In this document: positions 1 to 64,000 of the stretch, piece by piece
Numbering within the stretch: position 1 is the stretch's first letter
Layout of the letters: every line of letters starts with the position of its first letter
From: an uncultured Bacteroidales bacterium
Lineage (GTDB): Bacteria > Bacteroidota > Bacteroidia > Bacteroidales > Paludibacteraceae
Direction of reading: 5' to 3'
Assembly (NCBI GenBank): GCA_902800525.1
Contig: CADCEV010000004.1
Location: forward strand, 183,263 to 247,262
Length of the DNA stretch: 64,000 nucleotides
The notes under the pieces: model-generated
What the model was told of the DNA's origin: nothing
The model's input: only the letters and a program-made list of their open reading frames with translations
The model's database searches: none
Made by a program: the position numbers and the translations under genes

Positions 1-1
1 G

Positions 2-823
2 ATCAGTTCGAACGGTTATGAGATCGACCTGTACAGTTCGGCTAATGGCGAAGACTGGAGTCCGCTTAGTGCTCCGACAGGTCTGCCGATAGGCACCAAA
101 GTGCGTCAGATGATCAGCGACGGCGAGACGCTCTATTACGGGCAGGACAGTTCGGTTTATACTTCCGACGATGCCATCACCTGGACGGAGCACAAGACGA
201 ATTATCCCGTGCGCACTATGCTGATGTACTGGAACGAAGAGATATGGCTGTTGACCGAGCAAAAGGAGCAGTACGAGATTGCCACCTTTGACGGCGACAG
301 CGTGGAGTTACGCAACCTGCTGATTGATGGTGAGTTCCCGATCAGCGATTTTGCGACCGTCTCATTCTTCAACGCCAGCGGCAGAGAGCGGGCGATGATC
401 ATCGGCGGATTTGCGGAGAACGGCAAATCGCTCAACACGCGGTGGAACTTCGAATACTCGCATCACATCAAAGAGAACGGCGGTTACCGCATCCAGGAGT
501 TCTCTATCGACCGGCCTAAATTCACCAGCCTCACCGGCATCTCCACCGTCTATTACAACAACCAGCTGTTGCTCTTCGGCGGTGTGGATTCAAGTATGAA
601 CTATTTCGGTCGGGACATCATGGTTTCCAACAACGAGGGTCTGACCTGGACAGCCGCCGACAGCACGAAGAACCAGCTGCCGGAAGCATACCAGGCACGG
701 CAGAAACAGTCGGCTATCGCGGTGGATGACTATATATACCTCTTCGGCGGTCAGGACGCGCATATGACCTATAGCGACGTCTATCGGGGCAAACTGAACT
801 CCATTAACTGGATCAAAAAATAA
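2..823 (+). CDS. DUF6242-like beta-propeller protein, 5' end outside window
   Basis: The reading frame is open from base 2, so the true start lies upstream; about 273 residues are visible. The sequence has repeated short units with Asp-box/Kelch-like character (TSDDAITWTEH, SNNEGLTWTAADS, LFGGQDAH, LLFGGVDSS), typical of a beta-propeller. Bacteroidales DUF6242 proteins look like this and are usually exported lipoproteins, but the N-terminus that would show a lipobox is missing. It ends 20 bases before pgk on the same strand. No catalytic residues are recognisable and the function is unknown. The family call is by recollection of sequence style and is moderately sure. Confidence 0.6.
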   Translation: MSSNGYEIDLYSSANGEDWSPLSAPTGLPIGTKVRQMISDGETLYYGQDSSVYTSDDAITWTEHKTNYPVRTMLMYWNEEIWLLTEQKEQYEIATFDGDSVELRNLLIDGEFPISDFATVSFFNASGRERAMIIGGFAENGKSLNTRWNFEYSHHIKENGGYRIQEFSIDRPKFTSLTGISTVYYNNQLLLFGGVDSSMNYFGRDIMVSNNEGLTWTAADSTKNQLPEAYQARQKQSAIAVDDYIYLFGGQDAHMTYSDVYRGKLNSINWIKK

Positions 824-843
824 ACAACTAAAATATTAACATT

Positions 844-2094
844 ATGACAATCAAAGATTTCAATTTCGCCGGCAAGAAGGCGATCGTACGTGTGGACTTC
901 AATGTGCCACTGGATGAGAATGGTAAGATCACAGACGACACCCGTATTCGTGGTGCGCTGCCGACCCTGAAACACATTTTGGAGAACGGCGGTGCGCTCA
1001 TCATCATGAGCCATATGGGTAAGCCGAAAGGCAAAGTACAGGCTAAGTTCAGCCTCGGTCAGATCAAAGACGCGGTAGCTGCTGCGTTAGGTTGCCCTGT
1101 TCAGTTTGCAGAGGACTGCGCGAAAGCACAAGACCAGGCAGCTGCGCTCAAACCGGGTGAGGTACTGCTGTTGGAGAACCTGCGTTTCTATCCGGAAGAG
1201 GAAGGCAAACCGGTTGGTATCGAGAAAGAAGATCCGGCTTACGAGGCAGCAAAGAAAGAGATGAAAGCCCGTCAGAAAGAGTTTGCCAAGACTTTGGCTT
1301 CGTATGCAGACTGCTACGTAATGGACGCATTCGGAACGGCTCACCGCAAACATGCTTCGACCGCTGTGATTGCAGACTATTTCGACGCAGACAACAAGAT
1401 GCTCGGTTTCCTGATGGAGAAAGAGGTAGCAGCAGTTGACGCTGTACTGGGCGACATCAAACGTCCGTTCGTGGCTATCATGGGCGGTTCCAAAGTAAGT
1501 TCGAAGATCGGTATCATCGAGAACCTGCTTGGCAAAGTGGACAAACTGATCCTCTGCGGCGGTATGACTTATACGTTTGCAAAAGCACACGGCGGCGAGA
1601 TCGGCAACTCGATCGTAGAGCTCGACAAACTGGATGTAGCTCTGGGCGTTGAGGAGTTGGCAAAGAAGAACGGCGTAGAGCTCGTAATGGCAGAGGACGC
1701 TATCTGCGGCGACAGCTTCAGCAACGATGCCAAACAGCAAGTTTGCCCGTCGAACGCTATTCCCGAGGGCTGGGAAGGTATGGATGCCGGACCTAAAGCA
1801 CAAGAGGCATTCGCCAACGCTATCAAGGGTGCCAAGACCATCCTTTGGAACGGTCCTGCAGGTGTATTCGAGTTCGACAATTTCTGCGACGGAAGCCGCG
1901 CCATCGGTAACGCAGTAGCAGAGGCAACTGCAAACGGTGCTTTCTCGCTCATCGGTGGTGGTGACTCCGTAGCTTGTGTGAACAAATTCGGTCTGGCAGA
2001 CAAGGTTTCGTATATCTCCACCGGCGGCGGTGCACTCCTCGAGGCTATCGAAGGAAAGATTCTTCCGGGTGTTGCTGCCATCAAAGGAGAGTAA
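844..2094 (+). CDS. pgk: Phosphoglycerate kinase
   Basis: Cytosolic glycolytic enzyme that moves a phosphate from 1,3-bisphosphoglycerate to ADP. It has 416 residues, normal for Bacteroidota. The N-terminal substrate-binding motif [10 protein letters not shown] is at about residues 14-23, [11 protein letters not shown] at about 117-127, the hinge [13 protein letters not shown] around 214-226, and the C-terminal nucleotide loop [13 protein letters not shown] at about 377-389. The ATG at 844 opens directly on the conserved N-terminus. The DUF3127 gene follows after a simple AATTGATAATTGACA-type repeat spacer, without an obvious terminator. Confidence 0.97.
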
Positions 2095-2133
2095 GAAATT
2101 GATAATTGATAATTGACAATTGATAATTATACA
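2095..2133. repeat. Simple-word repeat spacer (AATTGATAATTGACAATT)
   Basis: The short gap after pgk is made almost wholly of AATTGATAATTGACAATTGAT words. It is the first of several low-complexity spacers in this window that run up to the next start codon. Confidence 0.7.
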
Positions 2134-2553
2134 ATGGAAATAGTAGGAAAAGTAATACAAGTGCTCCCTATGCAAGAGGGAGTTGGCCGAAACGGTAACC
2201 CCTGGAAATTGCAAGGCTACGTACTCGAGACGCTCGAGAACTATCCTCGCAAAGTGCATTTTGAGGTGTTTGGCGAGGAGCGCATCAAACAGAACCCTTG
2301 CGCCATCGACCAAGTGGTAACGGTTAGTTTCGATATCGAGAGCCGCGAGTTCAACGGCCGTTGGTACACTTCTATCCGTGCATGGCGTATCCAGCAGGGT
2401 GACACGACGCAAGCAGGTGTTCAGCCTGCCGCCGCTCCGGTAGCCGCGCCCGCAGCAGCACCTGCTCCGGCAGCAGCGCCGGTTCAGGGTCCCGCTGCCG
2501 TTGATCCTTTCGATGCTTCCGCCGGTGACGGCACAAGCGATCTGCCCTTCTAA
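2134..2553 (+). CDS. DUF3127 family protein with SSB-like acidic tail
   Basis: 139 residues from the ATG at 2134. An in-frame TTG 21 bases upstream lies inside the repeat spacer and is less likely. The first 90 residues match the Bacteroidota DUF3127 pattern (MEIVGKVIQVLPMQEGVGRNG, then PRKVHFEVFGEERI and VTVSFDIESREFNGRWYTSIRAWRI), which looks like an OB fold. An Ala/Pro-rich linker of about 30 residues follows, and the protein ends in DGTSDLPF. That ending closely resembles the acidic tip by which single-stranded-DNA-binding proteins recruit repair partners. Function is not established. The stop codon overlaps the ATG of the next gene by one base, so the two are translationally coupled. Confidence 0.8.
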   Translation: MEIVGKVIQVLPMQEGVGRNGNPWKLQGYVLETLENYPRKVHFEVFGEERIKQNPCAIDQVVTVSFDIESREFNGRWYTSIRAWRIQQGDTTQAGVQPAAAPVAAPAAAPAPAAAPVQGPAAVDPFDASAGDGTSDLPF

Positions 2554-3476
2554 TGAAAAGGTGGATTAAATACATAGTGATCTTTGCTCTGTTAGCGGGT
2601 GGCGTGATTGTATGCGCCATCCGCTGGCAGGCATGGTTCGGTATGCCGAACGAACCCCAATGGACAGGGGACACCATAGAATACACGTTCCCGCTCTTCG
2701 ACCATGACACAACGCCGGAACAGCTGGAGATCTTGGTCTTGGGCGATATTCACAACCGTCTCAAACGGGAAGACTACGACACATTAGCCGCCCGCGCGCC
2801 GTTTATTGACGGCATCGCTCAGTCGGGAGATTGGATGGACCGCGGGCAGAATTATTACTACCAGATGCTGCTGCGTGAATGGACCAACAGTGCGTTGTAT
2901 GGCACGCCGGTTATCGTAGCACCGGGAAACCACGAGTACTCGAAAGGCGTACATCGTGAGCTTTCGCCGGTGTGGGAAAAGGCCTTTGAACATCCGCATA
3001 ACGGTCCGGCAGGAGTGCCCGGGGTACAGTACTACGTCGATTTTGACCAAGTGCGATTTATTGTCATGGACACGAACCCGTTAGACCGGCTCGTCTATCT
3101 GACGCGCATGCTGACATGGCTTCGCGAGGCGATGTACACAGCCGGAAACCGGTATATCATCGTTATGATGCACCACCCTGTCCTATCGGTGGCAAAAGGG
3201 CGGTTCAATTCGCTTATTTACTCTACGTTCCGCCACGCCTTGGGAGAAGCGGATCTGGTTATCGCGGGTCACGACCACAGTTACATGCGGAAAGGCGGAT
3301 TTGTGGTGTCCAATATCTCCGGTGCCCCCAAGAGACAGCAATTCCGCTACACGCCGGATGTTATTGCCACCGAGCCGGTATATAGTATCATCAAAGCAGA
3401 CAGCTGTCTGACATTCAAGGTCTATCGTTTCAGCGACGGACAAATCATCGACTCTTTGTATGTTAAGCACGACTGA
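2553..3476 (+). CDS. Calcineurin-like metallophosphoesterase, membrane-anchored
   Basis: 307 residues. An N-terminal hydrophobic stretch (about residues 5-25) suggests an inner-membrane anchor or signal sequence. The dimetal phosphoesterase motifs are all present in order: LGDIHN (about 70-75), GDWMDRG (about 92-98), PGNHEYS (about 124-130), MMHHPV (about 205-210) and GHDHSY (about 239-244). The substrate cannot be read from the sequence. It overlaps the DUF3127 gene by one base and its last 17 bases overlap recO, so the three are probably co-transcribed. Confidence 0.88.
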   Translation: MKRWIKYIVIFALLAGGVIVCAIRWQAWFGMPNEPQWTGDTIEYTFPLFDHDTTPEQLEILVLGDIHNRLKREDYDTLAARAPFIDGIAQSGDWMDRGQNYYYQMLLREWTNSALYGTPVIVAPGNHEYSKGVHRELSPVWEKAFEHPHNGPAGVPGVQYYVDFDQVRFIVMDTNPLDRLVYLTRMLTWLREAMYTAGNRYIIVMMHHPVLSVAKGRFNSLIYSTFRHALGEADLVIAGHDHSYMRKGGFVVSNISGAPKRQQFRYTPDVIATEPVYSIIKADSCLTFKVYRFSDGQIIDSLYVKHD

Positions 3477-4035
3477 TGCGATTGTATTGTCGCTTCAGCC
3501 GTATTCGGACAAAGCGCACATTCTGCATGCCTATACGCGCGCGTACGGGCGCGTTAATTATAAGGTATATGGCCTCGGCCGCAAACATGCCATCGGCCTA
3601 TACACCCCGCTTTCCCTCATCCGCGTCACAGCGTCTTATCCCGTTTCCGGCATGCCGACGATTAAAGAGACAACCACTAACGGCTCATCGTTACTTGCCG
3701 ACACGGCATTTTCCCGACAAACCGTCCGTTTGTTTATCAGCGAAGTGCTCTATCATGTATTGCGTCACCCGATGCCGGATGAACCGATGTTTGAATATCT
3801 GACGCAAGCAATCATAGAGTTAAGCAGAACTGAAAAGCCACAGAATTTCCATGTGCAGTTTCTGATCGGTTTAGCCGCGATGTTAGGTTTCGGGATGGAG
3901 CAAGAGCCCTCATTACCGACCTCTCGAAGCGAACGTCAGCAGACCCTGCGCGATCTATGCAAATACTTCGAAGAACATGTTGAAACATGGGAAGAACCCA
4001 AGTCTTTGGACGTTCTAATGGAGGTTTTTGACTAA
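3460..4035 (+). CDS. recO: DNA repair protein RecO, short form
   Basis: 191 residues, shorter than the 230-250 residues usual in Bacteroidota. The N-terminal OB-fold start is clear (DAIVLSLQPYSDKAHILHAYTRAYGR, about residues 6-31), followed by the helical region (TVRLFISEVLYHVLRH). No cysteine zinc motif is present. RecO works with RecR to load RecA at gaps. The C-terminal part appears reduced and the frame ends cleanly at TAA. The gene starts inside the 3' end of the phosphoesterase gene. Confidence 0.82.
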   Translation: MLSTTDAIVLSLQPYSDKAHILHAYTRAYGRVNYKVYGLGRKHAIGLYTPLSLIRVTASYPVSGMPTIKETTTNGSSLLADTAFSRQTVRLFISEVLYHVLRHPMPDEPMFEYLTQAIIELSRTEKPQNFHVQFLIGLAAMLGFGMEQEPSLPTSRSERQQTLRDLCKYFEEHVETWEEPKSLDVLMEVFD

Positions 4036-4069
4036 AAATGAAGAAAAATTGCATTTTCTTGACAAAAAA

Positions 4070-4101
4070 TTTGGTCATGTCAGAAAATTGTTGTAATTTT
4101 G
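4070..4101 (+). promoter_or_regulatory. Bacteroidota-type promoter for rpmH
   Basis: TTTG at 4070-4073 and TAATTTTG at 4094-4101, spaced by 20 bases. This fits the Bacteroidota sigma-ABfr consensus. It lies in the 157-base gap after recO, about 92 bases upstream of rpmH. Confidence 0.75.
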
Positions 4102-4192
4102 CATGCTTTTTTGACGTATAACCCCGTCTTCTCGCCATAAGTGCGCGATTTATTGACAATCTTCGTGAGAAGACATAAAATATTTGAGAACA

Positions 4193-4351
4193 ATGAAACG
4201 TACATTCCAACCATCCCAACGCAAGCGTCGTAACAAACACGGCTTCTTGGAGAGAATGGCCACCGCAAATGGTCGCCGTGTATTGGCAGCACGCCGTGCA
4301 AAAGGTCGTAAGAAACTGACCGTAGCAGACGAAGGTCGCCACAAATTTTAA
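4193..4351 (+). CDS. rpmH: 50S ribosomal protein bL34
   Basis: A 52-residue, very basic protein. It begins [20 protein letters not shown] and contains [21 protein letters not shown], which is the bL34 signature. The length is right for Bacteroidota, whose bL34 carries a short C-terminal extension. It has its own promoter at 4070-4101. Its TAA stop shares one base with the ATG of rbfA, so the two translation-related genes are coupled. Confidence 0.97.
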
Positions 4352-4686
4352 TGGAGTCGACTAGACAACACAAGATCGCTCGGCTCATTCAAAAGGACAT
4401 GAGCGATATTTTATTGCGGTACGCGCACACGCTTCATGGAACATTGATTTCCGTGAGCGAAGTGCGTGTGTCGTCAGATCTCTCTATTGCGCACATTTAT
4501 CTGTCCATCTTCCCTCATGACAAGGTGGCAGAGACGATGACGCTGATTGAAGAGAACACCCACCGTTTGCGCGGTGAGCTCGGCACATTGGAGCGTCATC
4601 AACTGCGTATTATTCCGGAGATCATCTTCCATTTGGACGAGACCATAGACCGGATGGAGCGCATTGATGAATTGCTCGGCAAATGA
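4351..4686 (+). CDS. rbfA: Ribosome-binding factor A
   Basis: 111 residues with a KH-type fold, acting in maturation of the 16S rRNA 5' end on the 30S subunit. The family pattern is visible: ARLIQKDMSDILLRYAH near the N-terminus, SEVRVSSDLSIAHIYLSIFP in the middle (about residues 36-55), then LGTLERHQLRIIPEIIFHLDETID with the conserved P-E-I-x-F-x-x-D. It overlaps the stop of rpmH by one base and the start of the permease gene by four. Confidence 0.93.
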   Translation: MESTRQHKIARLIQKDMSDILLRYAHTLHGTLISVSEVRVSSDLSIAHIYLSIFPHDKVAETMTLIEENTHRLRGELGTLERHQLRIIPEIIFHLDETIDRMERIDELLGK

Positions 4687-5900
4687 ATTTCGAAAGTCTT
4701 ATAGCTTGGCGTTACCTATTCTCGAAGAAAGGTCACAACGCGATCAATATTATCTCGGGCATTAGTGCCGGAGCGCTTGCTATTGTAACGGCGGCGATGA
4801 TCTGCGTGCTAAGTGTAATGAACGGTTTCGGCTCGTTGGTAGAGCAGATGTTCTCGGAGTTCGACCCGGTACTGATGGTAGTGCCGGCCGAAGGACAGAC
4901 TTTGCGTACCGACACGATGCCGGTTCTTTCTTTATACGCGCGCGAGGACGTGGAAGCCATCTCCGCGCAGTTGGAACAGACAGCACTCATTCGTTACAAA
5001 GATCATCAGACGCCGGCACGCGTAATGGGTGTAGATTCGCTTTTCACCCGCACGGCGCATATTGATTCGATCATTACGGACGGTTATTACAGCGTGTGGG
5101 ACGGTGCTTTTGACCGCACAGTGTTAGGTCGCGGTTTGGCGGCAGAGATCGGCATGAACGCCCATTTCACCGGTGCGCTGCATCTATATGCGCCGGAGCG
5201 GACAGGAAAAATCAACATGTTGCGTCCGGATAAGTCGCTTAGGCATGAGCACGCATTCATCGCCGGCACGTTTGCAGTGAACCAAGTGGGCTATGACGAC
5301 CAACTGCTATTAGTTTCCCTGCCTTTGGCACGTCGCCTCTTCGGCTACGACGACCAAACCGTTAGCGCACTTCGCATTCAACCTAAAGAGGGGGTAAAAG
5401 TGTCCGCCCTCAAACATCAGATAGCCACTACGCTCGGAGAGGGTTTCCGTGTACTCGACCGCTATGAACAGCAAGCGGACTTCTTCCGTATTCTGCGCAT
5501 AGAAAAACTGCTGACCGTGCTGCTGTTGGTGTTCATTCTGCTTATCGCCAGTTTTAATATTATCGGTTCGCTCTCAATGCTTATTATCGACAAGCGCGAG
5601 GACATCCGTATTCTCTCGCATATGGGCGCGGACGAACCCACTATCCGCCGTGTATTCCTGTTAGAAGGCTGGCTGATCTCGTCTTTAGGCACGATCATCG
5701 GTCTTATTTCGGGTGTTTTGCTCTGTTTGGGGCAAGAGCACTACAGTTGGCTTAAACTCGGCGATGGCACGGAATATGTTATCTCCGCTTACCCGGTTCA
5801 AGTGCAAATGCCGGATGTGCTGTTGGTGGCAGTTATTGTGCTGGCATTGGGATTCATTGCCGCGTATTACCCCACTAAAAAGTTGAGAGTTGAGAGTTGA
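4683..5900 (+). CDS. FtsX-like ABC transporter permease (LolC/LolE type)
   Basis: 405 residues. Topology is one N-terminal transmembrane segment (about 20-45), a large periplasmic domain (about 46-265), and three C-terminal segments (about 272-300, 325-350, 370-392). The opening (FESLIAWRYLFSKKGHNAINIISGIS) is characteristic of the LolC/E family, which moves lipoproteins from the inner membrane to LolA. The matching ATPase is not in the window. The final residues KKLRVES are encoded by the first units of a GAGAGTT tandem repeat that continues past the stop codon. Confidence 0.85.
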   Translation: MNFESLIAWRYLFSKKGHNAINIISGISAGALAIVTAAMICVLSVMNGFGSLVEQMFSEFDPVLMVVPAEGQTLRTDTMPVLSLYAREDVEAISAQLEQTALIRYKDHQTPARVMGVDSLFTRTAHIDSIITDGYYSVWDGAFDRTVLGRGLAAEIGMNAHFTGALHLYAPERTGKINMLRPDKSLRHEHAFIAGTFAVNQVGYDDQLLLVSLPLARRLFGYDDQTVSALRIQPKEGVKVSALKHQIATTLGEGFRVLDRYEQQADFFRILRIEKLLTVLLLVFILLIASFNIIGSLSMLIIDKREDIRILSHMGADEPTIRRVFLLEGWLISSLGTIIGLISGVLLCLGQEHYSWLKLGDGTEYVISAYPVQVQMPDVLLVAVIVLALGFIAAYYPTKKLRVES

Positions 5901-5905
5901 GAGTT
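5878..5905. repeat. GTTGAGA tandem repeat spanning a stop codon
   Basis: Three to four copies of AGTTGAGAG cover the last codons and stop of the permease gene and reach the ATG of the following lipoprotein gene at 5906. The repeat therefore supplies the whole upstream ribosome-binding region of that gene. Confidence 0.7.
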
Positions 5906-6439
5906 ATGAAAAAAGAATATTTTGTCATCTTGATAGGCTGTTTGTTGAGCGTAATGGCCTGCACGAAGCGACAGCCATATGTCTATCGCGGTTTGCCCGA
6001 CGAGTATGAAATAGCTTACGAGGAGATATACGGGCATTGTTACGATTCGATAGCACAAGCGGTAGTAGCGTTAGACCTCTATTCTGAAGGTTTGGAATTA
6101 GACAAGAACCACCGGATCAAAGGTACAGGTTACAACCTCTATCTATCCGATATTTTTGTGCCGGATTCGCTGTTAAAAGAGGGCTCGTATCGTCATTCCA
6201 AAGACGGCGAGGCTTTCACTTTTCTGCCCGGACGCGACTACGACGGCACGCCGCACGGGATGTATATTCTCAATATCGAAGAGAACAAGGTCATCGGCAT
6301 TCAGGTCCTGGATTCGGGTTCGTTCGTCTTTCGCAACGACAGCCTGCTATTCACGCTCTATTACAAGAACGCGTACGGTTATCGCGCCGTTTATTCACCC
6401 ACTTTCCACGGCACACTCATTCCATGGCGAAAGAAATAA
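5906..6439 (+). CDS. Hypothetical lipoprotein
   Basis: 177 residues from the ATG at 5906; the in-frame TTG at 5897 lies inside a repeat and is not favoured. The N-terminus is a signal peptide with a lipobox ([18 protein letters not shown], lipidated Cys near residue 16), so the product is a membrane lipoprotein. The rest is a soluble, tyrosine- and acid-rich domain with no motif I recognise. Its last 16 bases overlap xerD, which suggests co-expression with the recombinase but gives no functional link. Confidence 0.75.
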
Positions 6440-7335
6440 AATCGGATGAGCAGCTGCGCAAGGAATACCACACGTGGCTGCGTTTGGAGCGCGGATATTC
6501 GTCCAATACCATTGAGGGCTACGAGATGGATTTGGACAAACTGCGTGCCTATGCCGCCGAGCATGGATTAGACTATGTGTATTTAGAGTTTGAAAAACTG
6601 CAAGAATGCATTTATGCGTTGTGCAAGGAACTTCGCTCGGAAGCCACACAGGCCCGGCTTTTAGCCGGTATTCATTCGTGGTACCGGTTTTTGCTGTACA
6701 AAGATTATATTGAGCAGGATCCCTCGGAACTGTTGGAAGGTCCCAAGAAATCTAAACACCTGCCGACCGTGCTGTCTTTGGACGAGATCAACCGGATGAT
6801 GGCAGCGATCGACCTTTCCTCCAACGAGGGTCACCGAAACCGCGCGATGATGGAGATGCTGTACGGCAGCGGTCTGCGTGTAAGCGAATTAGTGGGTCTG
6901 CAACTGAGTAAGATCTACCTCGACGAACATTATATGCTGATTGAAGGCAAGGGTTCCAAACAGCGGTTGGTTCCTCTGTCGCCGGTAGCCGAAGAATGGT
7001 TCGGTTATTGGATGCAGGAGCGCAGTACATGGCCACTCAAGCCGGAGTCGAAAGACATAGCCTTTGTGAACCGTTACGGTCGCCCCATGACGCGGGCTAT
7101 GGTGTTCACTATCGTGCGCCGGTTATGCGCAGAAGCCGGGATCACCAAGACCGTTTCGCCGCACACTTTGCGGCATTCATTCGCGACCCATCTGCTGCAA
7201 AACGGAGCGGATCTGAGGATCATCCAGCAGTTATTAGGTCACGAGGACTTGGCTACGACCGAGATATACACCCATTTGGACGTGGCAGATCTGCGCAAGG
7301 CGGTATTGGAGTGCCATCCGGCTAATAAAAGTTGA
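6424..7335 (+). CDS. xerD: Tyrosine recombinase XerD/XerC
   Basis: 303 residues. It resolves chromosome dimers at the dif site with its partner recombinase and FtsK, which is encoded about 10 kb away. All catalytic residues are visible: Arg152 (GSGLRVSEL), Lys176 (GKGSKQR), His247 and Arg250 ([12 protein letters not shown]), His273 (LGHEDL) and Tyr282 (EIYTHL). The N-terminal SAM-like DNA-binding domain covers about residues 10-95. Whether this is the XerC or the XerD paralogue cannot be settled from one sequence. Confidence 0.92.
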
Positions 7336-7380
7336 GAGTTGAGAGTTGAGAGAAGTCTCCTAGTTGAAAGTTGATAGTTG
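7333..7380. repeat. GTTGAGA / GTTGAAA simple repeat before the DUF5686 gene
   Basis: GTTGAGAGTTGAGAGTTGAGAG is followed by GTTGAAAGTTGATAGTTGAAAG. The spacer supplies the TTG at 7378, which is the only start codon that gives the downstream gene a full signal peptide. Confidence 0.7.
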
Positions 7381-9780
7381 AAAGTTAAAGTTTACATATT
7401 ATTCCTGGTGATTTCGGTGTTGTGGATCGGTAGTTTTCGTTGCTATGCGGTGGAGACGATCATCGTGGGCGAAGTGGTGAACGAGACGACCGGAGAGGCG
7501 GTACCGAATGTGAATATCCGTTTCCGAGGGACGAAGATCGGTACTACTTCGGACGAGAACGGCAACTATGTACTACGGGTGGATATGCAAGCAAAAGAGC
7601 AGTTGATCTTCTCTGCGGTGGGTTATTACACGCAGCGTTTTGACATTGAGCCGGGCGCGATGGCGGGTCTGCAAGTAGCGCTGCGCGAACGGACAGCCAC
7701 ATTGAGCGAAGTGGTGGTTTCTCCGGCTGAAAACCCTGCAATAGGCATCTTGCGCCAAGTGCGGGCTCATCGTGAGGAGAACGACCGGACGCTTCACAAA
7801 GAGAGCAGCATAGTTGCACAACGCGAACAGACACTCTACATATCGCATATCAACAAACGGCATCTTCAGCGTGCGCTATGGAAAAGTCTGCAAGCCGGCA
7901 TGATCGCGCAAGAGGACTCGACTTATATCCTGCCGCTATACCGCGAGAAACAGTCTTTCCGGCTCTCGGGCACAGAGATGATCCCGGCGAACGACAAGAT
8001 GAGTCAGACCCTCATCCTCACCGAAACGAGTTACGCTTCTCTTCTGGGCGGTGAAGGAAACCTCAATTTCTACGCGCCTTCGGTGTCGATCATGGGGCAC
8101 GCTTTTCTCTCGCCGATAGCCGCCGGCGGCAACCTCTATTACCGTTATTACATTGTGGAAGAGGACTCCCTTTCCGCGCCTATGGTACGCATTGCCTTTC
8201 GTACGAGAAACCCGTTCTACGCTACGTTCAATGGTGAGATGGTGATAGACACCAGCGCTTTTGCGCTCCGTTCAATTCAAGCGCACGTTCCGGCAGAGGT
8301 GGCAGTGAATTATGTCAATACGCTGCATGTGCATCAAACGCTCGCGCCGGACGGAACGATCGCCGAAGAGAAGATCTCGGTGCTGCTTGATTTCTCTATC
8401 AAGACCGAGAAAGCCGGAACGGTCTTCCCCACTCTTCTACTGACGACTGCCCTCAAAAACCCCACACAAATCCCGCTTCCGGGAGGCGCGGCAATGTCTT
8501 CTCCTTCCCTTGCCAAGAGAGACGATGAGGGGTTAAGTACTTCCACCGATTCGGCTTTTGCAAGCTTGGAAAACCTGCCGCTGATTCGTACCGCACAGTG
8601 GTTTGCCACCATCGCCACTACCGGATATATTCCCACCGGCACGATGGTGGATATCGGTCACATTGAGGAAATCTTGCAGATCAACAAACATGAGGGTTTG
8701 CACTTGGGTCTGCCTTTCCGGACGAATGAGAAACTGTCGGACGTCGTTTCTTTGGAAGCGTCGGTGGGTTATGGATTCAAAGACCGTTCGGTCAAGGGGA
8801 TGGGGCGCGTGTCTGTGAACCTGCCAACAACCCGCAAGAGCACGCTGCAAGTGGAGTACCAGGACCATTATGTCTGGTCGGAAGTGGATGATTTCGGAAG
8901 GCTGCTGCGGGAGAACTCCATGGGCTGGGGTAACTTCGATTTTACGGCGTACGCTTTCGAGGCGCTGCATCGCGACACCTTATGCCGCAACACCGCCATG
9001 CGCCAGCGACAGATACAAGCCCACTGGTTTGCTGATTGGACTCCGAACTTTGAGACACATGCTTATGTCCGTGCAGGTTGGCAACCGGCGGAACTACCTC
9101 TTTATACCGCAAACACCACACAGCCAACATCCAACATCGCCTATCAGTCGCTCTCACTCATCGGGCGACTCAGTTGGGGCGAACGCAAATACGACGGCTA
9201 TTTCATGCGGAGATATGCGTACTCATCGCGCTATCCTGTGCTGTATATCGGTTTTGAGACAGGTCACTGGGCAGGAACAGCCTCACATATCTACGCTCAC
9301 ATCCGCCTTATGCTCAGCCAGCACGCCAACCTCGGTATGGGCGGAACGCTCAGTTACGCGTTGCAAGGCGGCGCTATCTTCGGGCAAGTACCGGCCACCA
9401 TGCTCTGGCAAGCGAACGGAAACCAGGGTTTTGCGTACGACCCTTACCGCTATACTTTCCTGCACGGCGGCGAACTGACAGCCGACAAATATGTGGCTTT
9501 GCAGACCGAATGGAACGGCCAGGGAATACTTTTCAATATGATCCCGGGTATTCGATGGTTGCATCTGCGCGAATTGGTGGAGGCGAAAGTGGCGTACGGC
9601 TATAACAATGCGGCGGACAAACATAAAACCTATGCCGAAGTTGGCATAGGTTTGGGAAATATTCTGCGTGTGTGCGACCTCTATTCCGTGTGGGGTTTCA
9701 CGCAAAATGATCCGTTGCTCAACGGAAAAAGATTCAGTACCCAATGGGGAATGCGTTTCCGCATTCATCTGGGGCTTTGA
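7378..9780 (+). CDS. DUF5686 / carboxypeptidase-regulatory-like outer-membrane protein
   Basis: 800 residues. A TAG stop sits immediately upstream in frame, so the TTG at 7378 is the first possible start; no ATG gives a complete signal peptide (KVKVYILFLVISVLWIGSFRCYA). After cleavage comes a CarboxypepD_reg-like beta sandwich (IIVGEVVNETTGEAVPNVNIRFRGTKIGTTSDENGNY, about residues 28-64). A long DUF5686 domain follows and ends in a beta-barrel-like series of alternating strands with a terminal aromatic/Leu residue. Such proteins are outer-membrane TonB-receptor relatives of unknown substrate. The gene abuts trxB tail to tail with no spacer. Confidence 0.82.
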   Translation: MKVKVYILFLVISVLWIGSFRCYAVETIIVGEVVNETTGEAVPNVNIRFRGTKIGTTSDENGNYVLRVDMQAKEQLIFSAVGYYTQRFDIEPGAMAGLQVALRERTATLSEVVVSPAENPAIGILRQVRAHREENDRTLHKESSIVAQREQTLYISHINKRHLQRALWKSLQAGMIAQEDSTYILPLYREKQSFRLSGTEMIPANDKMSQTLILTETSYASLLGGEGNLNFYAPSVSIMGHAFLSPIAAGGNLYYRYYIVEEDSLSAPMVRIAFRTRNPFYATFNGEMVIDTSAFALRSIQAHVPAEVAVNYVNTLHVHQTLAPDGTIAEEKISVLLDFSIKTEKAGTVFPTLLLTTALKNPTQIPLPGGAAMSSPSLAKRDDEGLSTSTDSAFASLENLPLIRTAQWFATIATTGYIPTGTMVDIGHIEEILQINKHEGLHLGLPFRTNEKLSDVVSLEASVGYGFKDRSVKGMGRVSVNLPTTRKSTLQVEYQDHYVWSEVDDFGRLLRENSMGWGNFDFTAYAFEALHRDTLCRNTAMRQRQIQAHWFADWTPNFETHAYVRAGWQPAELPLYTANTTQPTSNIAYQSLSLIGRLSWGERKYDGYFMRRYAYSSRYPVLYIGFETGHWAGTASHIYAHIRLMLSQHANLGMGGTLSYALQGGAIFGQVPATMLWQANGNQGFAYDPYRYTFLHGGELTADKYVALQTEWNGQGILFNMIPGIRWLHLRELVEAKVAYGYNNAADKHKTYAEVGIGLGNILRVCDLYSVWGFTQNDPLLNGKRFSTQWGMRFRIHLGL
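9626..9653 (-). terminator. Hairpin inside the DUF5686 gene, possible antisense terminator of lolA-trxB
   Basis: A perfect 11-base stem (AAACCTATGCC at 9626-9636, GGCATAGGTTT at 9643-9653) with a six-base loop. On the minus strand the stem runs into TTTTATG. It lies 128 bases beyond the trxB stop, where no intergenic space exists for a normal terminator. Confidence 0.4.
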
Positions 9781-10713
9781 TCACAGGCTCTTGATATACT
9801 TATCCGCTTCAATCGCCGCCTTAGCACCGCTTCCGGCAGCTACGATTGCCTGACGGTAGTGCGGGTCAGCGCAGTCTCCGGCGGCAAACACACCGGGCAC
9901 GTTCGTGCGCGGGCTGTCTCCGTCCACGATAATATAGCCCTCTGCATCGCGGTTTATGAACTCCTTGAAGAGATCCGTGTTCGGGTGATGACCGATAGCC
10001 AGGAAGAATCCGTCGATATCAATATGCTTCACTGCCTCGTCCGGTTCACCTTTGCGATAGACGAGATCCGCTCCTTGCACTTTGCCCTCGCCGGTGAGAC
10101 AGAGCGTGTTATGCTCAAAGAGGACTTCGATTTTGGGGTTATTGAGCACGCGTTGCTGCATGATCTCCGAAGCGCGGAGATAAGGTTTGCGCACGATCAT
10201 ATACACTTTTTCGCACAGCCCGGCGAGGTAGTTTGCCTCCTCGCACGCCGTGTCACCACCGCCAACTACGGCTACCGTTTTCTTGCGGTAGAAGAAGCCG
10301 TCGCAGGTAGCGCACGCACTCACGCCGCGTCCGCGATAGGTGCGCTCGGATTCGATTCCGAGGTATTTGGCAGAAGCGCCGGTAGCAATAATAACCGCAT
10401 CGGCTTCGTATTCCTCGGTGTCTTCCACCCACACTTTCTTGGGGCTGGTTGAGAAATCCACCTTGGTCACGATGCCGGACACGTATTTCGTACCGAAACG
10501 CTCAGCTTGACGTTTCATGTCATCCATCATTTGGAAGGGTTCAACTCCTTCCGGATAGCCGGGGAAATTCTCCACTTCGGTAGTTGTTGTCAACTGGCCG
10601 CCTAATTGCGGTCCTTCAATCAGCACCGGCTCCAAGTTCGCGCGGCTGGCATAGATAGCAGCTGTGTAACCCGCAGGTCCGGAGCCTATAATCAAACATT
10701 TTACTCTGTTCAT
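9781..10713 (-). CDS. trxB: Thioredoxin-disulfide reductase
   Basis: 310-residue cytosolic FAD/NADPH flavoprotein that reduces thioredoxin. The FAD-binding GxGxxG is near the N-terminus (IIGSGPAGYTAAIYASRA, about residues 7-24). The redox-active CATCDG is at about 133-138, the NADPH GGGDTACEEA at about 151-160, and the C-terminal FAD motif is GVFAAGDCAD (about 270-279). It overlaps the end of lolA by four bases and forms an operon with it. Confidence 0.96.
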   Translation of the reverse strand: MNRVKCLIIGSGPAGYTAAIYASRANLEPVLIEGPQLGGQLTTTTEVENFPGYPEGVEPFQMMDDMKRQAERFGTKYVSGIVTKVDFSTSPKKVWVEDTEEYEADAVIIATGASAKYLGIESERTYRGRGVSACATCDGFFYRKKTVAVVGGGDTACEEANYLAGLCEKVYMIVRKPYLRASEIMQQRVLNNPKIEVLFEHNTLCLTGEGKVQGADLVYRKGEPDEAVKHIDIDGFFLAIGHHPNTDLFKEFINRDAEGYIIVDGDSPRTNVPGVFAAGDCADPHYRQAIVAAGSGAKAAIEADKYIKSL

Positions 10714-11279
10714 AATCTCATATCGTTGATATACGTATTCTTATCGGGTTCGATGATGTATTTCGGTTCTTCCTTGACAAAAGAAGGGTTATTCATTTTG
10801 AGGGTTGAACTCTTTTTGCCCTCTTTGATGTCCAAGGAAAGCGGCAAGAGGTCGCTGTTGCGGACACGCAGGGTGAAACGGTCAATGCCGGCGCTTTTGT
10901 CCTTCGGCGTCAGGGTAATGATGGTCTGTTGTCCGTCCGCCGAGGCATGTTCCGTCACGTTGCAGAAATCCACAACGGTCTTGGCATACAGCAGCGGGTT
11001 GGTCTCCACCAGTTCCTGTTCGGTGGGGTTCGAGAGGGTCAGTTCGTCCATCTCCGGCGAGTACATATACAGCGTTTTGCCGTCATACGCCGCTTCTATG
11101 TTGAACATCTCCAGCTTGAAGCACTGACCGTGCATGGTCAGCGTGCCGGGGTAGTTCATCGGCGCATCCACCTCTTCAAGCACCGTGACATTGAAGTCCG
11201 AATGCAGGGTCTTGTTCTCCAGATTTGCAAGAAACGAGGACAGGATGGTCAGTATGGTCAGTAACAGTTTCATAGGCAT
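10710..11279 (-). CDS. lolA: Outer-membrane lipoprotein carrier LolA
   Basis: 189 residues (187 if the second ATG at 11273 is used). A short signal peptide (MKLLLTILTILSSFLA) is followed by a LolA-type half-barrel (KTLHSDFNVTVLEE, GTLTMHGQCFKLEM, AYDGKTLYMYSPEMDELTLSNPT). It carries lipoproteins across the periplasm and so complements the LolC/E-type permease at 4683. A Bacteroidota promoter lies about 50 bases upstream. In related genomes lolA-trxB commonly follow ftsK; here about 5.9 kb separates them. Confidence 0.87.
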   Translation of the reverse strand: MPMKLLLTILTILSSFLANLENKTLHSDFNVTVLEEVDAPMNYPGTLTMHGQCFKLEMFNIEAAYDGKTLYMYSPEMDELTLSNPTEQELVETNPLLYAKTVVDFCNVTEHASADGQQTIITLTPKDKSAGIDRFTLRVRNSDLLPLSLDIKEGKKSSTLKMNNPSFVKEEPKYIIEPDKNTYINDMRL

Positions 11280-11331
11280 TCGTTATTTTTTATTTTGCTT
11301 CTTACCCAACTTGCTTTTCTAAATTTTGGTG

Positions 11332-11363
11332 CAAAGGTACAACTTTTTTTCGAATTATGCAAG
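11332..11363 (-). promoter_or_regulatory. Bacteroidota-type promoter for lolA-trxB
   Basis: On the minus strand, CTTG (11360-11363), 20 bases, then TACCTTTG (complement of 11332-11339). Confidence 0.75.
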
Positions 11364-11720
11364 AGCCTTTCGCATTTTTGTGGAATTTTACATTAGTGTC
11401 CACTAAAAAGTAAATAAAATTAGTTATTTAAGTTTCCCGGTTGTATTATTGATAAATCGAAAATGCGTTTCGCTCTAAGCAGCTCATGAAAGACTCCCGA
11501 AAGGATCCCGGCATAGCCTCGAAATACCCACGAAAATGGTTAACGAATGACTAAGAATATACAAGAATGACTAACAGTCGCGTTCGGCAAATGGATCGCA
11601 AAAGCCATATACCGCTCCGCTTAATGGCAGGTGCGACCATTGCCTCCGCTCCCCCCACAAATTAAAATTTGCGGGGACCCCAGAATGTTCCAAACTTGGC
11701 TGATTCATAAAAAAATGACA

Positions 11721-11783
11721 TTGCACTATTTGCACTATTTGCACTTTGGAACGGGAAAGTGCAAATAGTGCAGAAAGTGCAAA
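11721..11783. repeat. Inverted repeat built from tandem TTTGCACTA words
   Basis: TTGCACTATT words repeat about three times on the left. A perfect 17-base arm (11731-11747) pairs with 11756-11772 across an eight-base loop. A third, imperfect AAAGTGCAAAG unit extends the right side. Confidence 0.8.
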
Positions 11784-11805
11784 GCAAAAAAATGCATGTC
11801 AGTAT

Positions 11806-11869
11806 TGTCAGTATTGTCAGTTTGAGGGCCATAAAGGCAGGAAAAATCAAGAAACTGACAAAACTGACA
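11806..11869. repeat. Inverted repeat built from tandem TGTCAGTAT words
   Basis: The left arm (11806-11823) and right arm (11852-11869) match at 17 of 18 positions, separated by a 28-base loop. Each arm is itself two or three copies of a nine-base word. It lies 23 bases from the preceding inverted repeat. Confidence 0.8.
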
Positions 11870-12008
11870 AAGCAAATTTTTATATACCGGTAAAAATGGA
11901 AGAGGAGATTTTTAATCTGTCCAAAATTACCAAAAATGATTCAAAAATTTCAAAACGGCGAATTATACGAAAAAATCGTTCGATTGGAACGAGAAAGAAT
12001 TACGCGAA

Positions 12009-12872
12009 TTATTTTCTTTTATGTTCAGTTATTATGGCTGTGATATAGTTTTTAGGAGAACGGGCACGTGGCTGTTTTGGAGGAAGAACAATGCGCTCAG
12101 AATAGCTATCGAGAGCTTGCTCCCAAAGGATTTTCTTCCCCGGAAGAATATAAAGCGTTTTAAACAAGACCAGTTCTTCTTCATTCATGAAGATATAGAA
12201 ATACACGCCTGTTTTTTCTTGCTCCCATTCGTATCCTTTCTTGAACGGCTCGAATGCCAACCAGTGTTCCGGCTCGGCATCGCACATCGGGCTATAATAG
12301 TGCCCAATGTATTTGGCTCCTATCCATTCTCCATCGCTATACCTGCGTGCGAAATCCTCGGCAATCTTCTGGTAGCGACGATCATAACGGATAGTTTCTA
12401 TTTTAGATGGTCGGAAAGGCGGTAATTTTAACGGTTCTTCAGATGGAAAAAACTTCCAGTTACGGCGGTTTGAGAAATACTCCCCAAAGGCAACGGGATA
12501 TTCCCGACGAAGAGCGTGCTCTGCCAGTTGTTTGAACCAGCGGGCATAGTTTTTATCCGGTCGTTTGCCTTTTTCGAACAATGCTCTATTGCTATCAAGT
12601 AGCACGTCGGCTGCTTTTTTATAATCGACATCACCATCACACTTAGGGCAACCGGCAGAGCCGTGAGGGCACTCAAAAGGCGGACAGTCATCATACCACT
12701 CATACTCCGGTTTATCCATGAGACATTTCGGGTAGATATTCCATCTCCAAGCCATACCATTGGGTGACATACCAGCAAACAAACGAAGCTGTTCATAACC
12801 TCGTTGGTGAAGTTCGTGTAAAATCAGCACAACGTCACACGCTCCCCAATTTTCATTTAATGTTTGGGTCAT
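12009..12872 (-). CDS. Unknown protein coupled to a type IIG restriction enzyme
   Basis: 287 residues; I do not recognise the family. The N-terminal part has the block ELHQRGYEQLRLFAGMSPNGMAWRW (residues 20-44), which reads like a compact beta-alpha domain. A cysteine cluster follows (Cys63-x4-Cys68-x6-Cys75-x2-Cys78, with Cys50 and His70 nearby) that could bind zinc. The C-terminal half is rich in aromatic and basic residues. It overlaps the end of the restriction-modification gene by four bases, so it is translated with it and probably assists or controls that enzyme; this is inference from position. Confidence 0.75.
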   Translation of the reverse strand: MTQTLNENWGACDVVLILHELHQRGYEQLRLFAGMSPNGMAWRWNIYPKCLMDKPEYEWYDDCPPFECPHGSAGCPKCDGDVDYKKAADVLLDSNRALFEKGKRPDKNYARWFKQLAEHALRREYPVAFGEYFSNRRNWKFFPSEEPLKLPPFRPSKIETIRYDRRYQKIAEDFARRYSDGEWIGAKYIGHYYSPMCDAEPEHWLAFEPFKKGYEWEQEKTGVYFYIFMNEEELVLFKTLYILPGKKILWEQALDSYSERIVLPPKQPRARSPKNYITAIITEHKRK

Positions 12873-15862
12873 TCTTCAATTACTTTGATTTCATCTTCTG
12901 TTAGTCCGTACAAGGCATAGACGCGTGTGTCGATCTCGGCATCCGTAGCGGAGATAGCAGAGGTGAGTTCGGTACAAGCGGCTTTGTATTGGTTGAAATA
13001 GTCCTCCCATTCGTCCTGCTGAACCAAAGATAATTTGATTTTCTGCTTTTTGAGTTCGGCAATAAAGCCAGCAAAATCCAAGGAATCGAAGGTCTCTAAC
13101 GTGCCGGTAATTTTAATGTCCGGCATGTTGTCTTGCAAACGACGAATAAACCTTGCCCGCTTGGCTTGGAGGTCTTTATTCAAAGAGAGCATCTTGTCGG
13201 CAAGAGAAGATAATTGTTTTGTTTCATCTCCAAATTCCGGCAAAGGCAGTCTTCCTAGCTGGTTAGTTCTAATTTTGGTAAATGCTCCTTCTGTTAAATC
13301 AAACGCTATTTTTTGAACAAAGAAAGTAGCGAAACGGGAATTTAATATAGCCAACAATATCTTTAATGTGTCCATATTGTATTCGTTCTTTGGATAGACA
13401 GCATAGAGAGAACTCAAAAAGTATCTATTCTCGGTATCTAAGCAAGCGTTTATTCTATCACCAGTTTCTCTTACGGCTATCTTTTGACATTCATAAAACG
13501 AAGTATTGTTCCAATTTCGGGCAAGCCAATTACCATATTTCAAATATACGTTCTCTTCTTTAATGGTATAACGAGACATACCTTTTCCCCGTAGAGATTT
13601 TTTCCAAGGCTCTGGTAAAATATCATTTGATAGTTTTACATATTCTGGGTCATTACCCGTTTTTATACATTGACGCAAGAAACAAAAATCGCCTAAAGTA
13701 GAATACTTTTGAAGCTTCTTAAACAAAGCTCTTTCGTTCGCATTTAGCGTGAGATCAAAAGAGAAATTTGCGTTCATTTCAATATCTGAAACAGGGACAG
13801 AATAATCAAAAGGAAGAGATATATCTTCCGCGGATTTTATTTTTTGTTTTACCTTAATTTCTGGATATTGCACACCTTTATTCATCAGTATAATACAAGT
13901 ATGAACGGTAGGGTCTTGGAATACATCCATACTAAAATTCAGGACCTCTCGTAAACCATACTCATAAACCATCTTTCTGCGTAACTTTTGTGAATAGAGA
14001 TTAGAAAGTATTGTATTTGGGTTGATAAAAGCGAATTGCCCTTTATTCTTTAATATCTCCATGCCTTTTTGGATGAAGATTTCAAACAAATCAATATGTC
14101 CCTCTATGGCAGGGTAGTTCTGTTTATAGTATTCCTTATCTTGTTCAGCAGCTTGCACATACGGCGGATTACCGATGACGACATCGAAACCGCCTTTGGC
14201 GAAGACTTGCGGGAATTTGGCTTGCCAATTGAAGGCTTTTTCGCCGGCTATTTCGGGATCAGAGATCAGGGAGTTACCGCATTTGATGTTGTTATTGAGC
14301 GAGGAGAGTTTGCGGTGAGGTTTAGCGGTACGCAGCCACAGGGCAAGACGGGCAATCTCCACACTCTCTTCGTTAATATCCACGCCGTAGAGGTTGTTTT
14401 CGAGGATGCTGTTTTCGATATTGGGGAAGATGAGTTCCGAGCCGGTTAGTTTGGCTTCCATCTCATCTATGAGCTTATGCTCCGCCATGAGGAACTGGAG
14501 TGCGGCATTGAGGAAAGCCCCCGAACCGCAAGCAGGGTCGCAGATAGTGATACCAAGCAACCATTCACGGTATGCGGTCAATTGGTCAAGAAGCCTTTTC
14601 TTCGTTGCTGTCTGGCGGTTCTTGTCCGCGAAATACTCTTGTTCGTCGATACCCATTTCGGCTTTCTTTTCCGCACAGAGTTTGCCGACGGTGTTCTCCA
14701 CAATGTATTTGGTGATATACTGCGGTGTATAGAAGACTCCATCGCGTTTGCGTTTGGAGACGGAAGGTGTTTCTCCGGCATTGATCTGCGCGGTTACTTC
14801 TTCTATCTCGTTGAGGGAGTTTTCGAAAATATGTCCGAGGATGTTGACATCGACATCGGTTGAGTAGTCGTAGTCCGCAAGTTTGCGTGTAAACTGCGCC
14901 AAGAGTTCATCGCTGATGGTTAGTCCGTCGAGCACCTCATCGGGTTTGAACAGACCGCCGTTATAGGCGAAGATCTCGTATTTCTTACCCTGCCAGCCTG
15001 TGTTCATGTAGCCGAAATACTTCTTGATACGGTTGTAGAGCGGCACGTACTCGTCCATCTCTTTGAGTTGCTCCCACTGGTTGAGGATCTCCACCATGGA
15101 GTTAGGCGGCAACAGACCGCTGTCCTCGGCAAAGAAGATGAATAGTAGTCTGTCAAGCAGTTTCTGGGTCTTTTTGAAAAGAAGCAAGATTTGCTCCTTG
15201 GGCGTATTCTCGTCGGTGTTATGAGCCAATATATCCGCGAAGATCTCGCGCTTGAAGGCAGAGTAGTCTTTGTATAGTTTCTGGGTGACCTCGTCCTCGT
15301 TGCTCACACTGTCTTGTTTGGCTTTGAGGGGCTTGTCGGCTTGTATATTCGCCCATGACAAGCAGAAATAGAGCAATCGGAACTGCTCTTTGGTTATCGT
15401 GAAGAGGTTCCATTCGATATGCTCGACGGCATTGTCAATATAAAAACGCAGCTTCTCGAAATTGGAGATGACGACGTATTTCGTGTCTTTGTGTTGGCTC
15501 TTATATCCGAAAGCCTGCCGCTCCACATGGCTGAGGTCGGTAGTCTTATGGTCTTTGAGTTCGATGACACCGATTACTTTGCCGTCCCGAAGAATAGCGC
15601 CGTCGGCTTTCTTGGCGTCGGTCTCGTTCTTTTGCTCGGTAATGAGGTTGAAATCGGGCATCGGATTGAGGGTATAGCCAAAGACCTTGACGAAGAGCTC
15701 GCGCAGAAAGCCCTCTTGGAACTGCTCCTCTTTGGACGCGCGGATATTCTCCTGCACGGCAGGATTGAGGAAATAGGCTTTGTAGGTTTCCCACGCTTTG
15801 GCAATCAGCTCAGCATCCTGTGCAGCGAGGTATTTCTTGATAACACTATTCTGAAAAAACAT
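12869..15862 (-). CDS. Type IIG (Eco57I-like) restriction-modification enzyme
   Basis: 997 residues combining cleavage and methylation. The N-terminus holds a PD-(D/E)xK nuclease: Asp87 (KADGAI), then Glu101 and Lys103 in VIELKDHK. A helical connector reaches about residue 370. The N6-adenine methyltransferase has the SAM motif DPACGSGAF (442-450), a VDIN motif (494-497) and the catalytic NPPY (565-568). The TaqI-like specificity domain occupies about 700-990. All key residues are intact, so the enzyme should be active. A promoter lies upstream at 15924-15955 and a coupled unknown gene lies downstream. It methylates an unknown DNA sequence and cuts unmodified invading DNA. Confidence 0.93.
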   Translation of the reverse strand: MFFQNSVIKKYLAAQDAELIAKAWETYKAYFLNPAVQENIRASKEEQFQEGFLRELFVKVFGYTLNPMPDFNLITEQKNETDAKKADGAILRDGKVIGVIELKDHKTTDLSHVERQAFGYKSQHKDTKYVVISNFEKLRFYIDNAVEHIEWNLFTITKEQFRLLYFCLSWANIQADKPLKAKQDSVSNEDEVTQKLYKDYSAFKREIFADILAHNTDENTPKEQILLLFKKTQKLLDRLLFIFFAEDSGLLPPNSMVEILNQWEQLKEMDEYVPLYNRIKKYFGYMNTGWQGKKYEIFAYNGGLFKPDEVLDGLTISDELLAQFTRKLADYDYSTDVDVNILGHIFENSLNEIEEVTAQINAGETPSVSKRKRDGVFYTPQYITKYIVENTVGKLCAEKKAEMGIDEQEYFADKNRQTATKKRLLDQLTAYREWLLGITICDPACGSGAFLNAALQFLMAEHKLIDEMEAKLTGSELIFPNIENSILENNLYGVDINEESVEIARLALWLRTAKPHRKLSSLNNNIKCGNSLISDPEIAGEKAFNWQAKFPQVFAKGGFDVVIGNPPYVQAAEQDKEYYKQNYPAIEGHIDLFEIFIQKGMEILKNKGQFAFINPNTILSNLYSQKLRRKMVYEYGLREVLNFSMDVFQDPTVHTCIILMNKGVQYPEIKVKQKIKSAEDISLPFDYSVPVSDIEMNANFSFDLTLNANERALFKKLQKYSTLGDFCFLRQCIKTGNDPEYVKLSNDILPEPWKKSLRGKGMSRYTIKEENVYLKYGNWLARNWNNTSFYECQKIAVRETGDRINACLDTENRYFLSSLYAVYPKNEYNMDTLKILLAILNSRFATFFVQKIAFDLTEGAFTKIRTNQLGRLPLPEFGDETKQLSSLADKMLSLNKDLQAKRARFIRRLQDNMPDIKITGTLETFDSLDFAGFIAELKKQKIKLSLVQQDEWEDYFNQYKAACTELTSAISATDAEIDTRVYALYGLTEDEIKVIEE

Positions 15863-15923
15863 AGCTAATACATTTTATCATTTTCACATTTTCTCATTTG
15901 CGTATTTGTTCAAATACGGTGTG

Positions 15924-15955
15924 CAAAGGTACAACTTTTTTCTGAATTATGCAAA
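15924..15955 (-). promoter_or_regulatory. Promoter for the type IIG operon
   Basis: On the minus strand, TTTG (15952-15955), 20 bases, then TACCTTTG (15924-15931). The spacer is nearly identical to that of the lolA promoter. Confidence 0.75.
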
Positions 15956-15982
15956 TAAATCTCTCTTTTTTCCAACAACCAC

Positions 15983-16012
15983 AAAAAAATCTGCACTTGG
16001 GATGCAGATTTT
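15983..16012 (-). terminator. Terminator of the rhuM-like gene
   Basis: A nine-base stem (AAATCTGCA 15987-15995, TGCAGATTT 16003-16011) with a seven-base loop, followed on the minus strand by a run of T. It lies just beyond the stop at 16020. Confidence 0.8.
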
Positions 16013-16019
16013 AAGATTT

Positions 16020-17078
16020 TTATTTGTCACTTTGTGAATCGTCCTCGCCTAATAAGCTGTTAGTTGAGCCAAAGAGAGATAACTGTCGTACAGCGCGGTC
16101 ATAGTCGGACTCTAATTGGTTCATCTCTCGCTGACGATAGATGGTGTATTCGTGTTCGGCTTTTTCTTGTGCTTGTTGATGGCTAATAGAACCGGTTCCT
16201 GTGAGTAGAGGGCGACGGTTATTGCTTAGCACCCGATCAAGTTCATCAATCCACTCCTGCATGGTCATAGGATGTTGCTCCATCGCCTGCAATTCTGCAT
16301 AATCGAAGAACTGGGACACTAACAAATTCAATACGGTCAGTTCTTTCTCGTTGAGATAGTTCTTAGCAATGATTACATCATCTTTCGTGATATAGTTTCC
16401 TTTGAAATTCGTCATGCCCAGCATCGGCTTTTCGCTATCTACCCTGTCGTAGACCACCTCTGCCGCTGTGTGTTGGTGTGCGGCATAGTGCATCTTGTTT
16501 TGCACCGTAGCAAAGAATTGGCGAGTTATCTCTGCTTTGGGATCATAATCTACCGCCGTTGCATAGATATCGGTCACTTGCTGATAAAGGTTACGTTCGC
16601 TACTGCGAATATCCCGGATGCGTTGAAGTAATTCGCGGAAATAACGTCCTCCATTACCTTTCAATCGCTCATCATCGAGTGTATAGCCTTTGATAATATA
16701 TTCATGGATGCGCTGCGTTGCCCACTGACGAAAACGCGTACCTTGCACAGAATGAACGCGATAGCCAACAGAAATGACTACATCGAGGTTGTAGAAAGCA
16801 ACTTCATGAGATTGCATTTTCCCTTCTATAGCCCCATGTTGAGTGGTTGTTCGGAAAAACCGAACTACCACATTGGAGTCCAATTCTCCTTCTTCGAAAA
16901 TGTGCTTAAGATGTTCACTAATAGTAGATTTTGCCTTACCAAAGAGGGCAACCATCTGCTCCTGAGTAACCCAAACTGTTTCGTCTTGAAGAATAACATC
17001 AATAGCGGCTTTGCCTTCTTCGGATTGATAGATAACAATTTCGCCTCTTGTGTCATTTGTAAGATCTTGTGTCTTCAT
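16020..17078 (-). CDS. rhuM: RhuM family protein
   Basis: 352 residues. The family order is clear: a helix-turn-helix-like N-terminal region (VWVTQEQMVALFGKAKSTISEHLKHIFEEGEL, about residues 31-62), the HEVAFYNLDVVISVGYRVHS block (about 91-110), RFRQWATQRIHEYIIKGY (116-133), and a C-terminal helical part (about 220-345). RhuM proteins are common cargo of bacterial genomic islands and restriction loci and are probably DNA-binding; their biochemical role is not settled. It has its own promoter and terminator, so it is an independent unit within the island. Confidence 0.88.
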   Translation of the reverse strand: MKTQDLTNDTRGEIVIYQSEEGKAAIDVILQDETVWVTQEQMVALFGKAKSTISEHLKHIFEEGELDSNVVVRFFRTTTQHGAIEGKMQSHEVAFYNLDVVISVGYRVHSVQGTRFRQWATQRIHEYIIKGYTLDDERLKGNGGRYFRELLQRIRDIRSSERNLYQQVTDIYATAVDYDPKAEITRQFFATVQNKMHYAAHQHTAAEVVYDRVDSEKPMLGMTNFKGNYITKDDVIIAKNYLNEKELTVLNLLVSQFFDYAELQAMEQHPMTMQEWIDELDRVLSNNRRPLLTGTGSISHQQAQEKAEHEYTIYRQREMNQLESDYDRAVRQLSLFGSTNSLLGEDDSQSDK

Positions 17079-17100
17079 TAGAATATATTTAAATTGCTTG

Positions 17101-17132
17101 CAAAATTACAACTTTTTTCTGATATATGCAAA
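17101..17132 (-). promoter_or_regulatory. Promoter for the rhuM-like gene
   Basis: On the minus strand, TTTG (17129-17132), 20 bases, then TAATTTTG (17101-17108), ending 22 bases before the start codon. Confidence 0.75.
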
Positions 17133-17143
17133 TAAAAATGCAA

Positions 17144-17165
17144 AAAACGCACCGAGGTGCGTTTT
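17144..17165 (-). terminator. Terminator of ftsK
   Basis: A perfect ten-base stem (AAAACGCACC 17144-17153, GGTGCGTTTT 17156-17165) lies three bases beyond the ftsK stop. On the minus strand it ends in TTTTTTG. Confidence 0.85.
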
Positions 17166-17168
17166 CCT

Positions 17169-19769
17169 TTATTTGACACCTAATTCTTCAAGGAGCTGGT
17201 CGAGTTGGGTGAGATCCTGGATGAGGACGTCACGGCCTTTAGGTCCTTTGTTCGGACCGACAATACCGGCAGCTTCGAGCTGGTCGGACAGTTTGCCGGC
17301 ACGGTTATAACCTATCTCGAAGGCGCGTTGGAGACGGCTGGTCGAACCCTCCTGTTTGGAGACCACATACCGCGCTACATCACCAAACATCGGATCAAGA
17401 CGTTTCATATCCACACTGCCCGGAGCGAGTGCTTCACTATCGCCGCCTTCACCCACATATTCCGGCAACTGGTACGGTTCACGGTAACACTGCTGTTTGG
17501 AGATATGCGTTACGATCTCATCCACTTCCGGCGTGTCCACAAAGGCGCACTGGATACGTGTCACGGACGCGTTTCCGGCATAGAGGCTGTCTCCGCGACC
17601 GATGAGTTGCTCTGCGCCCTTGGCATCGAGCACCGTACGCGAGTCGATGACACTCTGCGTACGCAGGGCGATACGGGTCGGGATATTGGCTTTGATGACA
17701 CCGGTAACGATGTTCACGGACGGACGTTGGGTAGCCAGGATCATGTGCATTCCCACGGCACGTGCTTTCTGGGTAATACGCGCAATCGGCGTCTCCACCT
17801 GTTTGCCCGCTTGCATGATAAAATCACCGTACTCATCGATGATGATGACGATATATGGCAGGAACTGGTGGTGGAGACTGTCCGCTACCAACTTATTTGG
17901 GTTCAAGCGGCGGCGGACGAACTTATCGTTGTAATCCTCCAAATTGCGCACGCCGGCATCCATGAGCAGTTTATAGCGGTTCTCCATCTCAATGACAAGC
18001 GAGTTGAGGGTGTTGATCACCTTGTCGCAATCGGTGATGACCACCTGCTCGGGGTCGGTGTCGGGTTGCGCTGCCAGGAAATGTTTGATCAGCGGTTTGT
18101 ACGGCGCAAACTCGACCATCTTCGGATCGACCATGACCAGTTTCAACTCCGCCGGATGTTTCTTATAGAGCAGCGAAGTGATGATGGCATTGATAGCCAC
18201 AGACTTACCGGTACCGGTAGCGCCGGCAACGAGCAAGTGCGGCGTTTTGGCGAGGTCGAACATAAAGACCTCATTGGTGATCGTGCGACCATAGGCGATC
18301 GGCAGACGCATTTTCTGCTCCTCTTGGAAGCGTTTGGAAGCGATCACGGAGTGCATCGAGACCACTTGCGGTTTCTCGTTCGGCACCTCGATACCGATCG
18401 TTCCCTTACCGGGCATCGGCGCGATAATACGTATTCCCGTGGCACTCAGCGACAACATGATATCATTCTCCAAAGATTGAATCTTCGCCACGCGGACACC
18501 GGCTTTCGGCACTATTTCGTACAGCGTGACCGTCGGACCGACCGTTGCTTTGATGCTCTCAATTTCTATGCCGTAGTTGCGGAGCGTGGTCACAATCCGT
18601 GCTCCGTTAGCGCGTTGCTCGTCCTCGTTGATCACAGGTGCCGTCTCGTTGGGATACACTTTGAGCAGGTTCAGAGACGGGAACTTATAGAACTCCAGAT
18701 CCTTGCGCGGATCGTACGGACCGAGTTTTTCAAGCAGTTTGTCGGGATCCTTGGAGTACAACTCATCTTCGTTCACATCCTCGATTTCCAAATTCGGGTT
18801 TTTCTCTTCGGAGACTTCTTTTGCCTCTTCCTCCATCAGCTCCGCCAGCGATCCGTCAGTCGGTCCGCCGTCTTCTGGCAGGGGTTCAGGCTCCGGCTCG
18901 GGGTCTGTTATCTCCAGAGTGATCTCGTTTTCAGGATGTTCGGGCTCTTCTTCATTGACCGGTTCGATGGTAAAGGACACCTCCTCTTCTTCAACAGGCT
19001 TAGCCGGCTCTACCTCATCCAAAGGCAGGTCGATTGTCACTTCGTTGCCTTCATTCTCTACCGGCACTTCGGGCTCTTGCGGTTCGGGTTTGGGCTTTCT
19101 CTTGAACAAGTTCTTACACCAAGCCGCCAGCGCTTTGCATCGCTCCGTGAACTGCGGGTCGGTAACGATCAGGAAGATGACCAGCGTCACACCTAAAATA
19201 GCAATCGTACCCACAATATTGACATAACTGACGAGCCATTCCGCCGCCGCAGCACCGAACGCTCCTCCCCAGCGGAAGACACCCAAATGTACCATTTGCT
19301 GGGCAAAACCCAGAACAATGGATCCCCAGAGCACCCAGAAAGTACCGCCGCAGAACATCAGCAGCGCACGGATGTCTTTGAGCACATGCATCAGCCTTAG
19401 ACCATAAATGCCGACCATCATCAGCAGCAGGACGCTCACAAATCCGAACGTGCCGTCAATGAGGAAATGCGCCAGACGTGCTCCGGGCAGACCTAACAAG
19501 TTACGCACCAACTCGCGGTTCGTAACCCTGCCCGCATGGTCCATCGCGAGCACGGACTGATCCGCCGTGCCGGTAAACAGATAACTCACATAAGCGATCA
19601 ACGCCACTATCGCAAAACCCAACAGCAGCACGCCGATGATCATTCTGGTACGACGATCCATCAACACGCGCAATGCGGCTTTCCATATTTGCTCTTTTTC
19701 CACTTTGATAGCGCGCTCCTCACGCTGTTCCAAGCGGTCGTTTCCTGATTTTGATGTATGTCTTGGCAT
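17169..19769 (-). CDS. ftsK: DNA translocase FtsK
   Basis: 866-residue divisome DNA pump that moves chromosome ends through the septum and activates Xer recombination. About four membrane segments occupy residues 40-210. An acidic Pro/Glu linker spans about 220-380. The motor has Walker A GATGTGKS (about 517-524) and a Walker B ending in IIIDEYGDF. The C-terminal winged-helix gamma domain (STSRLQRAFEIGYNRAGKLSDQLE, about 805-828) reads orienting sequences. The start codon follows a clean Bacteroidota promoter. XerD, its functional partner, is at 6424. Confidence 0.96.
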   Translation of the reverse strand: MPRHTSKSGNDRLEQREERAIKVEKEQIWKAALRVLMDRRTRMIIGVLLLGFAIVALIAYVSYLFTGTADQSVLAMDHAGRVTNRELVRNLLGLPGARLAHFLIDGTFGFVSVLLLMMVGIYGLRLMHVLKDIRALLMFCGGTFWVLWGSIVLGFAQQMVHLGVFRWGGAFGAAAAEWLVSYVNIVGTIAILGVTLVIFLIVTDPQFTERCKALAAWCKNLFKRKPKPEPQEPEVPVENEGNEVTIDLPLDEVEPAKPVEEEEVSFTIEPVNEEEPEHPENEITLEITDPEPEPEPLPEDGGPTDGSLAELMEEEAKEVSEEKNPNLEIEDVNEDELYSKDPDKLLEKLGPYDPRKDLEFYKFPSLNLLKVYPNETAPVINEDEQRANGARIVTTLRNYGIEIESIKATVGPTVTLYEIVPKAGVRVAKIQSLENDIMLSLSATGIRIIAPMPGKGTIGIEVPNEKPQVVSMHSVIASKRFQEEQKMRLPIAYGRTITNEVFMFDLAKTPHLLVAGATGTGKSVAINAIITSLLYKKHPAELKLVMVDPKMVEFAPYKPLIKHFLAAQPDTDPEQVVITDCDKVINTLNSLVIEMENRYKLLMDAGVRNLEDYNDKFVRRRLNPNKLVADSLHHQFLPYIVIIIDEYGDFIMQAGKQVETPIARITQKARAVGMHMILATQRPSVNIVTGVIKANIPTRIALRTQSVIDSRTVLDAKGAEQLIGRGDSLYAGNASVTRIQCAFVDTPEVDEIVTHISKQQCYREPYQLPEYVGEGGDSEALAPGSVDMKRLDPMFGDVARYVVSKQEGSTSRLQRAFEIGYNRAGKLSDQLEAAGIVGPNKGPKGRDVLIQDLTQLDQLLEELGVK

Positions 19770-19788
19770 AATAACTCAATTTAGCTTG

Positions 19789-19820
19789 CAAAGGTACTAA
19801 AAAATATTGAAAATAACAAA
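19789..19820 (-). promoter_or_regulatory. Promoter for ftsK
   Basis: On the minus strand, TTTG (19817-19820), 20 bases, then TACCTTTG (19789-19796), ending 20 bases before the ATG. Confidence 0.8.
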
Positions 19821-19876
19821 ACATTTTTGTTTTTTTGCAGAAAATGCACCTATTTAACGAAAAAAGCATGTGCGCG

Positions 19877-19908
19877 CTTGCGTATATGAAAAATTATTTG
19901 TATCTTTG
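19877..19908 (+). promoter_or_regulatory. Promoter for rseC-rnf operon
   Basis: CTTG (19877-19880), 20 bases, then TATCTTTG (19901-19908). It fixes the start of the next gene at the ATG at 19931, because upstream in-frame ATGs (19835 and later) precede or overlap the promoter. Confidence 0.75.
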
Positions 19909-19930
19909 CAGTCGCATATTATTTGAACCA

Positions 19931-20344
19931 ATGGAAGAGGTCATCAGACATACCGGAAAAGTGCTGTCCGTATCGGGCAACATGGCGCATATAGAGATCG
20001 TGCAGTCCTCCGCTTGTTCGGCTTGCAAGGCGAAGAGCATGTGTTCCTCGTCGGAGAGCCAGGTGAAGGAAATGGACGCGCTGATGTTGGAGCCGATGGC
20101 GGTGGGAGACAGCGTGGAAGTGGAGGTAAAAGAGCATCTGGCATGGAGAGCTGTGCTGCTGGCGTATATCCTGCCGTTTATTGTGATGATGGCGGTGATT
20201 GTGGTGTTGGATTTCACGACCCATTGGGATGAAGCAATCGTCGGAGCTTTGTCGCTCTGCGCGATTGCGCTTTATTATATCGGGCTTTCGGTGTTCAAGC
20301 ACCGCTTGCAAAAGCAGTTCTCTTTCACCGCCCGCAAACTGTAA
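19931..20344 (+). CDS. rseC: RseC/SoxR-reducing family protein
   Basis: 137 residues, start chosen from the promoter position. The family pattern is an N-terminal beta domain with a cysteine cluster (SSACSACKAKSMCSSSE, about residues 25-41) followed by two membrane helices (about 77-97 and 104-122). RseC-like proteins accompany Rnf complexes in Bacteroidota and are linked to keeping SoxR or the complex reduced. It is the first gene of the operon that continues with rnfB. Confidence 0.88.
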   Translation: MEEVIRHTGKVLSVSGNMAHIEIVQSSACSACKAKSMCSSSESQVKEMDALMLEPMAVGDSVEVEVKEHLAWRAVLLAYILPFIVMMAVIVVLDFTTHWDEAIVGALSLCAIALYYIGLSVFKHRLQKQFSFTARKL

Positions 20345-20393
20345 GAACAAAATCATTTAATATTACTAACAATCTAAAAAACTAACAACTATC

Positions 20394-20810
20394 ATGAATC
20401 TGATTCTGATTTCTATGGGAGTTCTGGGTGTGACGGCATTGGTGGCAGCGTGCCTGCTATATGTAGTCAGCCTGTTCTTCAAAGTAGAGGAAGATCCGCG
20501 CATTGACTTGGTACAGGCGGTATTGCCCGGCGCCAACTGCGGTGGCTGCGGATTTGCCGGTTGCCGCAACTTCGCCGAAGCGTGCGTCAAAGCCGGTAGC
20601 ACAGATGGTCTGGCATGTCCTGTCGGCGGTGATCCGACGATGGACGAAGTGAAGAAAATTCTTGTTCCTGCCGCTGCGGAAGAGGCTGCGCCTGCTGCCG
20701 AAAGTGGTGACAAGAAGGGCTTCGACCCCGCTGTAGCTGCTAAAATCAAAGCATTGCCGACACCGAAGGCTGCGTTCCCGAACCTAATTGCTATGGCGCA
20801 AAAAGCTTAA
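20394..20810 (+). CDS. rnfB: RnfB, short form lacking ferredoxin domains
   Basis: 138 residues; Bacteroidota RnfB is normally about 280-300. Present are the N-terminal membrane helix (about residues 5-27) and the conserved Fe-S domain with Cys49, Cys52, Cys57 and Cys75 (CGGCGFAGC ... CPVGG). The two or more C-terminal [4Fe-4S] ferredoxin repeats are absent, replaced by an Ala/Glu-rich linker and a short tail (KAAFPNLIAMAQKA). The next gene begins 35 bases after the stop and no ferredoxin cysteine motif is found in the gap, so this is a real short gene rather than a frameshift. It normally feeds electrons from ferredoxin into the complex. Confidence 0.88.
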   Translation: MNLILISMGVLGVTALVAACLLYVVSLFFKVEEDPRIDLVQAVLPGANCGGCGFAGCRNFAEACVKAGSTDGLACPVGGDPTMDEVKKILVPAAAEEAAPAAESGDKKGFDPAVAAKIKALPTPKAAFPNLIAMAQKA

Positions 20811-20845
20811 TTCGTAATTTTTAATTTTTAATTTTTTAATTAGAA

Positions 20846-22192
20846 ATGCGTACATTCAAAATAGGCGGAGTTCATCCGCATGACAACAAACAATTCTCTG
20901 CTCACCAGGCTATTCAGGAGTGCCCGCTGCCTAAGCAGGCTATCATTCCTTTGGTGCAACATATCGGTGCACCGGCACAAGCTGTGGTAGAGGTTGGAAA
21001 GAAAGTGAAAGTAGGCGAACTGCTGGCTAAAGCCGGTGGATTCGTAAGTGCAAACATCTGCTCTCCTGTGAGCGGTACGGTAGCCAAAATCGGCGACTGG
21101 ACTGACGCATGGGGTGCTCCGGGTCAGGCTATCTACATCGACGTGGAAGGCGACGAGTGGATGCCGGAGATCGACCGTACACCGGATCTGATCCGTTCCT
21201 GTACCTTGGAGCCGAAAGCTATCATCGACAAGATCGCGGCTGCCGGTATCGTGGGTCTCGGCGGTGCTTGTTTCCCGACACACGTCAAACTGATGCCGCC
21301 TCCGGGCAAGAAAGCAGAGGTGCTCATCGTCAACGGTGTGGAGTGCGAGCCGTATCTGACCTGTGACCACCGACTCATGCTGGAGCACGGCGAGGAGATC
21401 ATCATCGGTATTCAGATCCTCAAAAAAGCCCTTGGTGTGGACCGCGCAATCATCGGTATTGAGAACAACAAACCCGATGCCATCGAGCATATGCGTTCCT
21501 TGGCTGAGAAGCAATTAGGTATTGAGGTTATGCCGCTCAAGTTGCGTTACCCGCAAGGCGGTGAAAAACAGCTCATCGACGCTACTATCGGTCGTCAAGT
21601 GCCGTCCGGCGCACTGCCTATCGAGGTGGGTGCAGTAGTTGACAATGTGGCTACCATCTATGCCGTTTACGAGGCAGTACAGAAAAACAAACCGCTCATC
21701 TCCCGCGTTATGACCGTTACCGGTAAGAACGTCAATAAACCGGGTAACTACTGCGTACGTTTCGGTACGCCGATTGAGGAAGTGATTGCGCTGGCAGGCG
21801 GCGTTCCCGCTCATACCGGCAAGATCATCGGCGGTGGTCCGATGATGGGTCGCGCTATGGATCATGTAGAGGCTATGCCGGCTAACAAACGTCTGTCGGG
21901 TCTGCTCTTCCTGGACGAGGCGGAGTCCGTTCGTCCGGAGGAAGAGAACTGTATCCGTTGCGGTAAGTGCGTACAGGCTTGTCCGATGGGCTTGGAGCCG
22001 TATCTGCTCAGCCGTTTGAGCGAACTGGAGATGTGGGAGGAATGCGAGAAACACGATGTGATGGATTGTATCGACTGCGGTTGCTGCGTCTTTACCTGTC
22101 CGGCTCATCGTCGCCTGCTCGACGGTATCCGTCCCGCAAAAGCGAAAGTAGGTGCTATCCTTCGTGAGCGCGCCGCTGCTGCTAAAAAATAG
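20846..22192 (+). CDS. rnfC: RnfC, electron transport complex subunit
   Basis: 448 residues. Peripheral subunit that exchanges electrons with NAD. The N-terminus (FKIGGVHPHDNK) is typical. A Rossmann-like NADH/FMN region (GGACFPTHVKL, about 134-144) follows, then a SLBB-type domain. Near the C-terminus are two [4Fe-4S] motifs: CIRCGKCVQACPMG (about 370-383) and CIDCGCCVFTCPAH (about 409-422). Length and motifs are complete, so the cluster content missing from RnfB has not been lost here. Confidence 0.95.
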   Translation: MRTFKIGGVHPHDNKQFSAHQAIQECPLPKQAIIPLVQHIGAPAQAVVEVGKKVKVGELLAKAGGFVSANICSPVSGTVAKIGDWTDAWGAPGQAIYIDVEGDEWMPEIDRTPDLIRSCTLEPKAIIDKIAAAGIVGLGGACFPTHVKLMPPPGKKAEVLIVNGVECEPYLTCDHRLMLEHGEEIIIGIQILKKALGVDRAIIGIENNKPDAIEHMRSLAEKQLGIEVMPLKLRYPQGGEKQLIDATIGRQVPSGALPIEVGAVVDNVATIYAVYEAVQKNKPLISRVMTVTGKNVNKPGNYCVRFGTPIEEVIALAGGVPAHTGKIIGGGPMMGRAMDHVEAMPANKRLSGLLFLDEAESVRPEEENCIRCGKCVQACPMGLEPYLLSRLSELEMWEECEKHDVMDCIDCGCCVFTCPAHRRLLDGIRPAKAKVGAILRERAAAAKK

Positions 22193-22230
22193 TTGAGAGT
22201 TAAAATAAGTAATCTGAATAATTTACGAAT

Positions 22231-23232
22231 ATGAAACAATTAATTGTCGCTCCGGCTCCTCACGCCCACAGTGGTGATTCCGTTCGCCGGAACATGCTTT
22301 TGGTCATTCTCGCGCTGATGCCTGCTTATGTGGTTTCAGTCATCGAGTTTGGCTGGGGAGCATTGATCACGGCTTGTATCAGCGTGCTCGCTTGTGTGGC
22401 CACTGAGTACCTTATCAGCCGTTATATTCTCAAAGAAAAACGTCAGACCATCGGCGACCTCTCGGCTGTCCTGACCGGTCTGTTACTCGCATTCAACCTG
22501 CCCTCCACTATTGACTGGTGGATCGTTCTCATCGGTGCTGTAGTAGCTATCGGTGTTGGTAAGATGTCGTTCGGCGGTCTGGGTCAGAACCCCTTCAACC
22601 CGGCTCTCGTCGGCCGTGTCTTCCTGCTCATCGCTTATCCGGCACAAATGACCACATGGCCTACTCCGCAAGGATTCAGCGGCTCGTACCTCGATGCTGA
22701 GACAGGTGCTACCCCGCTCTATTACCTCAAGCATATCGTCAAAGCCGGTGACGCTTCGGTCATTGACCAATTGCCGTCGCTCTGGGATTCGTTCCTCGGC
22801 ATTATGGGCGGTTCGCTCGGTGAGGTTAGTGCAGCTGCGCTTATCCTCGGAGGTATCTGCCTCATCTGCTGCCGTGTGATCACATGGCATATCCCTGTAG
22901 CTATCATCGCTACCGTGGCTTGCTTCTGCGCTTGCACCGGTTTCGCCGGCGCACTGCCTGAGGGTCTCTCCACCTGCGATTATATCGGCTACGAACTCCT
23001 CTCCGGTGGTCTCATGCTTGGTGCGTTCTTCATGGCTACCGACTACGTCACCTCTCCGATGAGTGCGTGGGGCAAGATCATCTTCGGTATCGGTATCGGT
23101 CTCCTCGTCATGGTCATCCGTACGTGGGGTAACTATCCTGAAGGTATGTCGTTCGCTATCCTGATCATGAACGCTTGCGTTCCATTGTTGAATAAGATTC
23201 GTCCGCAACGTTTCGGCGAACCTAAAAAATAA
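22231..23232 (+). CDS. rnfD: RnfD, membrane flavoprotein subunit
   Basis: 333 residues with about nine or ten membrane helices. The covalent FMN attachment region is visible (SYLDAETGATPLYYLK, about residues 150-165, with the modified Thr in TGATPL). Together with RnfA, E and G it forms the ion-translocating core. Confidence 0.94.
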   Translation: MKQLIVAPAPHAHSGDSVRRNMLLVILALMPAYVVSVIEFGWGALITACISVLACVATEYLISRYILKEKRQTIGDLSAVLTGLLLAFNLPSTIDWWIVLIGAVVAIGVGKMSFGGLGQNPFNPALVGRVFLLIAYPAQMTTWPTPQGFSGSYLDAETGATPLYYLKHIVKAGDASVIDQLPSLWDSFLGIMGGSLGEVSAAALILGGICLICCRVITWHIPVAIIATVACFCACTGFAGALPEGLSTCDYIGYELLSGGLMLGAFFMATDYVTSPMSAWGKIIFGIGIGLLVMVIRTWGNYPEGMSFAILIMNACVPLLNKIRPQRFGEPKK

Positions 23233-23244
23233 GGAGGCACAACT

Positions 23245-23856
23245 ATGGCAAAATTAGAAAGTACATTCAAAAACATGGTGCTTAGCCTCGTCATCATCTC
23301 GATGGTAGCCGCAGGCGCACTGGCAGGTGTCTATACGCTCACCGCGGAGACCATCGCCGTGCAGGAAGCACAGAAACAACAAGCCGCTATCCTCGCTGTT
23401 CTGCCGGTAGGTTGCACAGTAGGCGAAGCGGAGCAAGTAGAGGGACTGACGATCTACAAAGCGTATATCGACAGCGCATGGGTCGCTACAGCCGTAGAGA
23501 CCTCAGAGACCGGTTTCGACGGACCGCAAGTGATCATGGTAGGTCTTGACCAGGACGGACAGATCCTCGATTATGTGGTTCTCAAACAAACCGAGACCCC
23601 GGGTCTGGGCGCACATATCGACCACTGGTTCAAACATGCAGACAAGCCCTCGCAGAACATCATCGGTAAGAAAGCCGGCGCACTCGCTGTCAGCAAAGAC
23701 GGCGGCGAGATCGACGCTATCACAGCGGCTACCATCTCCTCGCGCGCGTTCCTTAAAGCTATTAACAAAGCATACAAGGCGATCGCTACCGAGCCTGTTG
23801 AGGCGGCTACCGGCGCATCCCAATTACAATCTAACGAAAAGGAGGCTGAATTATGA
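23245..23856 (+). CDS. rnfG: RnfG, FMN-binding subunit
   Basis: 203 residues, with one N-terminal membrane helix (about 9-30) and a periplasmic FMN-binding domain. The covalent FMN site is DAITAATISSRAF (about residues 156-168), matching the family's S/T-G-A-T-x-T with Ala in place of Gly. A strong Shine-Dalgarno (AAGGAGG) precedes the ATG; most genes here lack one. It overlaps rnfE by four bases. Confidence 0.92.
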   Translation: MAKLESTFKNMVLSLVIISMVAAGALAGVYTLTAETIAVQEAQKQQAAILAVLPVGCTVGEAEQVEGLTIYKAYIDSAWVATAVETSETGFDGPQVIMVGLDQDGQILDYVVLKQTETPGLGAHIDHWFKHADKPSQNIIGKKAGALAVSKDGGEIDAITAATISSRAFLKAINKAYKAIATEPVEAATGASQLQSNEKEAEL

Positions 23857-24440
23857 ATAACGCAATGAAAACTCTCACCAACGGTATTCTCAAAGAGAAT
23901 CCTACCTTTGCGCTGGTACTGGGTATGTGTCCTACTCTGGCTACTACCACCAGTGCAGTCAACGGTATGTCCATGGGTCTGGCAACACTCTTCGTGCTCG
24001 TTTGCTCGAACGTGGTGATCTCCATGCTCAAAAACGTCATTCCTGACAAAGTACGTATCCCGGCGTTCATCGTGGTCATCGCTACGTTCGTGACCATGGT
24101 GCAGCTGGCTATGCAGGCTTACCTGCCGGCTATCTATGACGTGCTCGGACTGTTCATTCCGCTGATCGTAGTGAACTGTATCGTGCTCGGCCGTGCAGAG
24201 GCTTTTGCAGCGAAAAACACCGTAGGACTTTCCGCACTCGATGGTCTGGGTATGGGTCTTGGCTTTACCCTCTCCCTCACCGTACTCGGTGTAATCCGTG
24301 AGTTCCTCGGTGCCGGTACCGTATTCGGTTTCCAACTCTATAGCAGTCAGTTTGCCGCCCTCATCTTCGTTCTCGCGCCGGGTGCTTTCATCGCCCTCGC
24401 GTACATGATGGCTGCTGTCAACAAACTGCAGAAGAAATAA
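23853..24440 (+). CDS. rnfE: RnfE, integral membrane subunit
   Basis: 195 residues and six predicted helices. Family motifs: NPTFALVLGMCPTLATTTSA near the N-terminus (with the conserved Cys) and FIPLIVVNCIVLGRAEAFA in the middle (about residues 96-114). It forms the inverted pair with RnfA around the [2Fe-2S] centre in the membrane core. The start overlaps rnfG. Confidence 0.95.
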   Translation: MNNAMKTLTNGILKENPTFALVLGMCPTLATTTSAVNGMSMGLATLFVLVCSNVVISMLKNVIPDKVRIPAFIVVIATFVTMVQLAMQAYLPAIYDVLGLFIPLIVVNCIVLGRAEAFAAKNTVGLSALDGLGMGLGFTLSLTVLGVIREFLGAGTVFGFQLYSSQFAALIFVLAPGAFIALAYMMAAVNKLQKK

Positions 24441-24473
24441 TTCGGAATTTTTAATTTTAAATTTTTAATTGAA

Positions 24474-25076
24474 ATGGTTTATTTCTTGATATTCATCTCT
24501 GCAATATTCGTTAATAATATTGTATTGAGCCAGTTCCTGGGCATTTGCCCGTTCCTGGGTGTAAGTAAGAAAATCGACACCGCTCTGGGTATGAGCGCCG
24601 CAGTTACGTTCGTGCTCGTGCTCGCAACGGTAGTTACTTATCTTCTGCAGAAGCTGTTAGTCCTCTGGGGCGTGGAGTTCCTCCAGACCATCCTCTTCAT
24701 CCTCGTCATCGCTGCTTTGGTGCAGATGATCGAGATCATGTTGAAGAAAGTGTCTCCGGCACTCTATCAGGCTCTGGGTGTCTTCCTGCCGCTGATCACC
24801 ACCAACTGCTGTATTCTCGGTGTAGCCCTCATCGTGGCGGACCAGAACAAGCTCTTGGCTAAACTGCCACTCGGCGCAGACTACGGCCTGCTCTCCGGTA
24901 CCGTTTATGCGTTCGCTACCGCAATCGGTTTCGCACTCGCATTGATCCTCTTCGCCGGTATCCGCGAGCAACTCGCGCTCAACAAAGTGCCCGAAGCAAT
25001 GAAAGGTACTCCTATCGCCCTTCTTACTGCCGGCCTCCTCGCTATGGCGTTCATGGGCTTCAGCGGAGTAGTTTAA
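24474..25076 (+). CDS. rnfA: RnfA, integral membrane subunit
   Basis: 200 residues, last gene of the operon. The motifs FVNNIVLSQFLGICPFLGVS (about residues 11-30) and LPLITTNCCILGVAL (about 105-119) carry the conserved cysteines that ligate the intramembrane cluster with RnfE. An AATTTTTAATT spacer precedes it and a strong terminator follows. Confidence 0.96.
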   Translation: MVYFLIFISAIFVNNIVLSQFLGICPFLGVSKKIDTALGMSAAVTFVLVLATVVTYLLQKLLVLWGVEFLQTILFILVIAALVQMIEIMLKKVSPALYQALGVFLPLITTNCCILGVALIVADQNKLLAKLPLGADYGLLSGTVYAFATAIGFALALILFAGIREQLALNKVPEAMKGTPIALLTAGLLAMAFMGFSGVV

Positions 25077-25110
25077 TCCCCTTGGCTATTACTTATAACA
25101 GCCACATACC

Positions 25111-25150
25111 AATCACGCGCGTACCTTATTATACGCGCGTGATTATTTTT
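25111..25150 (+). terminator. Rnf operon terminator
   Basis: A perfect 13-base stem (25111-25123 with 25132-25144, core CACGCGCGTA) and an eight-base loop, followed by ATTTTTTG. Confidence 0.9.
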
Positions 25151-25256
25151 TGTCCCATACCTCATGTTAGTGGCAGAAGCCAACGAACACAAAAAGGGTG
25201 TCTCGACGGATCTCGTTAGTTCGTCCCGTATCTCTCCCGTAAGCGAGTCGTAAATT

Positions 25257-25289
25257 CCCGCTCGCGGAACTCGCGGGACACAAGACACC
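25257..25289 (-). repeat. REP-like hairpin element, remote copy
   Basis: Read on the minus strand it is GGTGTCTTGTGT followed by CCCGCGAGTTCC and GCGAGCGGG. This matches the element at 44257-44290 at nearly every position, with one extra T in the leader. It lies between the Rnf operon and the convergent large secreted-protein gene. Confidence 0.7.
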
Positions 25290-25306
25290 GAGAACGGGTA
25301 GATTGC

Positions 25307-25342
25307 AAAAAGGGTGTGCCAACAAATTGACACACCCTTTTT
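25307..25342 (-). terminator. Terminator of the 25361 gene
   Basis: A perfect 12-base stem (AAAAAGGGTGTG 25307-25318, CACACCCTTTTT 25331-25342) with a 12-base loop. On the minus strand it ends in a T run, 18 bases beyond the stop codon. Confidence 0.9.
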
Positions 25343-25360
25343 CGTCAGACAAGGCGATTC

Positions 25361-27544
25361 TTAACGAACCTGAGCACCTTGGATATTGAAGAGTTTGTTG
25401 TCACGAACGATGTACAGTACGCCGTCCACAACTACTTTCTGAGCCTTCTCGGTGAGCTCGATATTCTCGATACCCTGTGCGCGTGCTTTCAGGTTGCACT
25501 TGATAGCAGCACCCTTGGTGTTCTTCGCATCCACCTCAATCGAACCGTTCTCGTTTACGGTAACCGTACCTTCAACGATCAACCACAGCGGAACAAGAAT
25601 CTTGCCCTCAGCGTTCAAGTTTCCTGCGAACGAGCCGTAGATAGATCCTTCGATTTCACCGGCACCGATTGTTTTCGGAGCGTTGGTTGCGTTAACCGGA
25701 TATTCTCCTGCAGTGAGGTCAGAAGCACCTGCTTCCGGATATACTTCCAGCGAAATGATCTTACCTTGCTCATTCACAGCATCAACAAGCAATACACCAT
25801 ATCCAGCAAAATATGTATCAAGCACCTCATAAGAGTCAAAATCAAGTACGAAATCCTCTTCCGAATCATACGGGCTTACGCTGGAAGGAATATAGGTTGA
25901 CACTTTAGCCGAGATATTGAGGGTGAACTCAGGAATGTCTGTATTGTCCTTATATCCCTGTCCAAGATACGTACCTGTGATAACAGCGGTACTATCCTGT
26001 GCGTTGAAAACAACAGTGATGTTAAGCGAAATCGGCTCGAACTGCTCAGCAGCTAACAGGGAGTCATTACGTAATAACACGTTCGCAATATAGGTGTAGT
26101 TTGCATCGATATCTTCTTCGGTATAGTTACCGGCTACCTCATTGCCAATAATGTCAATAGCCACGAAGCGAGAACTATCCGCATTGAATCCGACAACTTG
26201 CCAATCACCTGTTTTCGGCATGATGTTCAACTCAGCATCGGTAATGATTATGCTCTCTTCGCGGGTTTTGGTCGGTTTTGTATAAACGAGGTTGAGCGTG
26301 TACTCAATATCGTTGTAGCAGAGTACTTTTCCGGTCAAAACCACGCCATCTGCTGTTTTCTCAATTTTGAACGAACCGCTGTAGATTTCCGTCTCAACAC
26401 TATCCTCGCTGAAGAGTGCAATGGTTCCCGACACAGCATCGCTAATGGTATATTCGTCAAAATACGATTCACCCTCAGGGAAAGCCATCAAACTGACGCC
26501 ATACTTATCGTTACTTGCCTCGAAGAATACAACACCGAAGAAATCATACAGAGCGTCTTCTACTTTCAAGTTATTCGCTTCAATCGTAGCCTCGCCCTGC
26601 TTGGAAGGAGCAGCATAGAAGGCAGAGAAGGAATAAACGACACCGTTTTCAGCCAAGATGTCCGCCAGACAGATCAGCGTGTCATTCTGTGAAAAGACAA
26701 TAGCGTTCGCTCCCTTAACGGAATAATAATTACTGCTATCCTTCGCTGTATATACCTCAACGCTGGAGCTGACAAGATCGATATTATCGCTGGTGTATGC
26801 ACCTACCGGAGAGAGCGTATTATTGCTAAAGAGACCAAGAGAAAAAGCATACTTGCCGTCATCTGCCTTAAATACCCACGCGCTGTCATAAACATCATAT
26901 TTCAAAGAAGCTTTATCAAGGAATACATATTCCACCGTGTCACCCGTGGGGATAAACTCCTCTTCGTCATAGTAGAAAGTAAAAGCAGCATCCAAAGAGT
27001 CCACGCAAGAACCTTGGAAATGAACAAGACCCTTTTCATCAATGGTCTTGACAATCGACAACTCTTTGAGACCATAGCTCCATTCACCATCATAGAACAC
27101 ACCGGCATACTGACCATCACCACCTACATAGATGTCCTCTACGGTATAAGTCTTGCCTAACACAAGATCCGAGGCGCCATCACCATAAATAATGTCAAAA
27201 TAGAATTCGTAGTTGTTGTTCTCAGCATAGAGATAGAGTTCACCATCTTCACCCCAATCTTCGATTTCCCAAGAACCACATTTGACGTCAATGGCCTCTG
27301 CTTTAGGAGCACGGAAAAGAGTTGCATCGTCTTTAGATGCCACATTCAGCGCTTTGGGAGTAGCATTCATCACCGTTGCGAAATCTTTTGCCGCAAGTGC
27401 TTTCTTTGCCGGCAATTTCTTCTCAGCACGGAGTTGCTTTACCGCAGCACGTTGAAGCTTCAAAGCTTTCGCATTCCTTACAGGAGCTGCACTGGCACTC
27501 AGTACAATTACGAGCGCACACAAGATAGAGAAAAATTTCTTCAT
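25361..27544 (-). CDS. Large secreted repeat protein with C-terminal tag
   Basis: 727 residues. The signal peptide is MKKFFSILCALVIVLSASA. A basic region (about residues 20-85) follows. Then come four to five divergent copies of a roughly 110-130-residue beta domain with recurring GDGASDL/LGKTYT, DGE.Y and F.G...D.L elements. The last 24 residues (VVVDGVLYIVRDNKLFNIQGAQVR) form a compact tag that recurs in the protein at 63359. Bacteroidales surface proteins often end this way, possibly for type IX secretion. No enzyme motif is visible. It has its own promoter at 27625-27656 and a terminator. Confidence 0.8.
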   Translation of the reverse strand: MKKFFSILCALVIVLSASAAPVRNAKALKLQRAAVKQLRAEKKLPAKKALAAKDFATVMNATPKALNVASKDDATLFRAPKAEAIDVKCGSWEIEDWGEDGELYLYAENNNYEFYFDIIYGDGASDLVLGKTYTVEDIYVGGDGQYAGVFYDGEWSYGLKELSIVKTIDEKGLVHFQGSCVDSLDAAFTFYYDEEEFIPTGDTVEYVFLDKASLKYDVYDSAWVFKADDGKYAFSLGLFSNNTLSPVGAYTSDNIDLVSSSVEVYTAKDSSNYYSVKGANAIVFSQNDTLICLADILAENGVVYSFSAFYAAPSKQGEATIEANNLKVEDALYDFFGVVFFEASNDKYGVSLMAFPEGESYFDEYTISDAVSGTIALFSEDSVETEIYSGSFKIEKTADGVVLTGKVLCYNDIEYTLNLVYTKPTKTREESIIITDAELNIMPKTGDWQVVGFNADSSRFVAIDIIGNEVAGNYTEEDIDANYTYIANVLLRNDSLLAAEQFEPISLNITVVFNAQDSTAVITGTYLGQGYKDNTDIPEFTLNISAKVSTYIPSSVSPYDSEEDFVLDFDSYEVLDTYFAGYGVLLVDAVNEQGKIISLEVYPEAGASDLTAGEYPVNATNAPKTIGAGEIEGSIYGSFAGNLNAEGKILVPLWLIVEGTVTVNENGSIEVDAKNTKGAAIKCNLKARAQGIENIELTEKAQKVVVDGVLYIVRDNKLFNIQGAQVR

Positions 27545-27624
27545 ACCTTAATAAATTTAATTGTTAATAAAAAATAAATTGCAGAAATATTGTATTTTCT
27601 GTGTTATCAACTATAAATTTTAGA

Positions 27625-27656
27625 CAAAAGTACTGCTTTTTATCGGAATATGCAAA
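27625..27656 (-). promoter_or_regulatory. Promoter for the 25361 gene
   Basis: On the minus strand, TTTG (27653-27656), 20 bases, then TACTTTTG (27625-27632). The 5' leader is about 75 bases. Confidence 0.7.
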
Positions 27657-27830
27657 TTTTTCCACAAAAAGTTCCATAAAAAGTGCATTTTGTAAAGTAA
27701 ACTGAACAAAACGCGACATATTGCACAAATAAGCATCTTTCAGGTATGAAGTACGAGCCAGTAAATTATTGCCATCTATTAAGAAATAATATACTATCAT
27801 TAAGAAAATGCACTATTTTTGGATATATCG

Positions 27831-27862
27831 CTTGCGACATTAAAAAAATTATTGTACCTTTG
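27831..27862 (+). promoter_or_regulatory. Promoter for glutathione peroxidase and marR
   Basis: CTTG (27831-27834), 20 bases, then TACCTTTG (27855-27862). The rest of the 377-base divergent gap (27545-27921) is AT-rich and holds nothing else I can name. Confidence 0.75.
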
Positions 27863-27921
27863 CACTCGATTTCAGTCGTACACGACATAAAACATTATGT
27901 AATTTTAAAAACAATAAAGAT

Positions 27922-28470
27922 ATGGCAACCATTTATGATTTCAAAGCCCTCTCTAACAGAGGCAAAGAAGTATCCCTTTCGGACTACAAAGGACAAGTAA
28001 TTCTAATCGTCAACACCGCTTCGAAATGCGGTTTCACCCCGCAATACGACGGTCTGGAGGAGTTATACAAGAAATACAAAGACCAAGGTTTCGTGATTCT
28101 CGGTTTCCCCTGCGACCAGTTTGCTAATCAGGAACCGGGCAGCGATGAGCAGATCGAGGAGTTCTGCCGTCTGAACCATGGTGTGACATTCCCGCTTATG
28201 GCAAAATCCGACGTCAACGGCGAGAATGCGAACCCGGTATTTGAGTACCTCAAGGAGCAAGCTCCGACCGAGGAGTACAAGGGTCTCAAAGCCAAAGCAG
28301 CGCACGCTATGCTCAAACGCATCAGCAAGACGTACAAGAAAGAGAACGATATTCTTTGGAACTTCACTAAGTTCCTCGTTTCCAAGGACGGCAAGACTAT
28401 CCAGCGCTTTGCACCGGTAGCCGAGCCCAAAGATTTCGAGCAGAATATCGTAGCGGAATTGGCGAAATAA
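27922..28470 (+). CDS. Glutathione peroxidase family (thiol peroxidase)
   Basis: 182 residues. The peroxidatic residue is Cys in NTASKCGFTPQY (about residues 31-42), in the place of selenocysteine; FPCDQFANQEPG (about 67-78) and WNFTKFLVSKDG (about 142-153) supply the rest of the catalytic tetrad. Bacteria without glutathione use thioredoxin as donor, so trxB at 9781 is a plausible electron source. The stop overlaps the ATG of a MarR regulator by one base. Confidence 0.93.
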   Translation: MATIYDFKALSNRGKEVSLSDYKGQVILIVNTASKCGFTPQYDGLEELYKKYKDQGFVILGFPCDQFANQEPGSDEQIEEFCRLNHGVTFPLMAKSDVNGENANPVFEYLKEQAPTEEYKGLKAKAAHAMLKRISKTYKKENDILWNFTKFLVSKDGKTIQRFAPVAEPKDFEQNIVAELAK

Positions 28471-28904
28471 TGTACGAACAACTGAAATTAGATAACCAAC
28501 TCTGTTTCCGTCTCTATACGGCGGCGCGGTTGATTGCCGGTGCGTACGGTCCCTATTTTGAGACTCTGGGCATCACGTACCCGCAGTACTTGGTATTGCT
28601 GATCCTTTGGGAAAAAGACCAACAGCCGGTGAACGACATCGCCAAGCGCCTGTACCTTGAGACCAACACGGTCACTCCCCTTCTGCAACGCATGGAGAGG
28701 CAGGGCTTGGTGACCCGCGTCAAAGGTGAAGTCGATACGCGCCAACGCATCGTCTGCCTCACCGAAGCCGGCAAGGCTATGGAAGAGCAGGCAAAAGACA
28801 TCCCGAATCAATTAGGCGCAGAGGTTGTCAAACATGTGTCTGCGGACGAGTTAAAAGGTATCATCCCCTTCCTCGACAAACTGATTGAAGGATTAAGAGA
28901 TTAA
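28470..28904 (+). CDS. MarR/OhrR family transcriptional regulator
   Basis: 144 residues. The winged helix-turn-helix is clear: YPQYLVLLILWEKDQQPVNDIAKRLYLETNTVTPLLQRMERQGLVTR (about residues 30-76), with the wing KGEVDTRQRIVCLTEAG after it. A Cys at residue 9 (NQLCFRLYTAAR) is in the position used by OhrR for peroxide sensing. Coupling to the peroxidase suggests a peroxide-responsive pair; this is inference. Confidence 0.9.
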   Translation: MYEQLKLDNQLCFRLYTAARLIAGAYGPYFETLGITYPQYLVLLILWEKDQQPVNDIAKRLYLETNTVTPLLQRMERQGLVTRVKGEVDTRQRIVCLTEAGKAMEEQAKDIPNQLGAEVVKHVSADELKGIIPFLDKLIEGLRD

Positions 28905-28907
28905 AAA

Positions 28908-30608
28908 TCACCATTTCTTTTGGCGGAAGAGACCGCCGAGGAGAGAAATGAGCATGTAGAACGGATAGAGAATTTCCAGAAGCAGAGCCACATACCACTT
29001 GGTGTGTGGTTCTCTTCGTAAGATAAAGGAGTATTCTACCGGGAACTTAATCAGGATAAACGGCGGAAAAAGAAGTTGCAGCAAATTGACCGCCACAATA
29101 AACGCACCGCAGCGGAGGATCTCCGGATCAGTGTATTTGGGAGCTTTGCCTGCCCAGCGCATCCGTTGACGAAAGAAAGCGCGCCATGAAGTAACAGGAC
29201 GCACCACGGCAGTATAGTCCGGCTCGTCCATAACAGCAATCTTCTTTCCCCGCTTTTTCATGGCTTCGAGCAGGAACATATCGTCACCGGAAGGAATCTC
29301 CGGGTGTAAATCCGGCTCGCATTCAAGCCATGCCTCGCGGCGGACAATCAAGTTCGCCCCGGAACACATAATGGGTGCACCAGCTTTCGCCATACGCATG
29401 GTTAGCTCCTGAATAGCCGCGTATTCAGCGATTTGCAAGGCTTCCAAAACAGCCTCTTTCTCCCTCTCAAGGGAGGAAGATTCCATGCGAAGAGGCAGAA
29501 TATACAAATCGGCTGCGAGATCTTTCCCTTGTAGTAAGGTTAGGTTCGGCTTCGTTGCTGCCGGCGGCAGAATAACATCATCGTCATGGAGCCATACATA
29601 TTCGCTTGTAGCCGCATGGATGAGTTTGGAAAGGGCGTGCTTTTTGCCCAAGTGATCATCGTTCACTCCCTTTATAGGTGTGATATGGGTGATAAAGCCT
29701 ACCCCTCCCCTCCCTGAAGGGAGGGAGTTAAATTGTGCAACAAAACCCGGATAACTCTTGGCGATGCATTTTTGCTCTTCGATAGATACAGGATAGCCGG
29801 CACACATCAAAGCCATCGCCATGCGGTGATCATTGCTCACTTCGTGTTTCTGCACTGCCTCTATGCGGTCACACTCTTTGTACCGCAGTCGCTCTGTGCC
29901 GGTAGCTTGGAGCGTTATTCCAAGGCGCTCACATGTAAGCGCTACAGCCGGATAGAGATCAATGCAGTTGTCAAAATCAATTGCAATTTGGGATTTTTGA
30001 TTTGGGATTTGTGATTTTTTAATAAGAACTCCATAGGGCACAAACTCTGTCTGCACACCGAAATACTGGGCATATATATCCACCACTACCCGATCGCCCT
30101 GCAAACTATCCTCTTTGATACCTTCCAATTCCAACTCTCCGCCCTGAATCGCCGCATACTCATACCAGAATGCTGCAGCACTCCAATCCGCCTCAAGCGA
30201 TACATTCGGATAAGTCTCCACTATCCGGCGGGACATCGTGATATACGGCGATTCGTTCTCTGCGGCAGGTACGTTCTCTCCATGAAGAATGCGGGCAGAA
30301 GTAGTCTGCGTAGTGGGTTTGCCGTCACGCTCCATGAGCCGCGGATCGCCATCTAAAACAATCGGTTCACCCGGATAGCAACGCTCCAGATGTACCTGCA
30401 AAAACCGCAATGCCGTTCCGCAATTCTTGAGATAGAGAGTGAGCGGTTCGCCTTTCTTATGCGCCCTTAACTTCTCCAGCGCATCGTGCAGCACGATCAC
30501 ATCATCCGGCATATCCGAAGAGACCCGCATAAGCGGATCTCCATGGATAGCCTGCAATAGAAGGATTCTATTCGCTATCGATTTTGATATCGGAAGTTTT
30601 ATTCTCAA
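28908..30608 (-). CDS. Fused compact EPSP synthase (AroA) and family 2 glycosyltransferase
   Basis: 566 residues, one uninterrupted frame starting at a TTG (30608) three bases after the previous stop. Residues 1-292 are AroA-like: PISKSIANR (6-14), NCGTALRFL (62-70), DPRLMER (88-94), TTQ near 100, DLYPAVALT (217-225), YKECDR (243-248), DHRMAMAL (260-267), KSYP (284-287). The stretch between MER and TTQ is about 50 residues shorter than usual. Residues about 300-566 are a GT2 domain lacking its first strands: HDDDV (341-345), SGANL (416-420), GDDMFL (441-446), QRMRW (481-485), then two or three membrane helices. The junction and residues 198-209 are encoded by intergenic-type repeats. AroA makes 5-enolpyruvylshikimate-3-phosphate; whether it is active here is uncertain. 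Confidence 0.8.
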   Translation of the reverse strand: MRIKLPISKSIANRILLLQAIHGDPLMRVSSDMPDDVIVLHDALEKLRAHKKGEPLTLYLKNCGTALRFLQVHLERCYPGEPIVLDGDPRLMERDGKPTTQTTSARILHGENVPAAENESPYITMSRRIVETYPNVSLEADWSAAAFWYEYAAIQGGELELEGIKEDSLQGDRVVVDIYAQYFGVQTEFVPYGVLIKKSQIPNQKSQIAIDFDNCIDLYPAVALTCERLGITLQATGTERLRYKECDRIEAVQKHEVSNDHRMAMALMCAGYPVSIEEQKCIAKSYPGFVAQFNSLPSGRGGVGFITHITPIKGVNDDHLGKKHALSKLIHAATSEYVWLHDDDVILPPAATKPNLTLLQGKDLAADLYILPLRMESSSLEREKEAVLEALQIAEYAAIQELTMRMAKAGAPIMCSGANLIVRREAWLECEPDLHPEIPSGDDMFLLEAMKKRGKKIAVMDEPDYTAVVRPVTSWRAFFRQRMRWAGKAPKYTDPEILRCGAFIVAVNLLQLLFPPFILIKFPVEYSFILRREPHTKWYVALLLEILYPFYMLISLLGGLFRQKKW

Positions 30609-30611
30609 TGA

Positions 30612-32663
30612 TCAATTCACATCGGGTAGCGGACTGTAGTCACGGCTATAGCGGAGATGCTGATCTATGTAACTCTCGGTAAAGTCAAGTTTCACATCTG
30701 TAATCTCGCCATTGGCATTGCGTTTCACTTTGTAAACGGGGTTCACAAAGCCCTTGTACGGAGCAAGGTTCAACTTCTTATAACGCGCCAGAATCTCTTG
30801 GTGCAACTCTTGATCCACTTTCACCGCATAAGTCTCTACCATCTCTTTGGCAGCCGCATAGTCTCCCTCGGAAGTGATACGCTGAATCTCTGCCAGCAAC
30901 TCGCCATAGAGCCGGCGAAGTCCCTGATAATCACGTATTTCGAGGAAATGTTTGTACTCACACGGCACATCGTCATGGTTCGGATTGCAAGTCGGCACCG
31001 GCTCATATACAATCCGCACTTCGGGGTGAGCCGAATCCACATGCGCCAACACCCAATTAGCGATCAACTGGCGGTTACGCATATGCGCTTCCTCAATGTC
31101 CTTACCCGGCTCGATACGAACCAACTGCGTCATTGCGCCGTTCATCATCTGTTGATAGTAGCCGGCTTTATACGCCTCTTCATTCGGCAGCAGACCTAAC
31201 TCCACTAACTTCGGATCGCCTAAGAAATAGAGCCCGAAGAGGTCAGCACGCGCTTCCTCGATAGTCGAAGCATGCTCTTTGAGCGCACCCTTGCTTACTC
31301 CGGGCAGCAGTTTGCCCGAACCATGACCGACACATTCATGGAGATCGGTATGCAAGTCGCCGCACAGCGCACCATATTTATTATAACGCGCGCGCACGTC
31401 ATCATTGATCATGAACTCCTCATTGAAACCGTTTCCTTTCGCCGCCTCGTTGTATGCGTGCGTCAGGTTATCAATGGTCACGGATTTGGAACCGTACTCT
31501 TTGCGGATCCATGAAGCGTTCGGCAGGTTGATACCGATTGGTGTTGCCGGGTAACAATCGCCCGCAAGAATAGCCGCGGTGATCACTTTGGCGGTTACAC
31601 CTTTGACCTCTTCTTTCTTGTATTTGGGATCGGTTGTCGAGTGATCTTCGAACCACTGTGCGTTCTTCGAAATCAACTGAGTACGCTTCGTCGCTTTGAG
31701 ATCCTTGAAATTGACCATACTCTCCCAAGTGCCGGTGATTCCTAATGGATCAGTATAGGTCTCCGTGAAGCCGTTCACATAGTCCACGCGGCTGTCAAGA
31801 TCTTTCACCCACGCAATACAATACTCGTTAAAAGTCTTGAGATCGCCCGTTTCGTTGAACTCGATCATCTTCTCAATTACCAATTTCTGCGCATCGTTCT
31901 CCGCGTATTGGAGAGCCTCTTTGAGCCAATAGACCACGTGTTCGAGTGCCTCACCGTATAAACCGCCCACTTTATAAACGCGTTCAACGATCTCACCTTT
32001 CTCGTTCTTCACGAGCTGCGAGTTCAGACCGATCCAGAGAGGCTCAGCACTGTCATCCTTGTGAGCGGCATACCATGCCTCCGCTTCGGCTTGCGTCACA
32101 CCTTCTCCGTAGTAGTTGCCGGCGGAATTAAGCACTAAATCTACTCCATCCTGCGCAGTAGTGCGCTTGGACATAACCGCCGGATCGAATATCACCGGCA
32201 AAATAGCCGGATCATACTCAACACCTGCTTGCGCACAAGCCTCTACAAACCACTCCTGCGTGAACTCCGGCGGGAATTTATCCTCGGAATAATGATGATG
32301 AATACCATTGGAGAACCATACGCGTTTGAGGTATTTCTCAAACGCCGACCATTCTTGGTCGGTACACTGCACTTTATCTTTATTGAGATACAAAGCCTCG
32401 AGTGCCCGCCTGATACGCAGATTATATCGTCCGTTCTGGTCATAGAGTATATCACGTCCCCAGAGAGCTGCCTCGGAAAGGCAGTACACCAGCGATTTCT
32501 GTTGCAGACTCAACGAATCGAACTCCGGCACATCGTAGCGCAGAAGCTCCAGGTCATAAAACTTATCCACGTTGTATTGAAAAGCAGACTGTTTGGGCTG
32601 ACAAGCGAACAGCAATGCCGCCCCAAACAGCAAAATTGGTAATTTGTAATTGGACATTTGCAA
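30612..32663 (-). CDS. M49-family dipeptidyl peptidase III-like lipoprotein
   Basis: 683 residues. The N-terminus is a lipoprotein signal (LPILLFGAALLFAC, lipidated Cys near residue 21). The zinc site is HECVGHGSGKL (about residues 439-449), the form HExxGH used by M49 peptidases, followed by the second zinc-ligand motif EEARADLFGLYF (about 465-476). These enzymes remove dipeptides from peptide N-termini. Export places it in the periplasm or at the surface, unlike the cytosolic eukaryotic enzyme. It lies in a minus-strand run with closely spaced genes. Confidence 0.9.
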   Translation of the reverse strand: MQMSNYKLPILLFGAALLFACQPKQSAFQYNVDKFYDLELLRYDVPEFDSLSLQQKSLVYCLSEAALWGRDILYDQNGRYNLRIRRALEALYLNKDKVQCTDQEWSAFEKYLKRVWFSNGIHHHYSEDKFPPEFTQEWFVEACAQAGVEYDPAILPVIFDPAVMSKRTTAQDGVDLVLNSAGNYYGEGVTQAEAEAWYAAHKDDSAEPLWIGLNSQLVKNEKGEIVERVYKVGGLYGEALEHVVYWLKEALQYAENDAQKLVIEKMIEFNETGDLKTFNEYCIAWVKDLDSRVDYVNGFTETYTDPLGITGTWESMVNFKDLKATKRTQLISKNAQWFEDHSTTDPKYKKEEVKGVTAKVITAAILAGDCYPATPIGINLPNASWIRKEYGSKSVTIDNLTHAYNEAAKGNGFNEEFMINDDVRARYNKYGALCGDLHTDLHECVGHGSGKLLPGVSKGALKEHASTIEEARADLFGLYFLGDPKLVELGLLPNEEAYKAGYYQQMMNGAMTQLVRIEPGKDIEEAHMRNRQLIANWVLAHVDSAHPEVRIVYEPVPTCNPNHDDVPCEYKHFLEIRDYQGLRRLYGELLAEIQRITSEGDYAAAKEMVETYAVKVDQELHQEILARYKKLNLAPYKGFVNPVYKVKRNANGEITDVKLDFTESYIDQHLRYSRDYSPLPDVN

Positions 32664-33539
32664 TTAAATTCTATCTAATACAGTTTGTACTAACTCTTTG
32701 ATACGGGGTTTGTAATCGGTGTTAGCAGCCTCACTCTTACGCTGCGCAATGACGCAACAAACGGTCATGGCGCGGTGACCCATATGAAGTGCCAAACCGG
32801 CGATACAAGAACCTTCCATCTCATAATTGGTGATACGCTGACCTTGGTAACGGAATGCGGAAATCTTCTCATTGATATCCGGCACGGCCACTGGGACACG
32901 CAGTACACGACCCTGCGGGCCATAGAATCCGTTCGCTGCGATCGTATAACCGCGCGTCATATCATCGCCCGCAATCTGGTTCACCAAATCCGGATTCGAA
33001 GCCACCACATACGGCACAGCGGCCTTTTGGGGATAGCCCACAAAATCAACAAAAGCCTTCTCAAACTCAAGGTCTGAAATCTCGTCGCGCTTCTCATAGA
33101 AAGCCAACACTCCGTCAAAACCGATTGATCTCTCGCTGGCAAGGAACGTACCAAGAGGTATATCCTCCTGCATACTGCCGGTAGTGCCTATACGCACGAT
33201 GTCAAGACTGCGTTTAACCGGTTTCTCCGTGCGGGTTGCAAAATCGATATTCGCCAACGCATCAATCTCGTTCATTACGATGTCGCAGTTGTCGGTTCCG
33301 ATACCCGTTGAGATACAGGAGATACGTTTGCCTTTGTATTTACCGGTAATGGTATGGAACTCACGTGATTGTACGTCACATTCGATCGAACCCTCGTCGA
33401 AGAACGAAGCCACTAAATTAACGCGGTTTTGGTCACCGACAAGAATCACCTTGTCCGCCAAAAACTCCGGCTTCAAGTGAATGTGAAATGCAGAACCATC
33501 TTCATTGATGATTAACTGCGATGCTGGAAAATGTCTCAT
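32664..33539 (-). CDS. Nucleoside phosphorylase (uridine phosphorylase type)
   Basis: 291 residues of the PNP/UDP phosphorylase family, which split nucleosides with phosphate to a base and ribose-1-phosphate. Motifs: GDQNRVNLVA (about 37-46), CISTGIGTDNCDIVMNEI (about 75-92), the phosphate loop RIGTTGSMQEDIPLG (about 116-130) and the ribose-site NYEMEGSCIAGLA (about 237-249). Base preference cannot be decided; uridine is the commonest for this subgroup. Its stop is next to the M49 gene start. Confidence 0.88.
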   Translation of the reverse strand: MRHFPASQLIINEDGSAFHIHLKPEFLADKVILVGDQNRVNLVASFFDEGSIECDVQSREFHTITGKYKGKRISCISTGIGTDNCDIVMNEIDALANIDFATRTEKPVKRSLDIVRIGTTGSMQEDIPLGTFLASERSIGFDGVLAFYEKRDEISDLEFEKAFVDFVGYPQKAAVPYVVASNPDLVNQIAGDDMTRGYTIAANGFYGPQGRVLRVPVAVPDINEKISAFRYQGQRITNYEMEGSCIAGLALHMGHRAMTVCCVIAQRKSEAANTDYKPRIKELVQTVLDRI

Positions 33540-33565
33540 AGTATTGATATTTACGATTTTACAAT

Positions 33566-33871
33566 TTAAGCTTCTCCGCCGGTAAAAGTCAACGGCAACG
33601 TGCTGCCTTTGGGAGCGCCGCCGATGGGATTGATAGTACCGAACTTCTGCTCGTACTGGCTGATATTATTACCCAAAGCGCCAAGGATTTTCTTTGCCTG
33701 ATCCGGCGTTACTACTACGCGCGATACAACGTTCGCCTGAGGTACACCCGGCATCAACTGTGCAAAATCCAATACAAACTCCGTCGGAGTGTGAGCAATC
33801 AATGCCAAGTTGGCAAATACGCCCTGCTGTTTATCCGGGGCAATGTTAATTTTCAATTCTTGTTTTTCCAT
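33566..33871 (-). CDS. DUF3467 family protein
   Basis: 101 residues. The family signature is visible: GVFANLALIAHTPTEFVLDFAQLMPG (about residues 18-43) and ARVVVTPDQAKKILGAL-like text (here SRVVVTPDQAKKILGAL, about 50-66). It is a small cytosolic protein conserved in Bacteroidota, with no established function. Confidence 0.88.
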   Translation of the reverse strand: MEKQELKINIAPDKQQGVFANLALIAHTPTEFVLDFAQLMPGVPQANVVSRVVVTPDQAKKILGALGNNISQYEQKFGTINPIGGAPKGSTLPLTFTGGEA

Positions 33872-33893
33872 ATTCTTTCAATTTACTATTTTA

Positions 33894-35054
33894 CTACCAA
33901 ATACTGTTCTTTTTGGGAACTATGAGCATCCACAGGTTCGTCAGCGGCAGAAATATATCGAGCCCGAGGATCGTGAACATACTGAATCGCCGAAGCCCCA
34001 AACGACGTGCGGAGAGATTGATAACCGCCGTTTGCACGAACCATCGCAGCATAAATGCGCCCAAAGCAATGTACAGCAGCGTCCACTCCCACATGCAAAC
34101 CGCATACACAACAGCCAAAATGACGCTCAGATAAAAGAATCCCCGGGTCACCGGCTCTATAGCCAGACGCGCTTTTGTCTCCTTCCGGTAAGATGGTGAA
34201 ACGGATATATGCCGTCTCTTCTGCTGCCACCATTCCTTGAAACTCTTTTTTGACGGCGACCACACCAAACTCTCACGGCTCAGCACAACGGCAGTATTAT
34301 GCGGTGTGGCAACATGATTCACAAAAAGGTCATCATCGCCGGCTTTGTTGGTCATCAAATGCGTAAAACCTCCGGTCTCAAAGAAGAGCGATTTGCGGTA
34401 TGCCAAGTTGCGTCCAACACCCATATACGGATGTCCGCATTGCGCAGCTCCCAAATAGTGCAAGCCGTTGAAAAGCGTGTCATAACGCACCAAACGGTTC
34501 ACGAATCCCTTTGTCTCGAAATACGGACTAAAGCCCAAAACAATATCCTTTGTCCCTTGCCCTTCTCCAAATCCCTGAACCATTTCCGAGATCCAATGTT
34601 TGCTCTCCGGCACACAATCCGCATCGGTCAGCAGCAGATAATCATACTGCGCCGCCTTGGCTGCCAGCGTGAGTGCTAACTTCTTCGTCGATCTGACACG
34701 CGCACCGTATGGCACAAAAGTCAGATGCAGCCTTTCATCCAAAGCCATGTAACTCTCCACAATAGCTCGGGTGTCATCCTCCGAGCCGTCATCCACCACA
34801 ATCACCTCGTATTCCGGATAATCCTGACTCAGCAGCGCGCGCAGATAATTAGACAAGTTCTCACGCTCATTGTGCGCGCAAAGAACCACAGATACACCGG
34901 GCCATTCCTCCCTTGTCCCTTGCCCTTTACTCCTTTGTCCTTTCCATAACGGCGCTGCCATGTAACGCAGGTAAAAATACAACTGCGCTACCAGACAGAA
35001 AGCCAATACACCCAGAACAATCCAATCAATTATGTCGAAATCCGCTACCGACAA
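33894..35054 (-). CDS. Family 2 glycosyltransferase, membrane-bound
   Basis: 386 residues. One N-terminal membrane helix (about 8-30), then a complete GT-A domain: VSVVLCAHNERENL (about 53-66), VIVVDDGSEDDT (about 83-94), LLLTDADCVPE (DxD, about 139-149), GVGRNLAYRKS, AGDDDLFVN (about 239-247) and QQKRRH (Q-x-x-R-W-like, about 277-282). C-terminal helices follow (about 302-385). The acceptor is unknown; surface glycan synthesis is likely. Compare the N-terminally shortened GT2 domain fused to AroA at 28908. Confidence 0.88.
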   Translation of the reverse strand: MSVADFDIIDWIVLGVLAFCLVAQLYFYLRYMAAPLWKGQRSKGQGTREEWPGVSVVLCAHNERENLSNYLRALLSQDYPEYEVIVVDDGSEDDTRAIVESYMALDERLHLTFVPYGARVRSTKKLALTLAAKAAQYDYLLLTDADCVPESKHWISEMVQGFGEGQGTKDIVLGFSPYFETKGFVNRLVRYDTLFNGLHYLGAAQCGHPYMGVGRNLAYRKSLFFETGGFTHLMTNKAGDDDLFVNHVATPHNTAVVLSRESLVWSPSKKSFKEWWQQKRRHISVSPSYRKETKARLAIEPVTRGFFYLSVILAVVYAVCMWEWTLLYIALGAFMLRWFVQTAVINLSARRLGLRRFSMFTILGLDIFLPLTNLWMLIVPKKNSIW

Positions 35055-35059
35055 AATTC

Positions 35060-36136
35060 TTAATTTTTAATTTGTAATTTATACGTGTGTGTGCTGCTGC
35101 CGTCTTCGGCTTTGACGGTAATCGTCCAAGGAGCGCCATTGAGTGCCCCCGGCGTAACGGTCATCTCCTTAGCGTCCAATTTACGACCCTTGAAGTTTGC
35201 TTTCTTGCCTTGCGGAGTAGCGATCGTTCCCACACCACGCAATGCCTCGATCTTGATCTCACCACCGGTAGCGCCGATCTCAGACAACTTAACGATCTGA
35301 ACGCCCGAATTGTCCGGATTGAAACCTGCAAACTCTTTGCCGTTCACCAACACCTTGTCAACACGCGACGAATATACCATCTCCACGTCATCTACATACA
35401 ATCCGTTGCCCACACACAGTACATCGCTGCCGCCCGGTGACGGATAATTGCCGGCGGAAAAAATGACGTTACACATCGTCGGAGCCGTGCTGTTGGCATA
35501 GTAAATAGGCACTTTGATCTGGGTCCATTCGTTATATTTGGCACGCGCGCGATACCAACCTTCCGATACTTGCTTGGCCGGTTCGTCCGTGCCGCAAGGA
35601 TTAGCACCGGTGAGTGTACGAACATCGCATTGCTCGTTCACGCGGTCGGTCTCCGTGCATTCACCCGACTTGTTACCGTATTTGCTGCCTTTCGCTGTGC
35701 CTGCCCACGAATAGAACAGCAGGTTAAAGTCCTCTTTCGCACTCTCTTCTCCAACACGTTTGATCCATACTACCATCGTGTCAGGACGGTATTTCCAGGC
35801 TATACCGCCTTCTGTTCCGCCGGTTGCGGACTTGGTATTCAGACCTTTCATATACTGCCAAGGTTTACCCAACGAGAAATAACCCGGAGCGGTCTCCGTA
35901 ATTCCCATGGCACCCACTTTGCGGTTTTCTACATAAGCGGCATAGCCCGTACGGCCGGTTTTCTGGAACAGCATCGTGAACTTGACAAACTGATCCACGT
36001 TGCTTCCGTGCCAATCCGTCAACTGTACATCTTTGTTGAACTTATCGCCCCAATTCTCAAAATGAGAATCCGGCAATTGTTGCGCCATTAGCGGCATACT
36101 TGCCGCCATTAATACACCCAAAATGATCTTTTTCAT
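35060..36136 (-). CDS. PCMD (putative carbohydrate metabolism domain) secreted protein
   Basis: 358 residues. A signal peptide (MKKIILGVLMAASMPLMAQ) is followed by the N-terminal block LPDSHFENWGD and a jelly-roll-like middle with YSWAGTAKG and LYVDDVEMVYSS (about residues 245-256), which are typical of Bacteroidales PCMD proteins. The C-terminal 80 residues form a small beta domain ending THTYKLQIKN. It probably binds carbohydrate at the cell surface; no catalytic residues are evident. It has a promoter at 36161-36191. Confidence 0.8.
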   Translation of the reverse strand: MKKIILGVLMAASMPLMAQQLPDSHFENWGDKFNKDVQLTDWHGSNVDQFVKFTMLFQKTGRTGYAAYVENRKVGAMGITETAPGYFSLGKPWQYMKGLNTKSATGGTEGGIAWKYRPDTMVVWIKRVGEESAKEDFNLLFYSWAGTAKGSKYGNKSGECTETDRVNEQCDVRTLTGANPCGTDEPAKQVSEGWYRARAKYNEWTQIKVPIYYANSTAPTMCNVIFSAGNYPSPGGSDVLCVGNGLYVDDVEMVYSSRVDKVLVNGKEFAGFNPDNSGVQIVKLSEIGATGGEIKIEALRGVGTIATPQGKKANFKGRKLDAKEMTVTPGALNGAPWTITVKAEDGSSTHTYKLQIKN

Positions 36137-36160
36137 ATGCTTTTATTTAAAAAACACGGC

Positions 36161-36191
36161 AAAGTTACAATTTTTTTTGCACATATGCAAA
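36161..36191 (-). promoter_or_regulatory. Promoter for the PCMD gene
   Basis: On the minus strand, TTTG (36188-36191), 19 bases, then TAACTTTG (36161-36168). It overlaps the divergent aroC promoter. Confidence 0.72.
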
Positions 36192-36207
36192 CTTTTTTGT
36201 ACTTTTG
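36177..36207 (+). promoter_or_regulatory. Promoter for aroC
   Basis: TTTG (36177-36180), 19 bases, then TACTTTTG (36200-36207). The two opposite promoters share bases 36177-36191, so they probably cannot fire at once. Confidence 0.72.
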
Positions 36208-36270
36208 CCTAAAATTTTGCACTTTATACATAATTTTGTACTTTGTACTTTGTAAAATTATCCTTTATTT

Positions 36271-37287
36271 GTGAATACATTTGGAGAAAAATGGGCTTTT
36301 ACTTCCTTCGGTGAATCGCACGGCAGAGCCATAGGAGGTGTGTTAGACGGAGTTCCCGCCGGTTTGTGCATTGACCTCAATCTCATCCGCGAAGAACTGA
36401 CCAGACGCTCCGGCCGTACTCCGAATATGGTCGGCACGGTATCTGAAGGTACTGATCCTAGACTTTACCCGGTACCTGACGCTACTCTCGCAGGAGTCTC
36501 ATCGCGCGCAAAGAACGAGCCCGATGAGGTCGAATGGCTCTCGGGTGTCATGGACGGCGTTTCTCTCGGCACGCCCATCGCCTTTATAATAAGGAATAAA
36601 GACGCGCGCCCGGAGGACTACGAATGGTTGAAAAACACGTACCGCACAGGGCATGCCGACAAAGTGTATGAACAGAAATACGGCATTCGCGATTGGCGGG
36701 GAGGAGGCAGAGCCTCAGCTCGCGAGACAGCTGCACGCGTAGTAGCCGGTTCTATCGCTAAACAGGAACTCGCAACAAAAGGGATAAGCATCCAAGCCCG
36801 CTTGATCCAAGTGGGCGCAGAGAAAGACCCTGCCCGTTTTAACGAAACCATCGCCGCTTACCAGCGCGAAGGAGATTCCATCGGTGGCATCATCGAGTGC
36901 CGGATCAGCGGTTTACCCGTCGGAACCGGCGAACCCGTCTTCGACAAACTGCAAGCCCATCTCGCCTTTGCCGTCATGAGCATCAATGCCTGTAAAGGCT
37001 TCGAATACGGCACCGGTTTTGAAGGAATAACTCAACCCGGATCTGCCATCAATCACATCTCCGGCGGTATTGCAGGAGGTATCTCTGATGGCTCGGAGAT
37101 CGTCTTCCGTTGTGTCTTCAAACCAACACCGAGTACAAAAAAAGCATTGACAAAATTGCTCAATGACCAAATAAATGAACCAATCGTCAATCGTCAAATC
37201 GTCAATCGAAGTGATGCCTGTGTCGCCGTCCGTGCCGTTCCGGTCGTAGAAGCCATGACAGCACTCAGTTTGGTACAGTTTTTGTAG
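36271..37287 (+). CDS. aroC: Chorismate synthase
   Basis: 338 residues from a GTG start (36271); it opens directly with the conserved FGEKWAFTSFGESHG. It converts 5-enolpyruvylshikimate-3-phosphate to chorismate with reduced FMN. Signatures: GESHGRAIGGVLDGVPAG (about 12-29), YGIRDWRGGGRASARETAARV (about 132-152) and the FMN-site region GTGFEGITQPGSAINHISGGIAGGISDG (about 248-275). Near the C-terminus, residues 304-313 (IVNRQIVNRS) are encoded by CAATCGTCAA-type repeat words where relatives have the segment before the final RAVPVVEA. The reading frame is intact. Confidence 0.95.
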   Translation: MNTFGEKWAFTSFGESHGRAIGGVLDGVPAGLCIDLNLIREELTRRSGRTPNMVGTVSEGTDPRLYPVPDATLAGVSSRAKNEPDEVEWLSGVMDGVSLGTPIAFIIRNKDARPEDYEWLKNTYRTGHADKVYEQKYGIRDWRGGGRASARETAARVVAGSIAKQELATKGISIQARLIQVGAEKDPARFNETIAAYQREGDSIGGIIECRISGLPVGTGEPVFDKLQAHLAFAVMSINACKGFEYGTGFEGITQPGSAINHISGGIAGGISDGSEIVFRCVFKPTPSTKKALTKLLNDQINEPIVNRQIVNRSDACVAVRAVPVVEAMTALSLVQFL

Positions 37288-37357
37288 TTAAATCGTTAAT
37301 TAAATTAAATCGTAAATAAATCGTTAAATCGTAAATCGTAAAATCGTCAATCACTTT
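37288..37357. repeat. TAAATCGT simple-word repeat spacer
   Basis: The 70-base gap after aroC consists of TAAATCGT / AAATCGTAAATCG words and ends with AAATCGTCAATCAC just before the ATG of the PspC gene. The same words occur at 42986-43119 and 53355-53410, and inside aroC. Confidence 0.75.
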
Positions 37358-37585
37358 ATGGCAAACAAGAAATTAACCCGCTCGACCAATAAGATTTTGG
37401 GAGGCGTTTGTGGCGGTATCGCCGAGTATTTTGATGTAGATCCGACCCTCGTTCGTATCTGCTATGCAGCACTCAGTATTCTCAGCGCAGCATTCCCCGG
37501 GCTGTTGCTCTATATCATTATGTTGCTGCTCATGCCGGAGAAAGGCAAGAACGACGGCTTCGAAGAGGCAGAAGTAGTGAAATAA
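37358..37585 (+). CDS. PspC-domain protein
   Basis: 75 residues. The PspC core is clear: KLTRSTNKILGGVCGGIAEYFDVDPTLVRICYA (about residues 4-36), then one membrane helix (about 40-62). In enteric bacteria PspC senses inner-membrane stress; stand-alone PspC proteins in Bacteroidota are not characterised. The stop codon lies at the edge of the hairpin shared with the convergent symporter gene. Confidence 0.9.
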   Translation: MANKKLTRSTNKILGGVCGGIAEYFDVDPTLVRICYAALSILSAAFPGLLLYIIMLLLMPEKGKNDGFEEAEVVK

Positions 37586-37610
37586 AAAAAGGCAACTAAT
37601 CCGTTGCCTT
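37584..37610 (-). terminator. Terminator of the symporter gene
   Basis: An eight-base stem (AAGGCAAC 37589-37596, GTTGCCTT 37603-37610) overlaps the symporter stop codon. On the minus strand a T run follows (37584-37590). Confidence 0.8.
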
Positions 37611-38756
37611 GTCCACTATGGCGCATATTGCGCCGTCACATAGCACGTTCGCGGCGGTTAGAGGCGCGTCTAACAGGATTCCGAGAGACAGACATACAGC
37701 CTGCATCTCTGCTGAGAAACCCAAAACCGTGGATAATACCGGCAAAACGGCTACTACGCCACCGGGTACACCCGGAACAGCTACGCACGTGAACGTAAGC
37801 ATCATAATAAAGATAAAGAAGGACTCCAACTCCAACGGCTGACCCACCATCATCATCACAGCGATCGCGCAAAGAACAAAATGGATCGTCACCGAAGGAA
37901 TGTGCAAATTGGCGCATAAGGGAATAACGAACGAAACCGTGTTCTCCTTGTGCGCTATTTTTTTTGCTTCCTTGAGCGTAACAGGAATCGTCGCCGCGGA
38001 CGAACAGGTAGCAAACGCCATGATTCCTGCCGGCATCATTTGCCAAAGCATCTTGAACGGATTGCGACCGGCCATGATACCTGCGATAATATAAAGCAGC
38101 AAGATCCATGCAACCAGCATGCCTATTACCAGCAGAATGATCCATAGGAAATTCTGAACCGCATCCACCATTCCGCCGGCAGCGGACATCTTGAGGAACA
38201 CGCCGAAGATATACAGCGGTAACAGCGGTACGATCGCTTTTTCTATACTTACCATTACCAAACCCTGCAACTCCGTAATCGCCTTTTTCAGCGAATCGGC
38301 TTTCACCGTACGCATACCCAGACCCAGCATCAGAGCCAACGCTAACGCACTCATCACATCCAAAGGAGGCGGCAGTTGAAGCACAAAAAATGGCGCGAAG
38401 GCCTCACCTTCTGTCGGCATCAGCAACGCGTGGTCGCCTTGGTGTATGAACTTAGGCAGTAACCATTCGCCGACGCCGAAAGAAGCTACACCGGCGGAAA
38501 ACGTACTGATCAGCACGGCCGCCATCGTGATTTTCAACATCTTACCGGCATTCTCTTCCGCATTCGCAATAGATGCACTGACCAACGCCAGGATGATTAG
38601 CGGCACTAAAAAACCGATAAACTGACCGAAAAACGTATTAAAAGACACAAAAATACGCACGAACCAAGCCGGCATGAACCAACCTTGTACTGCACCTAAA
38701 ATAATAGCTATCAATGCCTGTACGATAACAGGCAAACTCAACAATTTCGACTTCAT
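37596..38756 (-). CDS. Dicarboxylate/amino acid:cation symporter (DAACS family)
   Basis: 386 residues with about eight membrane helices and two re-entrant loops. Family features: a first helix with QALIAIILGAVQGWF, the serine-rich re-entrant loop AFATCSSAATIPVTL (about residues 248-262, with the conserved SS-x-T pattern) and LCANLHIPSVTIHF (about 282-295). A transporter in this family takes up serine/threonine, glutamate or C4-dicarboxylates with Na+ or H+; the substrate cannot be fixed here. It has its own promoter and a terminator overlapping its stop. Confidence 0.88.
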   Translation of the reverse strand: MKSKLLSLPVIVQALIAIILGAVQGWFMPAWFVRIFVSFNTFFGQFIGFLVPLIILALVSASIANAEENAGKMLKITMAAVLISTFSAGVASFGVGEWLLPKFIHQGDHALLMPTEGEAFAPFFVLQLPPPLDVMSALALALMLGLGMRTVKADSLKKAITELQGLVMVSIEKAIVPLLPLYIFGVFLKMSAAGGMVDAVQNFLWIILLVIGMLVAWILLLYIIAGIMAGRNPFKMLWQMMPAGIMAFATCSSAATIPVTLKEAKKIAHKENTVSFVIPLCANLHIPSVTIHFVLCAIAVMMMVGQPLELESFFIFIMMLTFTCVAVPGVPGGVVAVLPVLSTVLGFSAEMQAVCLSLGILLDAPLTAANVLCDGAICAIVDKATD

Positions 38757-38784
38757 TTATATCAATTGTGGTAAAAAACGGGTA

Positions 38785-38815
38785 CAAAGGTACAACTTTT
38801 TTTGCATATATCAAA
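38785..38815 (-). promoter_or_regulatory. Promoter for the symporter gene
   Basis: On the minus strand, TTTG (38812-38815), 19 bases, then TACCTTTG (38785-38792). It overlaps the divergent promoter at 38801. Confidence 0.75.
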
Positions 38816-38832
38816 ATATTTTTGTAATTTTG
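38801..38832 (+). promoter_or_regulatory. Promoter for the acyl-CoA synthetase gene
   Basis: TTTG (38801-38804, in the extended form TTTGCATATA), 20 bases, then TAATTTTG (38825-38832). Confidence 0.78.
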
Positions 38833-38863
38833 CAGCCAATTTATATAAAGAAACAGCTAAACA

Positions 38864-40771
38864 ATGAAAGAAAAGCCAACAATTATTGATTTTGTGGAGC
38901 ACTATACACACAAATTCAGCGAACATGTTTTCCTTCGTGAGAAGATTGACAATGTTTGGACTACTACTACCTTCAAAGAGACGCGCGAAGCCGCACACCG
39001 CATCGGTGCAGGTATGATGGCGCTCGGGCTGAATAAAGGCGAACGAGTAGCGCTTTTGAGCCAGGGACGCAACTTATGGGTCACCGGCGAATTAGGTATT
39101 CTCTATGCCGGCGGTGTGAATGTGCCGCTGAGCATCAAACTGGAAGAATCATCCGATCTCCTTTTCCGTATTCAGCACTCCGACGCACGGTTTGTCATGT
39201 GCTCCGTGCAACAGTTGCCGAAGATCCGTAAGATCATCGCCGATTGTCCAAAAGTGGAGAAAGTGATTGTCTTTGATCCCTTGGAGCAATACGAGGAGAA
39301 AGAGATCTACATTGACGAGGTGATTGCGCTGGGCGATGCGCTTTTGGCTAAAGACCCGGCGTCTTTTGAGGCACGCTACTCCTCTGTCGGACCGAATGAC
39401 TACGCTAACATCAGTTACACGTCCGGCACAACGGCGGATCCGAAAGGTATCCTGCTGACCCACCGTAACTACACCGCGAACGTAGAGCAAGGTGCTTCTG
39501 TCATCCAATGCGAATTGGACGATGTCATGTTGATCATTCTGCCGCTTGACCACTGTTTTGCGCACGTCGCAGGATTCTATACAATGATGTCGTACGGCGG
39601 TTCCATCGCTACGGTGCCTGTGGGCAAAACAGCCATGGCTACCCTCAAAAACATCCCTATTGCTATTCGCGAAGTAAGACCGCATATCATGTTGTCCGTG
39701 CCTGCCTTGGCGCGTAATTTCAAAAAGAGCATCGAGGCCGGCATCAAAGCCAAAGGACCTAAAGTGGAGAAACTCTACAACTTCGCTCTCAATAACGCCA
39801 TCGCTTATAACCGCGAATACTGGAACAGAGGCGGATGGCAGAACGCGTGGCGTTACCCCTTGGTGAAATTCTTCGACCGCCTCATCTTCAAAGCCGTACG
39901 GGAAAACTTCGGCGGCAGAATGAAGTTCTTCGTGGGCGGCGGTGCATTGTTAGACATCGCGCTGCAACGGTATTTCTGCGCCGTGGGCATGCCGATGTTC
40001 CAAGGTTACGGTCTGAGCGAAGCAACGCCGATCATCTGTTCCAACTCCGCCGGCGGTGCTATCTTCGGCTCTTCAGGACGAATCGTCAAACCGATGGAAC
40101 TGAAGATCTGCGATGCGGAAGGAAACATCGTGCCGGACGGTGAACGCGGCGAGATCGTCATCAAAGGCGAGAACGTCATGGCGGGTTATTGGAAGAACCC
40201 CGAATCGACCGCTTCTACTATCATCGACGGCTGGTTGCACACCGGCGACATGGGCTACGTCACCAAAGAGCACCCGAGTTATCTGTGGGTAGTTGGACGA
40301 TTCAAATCGCTCCTCATCCGCGCCGATGGTGAGAAATACAGCCCGGAGGGATTCGAGGATTCGCTGACAGACGGCAGCATTTACGTGGATCAATGTATCT
40401 TGCACAACAACCAAGACCCATATACCATCCTGCTGATGGTTCCCAACAAAGAGGCATTGCAGGCTTGGGCGAAGTCGCAAGGCAAAGATCCTGCCACCAA
40501 AGAAGGCAAGGAGTGCATGTTGTTGAAGATCCAAAGCGAAGTGGACTCCTACCGCCCCGGAGGAACCAGAGATGGCATCTTCCCAGAGGCTTGGTTGCCA
40601 ACGGCTATCGCGGTTTTAGGCGAAGCATGGACTGAACAGAACCACCTCGTTAACTCCACTATGAAAGTGGTACGAGGCAAAGTGGAGACCTATTTCCAAG
40701 ACCGCATCGACTACGCTTACACACCGGAAGGTAAAGAGTTGATGAACGAAAAGAACCTCGCGGCGCTGTAA
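38864..40771 (+). CDS. Long-chain acyl-CoA synthetase (AMP-binding)
   Basis: 635 residues. It activates fatty acids to acyl-CoA through an acyl-AMP intermediate. The phosphate loop is ISYTSGTTADPKGILLTH (about residues 179-196). The A5 motif is FQGYGLSEATPII (about 379-391), the hinge region WLHTGDMGYV (about 456-465), and the A8-like loop VVGRFKSLLIRADGEKYSPE (about 475-494, with the Gly-Glu-Lys-Tyr-Ser-Pro-Glu pattern of long-chain enzymes). The last codons are nearly duplicated downstream, where they form half of the terminator stem. Confidence 0.92.
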   Translation: MKEKPTIIDFVEHYTHKFSEHVFLREKIDNVWTTTTFKETREAAHRIGAGMMALGLNKGERVALLSQGRNLWVTGELGILYAGGVNVPLSIKLEESSDLLFRIQHSDARFVMCSVQQLPKIRKIIADCPKVEKVIVFDPLEQYEEKEIYIDEVIALGDALLAKDPASFEARYSSVGPNDYANISYTSGTTADPKGILLTHRNYTANVEQGASVIQCELDDVMLIILPLDHCFAHVAGFYTMMSYGGSIATVPVGKTAMATLKNIPIAIREVRPHIMLSVPALARNFKKSIEAGIKAKGPKVEKLYNFALNNAIAYNREYWNRGGWQNAWRYPLVKFFDRLIFKAVRENFGGRMKFFVGGGALLDIALQRYFCAVGMPMFQGYGLSEATPIICSNSAGGAIFGSSGRIVKPMELKICDAEGNIVPDGERGEIVIKGENVMAGYWKNPESTASTIIDGWLHTGDMGYVTKEHPSYLWVVGRFKSLLIRADGEKYSPEGFEDSLTDGSIYVDQCILHNNQDPYTILLMVPNKEALQAWAKSQGKDPATKEGKECMLLKIQSEVDSYRPGGTRDGIFPEAWLPTAIAVLGEAWTEQNHLVNSTMKVVRGKVETYFQDRIDYAYTPEGKELMNEKNLAAL

Positions 40772-40794
40772 ACTGCCAAGAGATGATAAACGAA

Positions 40795-40831
40795 AAGAAC
40801 CTTGCTCAATTTGCAGCAAGGTTCTTTCCTT
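40795..40831 (+). terminator. Terminator of the acyl-CoA synthetase gene
   Basis: A perfect 12-base stem (AAGAACCTTGCT 40795-40806, AGCAAGGTTCTT 40815-40826) with an eight-base loop, followed by TCCTTATTT. Confidence 0.85.
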
Positions 40832-40838
40832 ATTTATA

Positions 40839-40852
40839 CGCGTACGTACGCG
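40839..40852. repeat. 14-base perfect palindrome CGCGTACGTACGCG
   Basis: It lies between the convergent acyl-CoA synthetase and exuT genes, 10 bases beyond the exuT stop. It may help terminate exuT, since TTAT-rich sequence follows on the minus strand; its core resembles the Rnf terminator stem. Confidence 0.5.
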
Positions 40853-40862
40853 CGTTTCTTAA

Positions 40863-42314
40863 TTATTTAACCACTACCGGCTCATATTTCGGGACTAAAG
40901 TCTTCATCACACTCCAGCCGATCAGGTAAGCTACCGCGCAGATGCAGAATACGATCATGTAACCTGCAGGCTTGCCCGTGAAGCCGAAGAACGAGAATGC
41001 CTCACCCATCTTGTCAGCATAAGTGAAGAGCATACCCGAACCTTTGTTGATCAAGAACGAACCGACACCACCTGCCATAGCACCGATACCGGTGATCGTA
41101 GCAACGGCCGATTTCGGGAACATGTCACCTGTGGTCGAGAAGATATTCGCACTCCAGCTCTGGTGTGCTGCACCCACAATACCGATGATGATAGCTACTG
41201 CCCACGGGCCATAGATACCACCGAGCGGCTGTGCAAACAGCGCAAAGATCGGGAAGAAAGCGAAGATCAACATCGCTCTCATACGGCCCGCGTACGGCTC
41301 CATGCCTTTCTTCTCCACGAAGATCTTCGGCAGATAACCACCGAACAGAGAAACAACTGTAACGATCGCGTACAGCGTGAAAATCAACGCAATACCTTGC
41401 GGGTCAGAAGCCTTGATACCAAACTGATCTTGGAAATAAGCCGGCGCCCAGAACAGGAAGAACCACCAAACACCATCGGTCATGAACTTACCAAACGCAA
41501 ACGACCAGGTCTGTTTGTGCTTGAAAGCCTCGCCAAACGACATCTGTTTCTCCTCCTTCACTTCTTGCTTCGGAGCGTCTTTCTCGTCTTGGTGGATATA
41601 CTCCAATTCAGCCTCGTTCACATGAGCGGACTCCTCCGGTTTGTCATAGACAAAGATCCAGATACCTGCCCAGATGAAGCCCAGCGCACCGATGATGATA
41701 AAGGCCCATTCCCATCCCATCGACTTAGCTAACAATGGAATAGTAGCCGGAGCTGCAAGCGCACCCACAGATGCACCGGCATTGAAGATAGAAGTTGCAA
41801 AAGCACGGTCTTTCTTCGGGAAATACTCAGCGGTTACCTTGATAGCAGCAGGGAAGTTACCTGCTTCACCAAGCCCCAACACCATTCGGCAAGCCAGGAA
41901 CAGCCACACACTCACCATCGCCACTGACGAGGCAAGCGCACTTCCGGCTTCCACCGCACGCATTGCAGCTACGCTGTCCACACCGCTAACAAACCAAGTG
42001 GTAGCGATACCGCAGCCTGCGTGCATCACAGCACCTAACGACCAGATAACAATCGCCCAGAGGTAACCCTTCTTCGTGCCCATCCAGTCGATGAATTTAC
42101 CGGCGAAGAGGCAGAAGATAGCGTACGCGATAGAGAACACACCGGTGATCGTTCCGTAGTCGGAGTCGGTCCAGTGGAACTCAGGCTGAATAAACTCTTT
42201 GAAGGTCAACGACAGCACCTGACGGTCCATATAGTTAACCGTAGTGGCGAAGAAAAGCATCGCACACATGACCCAACGCCAGTTGGTCATGACAGCTTTT
42301 TTTACGTCATTCAT
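40863..42314 (-). CDS. exuT: MFS hexuronate/anion transporter
   Basis: 483 residues from the ATG at 42314, two bases after the eda stop; an in-frame TTG 15 bases upstream overlaps eda and is not favoured. Twelve membrane helices. It has the ACS-family opening MDRQVLSLTFKEFIQPEFHWTDS-DYG (about residues 25-50), a GLGEAGNFPAAIKVTAEYFPKKDRA block (about 147-171) and a long central loop. Its place directly after eda, with kdgK and uxaC upstream, supports uptake of galacturonate or glucuronate. Confidence 0.88.
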   Translation of the reverse strand: MNDVKKAVMTNWRWVMCAMLFFATTVNYMDRQVLSLTFKEFIQPEFHWTDSDYGTITGVFSIAYAIFCLFAGKFIDWMGTKKGYLWAIVIWSLGAVMHAGCGIATTWFVSGVDSVAAMRAVEAGSALASSVAMVSVWLFLACRMVLGLGEAGNFPAAIKVTAEYFPKKDRAFATSIFNAGASVGALAAPATIPLLAKSMGWEWAFIIIGALGFIWAGIWIFVYDKPEESAHVNEAELEYIHQDEKDAPKQEVKEEKQMSFGEAFKHKQTWSFAFGKFMTDGVWWFFLFWAPAYFQDQFGIKASDPQGIALIFTLYAIVTVVSLFGGYLPKIFVEKKGMEPYAGRMRAMLIFAFFPIFALFAQPLGGIYGPWAVAIIIGIVGAAHQSWSANIFSTTGDMFPKSAVATITGIGAMAGGVGSFLINKGSGMLFTYADKMGEAFSFFGFTGKPAGYMIVFCICAVAYLIGWSVMKTLVPKYEPVVVK

Positions 42315-42316
42315 AA

Positions 42317-42985
42317 TTATTTCTTGCAAGCGTTAATAATTTCGAAACACTCTTTGCACTTTGCGGTTACGTAAGCCCAGTCTCCGGCTTTTACCTTGTC
42401 GCTCGGGAAGAGCTTGCTTCCCATGCCGACGCAGTAAACACCAGCTGCGAACCATTTCTCGAGGTTCTCTTTCTCCGGAGCTACACCGCCGGTAACCATG
42501 ATCTTCGACCACGGCATTGGAGCCATCAGACCTTTCACGAGGTTCGGGCCCACTACATCGCCCGGGAAGACCTTCGTGAAGTCGCAACCCACCTCTTGTG
42601 CCAGACCGATCTCGCTCGGTGTCAAGCAACCCGGACAGTAAGTCACGCAACGACGGTTGCAGACAACTGCGATATCCTTGTTGAACAACGGACCAACAAC
42701 GAAGTTAGCGCCCAACTGCAAGTACAGCGCTGCCGTCGGAGCGTCAACGACACTACCGATACCGAGTGCCAACTCCGGGCACTCTTTAGCTACCCACTTG
42801 CTCAACTCACCAAATACCTCGTGTGCGAAATCGCCACGGTTAGTGAACTCGAACGCACGCACGCCGCCTTCGTAGCAAGCCTTAATCACGTTCTTACAAA
42901 CTTCTACGTCCTTGTGATAGAACACAGGAACCATCGGTGCAGCGGCAATCTTCGCCATCACCTGAAATTTATCAAACTTTGCCAT
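42317..42985 (-). CDS. eda: KDPG / KHG aldolase
   Basis: 222 residues of the class I aldolase that splits 2-keto-3-deoxy-6-phosphogluconate to pyruvate and glyceraldehyde-3-phosphate. Motifs: MVPVFYHKDVEVCKNVIKACYEGGVRAFEFTNRGD (about 18-52, with the catalytic Glu in AFEFTNR), and the Schiff-base Lys in CDFTKVFPGDVVGPNLVKGL (about 133-152). MVTGGVAPE (phosphate site) follows. It directly precedes exuT and follows kdgK, giving the last step of the hexuronate pathway. Confidence 0.94.
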   Translation of the reverse strand: MAKFDKFQVMAKIAAAPMVPVFYHKDVEVCKNVIKACYEGGVRAFEFTNRGDFAHEVFGELSKWVAKECPELALGIGSVVDAPTAALYLQLGANFVVGPLFNKDIAVVCNRRCVTYCPGCLTPSEIGLAQEVGCDFTKVFPGDVVGPNLVKGLMAPMPWSKIMVTGGVAPEKENLEKWFAAGVYCVGMGSKLFPSDKVKAGDWAYVTAKCKECFEIINACKK

Positions 42986-43119
42986 CTTGATTATTTACGA
43001 TTTAACGATTTACGATTTGACGATTGAGAGGAATTTACGATTTACAGAGGACAATCGAACAATTTTATTCAATTGAACAATAAATCGTACCTCGTCAATC
43101 GTCCAATCGTCAATTAAAT
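42986..43119. repeat. TTTACGATT / CGTCAATCG simple-word spacer
   Basis: The 134-base gap between eda and the broken kdgK is composed mainly of TTTACGATTTAACGATT and CGTCAATCGTCCAATCG words. Confidence 0.7.
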
Positions 43120-44065
43120 TTATCTTTGTACTCGACCATTCGCATTACCACCTGCAAGGCTCAGAACCTCATCCTCAGAAACGAGGTTGTAGTCGCCGTT
43201 GATGGTGTGCTTCAGGGCCGAAGCAGCTACTGCGAACTCAAGCGCTGCACCTTGGTTATCCGGGTATTTGAGCATACCGTGGATCAGACCGCCGGAGAAG
43301 CTGTCACCACCACCCACGCGGTCGATGATCGGGTTGATCTCGTAACGCTTGCTCTGGTAGAACTCCTTGCCGTTGTAGATCATCGCCTTCCAGCCGTTGA
43401 AAGTAGCGCTGAAACTCTCGCGAAGCGTCGAAACAACATACTTGAAGCCGAACTCTTTCATCATCTGCTCGAAGATGCCCTTGTAGCCCTCAGCGTTGGT
43501 CTCGCCGCCTTCTCGGACGCATGATCGAGATAGCTTTCTCGCTGGTCCACAGTTTCTTACGGAAGTTCAGGTCAACCGATACAGTTACGCCGTGACGTTT
43601 TGCAGCCTCGCAAGCGAGTTTGGTGATCTCAGCAGCCTTGTCCGAGATAGCCGGAGTGATACCGCTCCAGTGGAACCATGCAGCACCTTCCATGATCTTG
43701 TCGAAGTCAAAATCCTTCGGATCAGCCTCAGCAATAGCGCTGTGTGCACGGTCGTAGATCACTTTCGACGGACGCATAGAAGCACCTGTCTCGCAGTAAT
43801 ACAGACCCACGCGGTCGCCGCCACGAACGATATAATCGTCCTTCACGCCATAACGACGCAACGAGTTAACGGCAATCTGACCGATCTCATGTTTCGGCAG
43901 TTTGGTTACCAGATAAGCCTCGTGACCATAGTTAGCGCACGAAATAGCTACGTTAGCCTCACCACCACCGGGGATGATACGGAAGTGATCAGATTGTACA
44001 AAACGGTCTTGTCCTTCAGGACTCAGGCGGAGCATAATCTCGCCCAATGTAATAATTTTAGCCAT
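43120..44065 (-). pseudogene. kdgK: 2-keto-3-deoxygluconate kinase (PfkB), interrupted by deletion/frameshift
   Basis: The N-terminal part (ATG at 44065, MAKIITLGEIMLRLSPEG, with GGGEANVAISCANYG and SVDLNFRKKLW) runs to MRP at about 43514, then enters a wrong frame and stops at 43490. The C-terminal part resumes in another frame at about 43506 (GETNAEGYKGIFEQMM) and runs to 43120, including the catalytic DRVGGGDSFSGGL. Compared with the family about 80 bases between the two halves are missing, so the fault is a deletion that also shifts frame. The kinase should phosphorylate KDG for Eda. As it stands the hexuronate route is broken, unless this is an assembly error. Confidence 0.85.
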
Positions 44066-44212
44066 AGGTTAAATGAATTAAATTGGTTAATATTGTTGTT
44101 AATTATTTGTTCTTGTTCTGTTTTATTGTTTTATTTGTTTGTGTATATTTGTTCTGCTTTTGTTTGGTTTCTTTATTTGTATTGTTTATATTTGTTATTT
44201 CCTTTTTTGTCC
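44066..44212 (-). other. A-rich, almost G-free leader upstream of kdgK
   Basis: On the minus strand this stretch is dominated by AACAAATA-like words with very few G, consistent with a long unstructured leader of the kdgK transcript. No clear TAnnTTTG promoter is seen. Confidence 0.45.
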
Positions 44213-44245
44213 GCGATGTTCTGTGCCCGGCACCTCCGTTGCCGG
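44213..44245 (+). repeat. REP-like hairpin element, copy a
   Basis: Leader GCGATGTTCTGTGC followed by a six-base stem (CCGGCA 44227-44232, TGCCGG 44240-44245) and loop CCTCCGT. Identical to copy c. Confidence 0.85.
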
Positions 44246-44256
44246 AATCCCCTCCC

Positions 44257-44290
44257 GCAATGTCCTGTGCCCGCGAGTTCCGCGAGCGGG
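44257..44290 (+). repeat. REP-like hairpin element, copy b
   Basis: The leader GCAATGTCCTGTGC is followed by CCGCGAGTTCC and GCGAGCGGG. The leader matches copies a, c and d; the hairpin differs and is shared with the remote copy at 25257. Confidence 0.8.
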
Positions 44291-44314
44291 TATTCCTTTC
44301 TCTCTACCCTTCCA

Positions 44315-45541
44315 TCAGCGATGTTCTGTGCCCGGCACCTCCGTTGCCGGGGTTTCTTCCCCGCATATCCTCTCCGCGATAGCATTGAGTGCCAGGAATC
44401 GGTATCGTAGCGTCTCGTGCGGTATATTTCCCGCTTTTGCTACCACCTCGGCCTCTATCTCTGCCTGCTCATACAGTTCCTTCTCCGGCTCCAACAGCAG
44501 CAGTTTCCCTGCCGCGCAAGCCTCGAAATACACCCCTTGCGGCTTAAAATACTTGTAGTTCGGATCCTCCGGTTTCGGGAATCCCCTCTCCAAAAGTACC
44601 ACTATCGGATGTCCTGCCTCTCGTACCGCCCGGCATATCTGCTTCTCTCCTTCGGAGATAGCCGCCGAAACAAAGACCATCCCTTTCGCCGCTTCATCCA
44701 AACAATCCGCTTTCTTGGCATCTATCTCTGCCTGGTGTAACTTCCGCGAGCATTGAATCACCGCTTTTTGCGGGTAGTCTGCAAGGAAGATGTTCCCCAT
44801 CGCCGTAAAGCTCATCCCTGCTATTTGCAGATGTTGCCGTATTTTGAACAGCTCCGGATTTGCCCGTTTGAGTGCCAACCGCCTCGGATTATCCTTTATA
44901 TAATGTATCAGCGCATCCAGCTGCCCTTTGTGAAACAATATCCGGTCGTGATACCCTTCTGCCCATAGGCCTGTCCTTGTCTTCGTTTCCTCGCCCCTTT
45001 CGTTCTCTCTTTCATCCTCCTTTTCGTTCTCTCTTTCATCCCTTCCTCTCTCCGCCGAACAAAGGTCGGCGGCACATGACATCGTTGTTGGTATCCCGTT
45101 TATATCCATGTCCATGTCTATGCCCATCTCCTTCTCCTCGCGATGTCCTGTGCTCGGCACCTCTGATGCCGAGAGTATCCGCCCATAAGCGCGATTTGTC
45201 CCTGTTTTGTACCCCCGGACTACTTTCCCTAAATGCACCGGCAGTGCCTCCTCCACAAACAGCAGCAGGTGCAAATGGTCGGGCATGATCTGCCTGCATA
45301 GGATGCGTATCTGCGGATATATCTCCGTTATATGCTCTGTCTCCTCCAATACGGCTCGTCCGGTCTCTGTTACGACAGCACGCACACCGCTCTCATCTTC
45401 CTCTATCGTACAAAGCAGCGGCTGTCTGTCACGAACAACGAGAGTGAGCATATATATCCCTCGTCCTTTGTAATCCCATCCCTCGCATCTCCGTTGCATA
45501 GAATGACTTACCTCGTTATATGTGTGACCGTCCTCTGCCAC
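44315..45541 (-). CDS. REP-associated tyrosine transposase (RAYT) with extra C-terminal Rossmann-like domain
   Basis: 408 residues. The Y1/HUH nuclease domain begins at GRGIYMLTLVVRDRQPLL (27-43). The metal site is MPDHLHLLLF (86-95, His89 and His91) and the nucleophile is most likely Tyr214 in LIHYIKDNPRRL. A linker of about 70 residues (121-190), rich in Glu, Arg and Asp, separates these; relatives have a few residues there. Residues 124-134 and 398-408 are translations of REP-like hairpins d and c. Residues about 250-395 form a second domain (GMVFVSAAISEGEKQICRAV, GHPIVVLLERGFP, CAAGKLLLL) resembling DprA-like Rossmann folds. RAYTs cut and join single-stranded REP hairpins. The four elements in and around the gene support that role. 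Confidence 0.85.
   Translation of the reverse strand: MAEDGHTYNEVSHSMQRRCEGWDYKGRGIYMLTLVVRDRQPLLCTIEEDESGVRAVVTETGRAVLEETEHITEIYPQIRILCRQIMPDHLHLLLFVEEALPVHLGKVVRGYKTGTNRAYGRILSASEVPSTGHREEKEMGIDMDMDINGIPTTMSCAADLCSAERGRDERENEKEDERENERGEETKTRTGLWAEGYHDRILFHKGQLDALIHYIKDNPRRLALKRANPELFKIRQHLQIAGMSFTAMGNIFLADYPQKAVIQCSRKLHQAEIDAKKADCLDEAAKGMVFVSAAISEGEKQICRAVREAGHPIVVLLERGFPKPEDPNYKYFKPQGVYFEACAAGKLLLLEPEKELYEQAEIEAEVVAKAGNIPHETLRYRFLALNAIAERICGEETPATEVPGTEHR
44318..44350 (+). repeat. REP-like hairpin element, copy c
   Basis: Same 33 bases as copy a. It encodes, on the opposite strand, the last 11 residues of the RAYT; the RAYT stop codon (44315-44317) directly adjoins the element's first base. 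Confidence 0.85.
44997..45053. repeat. Imperfect tandem repeat TTTCGTTCTCTCTTTCATCC in the RAYT linker
   Basis: Two near-identical copies of about 25 bases encode the repeating RDERENEKEDERENER part of the RAYT linker. Confidence 0.7.
45140..45173 (+). repeat. REP-like hairpin element, copy d, inside the RAYT gene
   Basis: Leader GCGATGTCCTGTG, then a seven-base stem (CTCGGCA, TGCCGAG) with loop CCTCTGA. It encodes SASEVPSTGHR (residues 124-134 of the RAYT) on the opposite strand. The stem shows compensated changes relative to copies a and c. Confidence 0.85.
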
Positions 45542-45605
45542 TTTGCGTCTGTATTTATATTATCGGTCTCTCCTTCTTCCATCCACCTGTCTTCCATTAG
45601 TCTCC

Positions 45606-45649
45606 ATCGGGTGCTCATCGGATGCTCATCGGATGCTCATCGGGTGCTC
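45606..45649. repeat. Four tandem 11-base repeats upstream of the RAYT
   Basis: Four exact-length units ATCGGRTGCTC (second and third have A, first and fourth G), 65 bases upstream of the RAYT start. The array lies in the 165-base gap between the RAYT and the upstream small gene. The arrangement is like an iteron or operator array. Confidence 0.85.
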
Positions 45650-45706
45650 ACTATGACGTCGCCCTGACATCTACGGGAGAATACCTTGTTTTTCACCTTT
45701 CACCTT

Positions 45707-46054
45707 TCAATTATCACCTTTCAATTCGATACTCAGCTCATGCTTGATATAATCGTACAGCCGTCCTTGTATAGGCTTGTTATATTTCCTTGCCTTCCGC
45801 AAAGCCTCCTCATATCGTGCCTGCCATTCCGCTTTGCGCACCGGATCATGCATGATTGCCTTCGTCTCCGCCATCAGCTCCGCAAAGGCCTTCGCCGTCG
45901 GGTGTTCCGCCTTTGCCTTTTTCACCCTCTTGCTCAACTCCGGCTTCGCGCACACTGCCCCGTATTCCCCATTCCCGGGAATCCGCCGTGCATAGTGCCT
46001 TTGATCCACATTCCCCTGCAAGCTATCCACAATATTCACCCACTTCGCTTTCAT
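45707..46054 (-). CDS. Small unknown protein upstream of the RAYT
   Basis: 115 residues, basic and mostly helical. It begins MKAKWVNIVDSLQGNVDQRHYARR, has a central GNGEYGAVCAKPELSKR strand, and ends with a helix pattern (DPVRKAEWQARYEEALRKARKYNKPIQGRLYDYIKHEL). The layout resembles small Bacteroidales proteins I have seen near mobile genes, but I cannot name a family. It is on the same strand as the RAYT and may be its partner. Confidence 0.65.
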   Translation of the reverse strand: MKAKWVNIVDSLQGNVDQRHYARRIPGNGEYGAVCAKPELSKRVKKAKAEHPTAKAFAELMAETKAIMHDPVRKAEWQARYEEALRKARKYNKPIQGRLYDYIKHELSIELKGDN

Positions 46055-46063
46055 TTACTATTT

Positions 46064-46915
46064 CTACTTTTTATGCTTGAAATAGCGTTTCTTCTGCGAT
46101 TTACTCATATCTTGAGTAATAATCTCATCTGTCAGTTTCGGAACGACCACTGTAGTCACTTTCTCGTACTGTACATATTGCGTACCATCCCAAATCTGCG
46201 GAACAAAATGAGTGTATGGATATTCTGTTGCCAGTTCTTTCTGTTTAAAATACTGCTCATCCAAATACACGAACCCTACATATACATTCTCTCCTCGAAC
46301 TAAGCCTATCGGTTGTCCTACCTCCACCGCCTCACCGGGGTCAACCAATGCCTTGAACATATGATAATACACAGCGAATGTCTCGTTCACATGGTTGATA
46401 ACCACACCTTTCTTATCGCCTGTCAGGCACGCAACTCCTCCACGCATAGCATAAACGGTGTCGTTATTCTCTTTTGCAAACGATATATAATTCTCCGTTC
46501 GTTCGCTTTGCTTGAAATGTATGGTATGCGGATCAATTAAAATTCTCTCTTTCGCCTTAAAAGGAAACGCGTAGATAGCTTGTGGATAGTTCTTTTTCGG
46601 GAATGTCCCGCGATAATAACGATATTCGGTTGCGGCATAATTTCCTTCCGAAGCCTGTGATTGTACTGACCTGCTCTCCACTATATTCTCGCCCGGCAGT
46701 GCGTTATAATATCTCGCGCCCTTACGAACAACCATGTACGAACAATAATCTGTATTGATAAAAATACGATCTTTCGACTTGGTCGCATTGTTGTACCTGA
46801 CTACATTTTTCACAATCGGCTCCGGGCTATTGTATAAAGAGAACACCTGCAGAAACTCCTGCGCAGAAACCGTCGCCGCTACGATTAGTAGTACTATCGA
46901 AATTTTGAAGCGCAT
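46064..46915 (-). CDS. Secreted M23-peptidase-like protein, probably inactive
   Basis: 283 residues with a signal peptide (MRFKISIVLLIVAATVSA). The C-terminal half has the lysostaphin-type fold: DTVYAMRGGVACLTGDKKGVVINHVNETFAVYYHMFKALVDPGEAVEVGQPIGLV (about residues 152-206). In active M23 enzymes the zinc ligands are G-H-x-x-x-D, H-x-H; here the first His/Asp pair is not seen and the H-x-H position reads Y-Y-H. It is therefore likely a binding or regulatory relative of cell-wall endopeptidases. No operon link to hexuronate genes is evident. Confidence 0.7.
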   Translation of the reverse strand: MRFKISIVLLIVAATVSAQEFLQVFSLYNSPEPIVKNVVRYNNATKSKDRIFINTDYCSYMVVRKGARYYNALPGENIVESRSVQSQASEGNYAATEYRYYRGTFPKKNYPQAIYAFPFKAKERILIDPHTIHFKQSERTENYISFAKENNDTVYAMRGGVACLTGDKKGVVINHVNETFAVYYHMFKALVDPGEAVEVGQPIGLVRGENVYVGFVYLDEQYFKQKELATEYPYTHFVPQIWDGTQYVQYEKVTTVVVPKLTDEIITQDMSKSQKKRYFKHKK

Positions 46916-46950
46916 AACAAACTATTGAGTATCGTTTATATTTCTTCAAC

Positions 46951-47003
46951 CACATCCCCGCTCACCTCTCGTTTGGAGAGGCAAGCGGGGTGTGAGAGGG
47001 ATT
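46951..47003. repeat. GC-rich nested inverted repeat
   Basis: Outer arms CCCCGCT (46957-46963) and AGCGGGG (46985-46991), inner arms CCTCTC (46966-46971) and GAGAGG (46977-46982), loop GTTTG. It lies directly after the uxaC stop, and no T run follows on the minus strand. It resembles C/G-rich repeats at 29701 and 49621. Confidence 0.7.
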
Positions 47004-48417
47004 AGAACTTGAAGTAGTTCTTTGCGTTGTTGTAGCAGATGTCTTCGACCATCTGTTGAACGCGGGCTTTCTCGTAGCCGGTGTACGGGATCATGCCGTT
47101 CTCGATGTCGTTGCCGAGGACGTTACAGAGCGTACGACGGAAGTACTCATGACGCGGATACGAGAGGAATGAACGGCTGTCGGTCAACATGCCGACGAGA
47201 CGAGAGAGAAGACCGAGGTTCGAGAGCGCCATCATCTGCTTCTCCATGCCGTCTTTCTGATCGAGGAACCACCAGCCGGAACCGAACTGAATCTTACCCG
47301 GAACGGAACCATCTTGGAAGTTACCCAACATCGTTGCGATTACTTCGTTTGCACACGGGTTGAGGTTATAGAGAATGGTCTTAGCGAGGTGTCCTTCGCT
47401 GTTCATCTCGTCGAGGAAATGACTCATCGCTTTTGCGGTCGTGAACTCACCGATGGAGTCGAAACCTGTGTCTGCGCCGAGTTGAGCAAACATTTTCGAG
47501 TTATTGTTACGGATAGCGCCGTAGTGGTATTGCTGGGTCCAACCGGAAGCGTAGTCCATCTCTGCCTGAGCGTGGAGATATGCGTGCTTGTACTGACGGA
47601 TTTCGTATGTGGTCAGCTCTTTGCCTGCAAGGGCTTTTTGGAAGATCGCATTGATCTCTGCGTCGGTATATGGCTCATCGTAGAACTCCTCGATTCCGTG
47701 GTCAGAGAGACGACAACCCATTGACTCAAAGAAGTCATGACGTTTCTGAAGAGCATCTACCATGTCGGCGAAGTTACGAATCTCTACGCCGGCAACCTTA
47801 GCCAGTTTCTCGATGTATGCTTTCCAAGTAGCGGCCTCGATGTTCATGCCTGCGTCCGGACGCCAAGTCGGCAACATGCGAACCTCTGCGGTCGGATCTT
47901 CTTTGACCATCTTGTGCCACTCGAGGCTGTCTGCCGGATCATCAGTCGTACAAACGAGCTCTACGTGATAGTGCTTCATGAGTCCGCGCGGACAGAACTT
48001 CGGATCATTGGCAATCAGGTCGTTGCACTTGTCATAGATAGCACGTGCGGTCTCGGGGTTCAGACGCTCTTCGATGCCGAAAGCGGTCTTGAGCTCCAAA
48101 TGCGTCCAGTGGTACAATGGGTTGCGGAAAGTATAAGGAACGGTCTCTGCCCATTTCTCAAACTTCTCCCAGTCGGTGGTGTCCTTACCGGTGCAATAAC
48201 GCTCGTCCACACCGTTGGAACGCATAGCACGCCATTTGTAGTGGTCGCCCATGAGCCAGATCTGTGCGATGGATTCGAAACGTTTGTTCTCGGCAACCAT
48301 CTGCGGAATAAGGTGGCAGTGATAATCGATAATCGGCATTTTAGCCGCATGATTGTGATACAACTCCTGTGCGGTCTCTGTCTGCAACAGGAAATCTTTG
48401 TCCATGAAAGCTTTCAT
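47002..48417 (-). CDS. uxaC: Glucuronate/galacturonate isomerase
   Basis: 471 residues from the ATG at 48417 (MKAFMDKDFLLQTETAQELYHNHAAKMPIIDYHCHL). Upstream in-frame ATGs overlap the promoter and are rejected. It converts glucuronate or galacturonate to fructuronate or tagaturonate, the first step of hexuronate breakdown. Motifs: DYHCHLIP (about 28-35), GDHYKWRAMRSNG (about 54-66), HWTHLELKTAFGI (about 106-118) and, near the C-terminus, GMLTDSRSFLSYPRHEYFRR (about 411-430). exuT, eda and kdgK lie downstream but are separated by the RAYT region. Confidence 0.95.
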   Translation of the reverse strand: MKAFMDKDFLLQTETAQELYHNHAAKMPIIDYHCHLIPQMVAENKRFESIAQIWLMGDHYKWRAMRSNGVDERYCTGKDTTDWEKFEKWAETVPYTFRNPLYHWTHLELKTAFGIEERLNPETARAIYDKCNDLIANDPKFCPRGLMKHYHVELVCTTDDPADSLEWHKMVKEDPTAEVRMLPTWRPDAGMNIEAATWKAYIEKLAKVAGVEIRNFADMVDALQKRHDFFESMGCRLSDHGIEEFYDEPYTDAEINAIFQKALAGKELTTYEIRQYKHAYLHAQAEMDYASGWTQQYHYGAIRNNNSKMFAQLGADTGFDSIGEFTTAKAMSHFLDEMNSEGHLAKTILYNLNPCANEVIATMLGNFQDGSVPGKIQFGSGWWFLDQKDGMEKQMMALSNLGLLSRLVGMLTDSRSFLSYPRHEYFRRTLCNVLGNDIENGMIPYTGYEKARVQQMVEDICYNNAKNYFKF

Positions 48418-48455
48418 ACTTATTAAATTTGTTAAGTTAAATGAATTTGCGACTG

Positions 48456-48487
48456 CAAAGTTACAAAAAATAAATGACATATGCAAG
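48456..48487 (-). promoter_or_regulatory. Promoter for uxaC
   Basis: On the minus strand, CTTG (48484-48487), 20 bases, then TAACTTTG (48456-48463). The -33 region lies inside the palindrome CATATGCAAGCATATG, which could be an operator. Confidence 0.7.
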
Positions 48488-48575
48488 CATATGCCATTCT
48501 TTTCTTACTTTTTTACGTTTTGCGTCAATTTTTACACATTTAATCATAGTGAATGACATATAAAATGTCCAAAAA

Positions 48576-48607
48576 TTTGCATATGTCAAAAAAAAATAGT
48601 ACCTTTG
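48576..48607 (+). promoter_or_regulatory. Promoter for polyprenyl synthase
   Basis: TTTG (48576-48579, extended TTTGCATATG), 20 bases, then TACCTTTG (48600-48607). Confidence 0.8.
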
Positions 48608-48623
48608 CACCCGATTTTGAATC

Positions 48624-49619
48624 ATGAATAATTTATCAGACATACGGAAGCCGATAGAGGCAGAGTGGAAGCAGTACGAGCGGCTCATGGAGAGTTCGCT
48701 TCGTGCAGAGAACAAGTTGCAGCAGGAAGTGCTTCGCTACGTGGGTTCGCGTCGCGGCAAACAGTTGCGGCCGTTGTTGGTGTTATTGGCAGCGCAGATT
48801 TGCAATCCGGTGACGGACAAAACGCATAAATCTGCGGTCGCGCTGGAGATGTTACACACCGCCAGTTTGATTCACGACGATGTGGTCGATGATTCGGATA
48901 CGCGCAGAGGCATGGCGGCGGTTCATACCAAATGGACCAACAAAGTGGCGGTACTCATCGGCGATTACATGTTGGCGAAAGTAATCGGCCTGACCGCAGA
49001 AGTGCGCAATATCCGCATTTTGGAGATCGTGGCGAACCTCGGTAAGAGCCTCAGCAGCGGCGAAATGGTACAACTGCACGTCGGACAATCGATGTGGATT
49101 GACGAGGAGCAGTATTATAAGGTGATTGAGCAAAAAACCGCACAACTCTTTCAGGCATGTGCAGAAGCCGGAGCGGAGAGTGCCGGTTGTACGCCACGTC
49201 AACGAGCCGCCTTGCGCGAGTACGGACGTTTGTTAGGTCTCTGTTTCCAGATCAAAGATGACATCTTTGACTACAGCGATTTGGAGGAAATAGGCAAACC
49301 GACCATGAGCGATCTGCGTGACGGCAAAGTGACGTTACCGCTCATCGAAGCACTCCGCAGAGCGCCCAAAGACGAAGCGGATGTCATCAAAGTGAAAGGC
49401 GAACAATTGGTTTCCAAGAGTTATTCGCCGGAAGAAGAGGCGCGTGTTTTGGAGGAGATCAAGGCGTTCGTACTGCGTTTCAAAGGCGACGAATATGCGG
49501 TACAACAGATGCTTATGCACAAAAAGAAAGCCGCGGAAGCCCTTTCGGTATTCCGCGACTCAGCAGAAAAAAACAGCCTCATCAGCTTACTCGACTACGC
49601 CATCAACCGCGTTCAGTAA
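48624..49619 (+). CDS. ispB: Polyprenyl (octaprenyl-type) diphosphate synthase
   Basis: 331 residues of the trans-isoprenyl diphosphate synthase family; it builds the side chain of menaquinone. First Asp-rich motif LIHDDVVDDSDTRRG (about residues 87-101), second QIKDDIFDYSDLEE (about 208-221), and GKQLRPLLVLLAA (about 45-57). Chain length cannot be predicted reliably. The ATG follows 16 bases after the promoter. A C/G-rich repeat follows the stop. Confidence 0.92.
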   Translation: MNNLSDIRKPIEAEWKQYERLMESSLRAENKLQQEVLRYVGSRRGKQLRPLLVLLAAQICNPVTDKTHKSAVALEMLHTASLIHDDVVDDSDTRRGMAAVHTKWTNKVAVLIGDYMLAKVIGLTAEVRNIRILEIVANLGKSLSSGEMVQLHVGQSMWIDEEQYYKVIEQKTAQLFQACAEAGAESAGCTPRQRAALREYGRLLGLCFQIKDDIFDYSDLEEIGKPTMSDLRDGKVTLPLIEALRRAPKDEADVIKVKGEQLVSKSYSPEEEARVLEEIKAFVLRFKGDEYAVQQMLMHKKKAAEALSVFRDSAEKNSLISLLDYAINRVQ

Positions 49620-49620
49620 A

Positions 49621-49662
49621 GGGCCTAACCCCAACCCTTCCCTAGAGGGAAGGGAGATAAGA
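49621..49662. repeat. C/G-rich repeat between ispB and sufD
   Basis: Contains CCTAACCCCAACCC followed by the hairpin CTTCCCTAGAGGGAAG. It resembles the element inside the aroA-GT gene at 29701. It lies between convergent genes and may act as a terminator in both directions. Confidence 0.65.
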
Positions 49663-50346
49663 TTACAGGTCAGAATCTAAAGAATTGATTAACTTTTCTT
49701 TAAATTTTTCATCGCTGATGGTAGCGAGTACATCTTTCATAAACGCGCCGACGAGCAGTTGACGCGCTTTTTGTTTGTCGATGCCGCGTTGCTGCATATA
49801 GAAAAGCGCTGACTCGTCCAGTTGTCCGGTCGAAGCGCCATGTGTCGCTTTAACGTCATCGGCATAAATCTCCAACTGCGGCTGTGTGCGCATTTCGGCT
49901 TCCTCAGAAAGGAGCAGATTGCGGTTGGTCTGATGGGCTTCAGTCTTCTGTGCGTCCTGTGCTATCTTCAAATCCCCCACAAAACGACCACGGGACTTAT
50001 CGGCTAACACAAACTTAATCAACTGATTAGACGTTCCACCGCCCACAGCGTGCTTCACATGTGTCTCAGTTGTCACCGATTCGTTGCCGTGGAGGAAAGC
50101 AAGGGCGTATATCTCCGTAGAACAATTTTCTCCTTTTTGCTCAATAGTTATAGTATTCTTCGCCTCTGAAGAGCACGACTGTTTCGATATATCGGTATAT
50201 CGATTTATCGATTTATCGAAAGGCATGTTCAGCACATGAATCTTCACGCGCGAACCCGGTTCCTGCACAACATGCAGGCTCACTTCCGGTTCGTTAAGAA
50301 AAACCCGTTCGAACGTCTCGCCACTATGAATAGTTATCTCGTTCAT
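49663..50346 (-). CDS. sufD: SufD-like Fe-S assembly protein, short form
   Basis: 227 residues; SufD is usually about 420-450. The C-terminal core is intact: SRGRFVGDLKIAQDAQKTEAHQTNRNLLLSEEAEMRTQPQLEIYADDVKATHGASTGQLDESALFYMQQRGI (about residues 117-188), including the conserved His of THGAS. The N-terminal half of the family is missing. Residues 43-55 are encoded by CGATTTATCG-type repeats. The start overlaps the sufC stop by four bases. SufD with SufB and SufC forms the scaffold for iron-sulfur cluster assembly; sufB is not in the window. Confidence 0.85.
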   Translation of the reverse strand: MNEITIHSGETFERVFLNEPEVSLHVVQEPGSRVKIHVLNMPFDKSINRYTDISKQSCSSEAKNTITIEQKGENCSTEIYALAFLHGNESVTTETHVKHAVGGGTSNQLIKFVLADKSRGRFVGDLKIAQDAQKTEAHQTNRNLLLSEEAEMRTQPQLEIYADDVKATHGASTGQLDESALFYMQQRGIDKQKARQLLVGAFMKDVLATISDEKFKEKLINSLDSDL

Positions 50347-51095
50347 AGATTCAGACCCTCATATCCTTTTTCCTCGAGTTCGAGCGCTAAGCTCTTATCA
50401 CCCGTTTTGACGATTTTGCCATCCGCCAGCACATGTACAAAATCCGGCACGATGTAGTCCAACAACCGCTGGTAGTGGGTAATGACAATCGACGCATTCT
50501 CCGGGCTTTTCAGCCTGTTCACGCCTTCTGCCACAATGCGTAACGCGTCAATGTCCAAACCGGAGTCCGTCTCATCGAGAATAGCCAGACACGGATTAAG
50601 CATTGCCATTTGGAAGATCTCGTTTTTCTTCTTCTCACCACCGGAAAAACCTTCATTCACCGAGCGGTTATTCAGTTTGTCGGGCAGTTCAAGGAGTTTC
50701 TTCTTCTCCCGCATGAGCGAAAGGAACTCTTTCGCCGAGAGCGGTTCTTTGCCTTCATATGCCCGTTTCTCGTTGAGTGCCGTACGCATGAAATTAGTCA
50801 TACTCACGCCGGGAATCTCCACGGGATATTGAAAAGAAAGGAACACGCCCGCGCGTGCGCGCACTTCAGGCGCCATCTCCAGCAGGTTCTGCCCCTTCAG
50901 ATAAACCTCCCCGGCTGTCACTTCATAAGCCGGATTGCCTGTCAAGACCGCACTCAGCGTACTCTTTCCTGCCCCGTTCGGACCCATAATGGCATGCACC
51001 TCGCCCTCATTGATGACGAGATTCACACCTTTTAATATCTCTTTGCCGCCGATGGAGGCGTGCAGATCTTTTATCGTTAAAAGATTATTTGTCAT
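50343..51095 (-). CDS. sufC: SufC, Fe-S assembly ATPase
   Basis: 250 residues. ABC ATPase with Walker A MGPNGAGKSTL (about residues 36-46), the Q-loop SFQYPVEIPG (about 85-94), the signature FSGGEKKKNEI (about 149-159) and Walker B CLAILDETDSGLD (about 169-181, with the SufC-typical T-D-S-G-L-D). It powers cluster assembly on SufB-SufD. It lies between an M28 peptidase gene and sufD. Confidence 0.96.
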   Translation of the reverse strand: MTNNLLTIKDLHASIGGKEILKGVNLVINEGEVHAIMGPNGAGKSTLSAVLTGNPAYEVTAGEVYLKGQNLLEMAPEVRARAGVFLSFQYPVEIPGVSMTNFMRTALNEKRAYEGKEPLSAKEFLSLMREKKKLLELPDKLNNRSVNEGFSGGEKKKNEIFQMAMLNPCLAILDETDSGLDIDALRIVAEGVNRLKSPENASIVITHYQRLLDYIVPDFVHVLADGKIVKTGDKSLALELEEKGYEGLNL

Positions 51096-51098
51096 TTG

Positions 51099-52073
51099 TC
51101 ATTTAATTTGAGACATTACCACTTCGCCAACCGCCTGAAGGGTTGATTTGGAGATATTGTCCATGTTATCGTTGCGTGTGTGCCACCACCACGCAAAACC
51201 CGTCGCATTGCGGATATCGTAATGGATCACATCCACACACGGAATGCCGGCGATATAATTGATGTAATAATGGTCATCCGTAATGGGGTATGATTGCTGG
51301 TTGGAGAAGAGCGAACCGTAGCCCAACTGCTCTGCCGAACGCCAGATCTGTTGCTGATAATTGCCGGCATAAGTGGTCGAATACATCTCTTTGGGGAAGA
51401 ACGCATCCGGCGCGCCGACCATGTCCAGCACAATACCGTACTTATATGCCACAGAAGGCTGACGACTGTAATTCGTTGCCCATAATTGGCTTCCCAGACA
51501 CCATGTATCTTCGCGCTCTTCGCCGGTATAAATACGCGGCGTGCCCATATCTTCGCAATCAAAGAACATGATATCCACCGGCGTCGTCAGAGCCGAATCA
51601 GCCATACGTTTCCCTAACTGCCTTGCTACTTCCAGCAGCACGCCCACACCCGATGCGCCATCATTCGCGCCCGGTACGTTATACATCCGGTCGTCGTAGT
51701 TCTCCTCCTCGTCACACCACGGCCGCGTATCATAGTGCGCACCTAACAACAGACGCGGACGGGAAACCGTCTGAGGCGTATAGAAATGTCCGATAATATT
51801 GTAAATCTGCTGGTTATTGCCGCGATAATCAGGCATTTGTCCTTTTTGCAACTCCACTTCTGCTCCACAAGCACGCAGTTGTTCAATCAGCCAAACGGCA
51901 CATTGCATATGCGCTGCACTATTCGGTACACGCGGACCAAAAGCCATCTGCTTCTCTATATACGCATATGCCGAATCGCTGCTGAAAGCAGGACGATCTG
52001 CTACCACTTGCTTTTTCGCACAAGCCGTCAGGAGCAACAATGCCCCAACTATGAAATATACTGTTTTTCTCAT
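51099..52073 (-). CDS. M28-family peptidase / glutaminyl cyclase-like lipoprotein
   Basis: 324 residues. Lipoprotein signal (VYFIVGALLLLTAC, Cys near residue 18). The zinc-binding motifs of the M28 fold are clear: LLGAHYDTRPW (about 108-118), PGANDGASGVGVLLEVAR (about 134-151), DIMFFDCEDMG (about 168-178, Glu/Asp base) and ITDDHYYINYIAGIPCVDVIHYD (about 268-290). The fold is shared by aminopeptidases and bacterial glutaminyl cyclases; the spacing fits the cyclase-like group common in Bacteroidota. It overlaps the prs stop by four bases. Confidence 0.88.
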   Translation of the reverse strand: MRKTVYFIVGALLLLTACAKKQVVADRPAFSSDSAYAYIEKQMAFGPRVPNSAAHMQCAVWLIEQLRACGAEVELQKGQMPDYRGNNQQIYNIIGHFYTPQTVSRPRLLLGAHYDTRPWCDEEENYDDRMYNVPGANDGASGVGVLLEVARQLGKRMADSALTTPVDIMFFDCEDMGTPRIYTGEEREDTWCLGSQLWATNYSRQPSVAYKYGIVLDMVGAPDAFFPKEMYSTTYAGNYQQQIWRSAEQLGYGSLFSNQQSYPITDDHYYINYIAGIPCVDVIHYDIRNATGFAWWWHTRNDNMDNISKSTLQAVGEVVMSQIK

Positions 52074-53029
52074 TGTGCGTTCGCTTCGCTTACAGAAGTA
52101 TGGTTTTGAATAGCACGAATCGTCGCTGCAAACGGTTTAGCGAGGCTCTCTACATGCAACTTGCTGCAACGGCTCAAATCAATCGGCAGCGAATCGGTGC
52201 AAACTAACTCATCCAAAACAGATTCCTCAATCCGCTGACAAGCATTGCCGCTGAGCACGCCGTGCGAAACCACCGCACGAACGGACTTGGCGCCGCCGGC
52301 CATCATCACATCCGCCGCCTTGCAAAGCGTTCCTGCGGTGTCAGCCATGTCATCCACGATGACCACATCTTTGCCATAGACGTCGCCCAGCACTCGGATC
52401 TCGGACACTTGGTTGAAGTTCGGACGGTTCTTGTAACAGATCACCATCGGCACTTCATGCCCGGTCATCACATGCAACTTCTTCGCAAAATTAGACGCAC
52501 GTTTAGAACCGCCCACATCCGGAGAAGCCACAATCAGCTTTTTCAGATTCAGGCTCGCGATATAAGGTGCCAGCACGTTCGAACCGAATATATGATCCAC
52601 CGGAATGTCAAAGAACCCTTGTATCTGGTCGGCATGCAGATCCACTGTGATCACACGGTCAGCTCCTGCTGTCTGGATCATGTTGGCTACTAATTTTGCA
52701 CCGATGGACACACGCGGTTTGTCTTTCCTGTCCTGACGGGCCCAGCCGAAATAAGGGATCACGGCGATCACCTTGCTCGCGCTCGCGCGCTTGGCCGCGT
52801 CTATCATAAGGAGTAACTCCATCAGATTGTCGCTGTTCGGACAGGTCGATTGTACTAAATAAACAGCCTTGCCGCGCACGGATTCCTCGAAATAAGCGCA
52901 GAACTCGCCGTCCGAGAAACGATCGACACGCACATTACCCAGTTGGCAACCCAGTTCATCACAAATACCTTGTGCTAACGCTTCGCCTTTCGACCCGGCG
53001 AACACCTTAAAACGATTTAATGATTCCAT
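52070..53029 (-). CDS. prs: Ribose-phosphate pyrophosphokinase
   Basis: 319 residues. It makes phosphoribosyl pyrophosphate from ribose-5-phosphate and ATP. Motifs: FSDGEFCAYFEESVRGKAVYLVQST (about residues 38-62), the flexible loop PYFGWARQDRK (about 92-102), DLHADQIQGFFDIPVDH (about 129-145, metal-binding) and the PRPP loop VVIVDDMADTAGT (about 213-225). Complete length. It appears to head a run with the M28 peptidase, sufC and sufD. Confidence 0.96.
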   Translation of the reverse strand: MESLNRFKVFAGSKGEALAQGICDELGCQLGNVRVDRFSDGEFCAYFEESVRGKAVYLVQSTCPNSDNLMELLLMIDAAKRASASKVIAVIPYFGWARQDRKDKPRVSIGAKLVANMIQTAGADRVITVDLHADQIQGFFDIPVDHIFGSNVLAPYIASLNLKKLIVASPDVGGSKRASNFAKKLHVMTGHEVPMVICYKNRPNFNQVSEIRVLGDVYGKDVVIVDDMADTAGTLCKAADVMMAGGAKSVRAVVSHGVLSGNACQRIEESVLDELVCTDSLPIDLSRCSKLHVESLAKPFAATIRAIQNHTSVSEANAQ

Positions 53030-53039
53030 ATAACCTTAG

Positions 53040-53354
53040 TTATTTTTTCTTTCTTTTCTGTCCCATGCCGACTAAGCCGGGTTGCGCCATAAACTGCATA
53101 AAGAGCGGTGATTCGCATTGCAGTTTACCATCGGAAAGACGGATTATATCCTCTTTCACACGGTTCAATCCCGTCTCTTGGTCTCTATTCCAAACCAAGT
53201 TCCGTTGACGCATACATTGCGCGATATACAGTTCCAATGAATCGCGCTCTACACCTGCTTCCATCTGGGATGCGTAAGAAATCAGGTCTTGCACTATCCG
53301 CCCATAATTACGCATTTTTATCGGCGTCGTGTTTCTATTCAGTTGTAATGTCAT
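53040..53354 (-). CDS. DUF4290-like protein, short form
   Basis: 104 residues from the ATG at 53354; upstream in-frame codons lie in a TTTACGATT repeat and are rejected. The pattern IKMRNYGRIVQDLISYASQMEAGVERDSLELYIAQCM recalls the N-terminal part of Bacteroidota DUF4290 (about 200 residues, with EYGRNIQ). The later half of that family (the HKLWDH region) is largely absent, and the protein ends in a Lys/Arg tail. The assignment is tentative and the function unknown. Confidence 0.55.
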   Translation of the reverse strand: MTLQLNRNTTPIKMRNYGRIVQDLISYASQMEAGVERDSLELYIAQCMRQRNLVWNRDQETGLNRVKEDIIRLSDGKLQCESPLFMQFMAQPGLVGMGQKRKKK

Positions 53355-53410
53355 GCAATTTACGATTTGACGATTTACGATGTACAATTTATTTACGATT
53401 TATTTAGGAT
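53355..53410. repeat. TTTACGATT simple-word spacer
   Basis: TTTACGATTTGACGATTTACGA and ATTTATTTACGATTTATTTAGGA words separate the nuclease gene from the DUF4290-like gene. Confidence 0.7.
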
Positions 53411-54481
53411 TTATTTCTGTCTGATGAGGTAAATCATCGTCGGATAGTGGTCTCCGTAGCCGTTTTGCCAAACGCCGGCCTTGTGTGTACGTAGCGGAGT
53501 TCCCTTGTCTTTGCCTTCCTGAACGGTCAGGAACGGCTTATTGAAGATCTGCGGCTTCCAATACGTCCATTTGCCGCTTTCCAACTTCTCATTCATAAGC
53601 GGCTCATTGATAATAATTTGGTCGAAGAGGTTCCAACTTCCGTTATATGCCAACGAACCCGTTCCTTTGTCCAAAATCTGCCACATGGTATTGAAGAATC
53701 CTTTCGGCTCCACTTCCTCGCGGTACTTGCGGGCTTTCAATACATCCTTGCACGAATGGTTGTACGGATCGTCGTTCAAGTCACCCATAATAACAATCTT
53801 CGCGTTCGGCTCTTTGCGGTAAATCGAGTCGCAGATGGACATACACAACATCGCCGCCGTGTCACGTCCCGGACGGCTGGACAACTCACCGCCGTAACGG
53901 CTCGGCCAGTGGTTCACTATAATGTGCATCTTCTCCGGCTTGCCGTCACCCATCAGATAACCCGACACGCACAACTGCAAACGCGTTTTGATCTCTCCGC
54001 CATCTGCATAGTGTGCTTTCAACTCAAAACCGTTCACTTTCGACGGCTTGAACATCACACTGTCATACAAAAAGCCCACATCCACACCACGGCGATCCGG
54101 ACCTTCAATCAAGATTGGTTTCAGTCTCCTGCCGTATTTGGCGTTCGCCTCTGCGCACAAGTCATATAAACAGCCGATGTTCTCCACCTCTGCCACGCCC
54201 ACACACGCAGCTCCGCGGGGATCATAATCGGTTCCCAACTGTGAAACGGCATAAGCCATGTTCTTCACTTTGTTCTCATACTTCATCGAAGTCCACTTGT
54301 TTCCGCCGTCCGGCAGATACTCGTAGTCGTTCTTTCCCTCGTCATGAATCGTGTCGAACAAGTTCTCCAGGTTGTAAAAGGCAATACAACGAACGTACTG
54401 ACCGCTCGTTTCTTCTTGCGCGTTAGCCCAAATGCTCACCGTCAGCATGACCGCTGCGACATACAAAAATGTGCGTTTCAT
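53411..54481 (-). CDS. Secreted endonuclease/exonuclease/phosphatase family protein
   Basis: 356 residues. Signal peptide MKRTFLYVAAVMLTVSIWANA. Fold motifs: RCIAFYNLENLFDT (about 31-44), GVAEVENIGCLYDL (about 96-109, metal Glu), VDVGFLYDS, HIIVNHWPSRYGGE (about 187-200), IVIMGDLNDDPYN (about 227-239, metal Asp-x-Asn) and the final GYGDHYPTMIYL (about 342-353, His). All catalytic positions are present. It may hydrolyse nucleic acid or phosphoesters outside the cytoplasm. It is divergent from ssb. Confidence 0.9.
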   Translation of the reverse strand: MKRTFLYVAAVMLTVSIWANAQEETSGQYVRCIAFYNLENLFDTIHDEGKNDYEYLPDGGNKWTSMKYENKVKNMAYAVSQLGTDYDPRGAACVGVAEVENIGCLYDLCAEANAKYGRRLKPILIEGPDRRGVDVGFLYDSVMFKPSKVNGFELKAHYADGGEIKTRLQLCVSGYLMGDGKPEKMHIIVNHWPSRYGGELSSRPGRDTAAMLCMSICDSIYRKEPNAKIVIMGDLNDDPYNHSCKDVLKARKYREEVEPKGFFNTMWQILDKGTGSLAYNGSWNLFDQIIINEPLMNEKLESGKWTYWKPQIFNKPFLTVQEGKDKGTPLRTHKAGVWQNGYGDHYPTMIYLIRQK

Positions 54482-54503
54482 AATATATTTTACAAATTTG
54501 CTG

Positions 54504-54535
54504 CAAATTTACTACAAAAAATTCATATATGCAAG
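54504..54535 (-). promoter_or_regulatory. Promoter for the nuclease gene
   Basis: On the minus strand, CTTG (54532-54535), 20 bases, then TAAATTTG (54504-54511). Confidence 0.65.
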
Positions 54536-54559
54536 TTTTTGCGTGTTTTTTTTGAAAAA

Positions 54560-54591
54560 TTTGCATATGTCAAAAAAAAGTTGTACCTTTG
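54560..54591 (+). promoter_or_regulatory. Promoter for ssb
   Basis: TTTG (54560-54563, extended TTTGCATATGTCA), 20 bases, then TACCTTTG (54584-54591). The match to the ispB promoter is almost complete. Confidence 0.82.
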
Positions 54592-54639
54592 CACTACTTT
54601 TTGAAAAAACAACTTAAATATAACTAAACAAATCTAATT

Positions 54640-55110
54640 ATGGCAAGTGTAAACAAAGTAATTCTTATTGGTAACGTTGGCGCAGACCCGGAAGTACGTT
54701 ACTTGGACAGAGGCGTAGCAATTGCAACTTTCAATTTGGCAACTACTGAACGCGGTTATGTTATGCAAAACGGCACACAAGTGCCCGATGTCACAGAGTG
54801 GCACTCGATTGTTTTATGGAGAAACCTCGCAGAATGGGCGCAACAGTACGTTAAGAAGAGCATGAAAGTCTATGTAGAGGGTAAGCTCAAAACACGTACA
54901 TGGGAGAAAGACGGACAGATCCGCCGCAAAACAGAGGTTATTGTAGAGAACATCCAGATCCTCCATCGTCCGGAGATATACAGAAACCAACCTGCCGAAC
55001 TCAACGAACAAGCACCCGAAGAAGCCCCTGAAAACGTAAACGACGAAGCACAAGCAGCTCCCGAGACACAAAACCAAGGCGGTTTCTTCAACGGCTTATT
55101 CAGGAATTGA
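54640..55110 (+). CDS. ssb: Single-stranded DNA-binding protein without canonical acidic tip
   Basis: 156 residues. The OB fold is typical: MASVNKVILIGNVGADPEVRYLD (1-23), FNLATTERG, TEWHSIVLWRNLAEWAQQYVKKSMKVYVEGKLKTRTW (about 52-87). The C-terminal tail is acidic (EEAPENVNDEAQAAPE) but ends GGFFNGLFRN instead of the D-D-[IL]-P-F tip that SSB uses to bind repair and replication partners. It keeps hydrophobic residues at the end (Phe, Leu, Phe). A 49-base tandem repeat follows. Confidence 0.93.
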   Translation: MASVNKVILIGNVGADPEVRYLDRGVAIATFNLATTERGYVMQNGTQVPDVTEWHSIVLWRNLAEWAQQYVKKSMKVYVEGKLKTRTWEKDGQIRRKTEVIVENIQILHRPEIYRNQPAELNEQAPEEAPENVNDEAQAAPETQNQGGFFNGLFRN

Positions 55111-55246
55111 GAATTGTGTAAATTTGGCTTTGCCAAATAATCGTGCCCTTTAGGGCTAAGAATTGTGAAAATTTGGTTTTGCCAAATAATCGTGCCCTTT
55201 AGGGCTAAGAATTGTGAATTGTGAATTGTGAATTGTAAATTGTAAA
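55111..55246. repeat. 49-base tandem duplication plus GAATTGT words
   Basis: Two copies of a 49-base unit (55111-55159 and 55160-55208, differing at three or so positions) are followed by GAATTGT repeats up to 55246. Each unit has two mini-hairpins, TTTGGCTTTGCCAAA-like and GCCCTTTAGGGC. Confidence 0.9.
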
Positions 55247-55254
55247 CTTCTTCC

Positions 55255-56211
55255 ATGACCAACAAAGAGCGATATACGGAATGGGCTGAGCAGCAGGATT
55301 TCCTGCCCATCTTTATGATGCCTTGGTGGATGGACGCCGTGTGCGCAGGCAAACAATGGGACGTCATCCTCGTTGAAAACGACGGACAGATCATGGGCGC
55401 TTTACCTTATTTATTACGCAAACGCGCGTGGTACAAATATGTTATCATGCCCCAGGAGACCCAAATCGGCGGTATTTGGGTCACTCCGGAAGTGACAGGA
55501 GACAAATGGCGCACCGCCGAAGTATGCCGTCAGATCAAAGAGCAGTTGGACACAATGGGCTTGGCGTATTACTACCAACAATACGCACCGGGGAGCCTTT
55601 GCGTCGAACCGATGCAGGGTTTGGGTTTCAAGACACGCGAGCGAGTGACGTACCGCGTAGAGGATTTAAGTGACTTGGATGCACTCATCGACTCGTTCAG
55701 CAAGAACAAAAAACGCCAACTCCAAAAAGCGCTGAGCCTGCATGCCGAGCGCACAATGGACGTGGAAGATTTTTATAAATTCCACACCCATTGTTTGGAG
55801 GGGCGTAAACGCAAATGTATGTATAGCCGCGAGTTCTTACTCGTTTTGGAGCGCAAAGCCCGCCGCCGTGGTCAATGCGAGATTCTCAGCATATGCAATG
55901 CGGACGGAGTGCCTTATGCAGCGGCTTTCCTCGTTTGGGACAAGCATTTTATGTATTATCTCATCCCGGCATATGATCCTGCTTTCGGTGACTCCGGCGC
56001 ATCTGCACTCCTCGTCCTCGAAGCCATAAAACTCGCCCGCGAGAAACATGTCCGCTTTGATTTCGAAGGATCCATTGACAAAGGCATCGCTAACCACTAC
56101 AAGCAGTTCGGTTCAACACCCACCAAATACTATTCCGTCGAGAAATACTACAAACCCCTTTTCCGCGTTGCCATTTGGTTTCAAAAAATCCGCGAATGGT
56201 TAATGTACTGA
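55255..56211 (+). CDS. GNAT/FemAB-type acyltransferase
   Basis: 318 residues. A two-lobed GNAT arrangement: an N-terminal lobe with FMMPWWMDAVCAGKQWDVILVENDGQIMGALPY (about 20-52) and a second lobe with NKKRQLQKALS (about 150-160), then AAFLVWDKHFMYYLIPAYDPAFGDSGASALLVLEAI (about 223-258) and VRFDFEGSIDKGIANHYKQFGSTP (about 267-290). These features fit the FemAB-related GNAT group seen in surface-polysaccharide clusters. It sits directly before a glycosyltransferase. Substrate unknown. Confidence 0.82.
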   Translation: MTNKERYTEWAEQQDFLPIFMMPWWMDAVCAGKQWDVILVENDGQIMGALPYLLRKRAWYKYVIMPQETQIGGIWVTPEVTGDKWRTAEVCRQIKEQLDTMGLAYYYQQYAPGSLCVEPMQGLGFKTRERVTYRVEDLSDLDALIDSFSKNKKRQLQKALSLHAERTMDVEDFYKFHTHCLEGRKRKCMYSREFLLVLERKARRRGQCEILSICNADGVPYAAAFLVWDKHFMYYLIPAYDPAFGDSGASALLVLEAIKLAREKHVRFDFEGSIDKGIANHYKQFGSTPTKYYSVEKYYKPLFRVAIWFQKIREWLMY

Positions 56212-56226
56212 AAATAGAGTTCAAAA

Positions 56227-57261
56227 ATGAAAGTCCTCTTCCTTACACCTTGGTATCCGTCTGAAAAAGACGCTATGGCGGGTCTCTTCGTGCAAAAGCA
56301 CGTAGAGGCCGTTCGCGCGCAAGGATGCGACGTGCGGGTGATTCATTCGCAAGGGTGGGTGGATACATGGAGTCAATGGAAGGCACTTCGCCGCGAAGGA
56401 TGGATGCCGGATGTCGTCCAGCTGAATGTGATTCAGAAACAAGGATTCTTGGCTCTTTGGCTCAAGAAGCGATATGGCATTCCCTATGTCATCATTGAAC
56501 ATTGGACGGGCTATTTAGCTGAAAATCCGGTTGTTAAATCAAGCGGATGGCATACACGTTTTATGAAGGTTCTGTGTGCCGAAGCCGAAGTAGTCATGCC
56601 AGTAAGTGACCAATTGACAGGAGCGATGCAAGCATTGGGTTTTCGGGCAAAGAAATGGGAGACAATTGACAATGTTGTGGATGATTTCTTCTATAGTAAT
56701 GCCGCTCAAAAGTCAACGCACGAAAAAAACAAGACCCTCTTAAATGTAACCTGTTTTGACGAACCCCATAAGAATGTCAAAGGCTTATTACGTGCAGTCA
56801 AGGTACTTAGCGAGCAACGTCAAGACTGGCAATTAGTTCTCGTTGGAACGGGTGTAGATTACAAAGAGGTACGTGCATACGCAGACAGCCTCAATATTTC
56901 TGAGTCCATATTACGCTGGACAGGCGAACTAACGCCTCAAGAAGTTGCAGATGAGATGCACCGCGCTGACGCGTTTGTCCTCTCCAGCCGCTATGAAACA
57001 TACGGCGTTGTTTTAGCAGAAGCTAAAGCAGCAGGTTTACCGATACTCTCCACCCCTGTCGGTATAGCAAACGAAGTAGCGGACATTATTGTACCTCAAG
57101 AGGTAGCCCAACACGAACCCGGTAAATTTGCAGAGTTAATAGAAACAATACTATGGCATCAGGACACTCTTGCTCTCACCTCTGACTCAAAAGAGCGTTT
57201 TTCGGAAAAATCCATAGGAAAACACCTTAAAGATATCTATGCACAAGTTCTGCACACATAA
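56227..57261 (+). CDS. Glycosyltransferase family 4
   Basis: 344 residues, GT-B fold. The N-terminal MKVLFLTPWYPSEKDAMAGLFVQKHVEA (1-28) and the C-terminal donor-site region RADAFVLSSRYETYGVVLAEAKAAGLPILSTPVG (about 249-282, with the Glu-x7-Glu motif E259 ... E267) are typical. A retaining enzyme adding a sugar from a nucleotide donor. Its last 23 bases overlap the next gene, so the two are tightly coupled. Confidence 0.92.
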   Translation: MKVLFLTPWYPSEKDAMAGLFVQKHVEAVRAQGCDVRVIHSQGWVDTWSQWKALRREGWMPDVVQLNVIQKQGFLALWLKKRYGIPYVIIEHWTGYLAENPVVKSSGWHTRFMKVLCAEAEVVMPVSDQLTGAMQALGFRAKKWETIDNVVDDFFYSNAAQKSTHEKNKTLLNVTCFDEPHKNVKGLLRAVKVLSEQRQDWQLVLVGTGVDYKEVRAYADSLNISESILRWTGELTPQEVADEMHRADAFVLSSRYETYGVVLAEAKAAGLPILSTPVGIANEVADIIVPQEVAQHEPGKFAELIETILWHQDTLALTSDSKERFSEKSIGKHLKDIYAQVLHT

Positions 57262-58822
57262 TTTCGAAAGCGATGGTTGCATTTTGCAGACATCCGGCGT
57301 ACTTTTTGAGGCTGAAAGTCCGGAAGATGCTATACGTCGATATAAAGAGGGCGAGATTACTTTTTGGAAAAAATGGCGTGGATCTTTCCTGGGGGTCTTG
57401 CAGGATCAAAAGAACAATATCACACTTTTGTTTAATGATCATATCGGCAGTAAGATGGTCTTTTATGCACAAACGGAGAAAGGTTTGGCATGGGATACCG
57501 ATCCATATTCTTTAGCTCGCACTATAGGAGGCAAAGCGGACAATGAAAATTATCTATGGCAAATGCTATTATACGGTTATTCTCCTATAGGAGAAACTGC
57601 TTATAGCACTATTCATCGTTTATTGGCGGGAGAATATATTTTTGCTCAAGGAGATAGCATTGAAAAACGCATCTATCACCGATTCGACAACACCCCTAAC
57701 AACTTATCCCTCGACGAAAATATCGAAAGAATAGACGCTGCTTTTCGGCAAGCAGTAGCCCGGGCTATCCGTAAAAACGAAGAGTTGGGCTATACTCATT
57801 TTATTCCATTGAGTGCAGGGCTTGATAGCCGTATGACGAATTGCGTAGCGCATGAGATTGCTACTACTCCGATACATAATATCACCTATTCACAATCCGG
57901 ATTCTTCGACGAAACAATCCCCAGAGAATTAGCAAATTATTGGCATAACATATTCCATTTTACGGCGTTGGACGGCGGAGATTGTTTAATGGCTTTAGAT
58001 AAAGTCAGTCAAGCCACCAAAGGTATAGTTCACTATAGCGGAGCGGCAGAAACGCTATTCGGGATGCCGGAAGAAGCGAAAGAAAAAGGAGGCGTTTTTT
58101 TAACAGGCATGGTTGGCGACATTATTGCAGGAACAGCTTTTACAGAAAACCATCAAAACCAGAAATATCACTGCGGAGAGGGAGCTATTATTCCGGCGCA
58201 CACAGATATTCTTAAAAAAGTCCTTCCTGATAAATTTGAGGAACTCTATCCAAACCGCGAGATATACTACTTGTACGTACGGGGTTTCAACTGCGCGAAC
58301 TTAGGTTCACCACTTATCCATCAGGAATATGGTGAATCCTATTCACCGTTTTGCGATGTGGATTTCATAGAAGCCGCATACAAAGTCCCTGTTTCTCAAC
58401 GTTGGAACAATCATTTGTATGACCAGTGGATCTTACGCAAATATCCGGACATGATCCAATGGAAGCATAACGGGAAATACACCATCGGAAAACGTCCCAA
58501 AAGAATAAGTATCATGGGTCGCTCCCTTACCCTTAACGAAGTACCGAAACGTCTGGTTTGGTATATTTTCAAGAAACTGCGGATTCACGATTTCTATCGT
58601 GAAAGAGAAGGTTATTCCATGAACCCGGAAGACGATTGGTTTGAACAAAATGTCCGGCTTCGTATGTGGTCAGAGCAATATATAGCAAACCATCTTCATT
58701 TATTAGATTCGTATCCTGATCTTCGATCTATGGCATTAAAGTTCAGCGAAGGTACTGCCACCGAAAAGATGCAGGTTTTGTCTCTTCTGGCGTGCTTGCG
58801 TCAGACGCGTTTTGAGTCGTAG
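57239..58822 (+). CDS. Asparagine-synthase-like protein without the N-terminal nucleophile
   Basis: 527 residues. The N-terminal part has the Ntn-glutaminase fold pattern (WRGSFLGVLQDQKNNITLLFNDHIGSKMVFYA, about 46-77). However, the start reads MHKFC, so the usual Cys at position 2 is absent and glutamine hydrolysis is unlikely. The synthetase half has the ATP-pyrophosphatase loop FIPLSAGLDSRMT (about residues 188-200). Homologues in glycan clusters amidate sugars such as uronic acids. It overlaps GT4 by 23 bases at its start, and the convergent flippase by 22 bases at its end. Confidence 0.85.
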   Translation: MHKFCTHNFESDGCILQTSGVLFEAESPEDAIRRYKEGEITFWKKWRGSFLGVLQDQKNNITLLFNDHIGSKMVFYAQTEKGLAWDTDPYSLARTIGGKADNENYLWQMLLYGYSPIGETAYSTIHRLLAGEYIFAQGDSIEKRIYHRFDNTPNNLSLDENIERIDAAFRQAVARAIRKNEELGYTHFIPLSAGLDSRMTNCVAHEIATTPIHNITYSQSGFFDETIPRELANYWHNIFHFTALDGGDCLMALDKVSQATKGIVHYSGAAETLFGMPEEAKEKGGVFLTGMVGDIIAGTAFTENHQNQKYHCGEGAIIPAHTDILKKVLPDKFEELYPNREIYYLYVRGFNCANLGSPLIHQEYGESYSPFCDVDFIEAAYKVPVSQRWNNHLYDQWILRKYPDMIQWKHNGKYTIGKRPKRISIMGRSLTLNEVPKRLVWYIFKKLRIHDFYREREGYSMNPEDDWFEQNVRLRMWSEQYIANHLHLLDSYPDLRSMALKFSEGTATEKMQVLSLLACLRQTRFES

Positions 58823-60078
58823 CGATATAAAATGACTATATAGCAAATAAGTTGGGTAAGCAATATAATCGTTCCCACCGCAGACATCAGAATAATAGCG
58901 CACTTAAAACTACTCATCCATATTCCCGCCCCCATAGCCAACAATCGCAAGGCGAGATAAATCGTTTCAATGATCAGAAATAGTTTCTGCTTGCCAAAAA
59001 CTTCACTAATAAAAGCTAATGGAGCTACAAGAAAAACGCAAGTGACCCAGGGCAACATATAAAGGATCAGTTGCGCCGTTTCGTCCCATCCTTCTCCAAG
59101 CAATATACGCACGAACCAGGGTAGAAAGACAGCCAGCAAAATCATACAAGGCACAACGACGGCAGCCAACATTAGCCATTGACGACTCAGCCATTTGAGC
59201 ACAGATTGTCCATCTCGCACTTTTTGCGCGACACGCTCAAAGAGCACTTGGTGAATAGAAGCCGTTATCATATTTACAGGTCTAAAAGCAAGTGTCGTTG
59301 CCATGGCAAAAAATCCAAGTTGATTCATTCCGAAAAACGGAGTAAGAACAAGGGAAGGCAAGTTGCTGCTTAACGTATTCAGCAGCGACCGAGGCATACT
59401 ATACAATGGGAATCGGCGATATTTGTTTGCAACCTTCCGGAAAGACATCGGGCAAGACTGCCATATCGTCAGGAAAGTATTCCTGCTTCTGAAAATCTCT
59501 GTCAGAAGAGCCAAAAGCGGAGCTAAGACAGAGGATAAAACCAGTCCTGTTCTTAGCCATTTCATCCAGCCGAAAAGGAGTTTTGTAATACTGCCTAAAA
59601 GACTTTGATGCAATTGGTACGTGCTAATTCCTCCGAAAGCTCTATTCCTTGTCAGCCATGCGTTATAAATCGCCCAAGCTCCGATGCCGAATACATAAGG
59701 AACCAACATCCAATAGACGGAAGCCAATTCCGGAGCTTCAAAGAGATCAGCAATATCATTGGAAAAAGGGATAGTTAATGCTACTACTACAAGCCATCCG
59801 CCCAATACCCGGCAAGCCAAACGGGCTACTGTGGCAGCTTCATCTTCGCGTTGGGGTAATAAGATTGCGGATTGATATTCCCCTGTAGCTAACAAGGCTA
59901 TAATACCACCTATACTGATAAAAAGATTAAATAATCCGAAATCTTCGGGCGCGTACATACGCGTTAAAATAGGATAAACCAAAATGCCCAAAAGTTGTGC
60001 AAACACATTCGCCGAAAGCAGCTTGCCAACATTGCGTGCAGACGACGATTTCCATATTCTTGACAGCAGATTTATCAT
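58801..60078 (-). CDS. Polysaccharide flippase (Wzx/MATE-like)
   Basis: 425 residues from the ATG at 60078, chosen because the promoter lies at 60089-60120 and upstream in-frame codons overlap it. About 12 membrane helices. The N-terminal opening NVGKLLSANVFAQLLGILVYPILTRMYAPEDFGLFNLFISIGG (about 15-57) is characteristic of the Wzx/O-antigen flippase family, which moves lipid-linked sugar units across the inner membrane. With GNAT, GT4 and the asparagine-synthase-like gene it forms a small surface-glycan group. Confidence 0.9.
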   Translation of the reverse strand: MINLLSRIWKSSSARNVGKLLSANVFAQLLGILVYPILTRMYAPEDFGLFNLFISIGGIIALLATGEYQSAILLPQREDEAATVARLACRVLGGWLVVVALTIPFSNDIADLFEAPELASVYWMLVPYVFGIGAWAIYNAWLTRNRAFGGISTYQLHQSLLGSITKLLFGWMKWLRTGLVLSSVLAPLLALLTEIFRSRNTFLTIWQSCPMSFRKVANKYRRFPLYSMPRSLLNTLSSNLPSLVLTPFFGMNQLGFFAMATTLAFRPVNMITASIHQVLFERVAQKVRDGQSVLKWLSRQWLMLAAVVVPCMILLAVFLPWFVRILLGEGWDETAQLILYMLPWVTCVFLVAPLAFISEVFGKQKLFLIIETIYLALRLLAMGAGIWMSSFKCAIILMSAVGTIILLTQLICYIVILYRYDSKRV

Positions 60079-60088
60079 TTTTCGGGTG

Positions 60089-60120
60089 CAAAGGTACAAA
60101 AATATTTGCAAATATACAAA
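60089..60120 (-). promoter_or_regulatory. Promoter for the flippase gene
   Basis: On the minus strand, TTTG (60117-60120), 20 bases, then TACCTTTG (60089-60096). Confidence 0.8.
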
Positions 60121-60134
60121 TTTTTCACAATTTA

Positions 60135-60166
60135 TTTGCATAAATAAAAAAAAAGTTGTAATTTTG
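60135..60166 (+). promoter_or_regulatory. Promoter for tonB
   Basis: TTTG (60135-60138, extended TTTGCATAAA), 20 bases, then TAATTTTG (60159-60166). Confidence 0.8.
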
Positions 60167-60227
60167 TAGCCGATTTTGAAACCCGATGCCTTTGGGCGGA
60201 AGAAAACTGACCTAAAAAACACAGTAT

Positions 60228-60908
60228 ATGCAAGTCAAAAAATCAGAAAAAGCCAGTTTGGAGAATGACAAACTCATCTATATTTTGATGGGTCTTGTTT
60301 TCGTTCTCAGCCTCGTTTACGTGGCGCTGGAATGGACAGAAAAAGAAGTAACCAAGTATGAGGTTACCGACACCGAGTTCCTCTTTGAGGAAGAAGTAGA
60401 GATTCAGCAAACAACCCAAGAGACTCCTCCTCCCCCCCCACCCCCTGCAGTTCAAGAGGTGGAAGTGCTGAACGTAGTAGAGGATAACGTAGAGACCGAG
60501 TCTATCGAGGTGAATACCGAGGATGACAAGGAGGCCGAGGTTGTTATCGCTGCTCCGGTAGAGGCACCGGTTGAAGAAGAGGAAGAAGAAGTAGTCTTCG
60601 TAGTCGTTGAGTCCATGCCGGAGTTCCCGGGTGGACAGCAGGCACTCTTCAAGTACCTCAGCGAGAACGTCAAGTACCCGGTTATTGCGCAGGAGAACGG
60701 TATTCAAGGTCGTGTTATCTGCCAGTTCGTGGTCAACAAAGACGGTTCGATCGTGGATGTAGAAGTTGTTCGTTCGGGCGGTGACCCGTCGCTGGACAAA
60801 GAGGCTATCCGCGTCATCAAATCCATGCCGAAGTGGAAACCCGGTAAGCAACGTGGTAAAGCTGTACGCGTGAAATACACGGTACCGGTTAACTTCAAAC
60901 TCCAATAA
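60228..60908 (+). CDS. tonB: TonB energy-transducing protein
   Basis: 226 residues. One membrane helix (about 18-37), a Pro-run (PPPPPPP, about 67-73) and a Val/Glu-rich periplasmic spacer (about 74-130). The C-terminal TonB domain is typical of Bacteroidota: MPEFPGGQQALFKYLSENVKYPVIAQENGIQGRVICQFVVNKDGSIVDVEVVRS (about residues 132-185) ending YTVPVNFKLQ. It passes proton-motive energy to outer-membrane receptors. recG follows after six bases. Confidence 0.94.
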   Translation: MQVKKSEKASLENDKLIYILMGLVFVLSLVYVALEWTEKEVTKYEVTDTEFLFEEEVEIQQTTQETPPPPPPPAVQEVEVLNVVEDNVETESIEVNTEDDKEAEVVIAAPVEAPVEEEEEEVVFVVVESMPEFPGGQQALFKYLSENVKYPVIAQENGIQGRVICQFVVNKDGSIVDVEVVRSGGDPSLDKEAIRVIKSMPKWKPGKQRGKAVRVKYTVPVNFKLQ

Positions 60909-60914
60909 TGTTTA

Positions 60915-63008
60915 ATGGAACTATCTCAGCGAGATATCACCTATTGTAAGAATGTCGGTACCAAACGTGCCGACATTCTTTATAAGGAATTAGGTGTGCG
61001 CACAGCTATGGACCTGTTGCGCCAATACCCCTATAAATATATCGACCGGAGCAAGTTCTATAAAATCGCCGAGATCGACGATGAGGACACATACGTCCAG
61101 ATCATCGGCGAAGTGACCGAATGGCATACCATCGGTATCGGCAAAGCGCAACGCCTCTCCGCCACCTTCAACGACGGCACGCATCAATGTGAGTTGGTAT
61201 GGTTTCAGGGTGTCAAATACCTCAAGTTGCAGCGGGGTGTCAAATACCTCCTTTTCGGCAAGCCAAGCCGCTTCCAACATGTCTATAATTTCGTACATCC
61301 GGATCTGACGCCCTGGGACAAGGTCACGCCGGAGATGACACAAGGCTTGGAGCCGTATTACAACACCACCGAGGTCATGAAGCGTCATGGACTGAACTCC
61401 AAGACCTTACGTTCCATTATTGCCGAACTCATTCCCGACCTCAAAGCCGGCGTACAGGACACGATGGGAGCGGATGTGTTGCAAAAATACCGGCTCATGA
61501 GTCTCAAAGACGCGCTGGTGAACGTCCATTTCCCGAAAGACACCCTCTCCATGCAGAACGCACGGGCAAGACTCAAATTCGAGGAATTGTTCTACGTTCA
61601 GTTGCAGATTCTGAGACAGATGAAACGGCGTGAGCAGAATCCCGGTTTCGCCATGCCGCTTGTCGGAAGCCGTTTTCACGCCTTGTATAAAGCCCTGCCG
61701 TTTGACCTCACCGGCGCTCAGAAACGGGTGATTCATGAGATCCACGACGATCTCAAGTCCGGACATCAGATGAACCGTCTCCTGCAAGGCGATGTGGGCT
61801 CCGGCAAGACATTAGTGGCATTGCTATGCTGCTTATTGGCGGTAGATAATAATTACCAGACCTGTATCATGGCGCCGACGGAGATCCTCGCGAACCAGCA
61901 TTACGAGACCCTCAAAGCCTTCTTGGCTCCGCTTGGCGATGCTGTGCATGTGGCGCTTTTGACAGGCTCCACAACGGCCAAGAACCGTGTGCCGATCCAT
62001 AACGGTCTCATGAACGGCACGATCCATATATTAATAGGTACACACGCGTTACTGGAGGATGCCGTTCAGTGGCAGAACCTCGGTTTCGTCGTCATCGACG
62101 AGCAACACCGCTTCGGAGTAGCCCAGCGCGCCAAACTGTGGACCAAGAACCAGTTGCCGCCACACATCCTCGTCATGACCGCAACGCCTATTCCGCGTAC
62201 GCTGGCCATGACCGTCTATGGCGATTTGCACGTCAGCATCATCGATGAACTGCCGCCGGGACGCAAACCCGTGCAGACTATCCATTACGACATCAAGCGC
62301 CGCGCACAGGTCTATTCGTTCGTCCGCAAACAGATACAGGACGGACGGCAGGTCTATGTCGTCTATCCGCTGATCAAAGAGAACGAGAAAATGGATCTTC
62401 AGGACTTGCAGAACGGTTTCAACGAACTCTGCGAAGCTTTCCCTGAATATAAGATCTCTATGGTACATGGTCAGATGAAAGCCGCGGACAAGGATCTGCA
62501 AATGAGCCGTTTTGCCACAGGCGAGACCCAGATTTTGGTGGCTACTACGGTCATCGAAGTGGGAGTAAACGTACCCAATGCCACGGTGATGATCATTCAG
62601 AATGCCGAGCGTTTCGGTCTCAGCCAGTTGCATCAGCTCCGCGGAAGGGTCGGCCGTGGCGGAGATCAGAGTTTCTGCATCCTGCTGACCGACTTTGAGA
62701 TGAGTTCAGAGACCCGCAAACGAATGAATATCATGGTGGAGACCAACGATGGTTTCCGCATCGCCGAAGCGGACCTGCAACTCCGCGGTCCGGGCGATTT
62801 GGAAGGAACCATGCAGTCCGGCACGCCTTTTGCGTTTCATATCGCCAACTTGGCAACCGACGGACGACTTGTCGCCTTAGCGCGTCAAGCCGCCATGGAC
62901 ATATTAGACCAGGACCCGCTCCTTGAGGACGAAATGAACCGCATCTACAAACGTCATTTAGACTTCCTCCGCATCTCTCAATCCTACAATTGGGGCGAGA
63001 TCAGTTAA
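60915..63008 (+). CDS. recG: ATP-dependent DNA helicase RecG
   Basis: 697 residues. The wedge/OB domain is N-terminal (about 55-150, DTYVQIIGEVTEWHTIG). Helicase motifs: LTGAQKRVIHEI (Q-motif, about 273-284), LQGDVGSGKTLVALL (Walker A, about 299-313), VVIDEQHRFGVAQR (about 394-407), MTATPIPRTLAMT (about 424-436), LVATTVIEVGVNVPNA (about 541-556) and QLRGRVGRGG (about 576-585). It regresses stalled forks and processes recombination intermediates. Full length. Confidence 0.97.
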   Translation: MELSQRDITYCKNVGTKRADILYKELGVRTAMDLLRQYPYKYIDRSKFYKIAEIDDEDTYVQIIGEVTEWHTIGIGKAQRLSATFNDGTHQCELVWFQGVKYLKLQRGVKYLLFGKPSRFQHVYNFVHPDLTPWDKVTPEMTQGLEPYYNTTEVMKRHGLNSKTLRSIIAELIPDLKAGVQDTMGADVLQKYRLMSLKDALVNVHFPKDTLSMQNARARLKFEELFYVQLQILRQMKRREQNPGFAMPLVGSRFHALYKALPFDLTGAQKRVIHEIHDDLKSGHQMNRLLQGDVGSGKTLVALLCCLLAVDNNYQTCIMAPTEILANQHYETLKAFLAPLGDAVHVALLTGSTTAKNRVPIHNGLMNGTIHILIGTHALLEDAVQWQNLGFVVIDEQHRFGVAQRAKLWTKNQLPPHILVMTATPIPRTLAMTVYGDLHVSIIDELPPGRKPVQTIHYDIKRRAQVYSFVRKQIQDGRQVYVVYPLIKENEKMDLQDLQNGFNELCEAFPEYKISMVHGQMKAADKDLQMSRFATGETQILVATTVIEVGVNVPNATVMIIQNAERFGLSQLHQLRGRVGRGGDQSFCILLTDFEMSSETRKRMNIMVETNDGFRIAEADLQLRGPGDLEGTMQSGTPFAFHIANLATDGRLVALARQAAMDILDQDPLLEDEMNRIYKRHLDFLRISQSYNWGEIS

Positions 63009-63358
63009 GCGAGTTATTTTACAAAATCTCACCACGGCATCCATCTAAGATACGCGCAACAGACGCGTAAGGTACGCTATTTATCATTATAGAAAGACGA
63101 ACCAAAATATTGTGACTTTATTGTGGTTTGTACCGACATCGTATTGTCAATCCCGATTGAAATTGCCTGTTATTAAGATTTAATCAAACTGCCAATACAC
63201 AGCAGTCAATCAGCCACTCTCGCGACACTCTCGCGACACTATCAGCCACTATTAGACATTGCACAAAAGGGGGCGATTATTAAGATTTATATAACAAGAG
63301 CAAGTGACATTTCTGCCACTTGCTCATCATATAGGGTTGCTATACCCTTACTATAGCT
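63009..63358. other. Intergenic region after recG, repeats but no gene
   Basis: This 350-base gap between convergent genes holds an 11-base tandem repeat CTCTCGCGACA (two copies near 63217-63238), flanked by two copies of ATCAGCCACT (63209 and 63241). A nine-base hairpin (GAGCAAGTG 63298-63306, CACTTGCTC 63317-63325) and a weaker one (AGGGT/ACCCT, 63333-63348) lie next to the 63359 gene and may end its transcript. No coding region is supported. Confidence 0.6.
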
Positions 63359-64000
63359 TTACTTTACCTCTTGACCAGTAACAGAATAGGTCTTGTCGCC
63401 ACGGAGAATGAGGAGCTGACCGTCCTTGATAAGTTTAGTGCTCTTTATATCACCCTGAATATTCTCAATTCCTGTTGCTTCTTCTAACGCAGCCAGAGCG
63501 TCTTCGGCAGCGGTTAGTTTAGCCAAGTTCTCGGCACTAACCAGTGCTTTCTGGTCATCGGTCAGAGCGTTGTATGCTGCGCGTGCAGCCTCAATAGAGG
63601 CTTTGTCGTCTAATGTGATATTCTCTACAGCAGGCAGGGCATCGAACAGAGTTACTACTGCGTCTGCTGCCTCTTGGTCTGGGTTAATAATGGTGACGGT
63701 GCATGTGGCACTAAAGTCATCGGTGGTGTCATCGGGTGTGCCGTTGGTGGCGGTGGCGGTGATGGTAGCGGTACCAGCGGCTACGGCGGTCACTACGCCG
63801 TTAGCTACAGTTGCTACGGTTGGGTCGCTCGACGTCCATGTCACTGTCTTGTCCGTTGCGTCGTCGGGGGCGACGGTAGCGGTCAGCGTCAGCGTCTCGC
63901 CGCCTATGGTCATTGCGGCTTCGGTCTGCGAGAGGGTGATGCCCGTGACGTTGACGGTGGTGGGATTCTCATAGCCATACACCTCAATCTTTTTTATACC
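63359..64000 (-). CDS. Ig-like (Big2) secreted protein, N-terminal part outside window
   Basis: The frame is open to the window edge, so the protein starts beyond 64000; about 213 residues are visible. The first visible domain is a bacterial Ig-like type 2 repeat ([25 protein letters not shown], then [34 protein letters not shown]). A helical segment follows ([42 protein letters not shown]), seen in many surface proteins. The last residues ([24 protein letters not shown]) match in pattern the tag at the end of the 25361 protein. It is probably exported and cell-surface attached. Confidence 0.82.

Follow-up and report, generated by a model that had tools for sequence, protein, structure and literature searches.

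A RAYT-like gene with in-frame hairpin repeats and a predicted DprA-like C-terminal domain in a Bacteroidales genome

The DNA analysed here, a stretch of 64 kb referred to below as the window, comes from an uncultured Bacteroidales bacterium and carries on its minus strand a RAYT-like gene with small hairpin elements in it and at its end (Table 1). Downstream of this gene, a pfkB-family sugar kinase is spread over two open reading frames (43120-43464 and 43490-44065; window 43120-44065, minus strand), an apparent frameshift that is either real or comes from the assembly, with a Pfam match on the first frame only. Upstream of the RAYT gene there is an 11-bp tandem repeat (window 45605-45648), and like units are found upstream of the relative L179.

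Table 1. Positions of the RAYT-like gene, its predicted protein regions and the hairpin elements in the window
Feature	Position	Strand	Remarks
RAYT-like CDS	44315..45541	-	408 aa; GTG start, later ATG possible; stop codon 44315-44317
HUH motif MPDHLH, residues 86-91	45269..45286	-	H89 and H91 invariant in 77/77 rows
Predicted catalytic Tyr214 codon, Y-x-x-x-NP	44900..44902	-	Y214, N218 and P219 invariant in 77/77 rows; helix 207-227 in the model
Linker, mostly disordered, about residues 127-195	44957..45163	-	Junction of HUH half and Tyr half; low pLDDT; holds element e and most of d
Predicted DprA-like Rossmann domain, C-terminal, residues 233-394	44360..44845	-	AlphaFold of the domain alone, pLDDT 91.3; Foldseek ShosA/DprA
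Element a, type 1 leader and hairpin	44213..44246	+	Downstream of RAYT gene; covariance model E 6.2e-10, training row
Element b, type 2 hairpin	44257..44290	+	44 bp after a; exact leader; covariance model E 0.03
Element c, type 1	44318..44351	+	Overlaps last RAYT codons, in frame; covariance model E 1.2e-10, training row
Element d, type 1	45140..45173	+	In gene, at linker start, in frame; covariance model E 1.3e-9, training row
Element e	45052..45085	-	In linker, faces d inverted; 7-bp stem, 7-nt loop; covariance model E 0.08

The reading frame, the Y1/HUH motif (PDHLHLLLF) and the candidate catalytic Tyr214 are all as the initial annotation had described them. In an alignment of the window protein with 76 of 80 named loci (L072, L088, L091 and L125 were omitted by hand), the residues H89, H91, Y214, N218, P219 and R221 are invariant in all 77 rows. 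The named loci are the best 80 of at least 427 relatives confirmed in a genome scan, and 79 of these 80 are labelled Bacteroidota, mostly Bacteroidales; the remaining one is labelled Ruminococcus flavefaciens, which is probably a binning error. Relatives of the window protein are present in Prevotella lacticifex (L127) and Hallella mizrahii (L088). The lengths of the best 80 proteins, with starts that we chose ourselves, range from 322 to 491 aa. An AlphaFold model of the window protein has a mean pLDDT of 84.5, with 298 of the 408 residues at 90 or above and mostly low confidence at about residues 127-195. Searching with this model, Foldseek found IS200/IS605 transposases as the best matches (best E 1.5e-5), DprA and ShosA among the others, and also 4ER8, a REP-associated transposase in complex with its REP hairpin (rmsd 2.5); the predicted fold of the Y1 core matches both the IS200/IS605 TnpA and 4ER8. 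With curated family models, the window protein stays under the cut-off (NCBIfam REP_Tyr_transpos, 45.5 bits for a cut-off of 80; Pfam Y1_Tnp, 16.1 bits for a cut-off of 23), and all seven RAYT members of its own genome match REP_Tyr_transpos at E<=1. By its motif and predicted fold, the window protein is a RAYT-like Y1/HUH enzyme.

The initial annotation had overlooked a C-terminal domain, which the AlphaFold and Foldseek results place with DprA and ShosA. The 14 best PDB matches of this domain are all ShosA or DprA (probability 1.00, TMq 0.46-0.51) with E-values from 4.6e-4 to 4.0e-3, one of them below 0.001, and the next match is at E 0.08. Sequence identity to these 14 proteins is 10-17%. 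A profile of 74 C-terminal domains (the window and 73 of the 80 loci, omitting L068, L073 and L076 as well as the four named above) gave DprA as the top three matches among PDB sequences, with weak E-values of 0.18-0.2. The Pfam family DNA_processg_A was matched by two of the 74 domains (best E 0.0039) and the PADLOC model PsyrA, weakly, by two of the 74 (best 1.2e-4). The same profile matched (E 3.8e-9) a stand-alone DprA-like relative of the RAYT tail, L255 (1498-1965, plus strand), which scores against DNA_processg_A with E 7.4e-5 and 22.5 bits, the cut-off being 29.6. In the tail, SxGE stands where DprA has its GID-type motif. Arg266 is kept in 71 of the 74 domains and aligns with the first Arg of the DprA GTRR motif; by our own numbering it would correspond to Arg 52 of H. 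pylori DprA, a residue described as needed for ssDNA binding (PMC4489622).

In a survey of the phylum, RAYT matches were present in 98 of 296 genomes. Outside the genome of the window, the matches listed from this phylum sample, which took in two other genomes of the order, all end at or before position 213 of the 344 positions of the model, and therefore these RAYTs appear to be without the DprA-like domain. Within the order, the domain was found in 12 of 247 genomes with 24 matches, 22 of them within frames of 326-453 aa and the remaining pair within shorter ones (156 and 73 aa); a pattern search found the HUH and NP motifs in 21 of the 22 longer frames, L248 being the exception. In a tree of the HUH core, a single branch (SH-aLRT 100) splits 53 fused RAYTs, made up of 46 hand-picked loci and the seven of the own genome, from 26 short RAYTs, the latter taken from 29 loci of which three gave no motif.

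Some of the fused genes have type I restriction genes as neighbours. The RAYT-DprA gene sits between hsdS and hsdR in L038 (contig C18 of the own genome, also L268), L121, L250 and L254, and between hsdM and hsdR in L252. Using phmmer with queries from L038, L252 and L254, we found type I restriction matches near RAYT-DprA genes at 3 of 80 named, 1 of 6 own-genome and 5 of 47 genus or order loci, counting in the weaker cases L062, L126 and L191. Pfam supports the restriction genes at L121 and HsdM at L252. In the HUH-core tree L038 groups with L250, and L252 with L254, the two pairs standing apart.

Within the 64-kb window there are exactly four occurrences of the leader GCRATGTYCTGTG, each on the plus strand (at 44213, 44257, 44318 and 45140) and each followed by a GC-rich hairpin, so that elements a to d run on the strand opposite to the RAYT gene. 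The initial annotation had described four elements in one orientation with a shared leader and hairpin. The orientation holds for a to d, but a weaker fifth copy, e, lies on the minus strand, and the leader is indeed common to all four, but b has a different stem-loop and represents a second type. Element e is identical in the nearest relative, L051, its evidence being weaker than that for a, c and d; element b is absent from L051, and an altered form of it is present in L179. On the gene strand, the in-frame elements c and d are read in the same frame as EVPGTEHR and EVPSTGHR. We do not find this shared reading phase compelling, since phase is necessarily preserved between tandem copies and not every frame is free of stops. 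No Rfam family matched at E<=0.1 in the window from 43900 to 45900.

When folded singly, the hairpins are modestly more stable than their shuffles (z from -1.4 to -2.2), so that the argument for them is based on their repetition and covariation. In an ungapped alignment of seven genome copies, 98.0% of the stem cells are paired. The covariation score of the stems was 0.381 compared with 0.087 in shuffles, and none of 500 shuffles scored as high, the structure having been read from the same seven sequences; a deliberately wrong structure, used as control, scored 0. Two pairs had both sides changed and there were three further pair types, neither count standing above the shuffles (385/500 and 223/500 respectively). 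The paired change between a/c and d that had been pointed out initially, C-G versus T-A, is correct.

A covariance model built from the seven copies, with which 150 of 481 candidates were scored, identified in the genome of the window (G000; 2.39 Mb, 33 contigs, 92.7% complete) at least 13 copies with E<1e-4, distributed over eight contigs (C3, C4, C5, C11, C13, C18, C19 and C24). Seven of the 13 are the training rows and six had not been used in building the model; three lie at the RAYT gene (a, c and d) and ten elsewhere. Judged by eye from open reading frames only, several of the dispersed copies lie between genes, and one dimer is in frame in a BT4734-like gene. Type-2 or degenerate hairpins follow 43-45 bp behind four of the listed copies and, by eye, behind a fifth. 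The leader by itself, searched with up to two mismatches, was found at 81 places compared with 35 for the reversed control, and a hairpin was seen by eye at 8 of 30 places inspected. The family initially proposed from the gene itself extends beyond it. As in REPs, a short palindrome occurs several times close to a RAYT gene and is also scattered through the genome, but the copy number of 13 at E<1e-4 (150/481 candidates scored) is low and not that of a high-copy repeat; published REP families are described as often having 20-100 units, some having thousands and some fewer (PMC3733652).

At L138, L139, L140 and L141 (own genome, contigs C24, C18, C19 and C13) the dispersed copies are set in mosaics with further small palindromes, which by eye resemble the composite BIME arrangements of REPs. 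Carriage by a plasmid or phage was considered and set aside, as there was no match at E 1e-10 and 1e-5 in collections that may omit records of or near this genome.

The genome of the window has seven full-length RAYT members including the one described here, with which the remaining six share 30-44% identity. The initial annotation, which dealt with a single hairpin family, had overlooked that different families are found at other paralogues. Palindromes of CCGAATCNGATTCGG are common to L032 and L038, where they are translated as PESDSG-like peptides in the linker and the tail; with at most one mismatch there are 10 such sites in the genome (6 exact and 4 with a single mismatch). Half of the 10 lie in the two RAYT genes, and the reversed control gave 0. 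The palindrome TCCGAGCATGAGCTCGGA of L036 has 3 sites at up to three mismatches, all in its own RAYT gene, with 1 for the reversed control, and in L031 another repeated hairpin is present within the RAYT gene and behind it. No hairpin family was seen at the RAYT loci L033 and L037 when the seven own paralogues were inspected.

A 74-nt direct repeat (564-637 and 1863-1936, 99% identical) lies on either side of the RAYT gene of L037, and shorter repeats similar to it flank those of L031 and L033. This repeat may be the joint of a duplication or a shared promoter-like sequence.

Across the 80 named loci, the density of hairpins near RAYTs is 4.8/kb versus 2.3/kb. Pairs of hairpins that share a leader were found in 16 of 80 RAYT windows, in 2 of 219 length-matched flank windows from the same contigs and in 1 of 80 shuffles; a relaxed form of the test gave 23 of 80 RAYT windows versus 5 of 219 flank windows, leaving 57 of the 80 RAYT loci with no such pair even then. 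Leaders were then compared between loci, 39 of 121 loci having yielded one. Leader similarity was 6.07 in the 79 pairs with a RAYT core identity of 45-85% and 5.11 in 658 less similar pairs, and none of 2000 permutations gave as strong a link between leader and RAYT similarity.

Many leaders, not all, have a GTYY tag 4-5 nt ahead of the stem. GT[TC][CT] placed 9 or 8 nt ahead of the stem is present in 30 of 70 repeated hairpins, in 28 of 250 single hairpins near RAYTs and in 45 of 564 flank hairpins. The corresponding p of 9e-13 is inflated because the count was made after the tag had been spotted in these 80 loci, and hairpins at one locus are not independent observations (12/31 loci). In 36 further loci, 17 of them with repeated hairpins, the tag is present in 14 of 49 hairpins, at 4 loci, and in the six own-genome loci in 2 of 6 hairpins, at 1 locus (p 0.08). 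The GTYY tag is not universal, and by eye other leaders are CGTCNATT-like or TGCAYTT-like. The GT[AG]G stem foot is at background level, with 2 of 70 repeated hairpins in the 80 loci and 9 of 564 flank hairpins, and the window copies are without it, which agrees with the initial remark that leader and spacing differ from those of GTAG-tagged REPs.

Among 41 genomes, 8 including the own genome (7 of 40 others) have matches to the covariance model at E<=0.01, all within the same genus group, and none of the 16 genomes outside that group has a match at this threshold. In G007, where the RAYT is 54% identical, there are 22 model matches, among them a 42-bp tandem array of six next to the RAYT gene in which the leader is kept and the stem-loop is changed. 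In G024 the RAYT is 52% identical and there is no hairpin model match, and G021, a genome 63% complete, has nine hairpin matches and no RAYT hit at E<=1e-30. These results suggest a loose link between the presence of RAYT and of hairpin across genomes. The hairpins are not limited to the few copies at the gene, since further ones are found in the genome and in relatives, and the picture across genomes is mixed.

The nearest relative, L051, is 96% identical to the window RAYT in the full alignment. Its linker is longer by a 90-nt unit that contains another d-type copy, and its elements a and c share one loop change. Between the window and L051, dN/dS is 0.028 in the HUH half, 0.069 in the DprA-like domain and 0.5 in the linker; between the window and L179 it is 0.157 in the HUH half and 0.06 in the DprA-like domain. 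The dS of the linker between the window and L051 is 0.05 over 66 codons, compared with 0.23-0.28 elsewhere in the gene. Because dS in the linker is low while dN/dS is 0.5, the letters of the linker DNA seem to be constrained or homogenised, with the protein being freer. Hairpins are also present in another gene. The type-1/type-2 dimer mentioned above is in frame in a BT4734-like/DUF3987 gene on C13 (L269) and absent from L278, L270, L272 and L273, homologous genes on C25 and C26 have palindromes of the CCGAATCNGATTCGG family, and in G007 one model match lies inside the BT4734-like/DUF3987 homologue at a different place. The variable linker of these genes (L269, L278 and C26) appears to receive hairpins of more than one family. 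The insertion joints were not sharp.

Taken together, we think it probable that the window system is a REP/RAYT-type pair (REPtron) of a Bacteroidales lineage which mobilises its own hairpins as in the mechanism proposed here. What is observed is kinship in sequence, catalytic residues, a predicted fold, repeats, their dispersal, differences between copies, co-variation of leader and RAYT, and low dN/dS; binding, cleavage and mobilisation by this enzyme, and the role of the DprA-like tail, are what we infer. The Y1/HUH enzyme would recognise single-stranded hairpins of its own family by leader and stem-loop, and Tyr214 would cut the hairpin DNA at the HUH metal site. Over evolutionary time the enzyme would copy or move hairpins into gene ends, into disordered linkers, both its own and those of other genes, and into intergenic DNA. 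The DprA-like Rossmann tail would probably add single-strand binding or recruit recombination factors.

It is unlikely that the hairpins are instead passive repeats, or repeats moved by some other transposase, which gather where the RAYT linker and gene ends tolerate insertions. Such repeats would fit with the variable linker of the BT4734-like gene, which hosts hairpins of two families, and with the nine copies of G021 in a genome with no detected RAYT, but leader similarity tracks RAYT similarity, RAYT windows are enriched over flank windows of the same contigs, and the TCCGAGCATGAGCTCGGA family is found only in its own RAYT gene. That last family, having in-gene copies only, could also be taken to mean that the hairpins have a cis effect on the RAYT gene, through termination, mRNA folding or autoregulation by the protein, the dispersed copies being by-products. 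Copies in the gene and at its end in several paralogues, the roughly five-fold lower dS of the linker, and element c, which is terminator-like on the plus strand, are all compatible with this. However, terminator-like sites are at the level of chance (2 compared with a shuffle mean of 1.7) and lie on the strand opposite to the gene, most of the copies at E<1e-4 (10/13) lie away from it, and Rfam gave no match at E<=0.1, and we regard action in cis as quite improbable. That the gene is an ordinary IS200/IS605 insertion sequence or a remnant of one is hardly credible. Although IS200/IS605 transposases rank first among the PDB matches by E-value, the window protein has Y-x-x-x-NP as in class 2 and not Y-x-x-x-Q, following the rule given in PMC6006769, the six other full-length copies in the genome are diverged rather than near-identical, and all seven members match REP_Tyr_transpos, the window protein below its cut-off.

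Going further than the REP/RAYT-type pair that we favour, perhaps these genes form a Bacteroidales clade of ssDNA editors, in which a RAYT and a DprA-like domain were fused once, clade-tagged in-frame hairpins serve as a signal for self-recognition or self-limitation, and some members were recruited into type I restriction operons, handling incoming ssDNA rather than merely spreading repeats. We offer this as speculation and think it doubtful. Much of the work on REPs and RAYTs has been done with Proteobacteria and GTAG-tagged repeats, and here we have a deep Bacteroidales lineage with different leaders. Because the leaders change with the enzyme, there are many natural enzyme/repeat pairs with which to ask what a RAYT reads, and the DprA-like fusion, which would tie RAYTs to recombination or defence, offers a handle on what they do for their hosts.

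Compared with E. coli TnpA_REP and its REP/BIME elements, the window system is alike in the fold match to 4ER8 and in having repeat families specific to an enzyme, and differs in tag, spacing, copy number and domain make-up. With DprA and ShosA it shares the predicted fold of the C-terminal domain and Arg266; the low sequence identity and the fusion to an HUH enzyme set it apart. The CGTC-tagged REPs and the Rickettsia palindromic elements are likewise small tagged palindromes, some of them in frame, and some of the leaders here contain CGTC. As described by Di Nocera et al. 2013 (PMC3733652), the CGTC-tagged REPs have stems of 8-9 bp that nearly always begin with A/T pairs, a short tail and no transposase reported as associated, and we rejected an identity with them.

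The closest comparisons are with two subclasses of TnpA_REP/RAYT as they are described by Quentin et al. 2018 (PMC6006769). Subclass 2.4 occurs in Bacteroidetes and has in-frame REPs within the RAYT gene, as a rule located between the HUH and Tyr motifs, with a GT[AG]G foot, an HUH motif of the form NH[IFV]H, an insertion between beta3 and alphaC, a median length of 194 aa and no tail domain listed. The window lineage is similar in being from Bacteroidetes and in having in-frame hairpins inside the RAYT gene, whereas it has DHLH, an insertion placed after alphaC by our mapping on the predicted model, proteins of 322-491 aa, and a predicted DprA-like tail. Subclass 2.6, mostly from Bacteroidetes, has atypical, GTAG-free hairpins next to the gene and at other places in the genome, an insertion between alphaC and beta4, a median length of 179 aa, the motifs NH[LIV]H and YIH[QN]NP, and no large C-terminal domain in its description. 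It resembles the window lineage in its phylum, its hairpins without GTAG and the place of its insertion and is unlike it in length, in the DHLH motif and in the large C-terminal domain predicted here. Compared in this way, by description, the window lineage could be a derived relative of subclass 2.6. The initial suggestion of an undescribed REP class is supported in that leader and spacing differ from those of GTAG-tagged REPs; hairpins in frame within RAYT genes, and atypical ones without GTAG at the RAYTs of Bacteroidetes, have already been published (PMC6006769). The words DprA, Rossmann and Prevotella are absent from the main text of that paper, and in the open-access literature, which leaves most subscription papers outside, a search for DprA with RAYT or TnpA_REP gave nothing relevant by title and counts, so the fusion of a DprA-like domain to a RAYT is apparently unreported. 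Because subclasses 2.4 and 2.6 are described without a large C-terminal domain and the combination was not found in that literature, we regard the window system as a REP/RAYT variant with an apparently unreported DprA-like fusion, in which the functions of both enzyme and tail are predicted.
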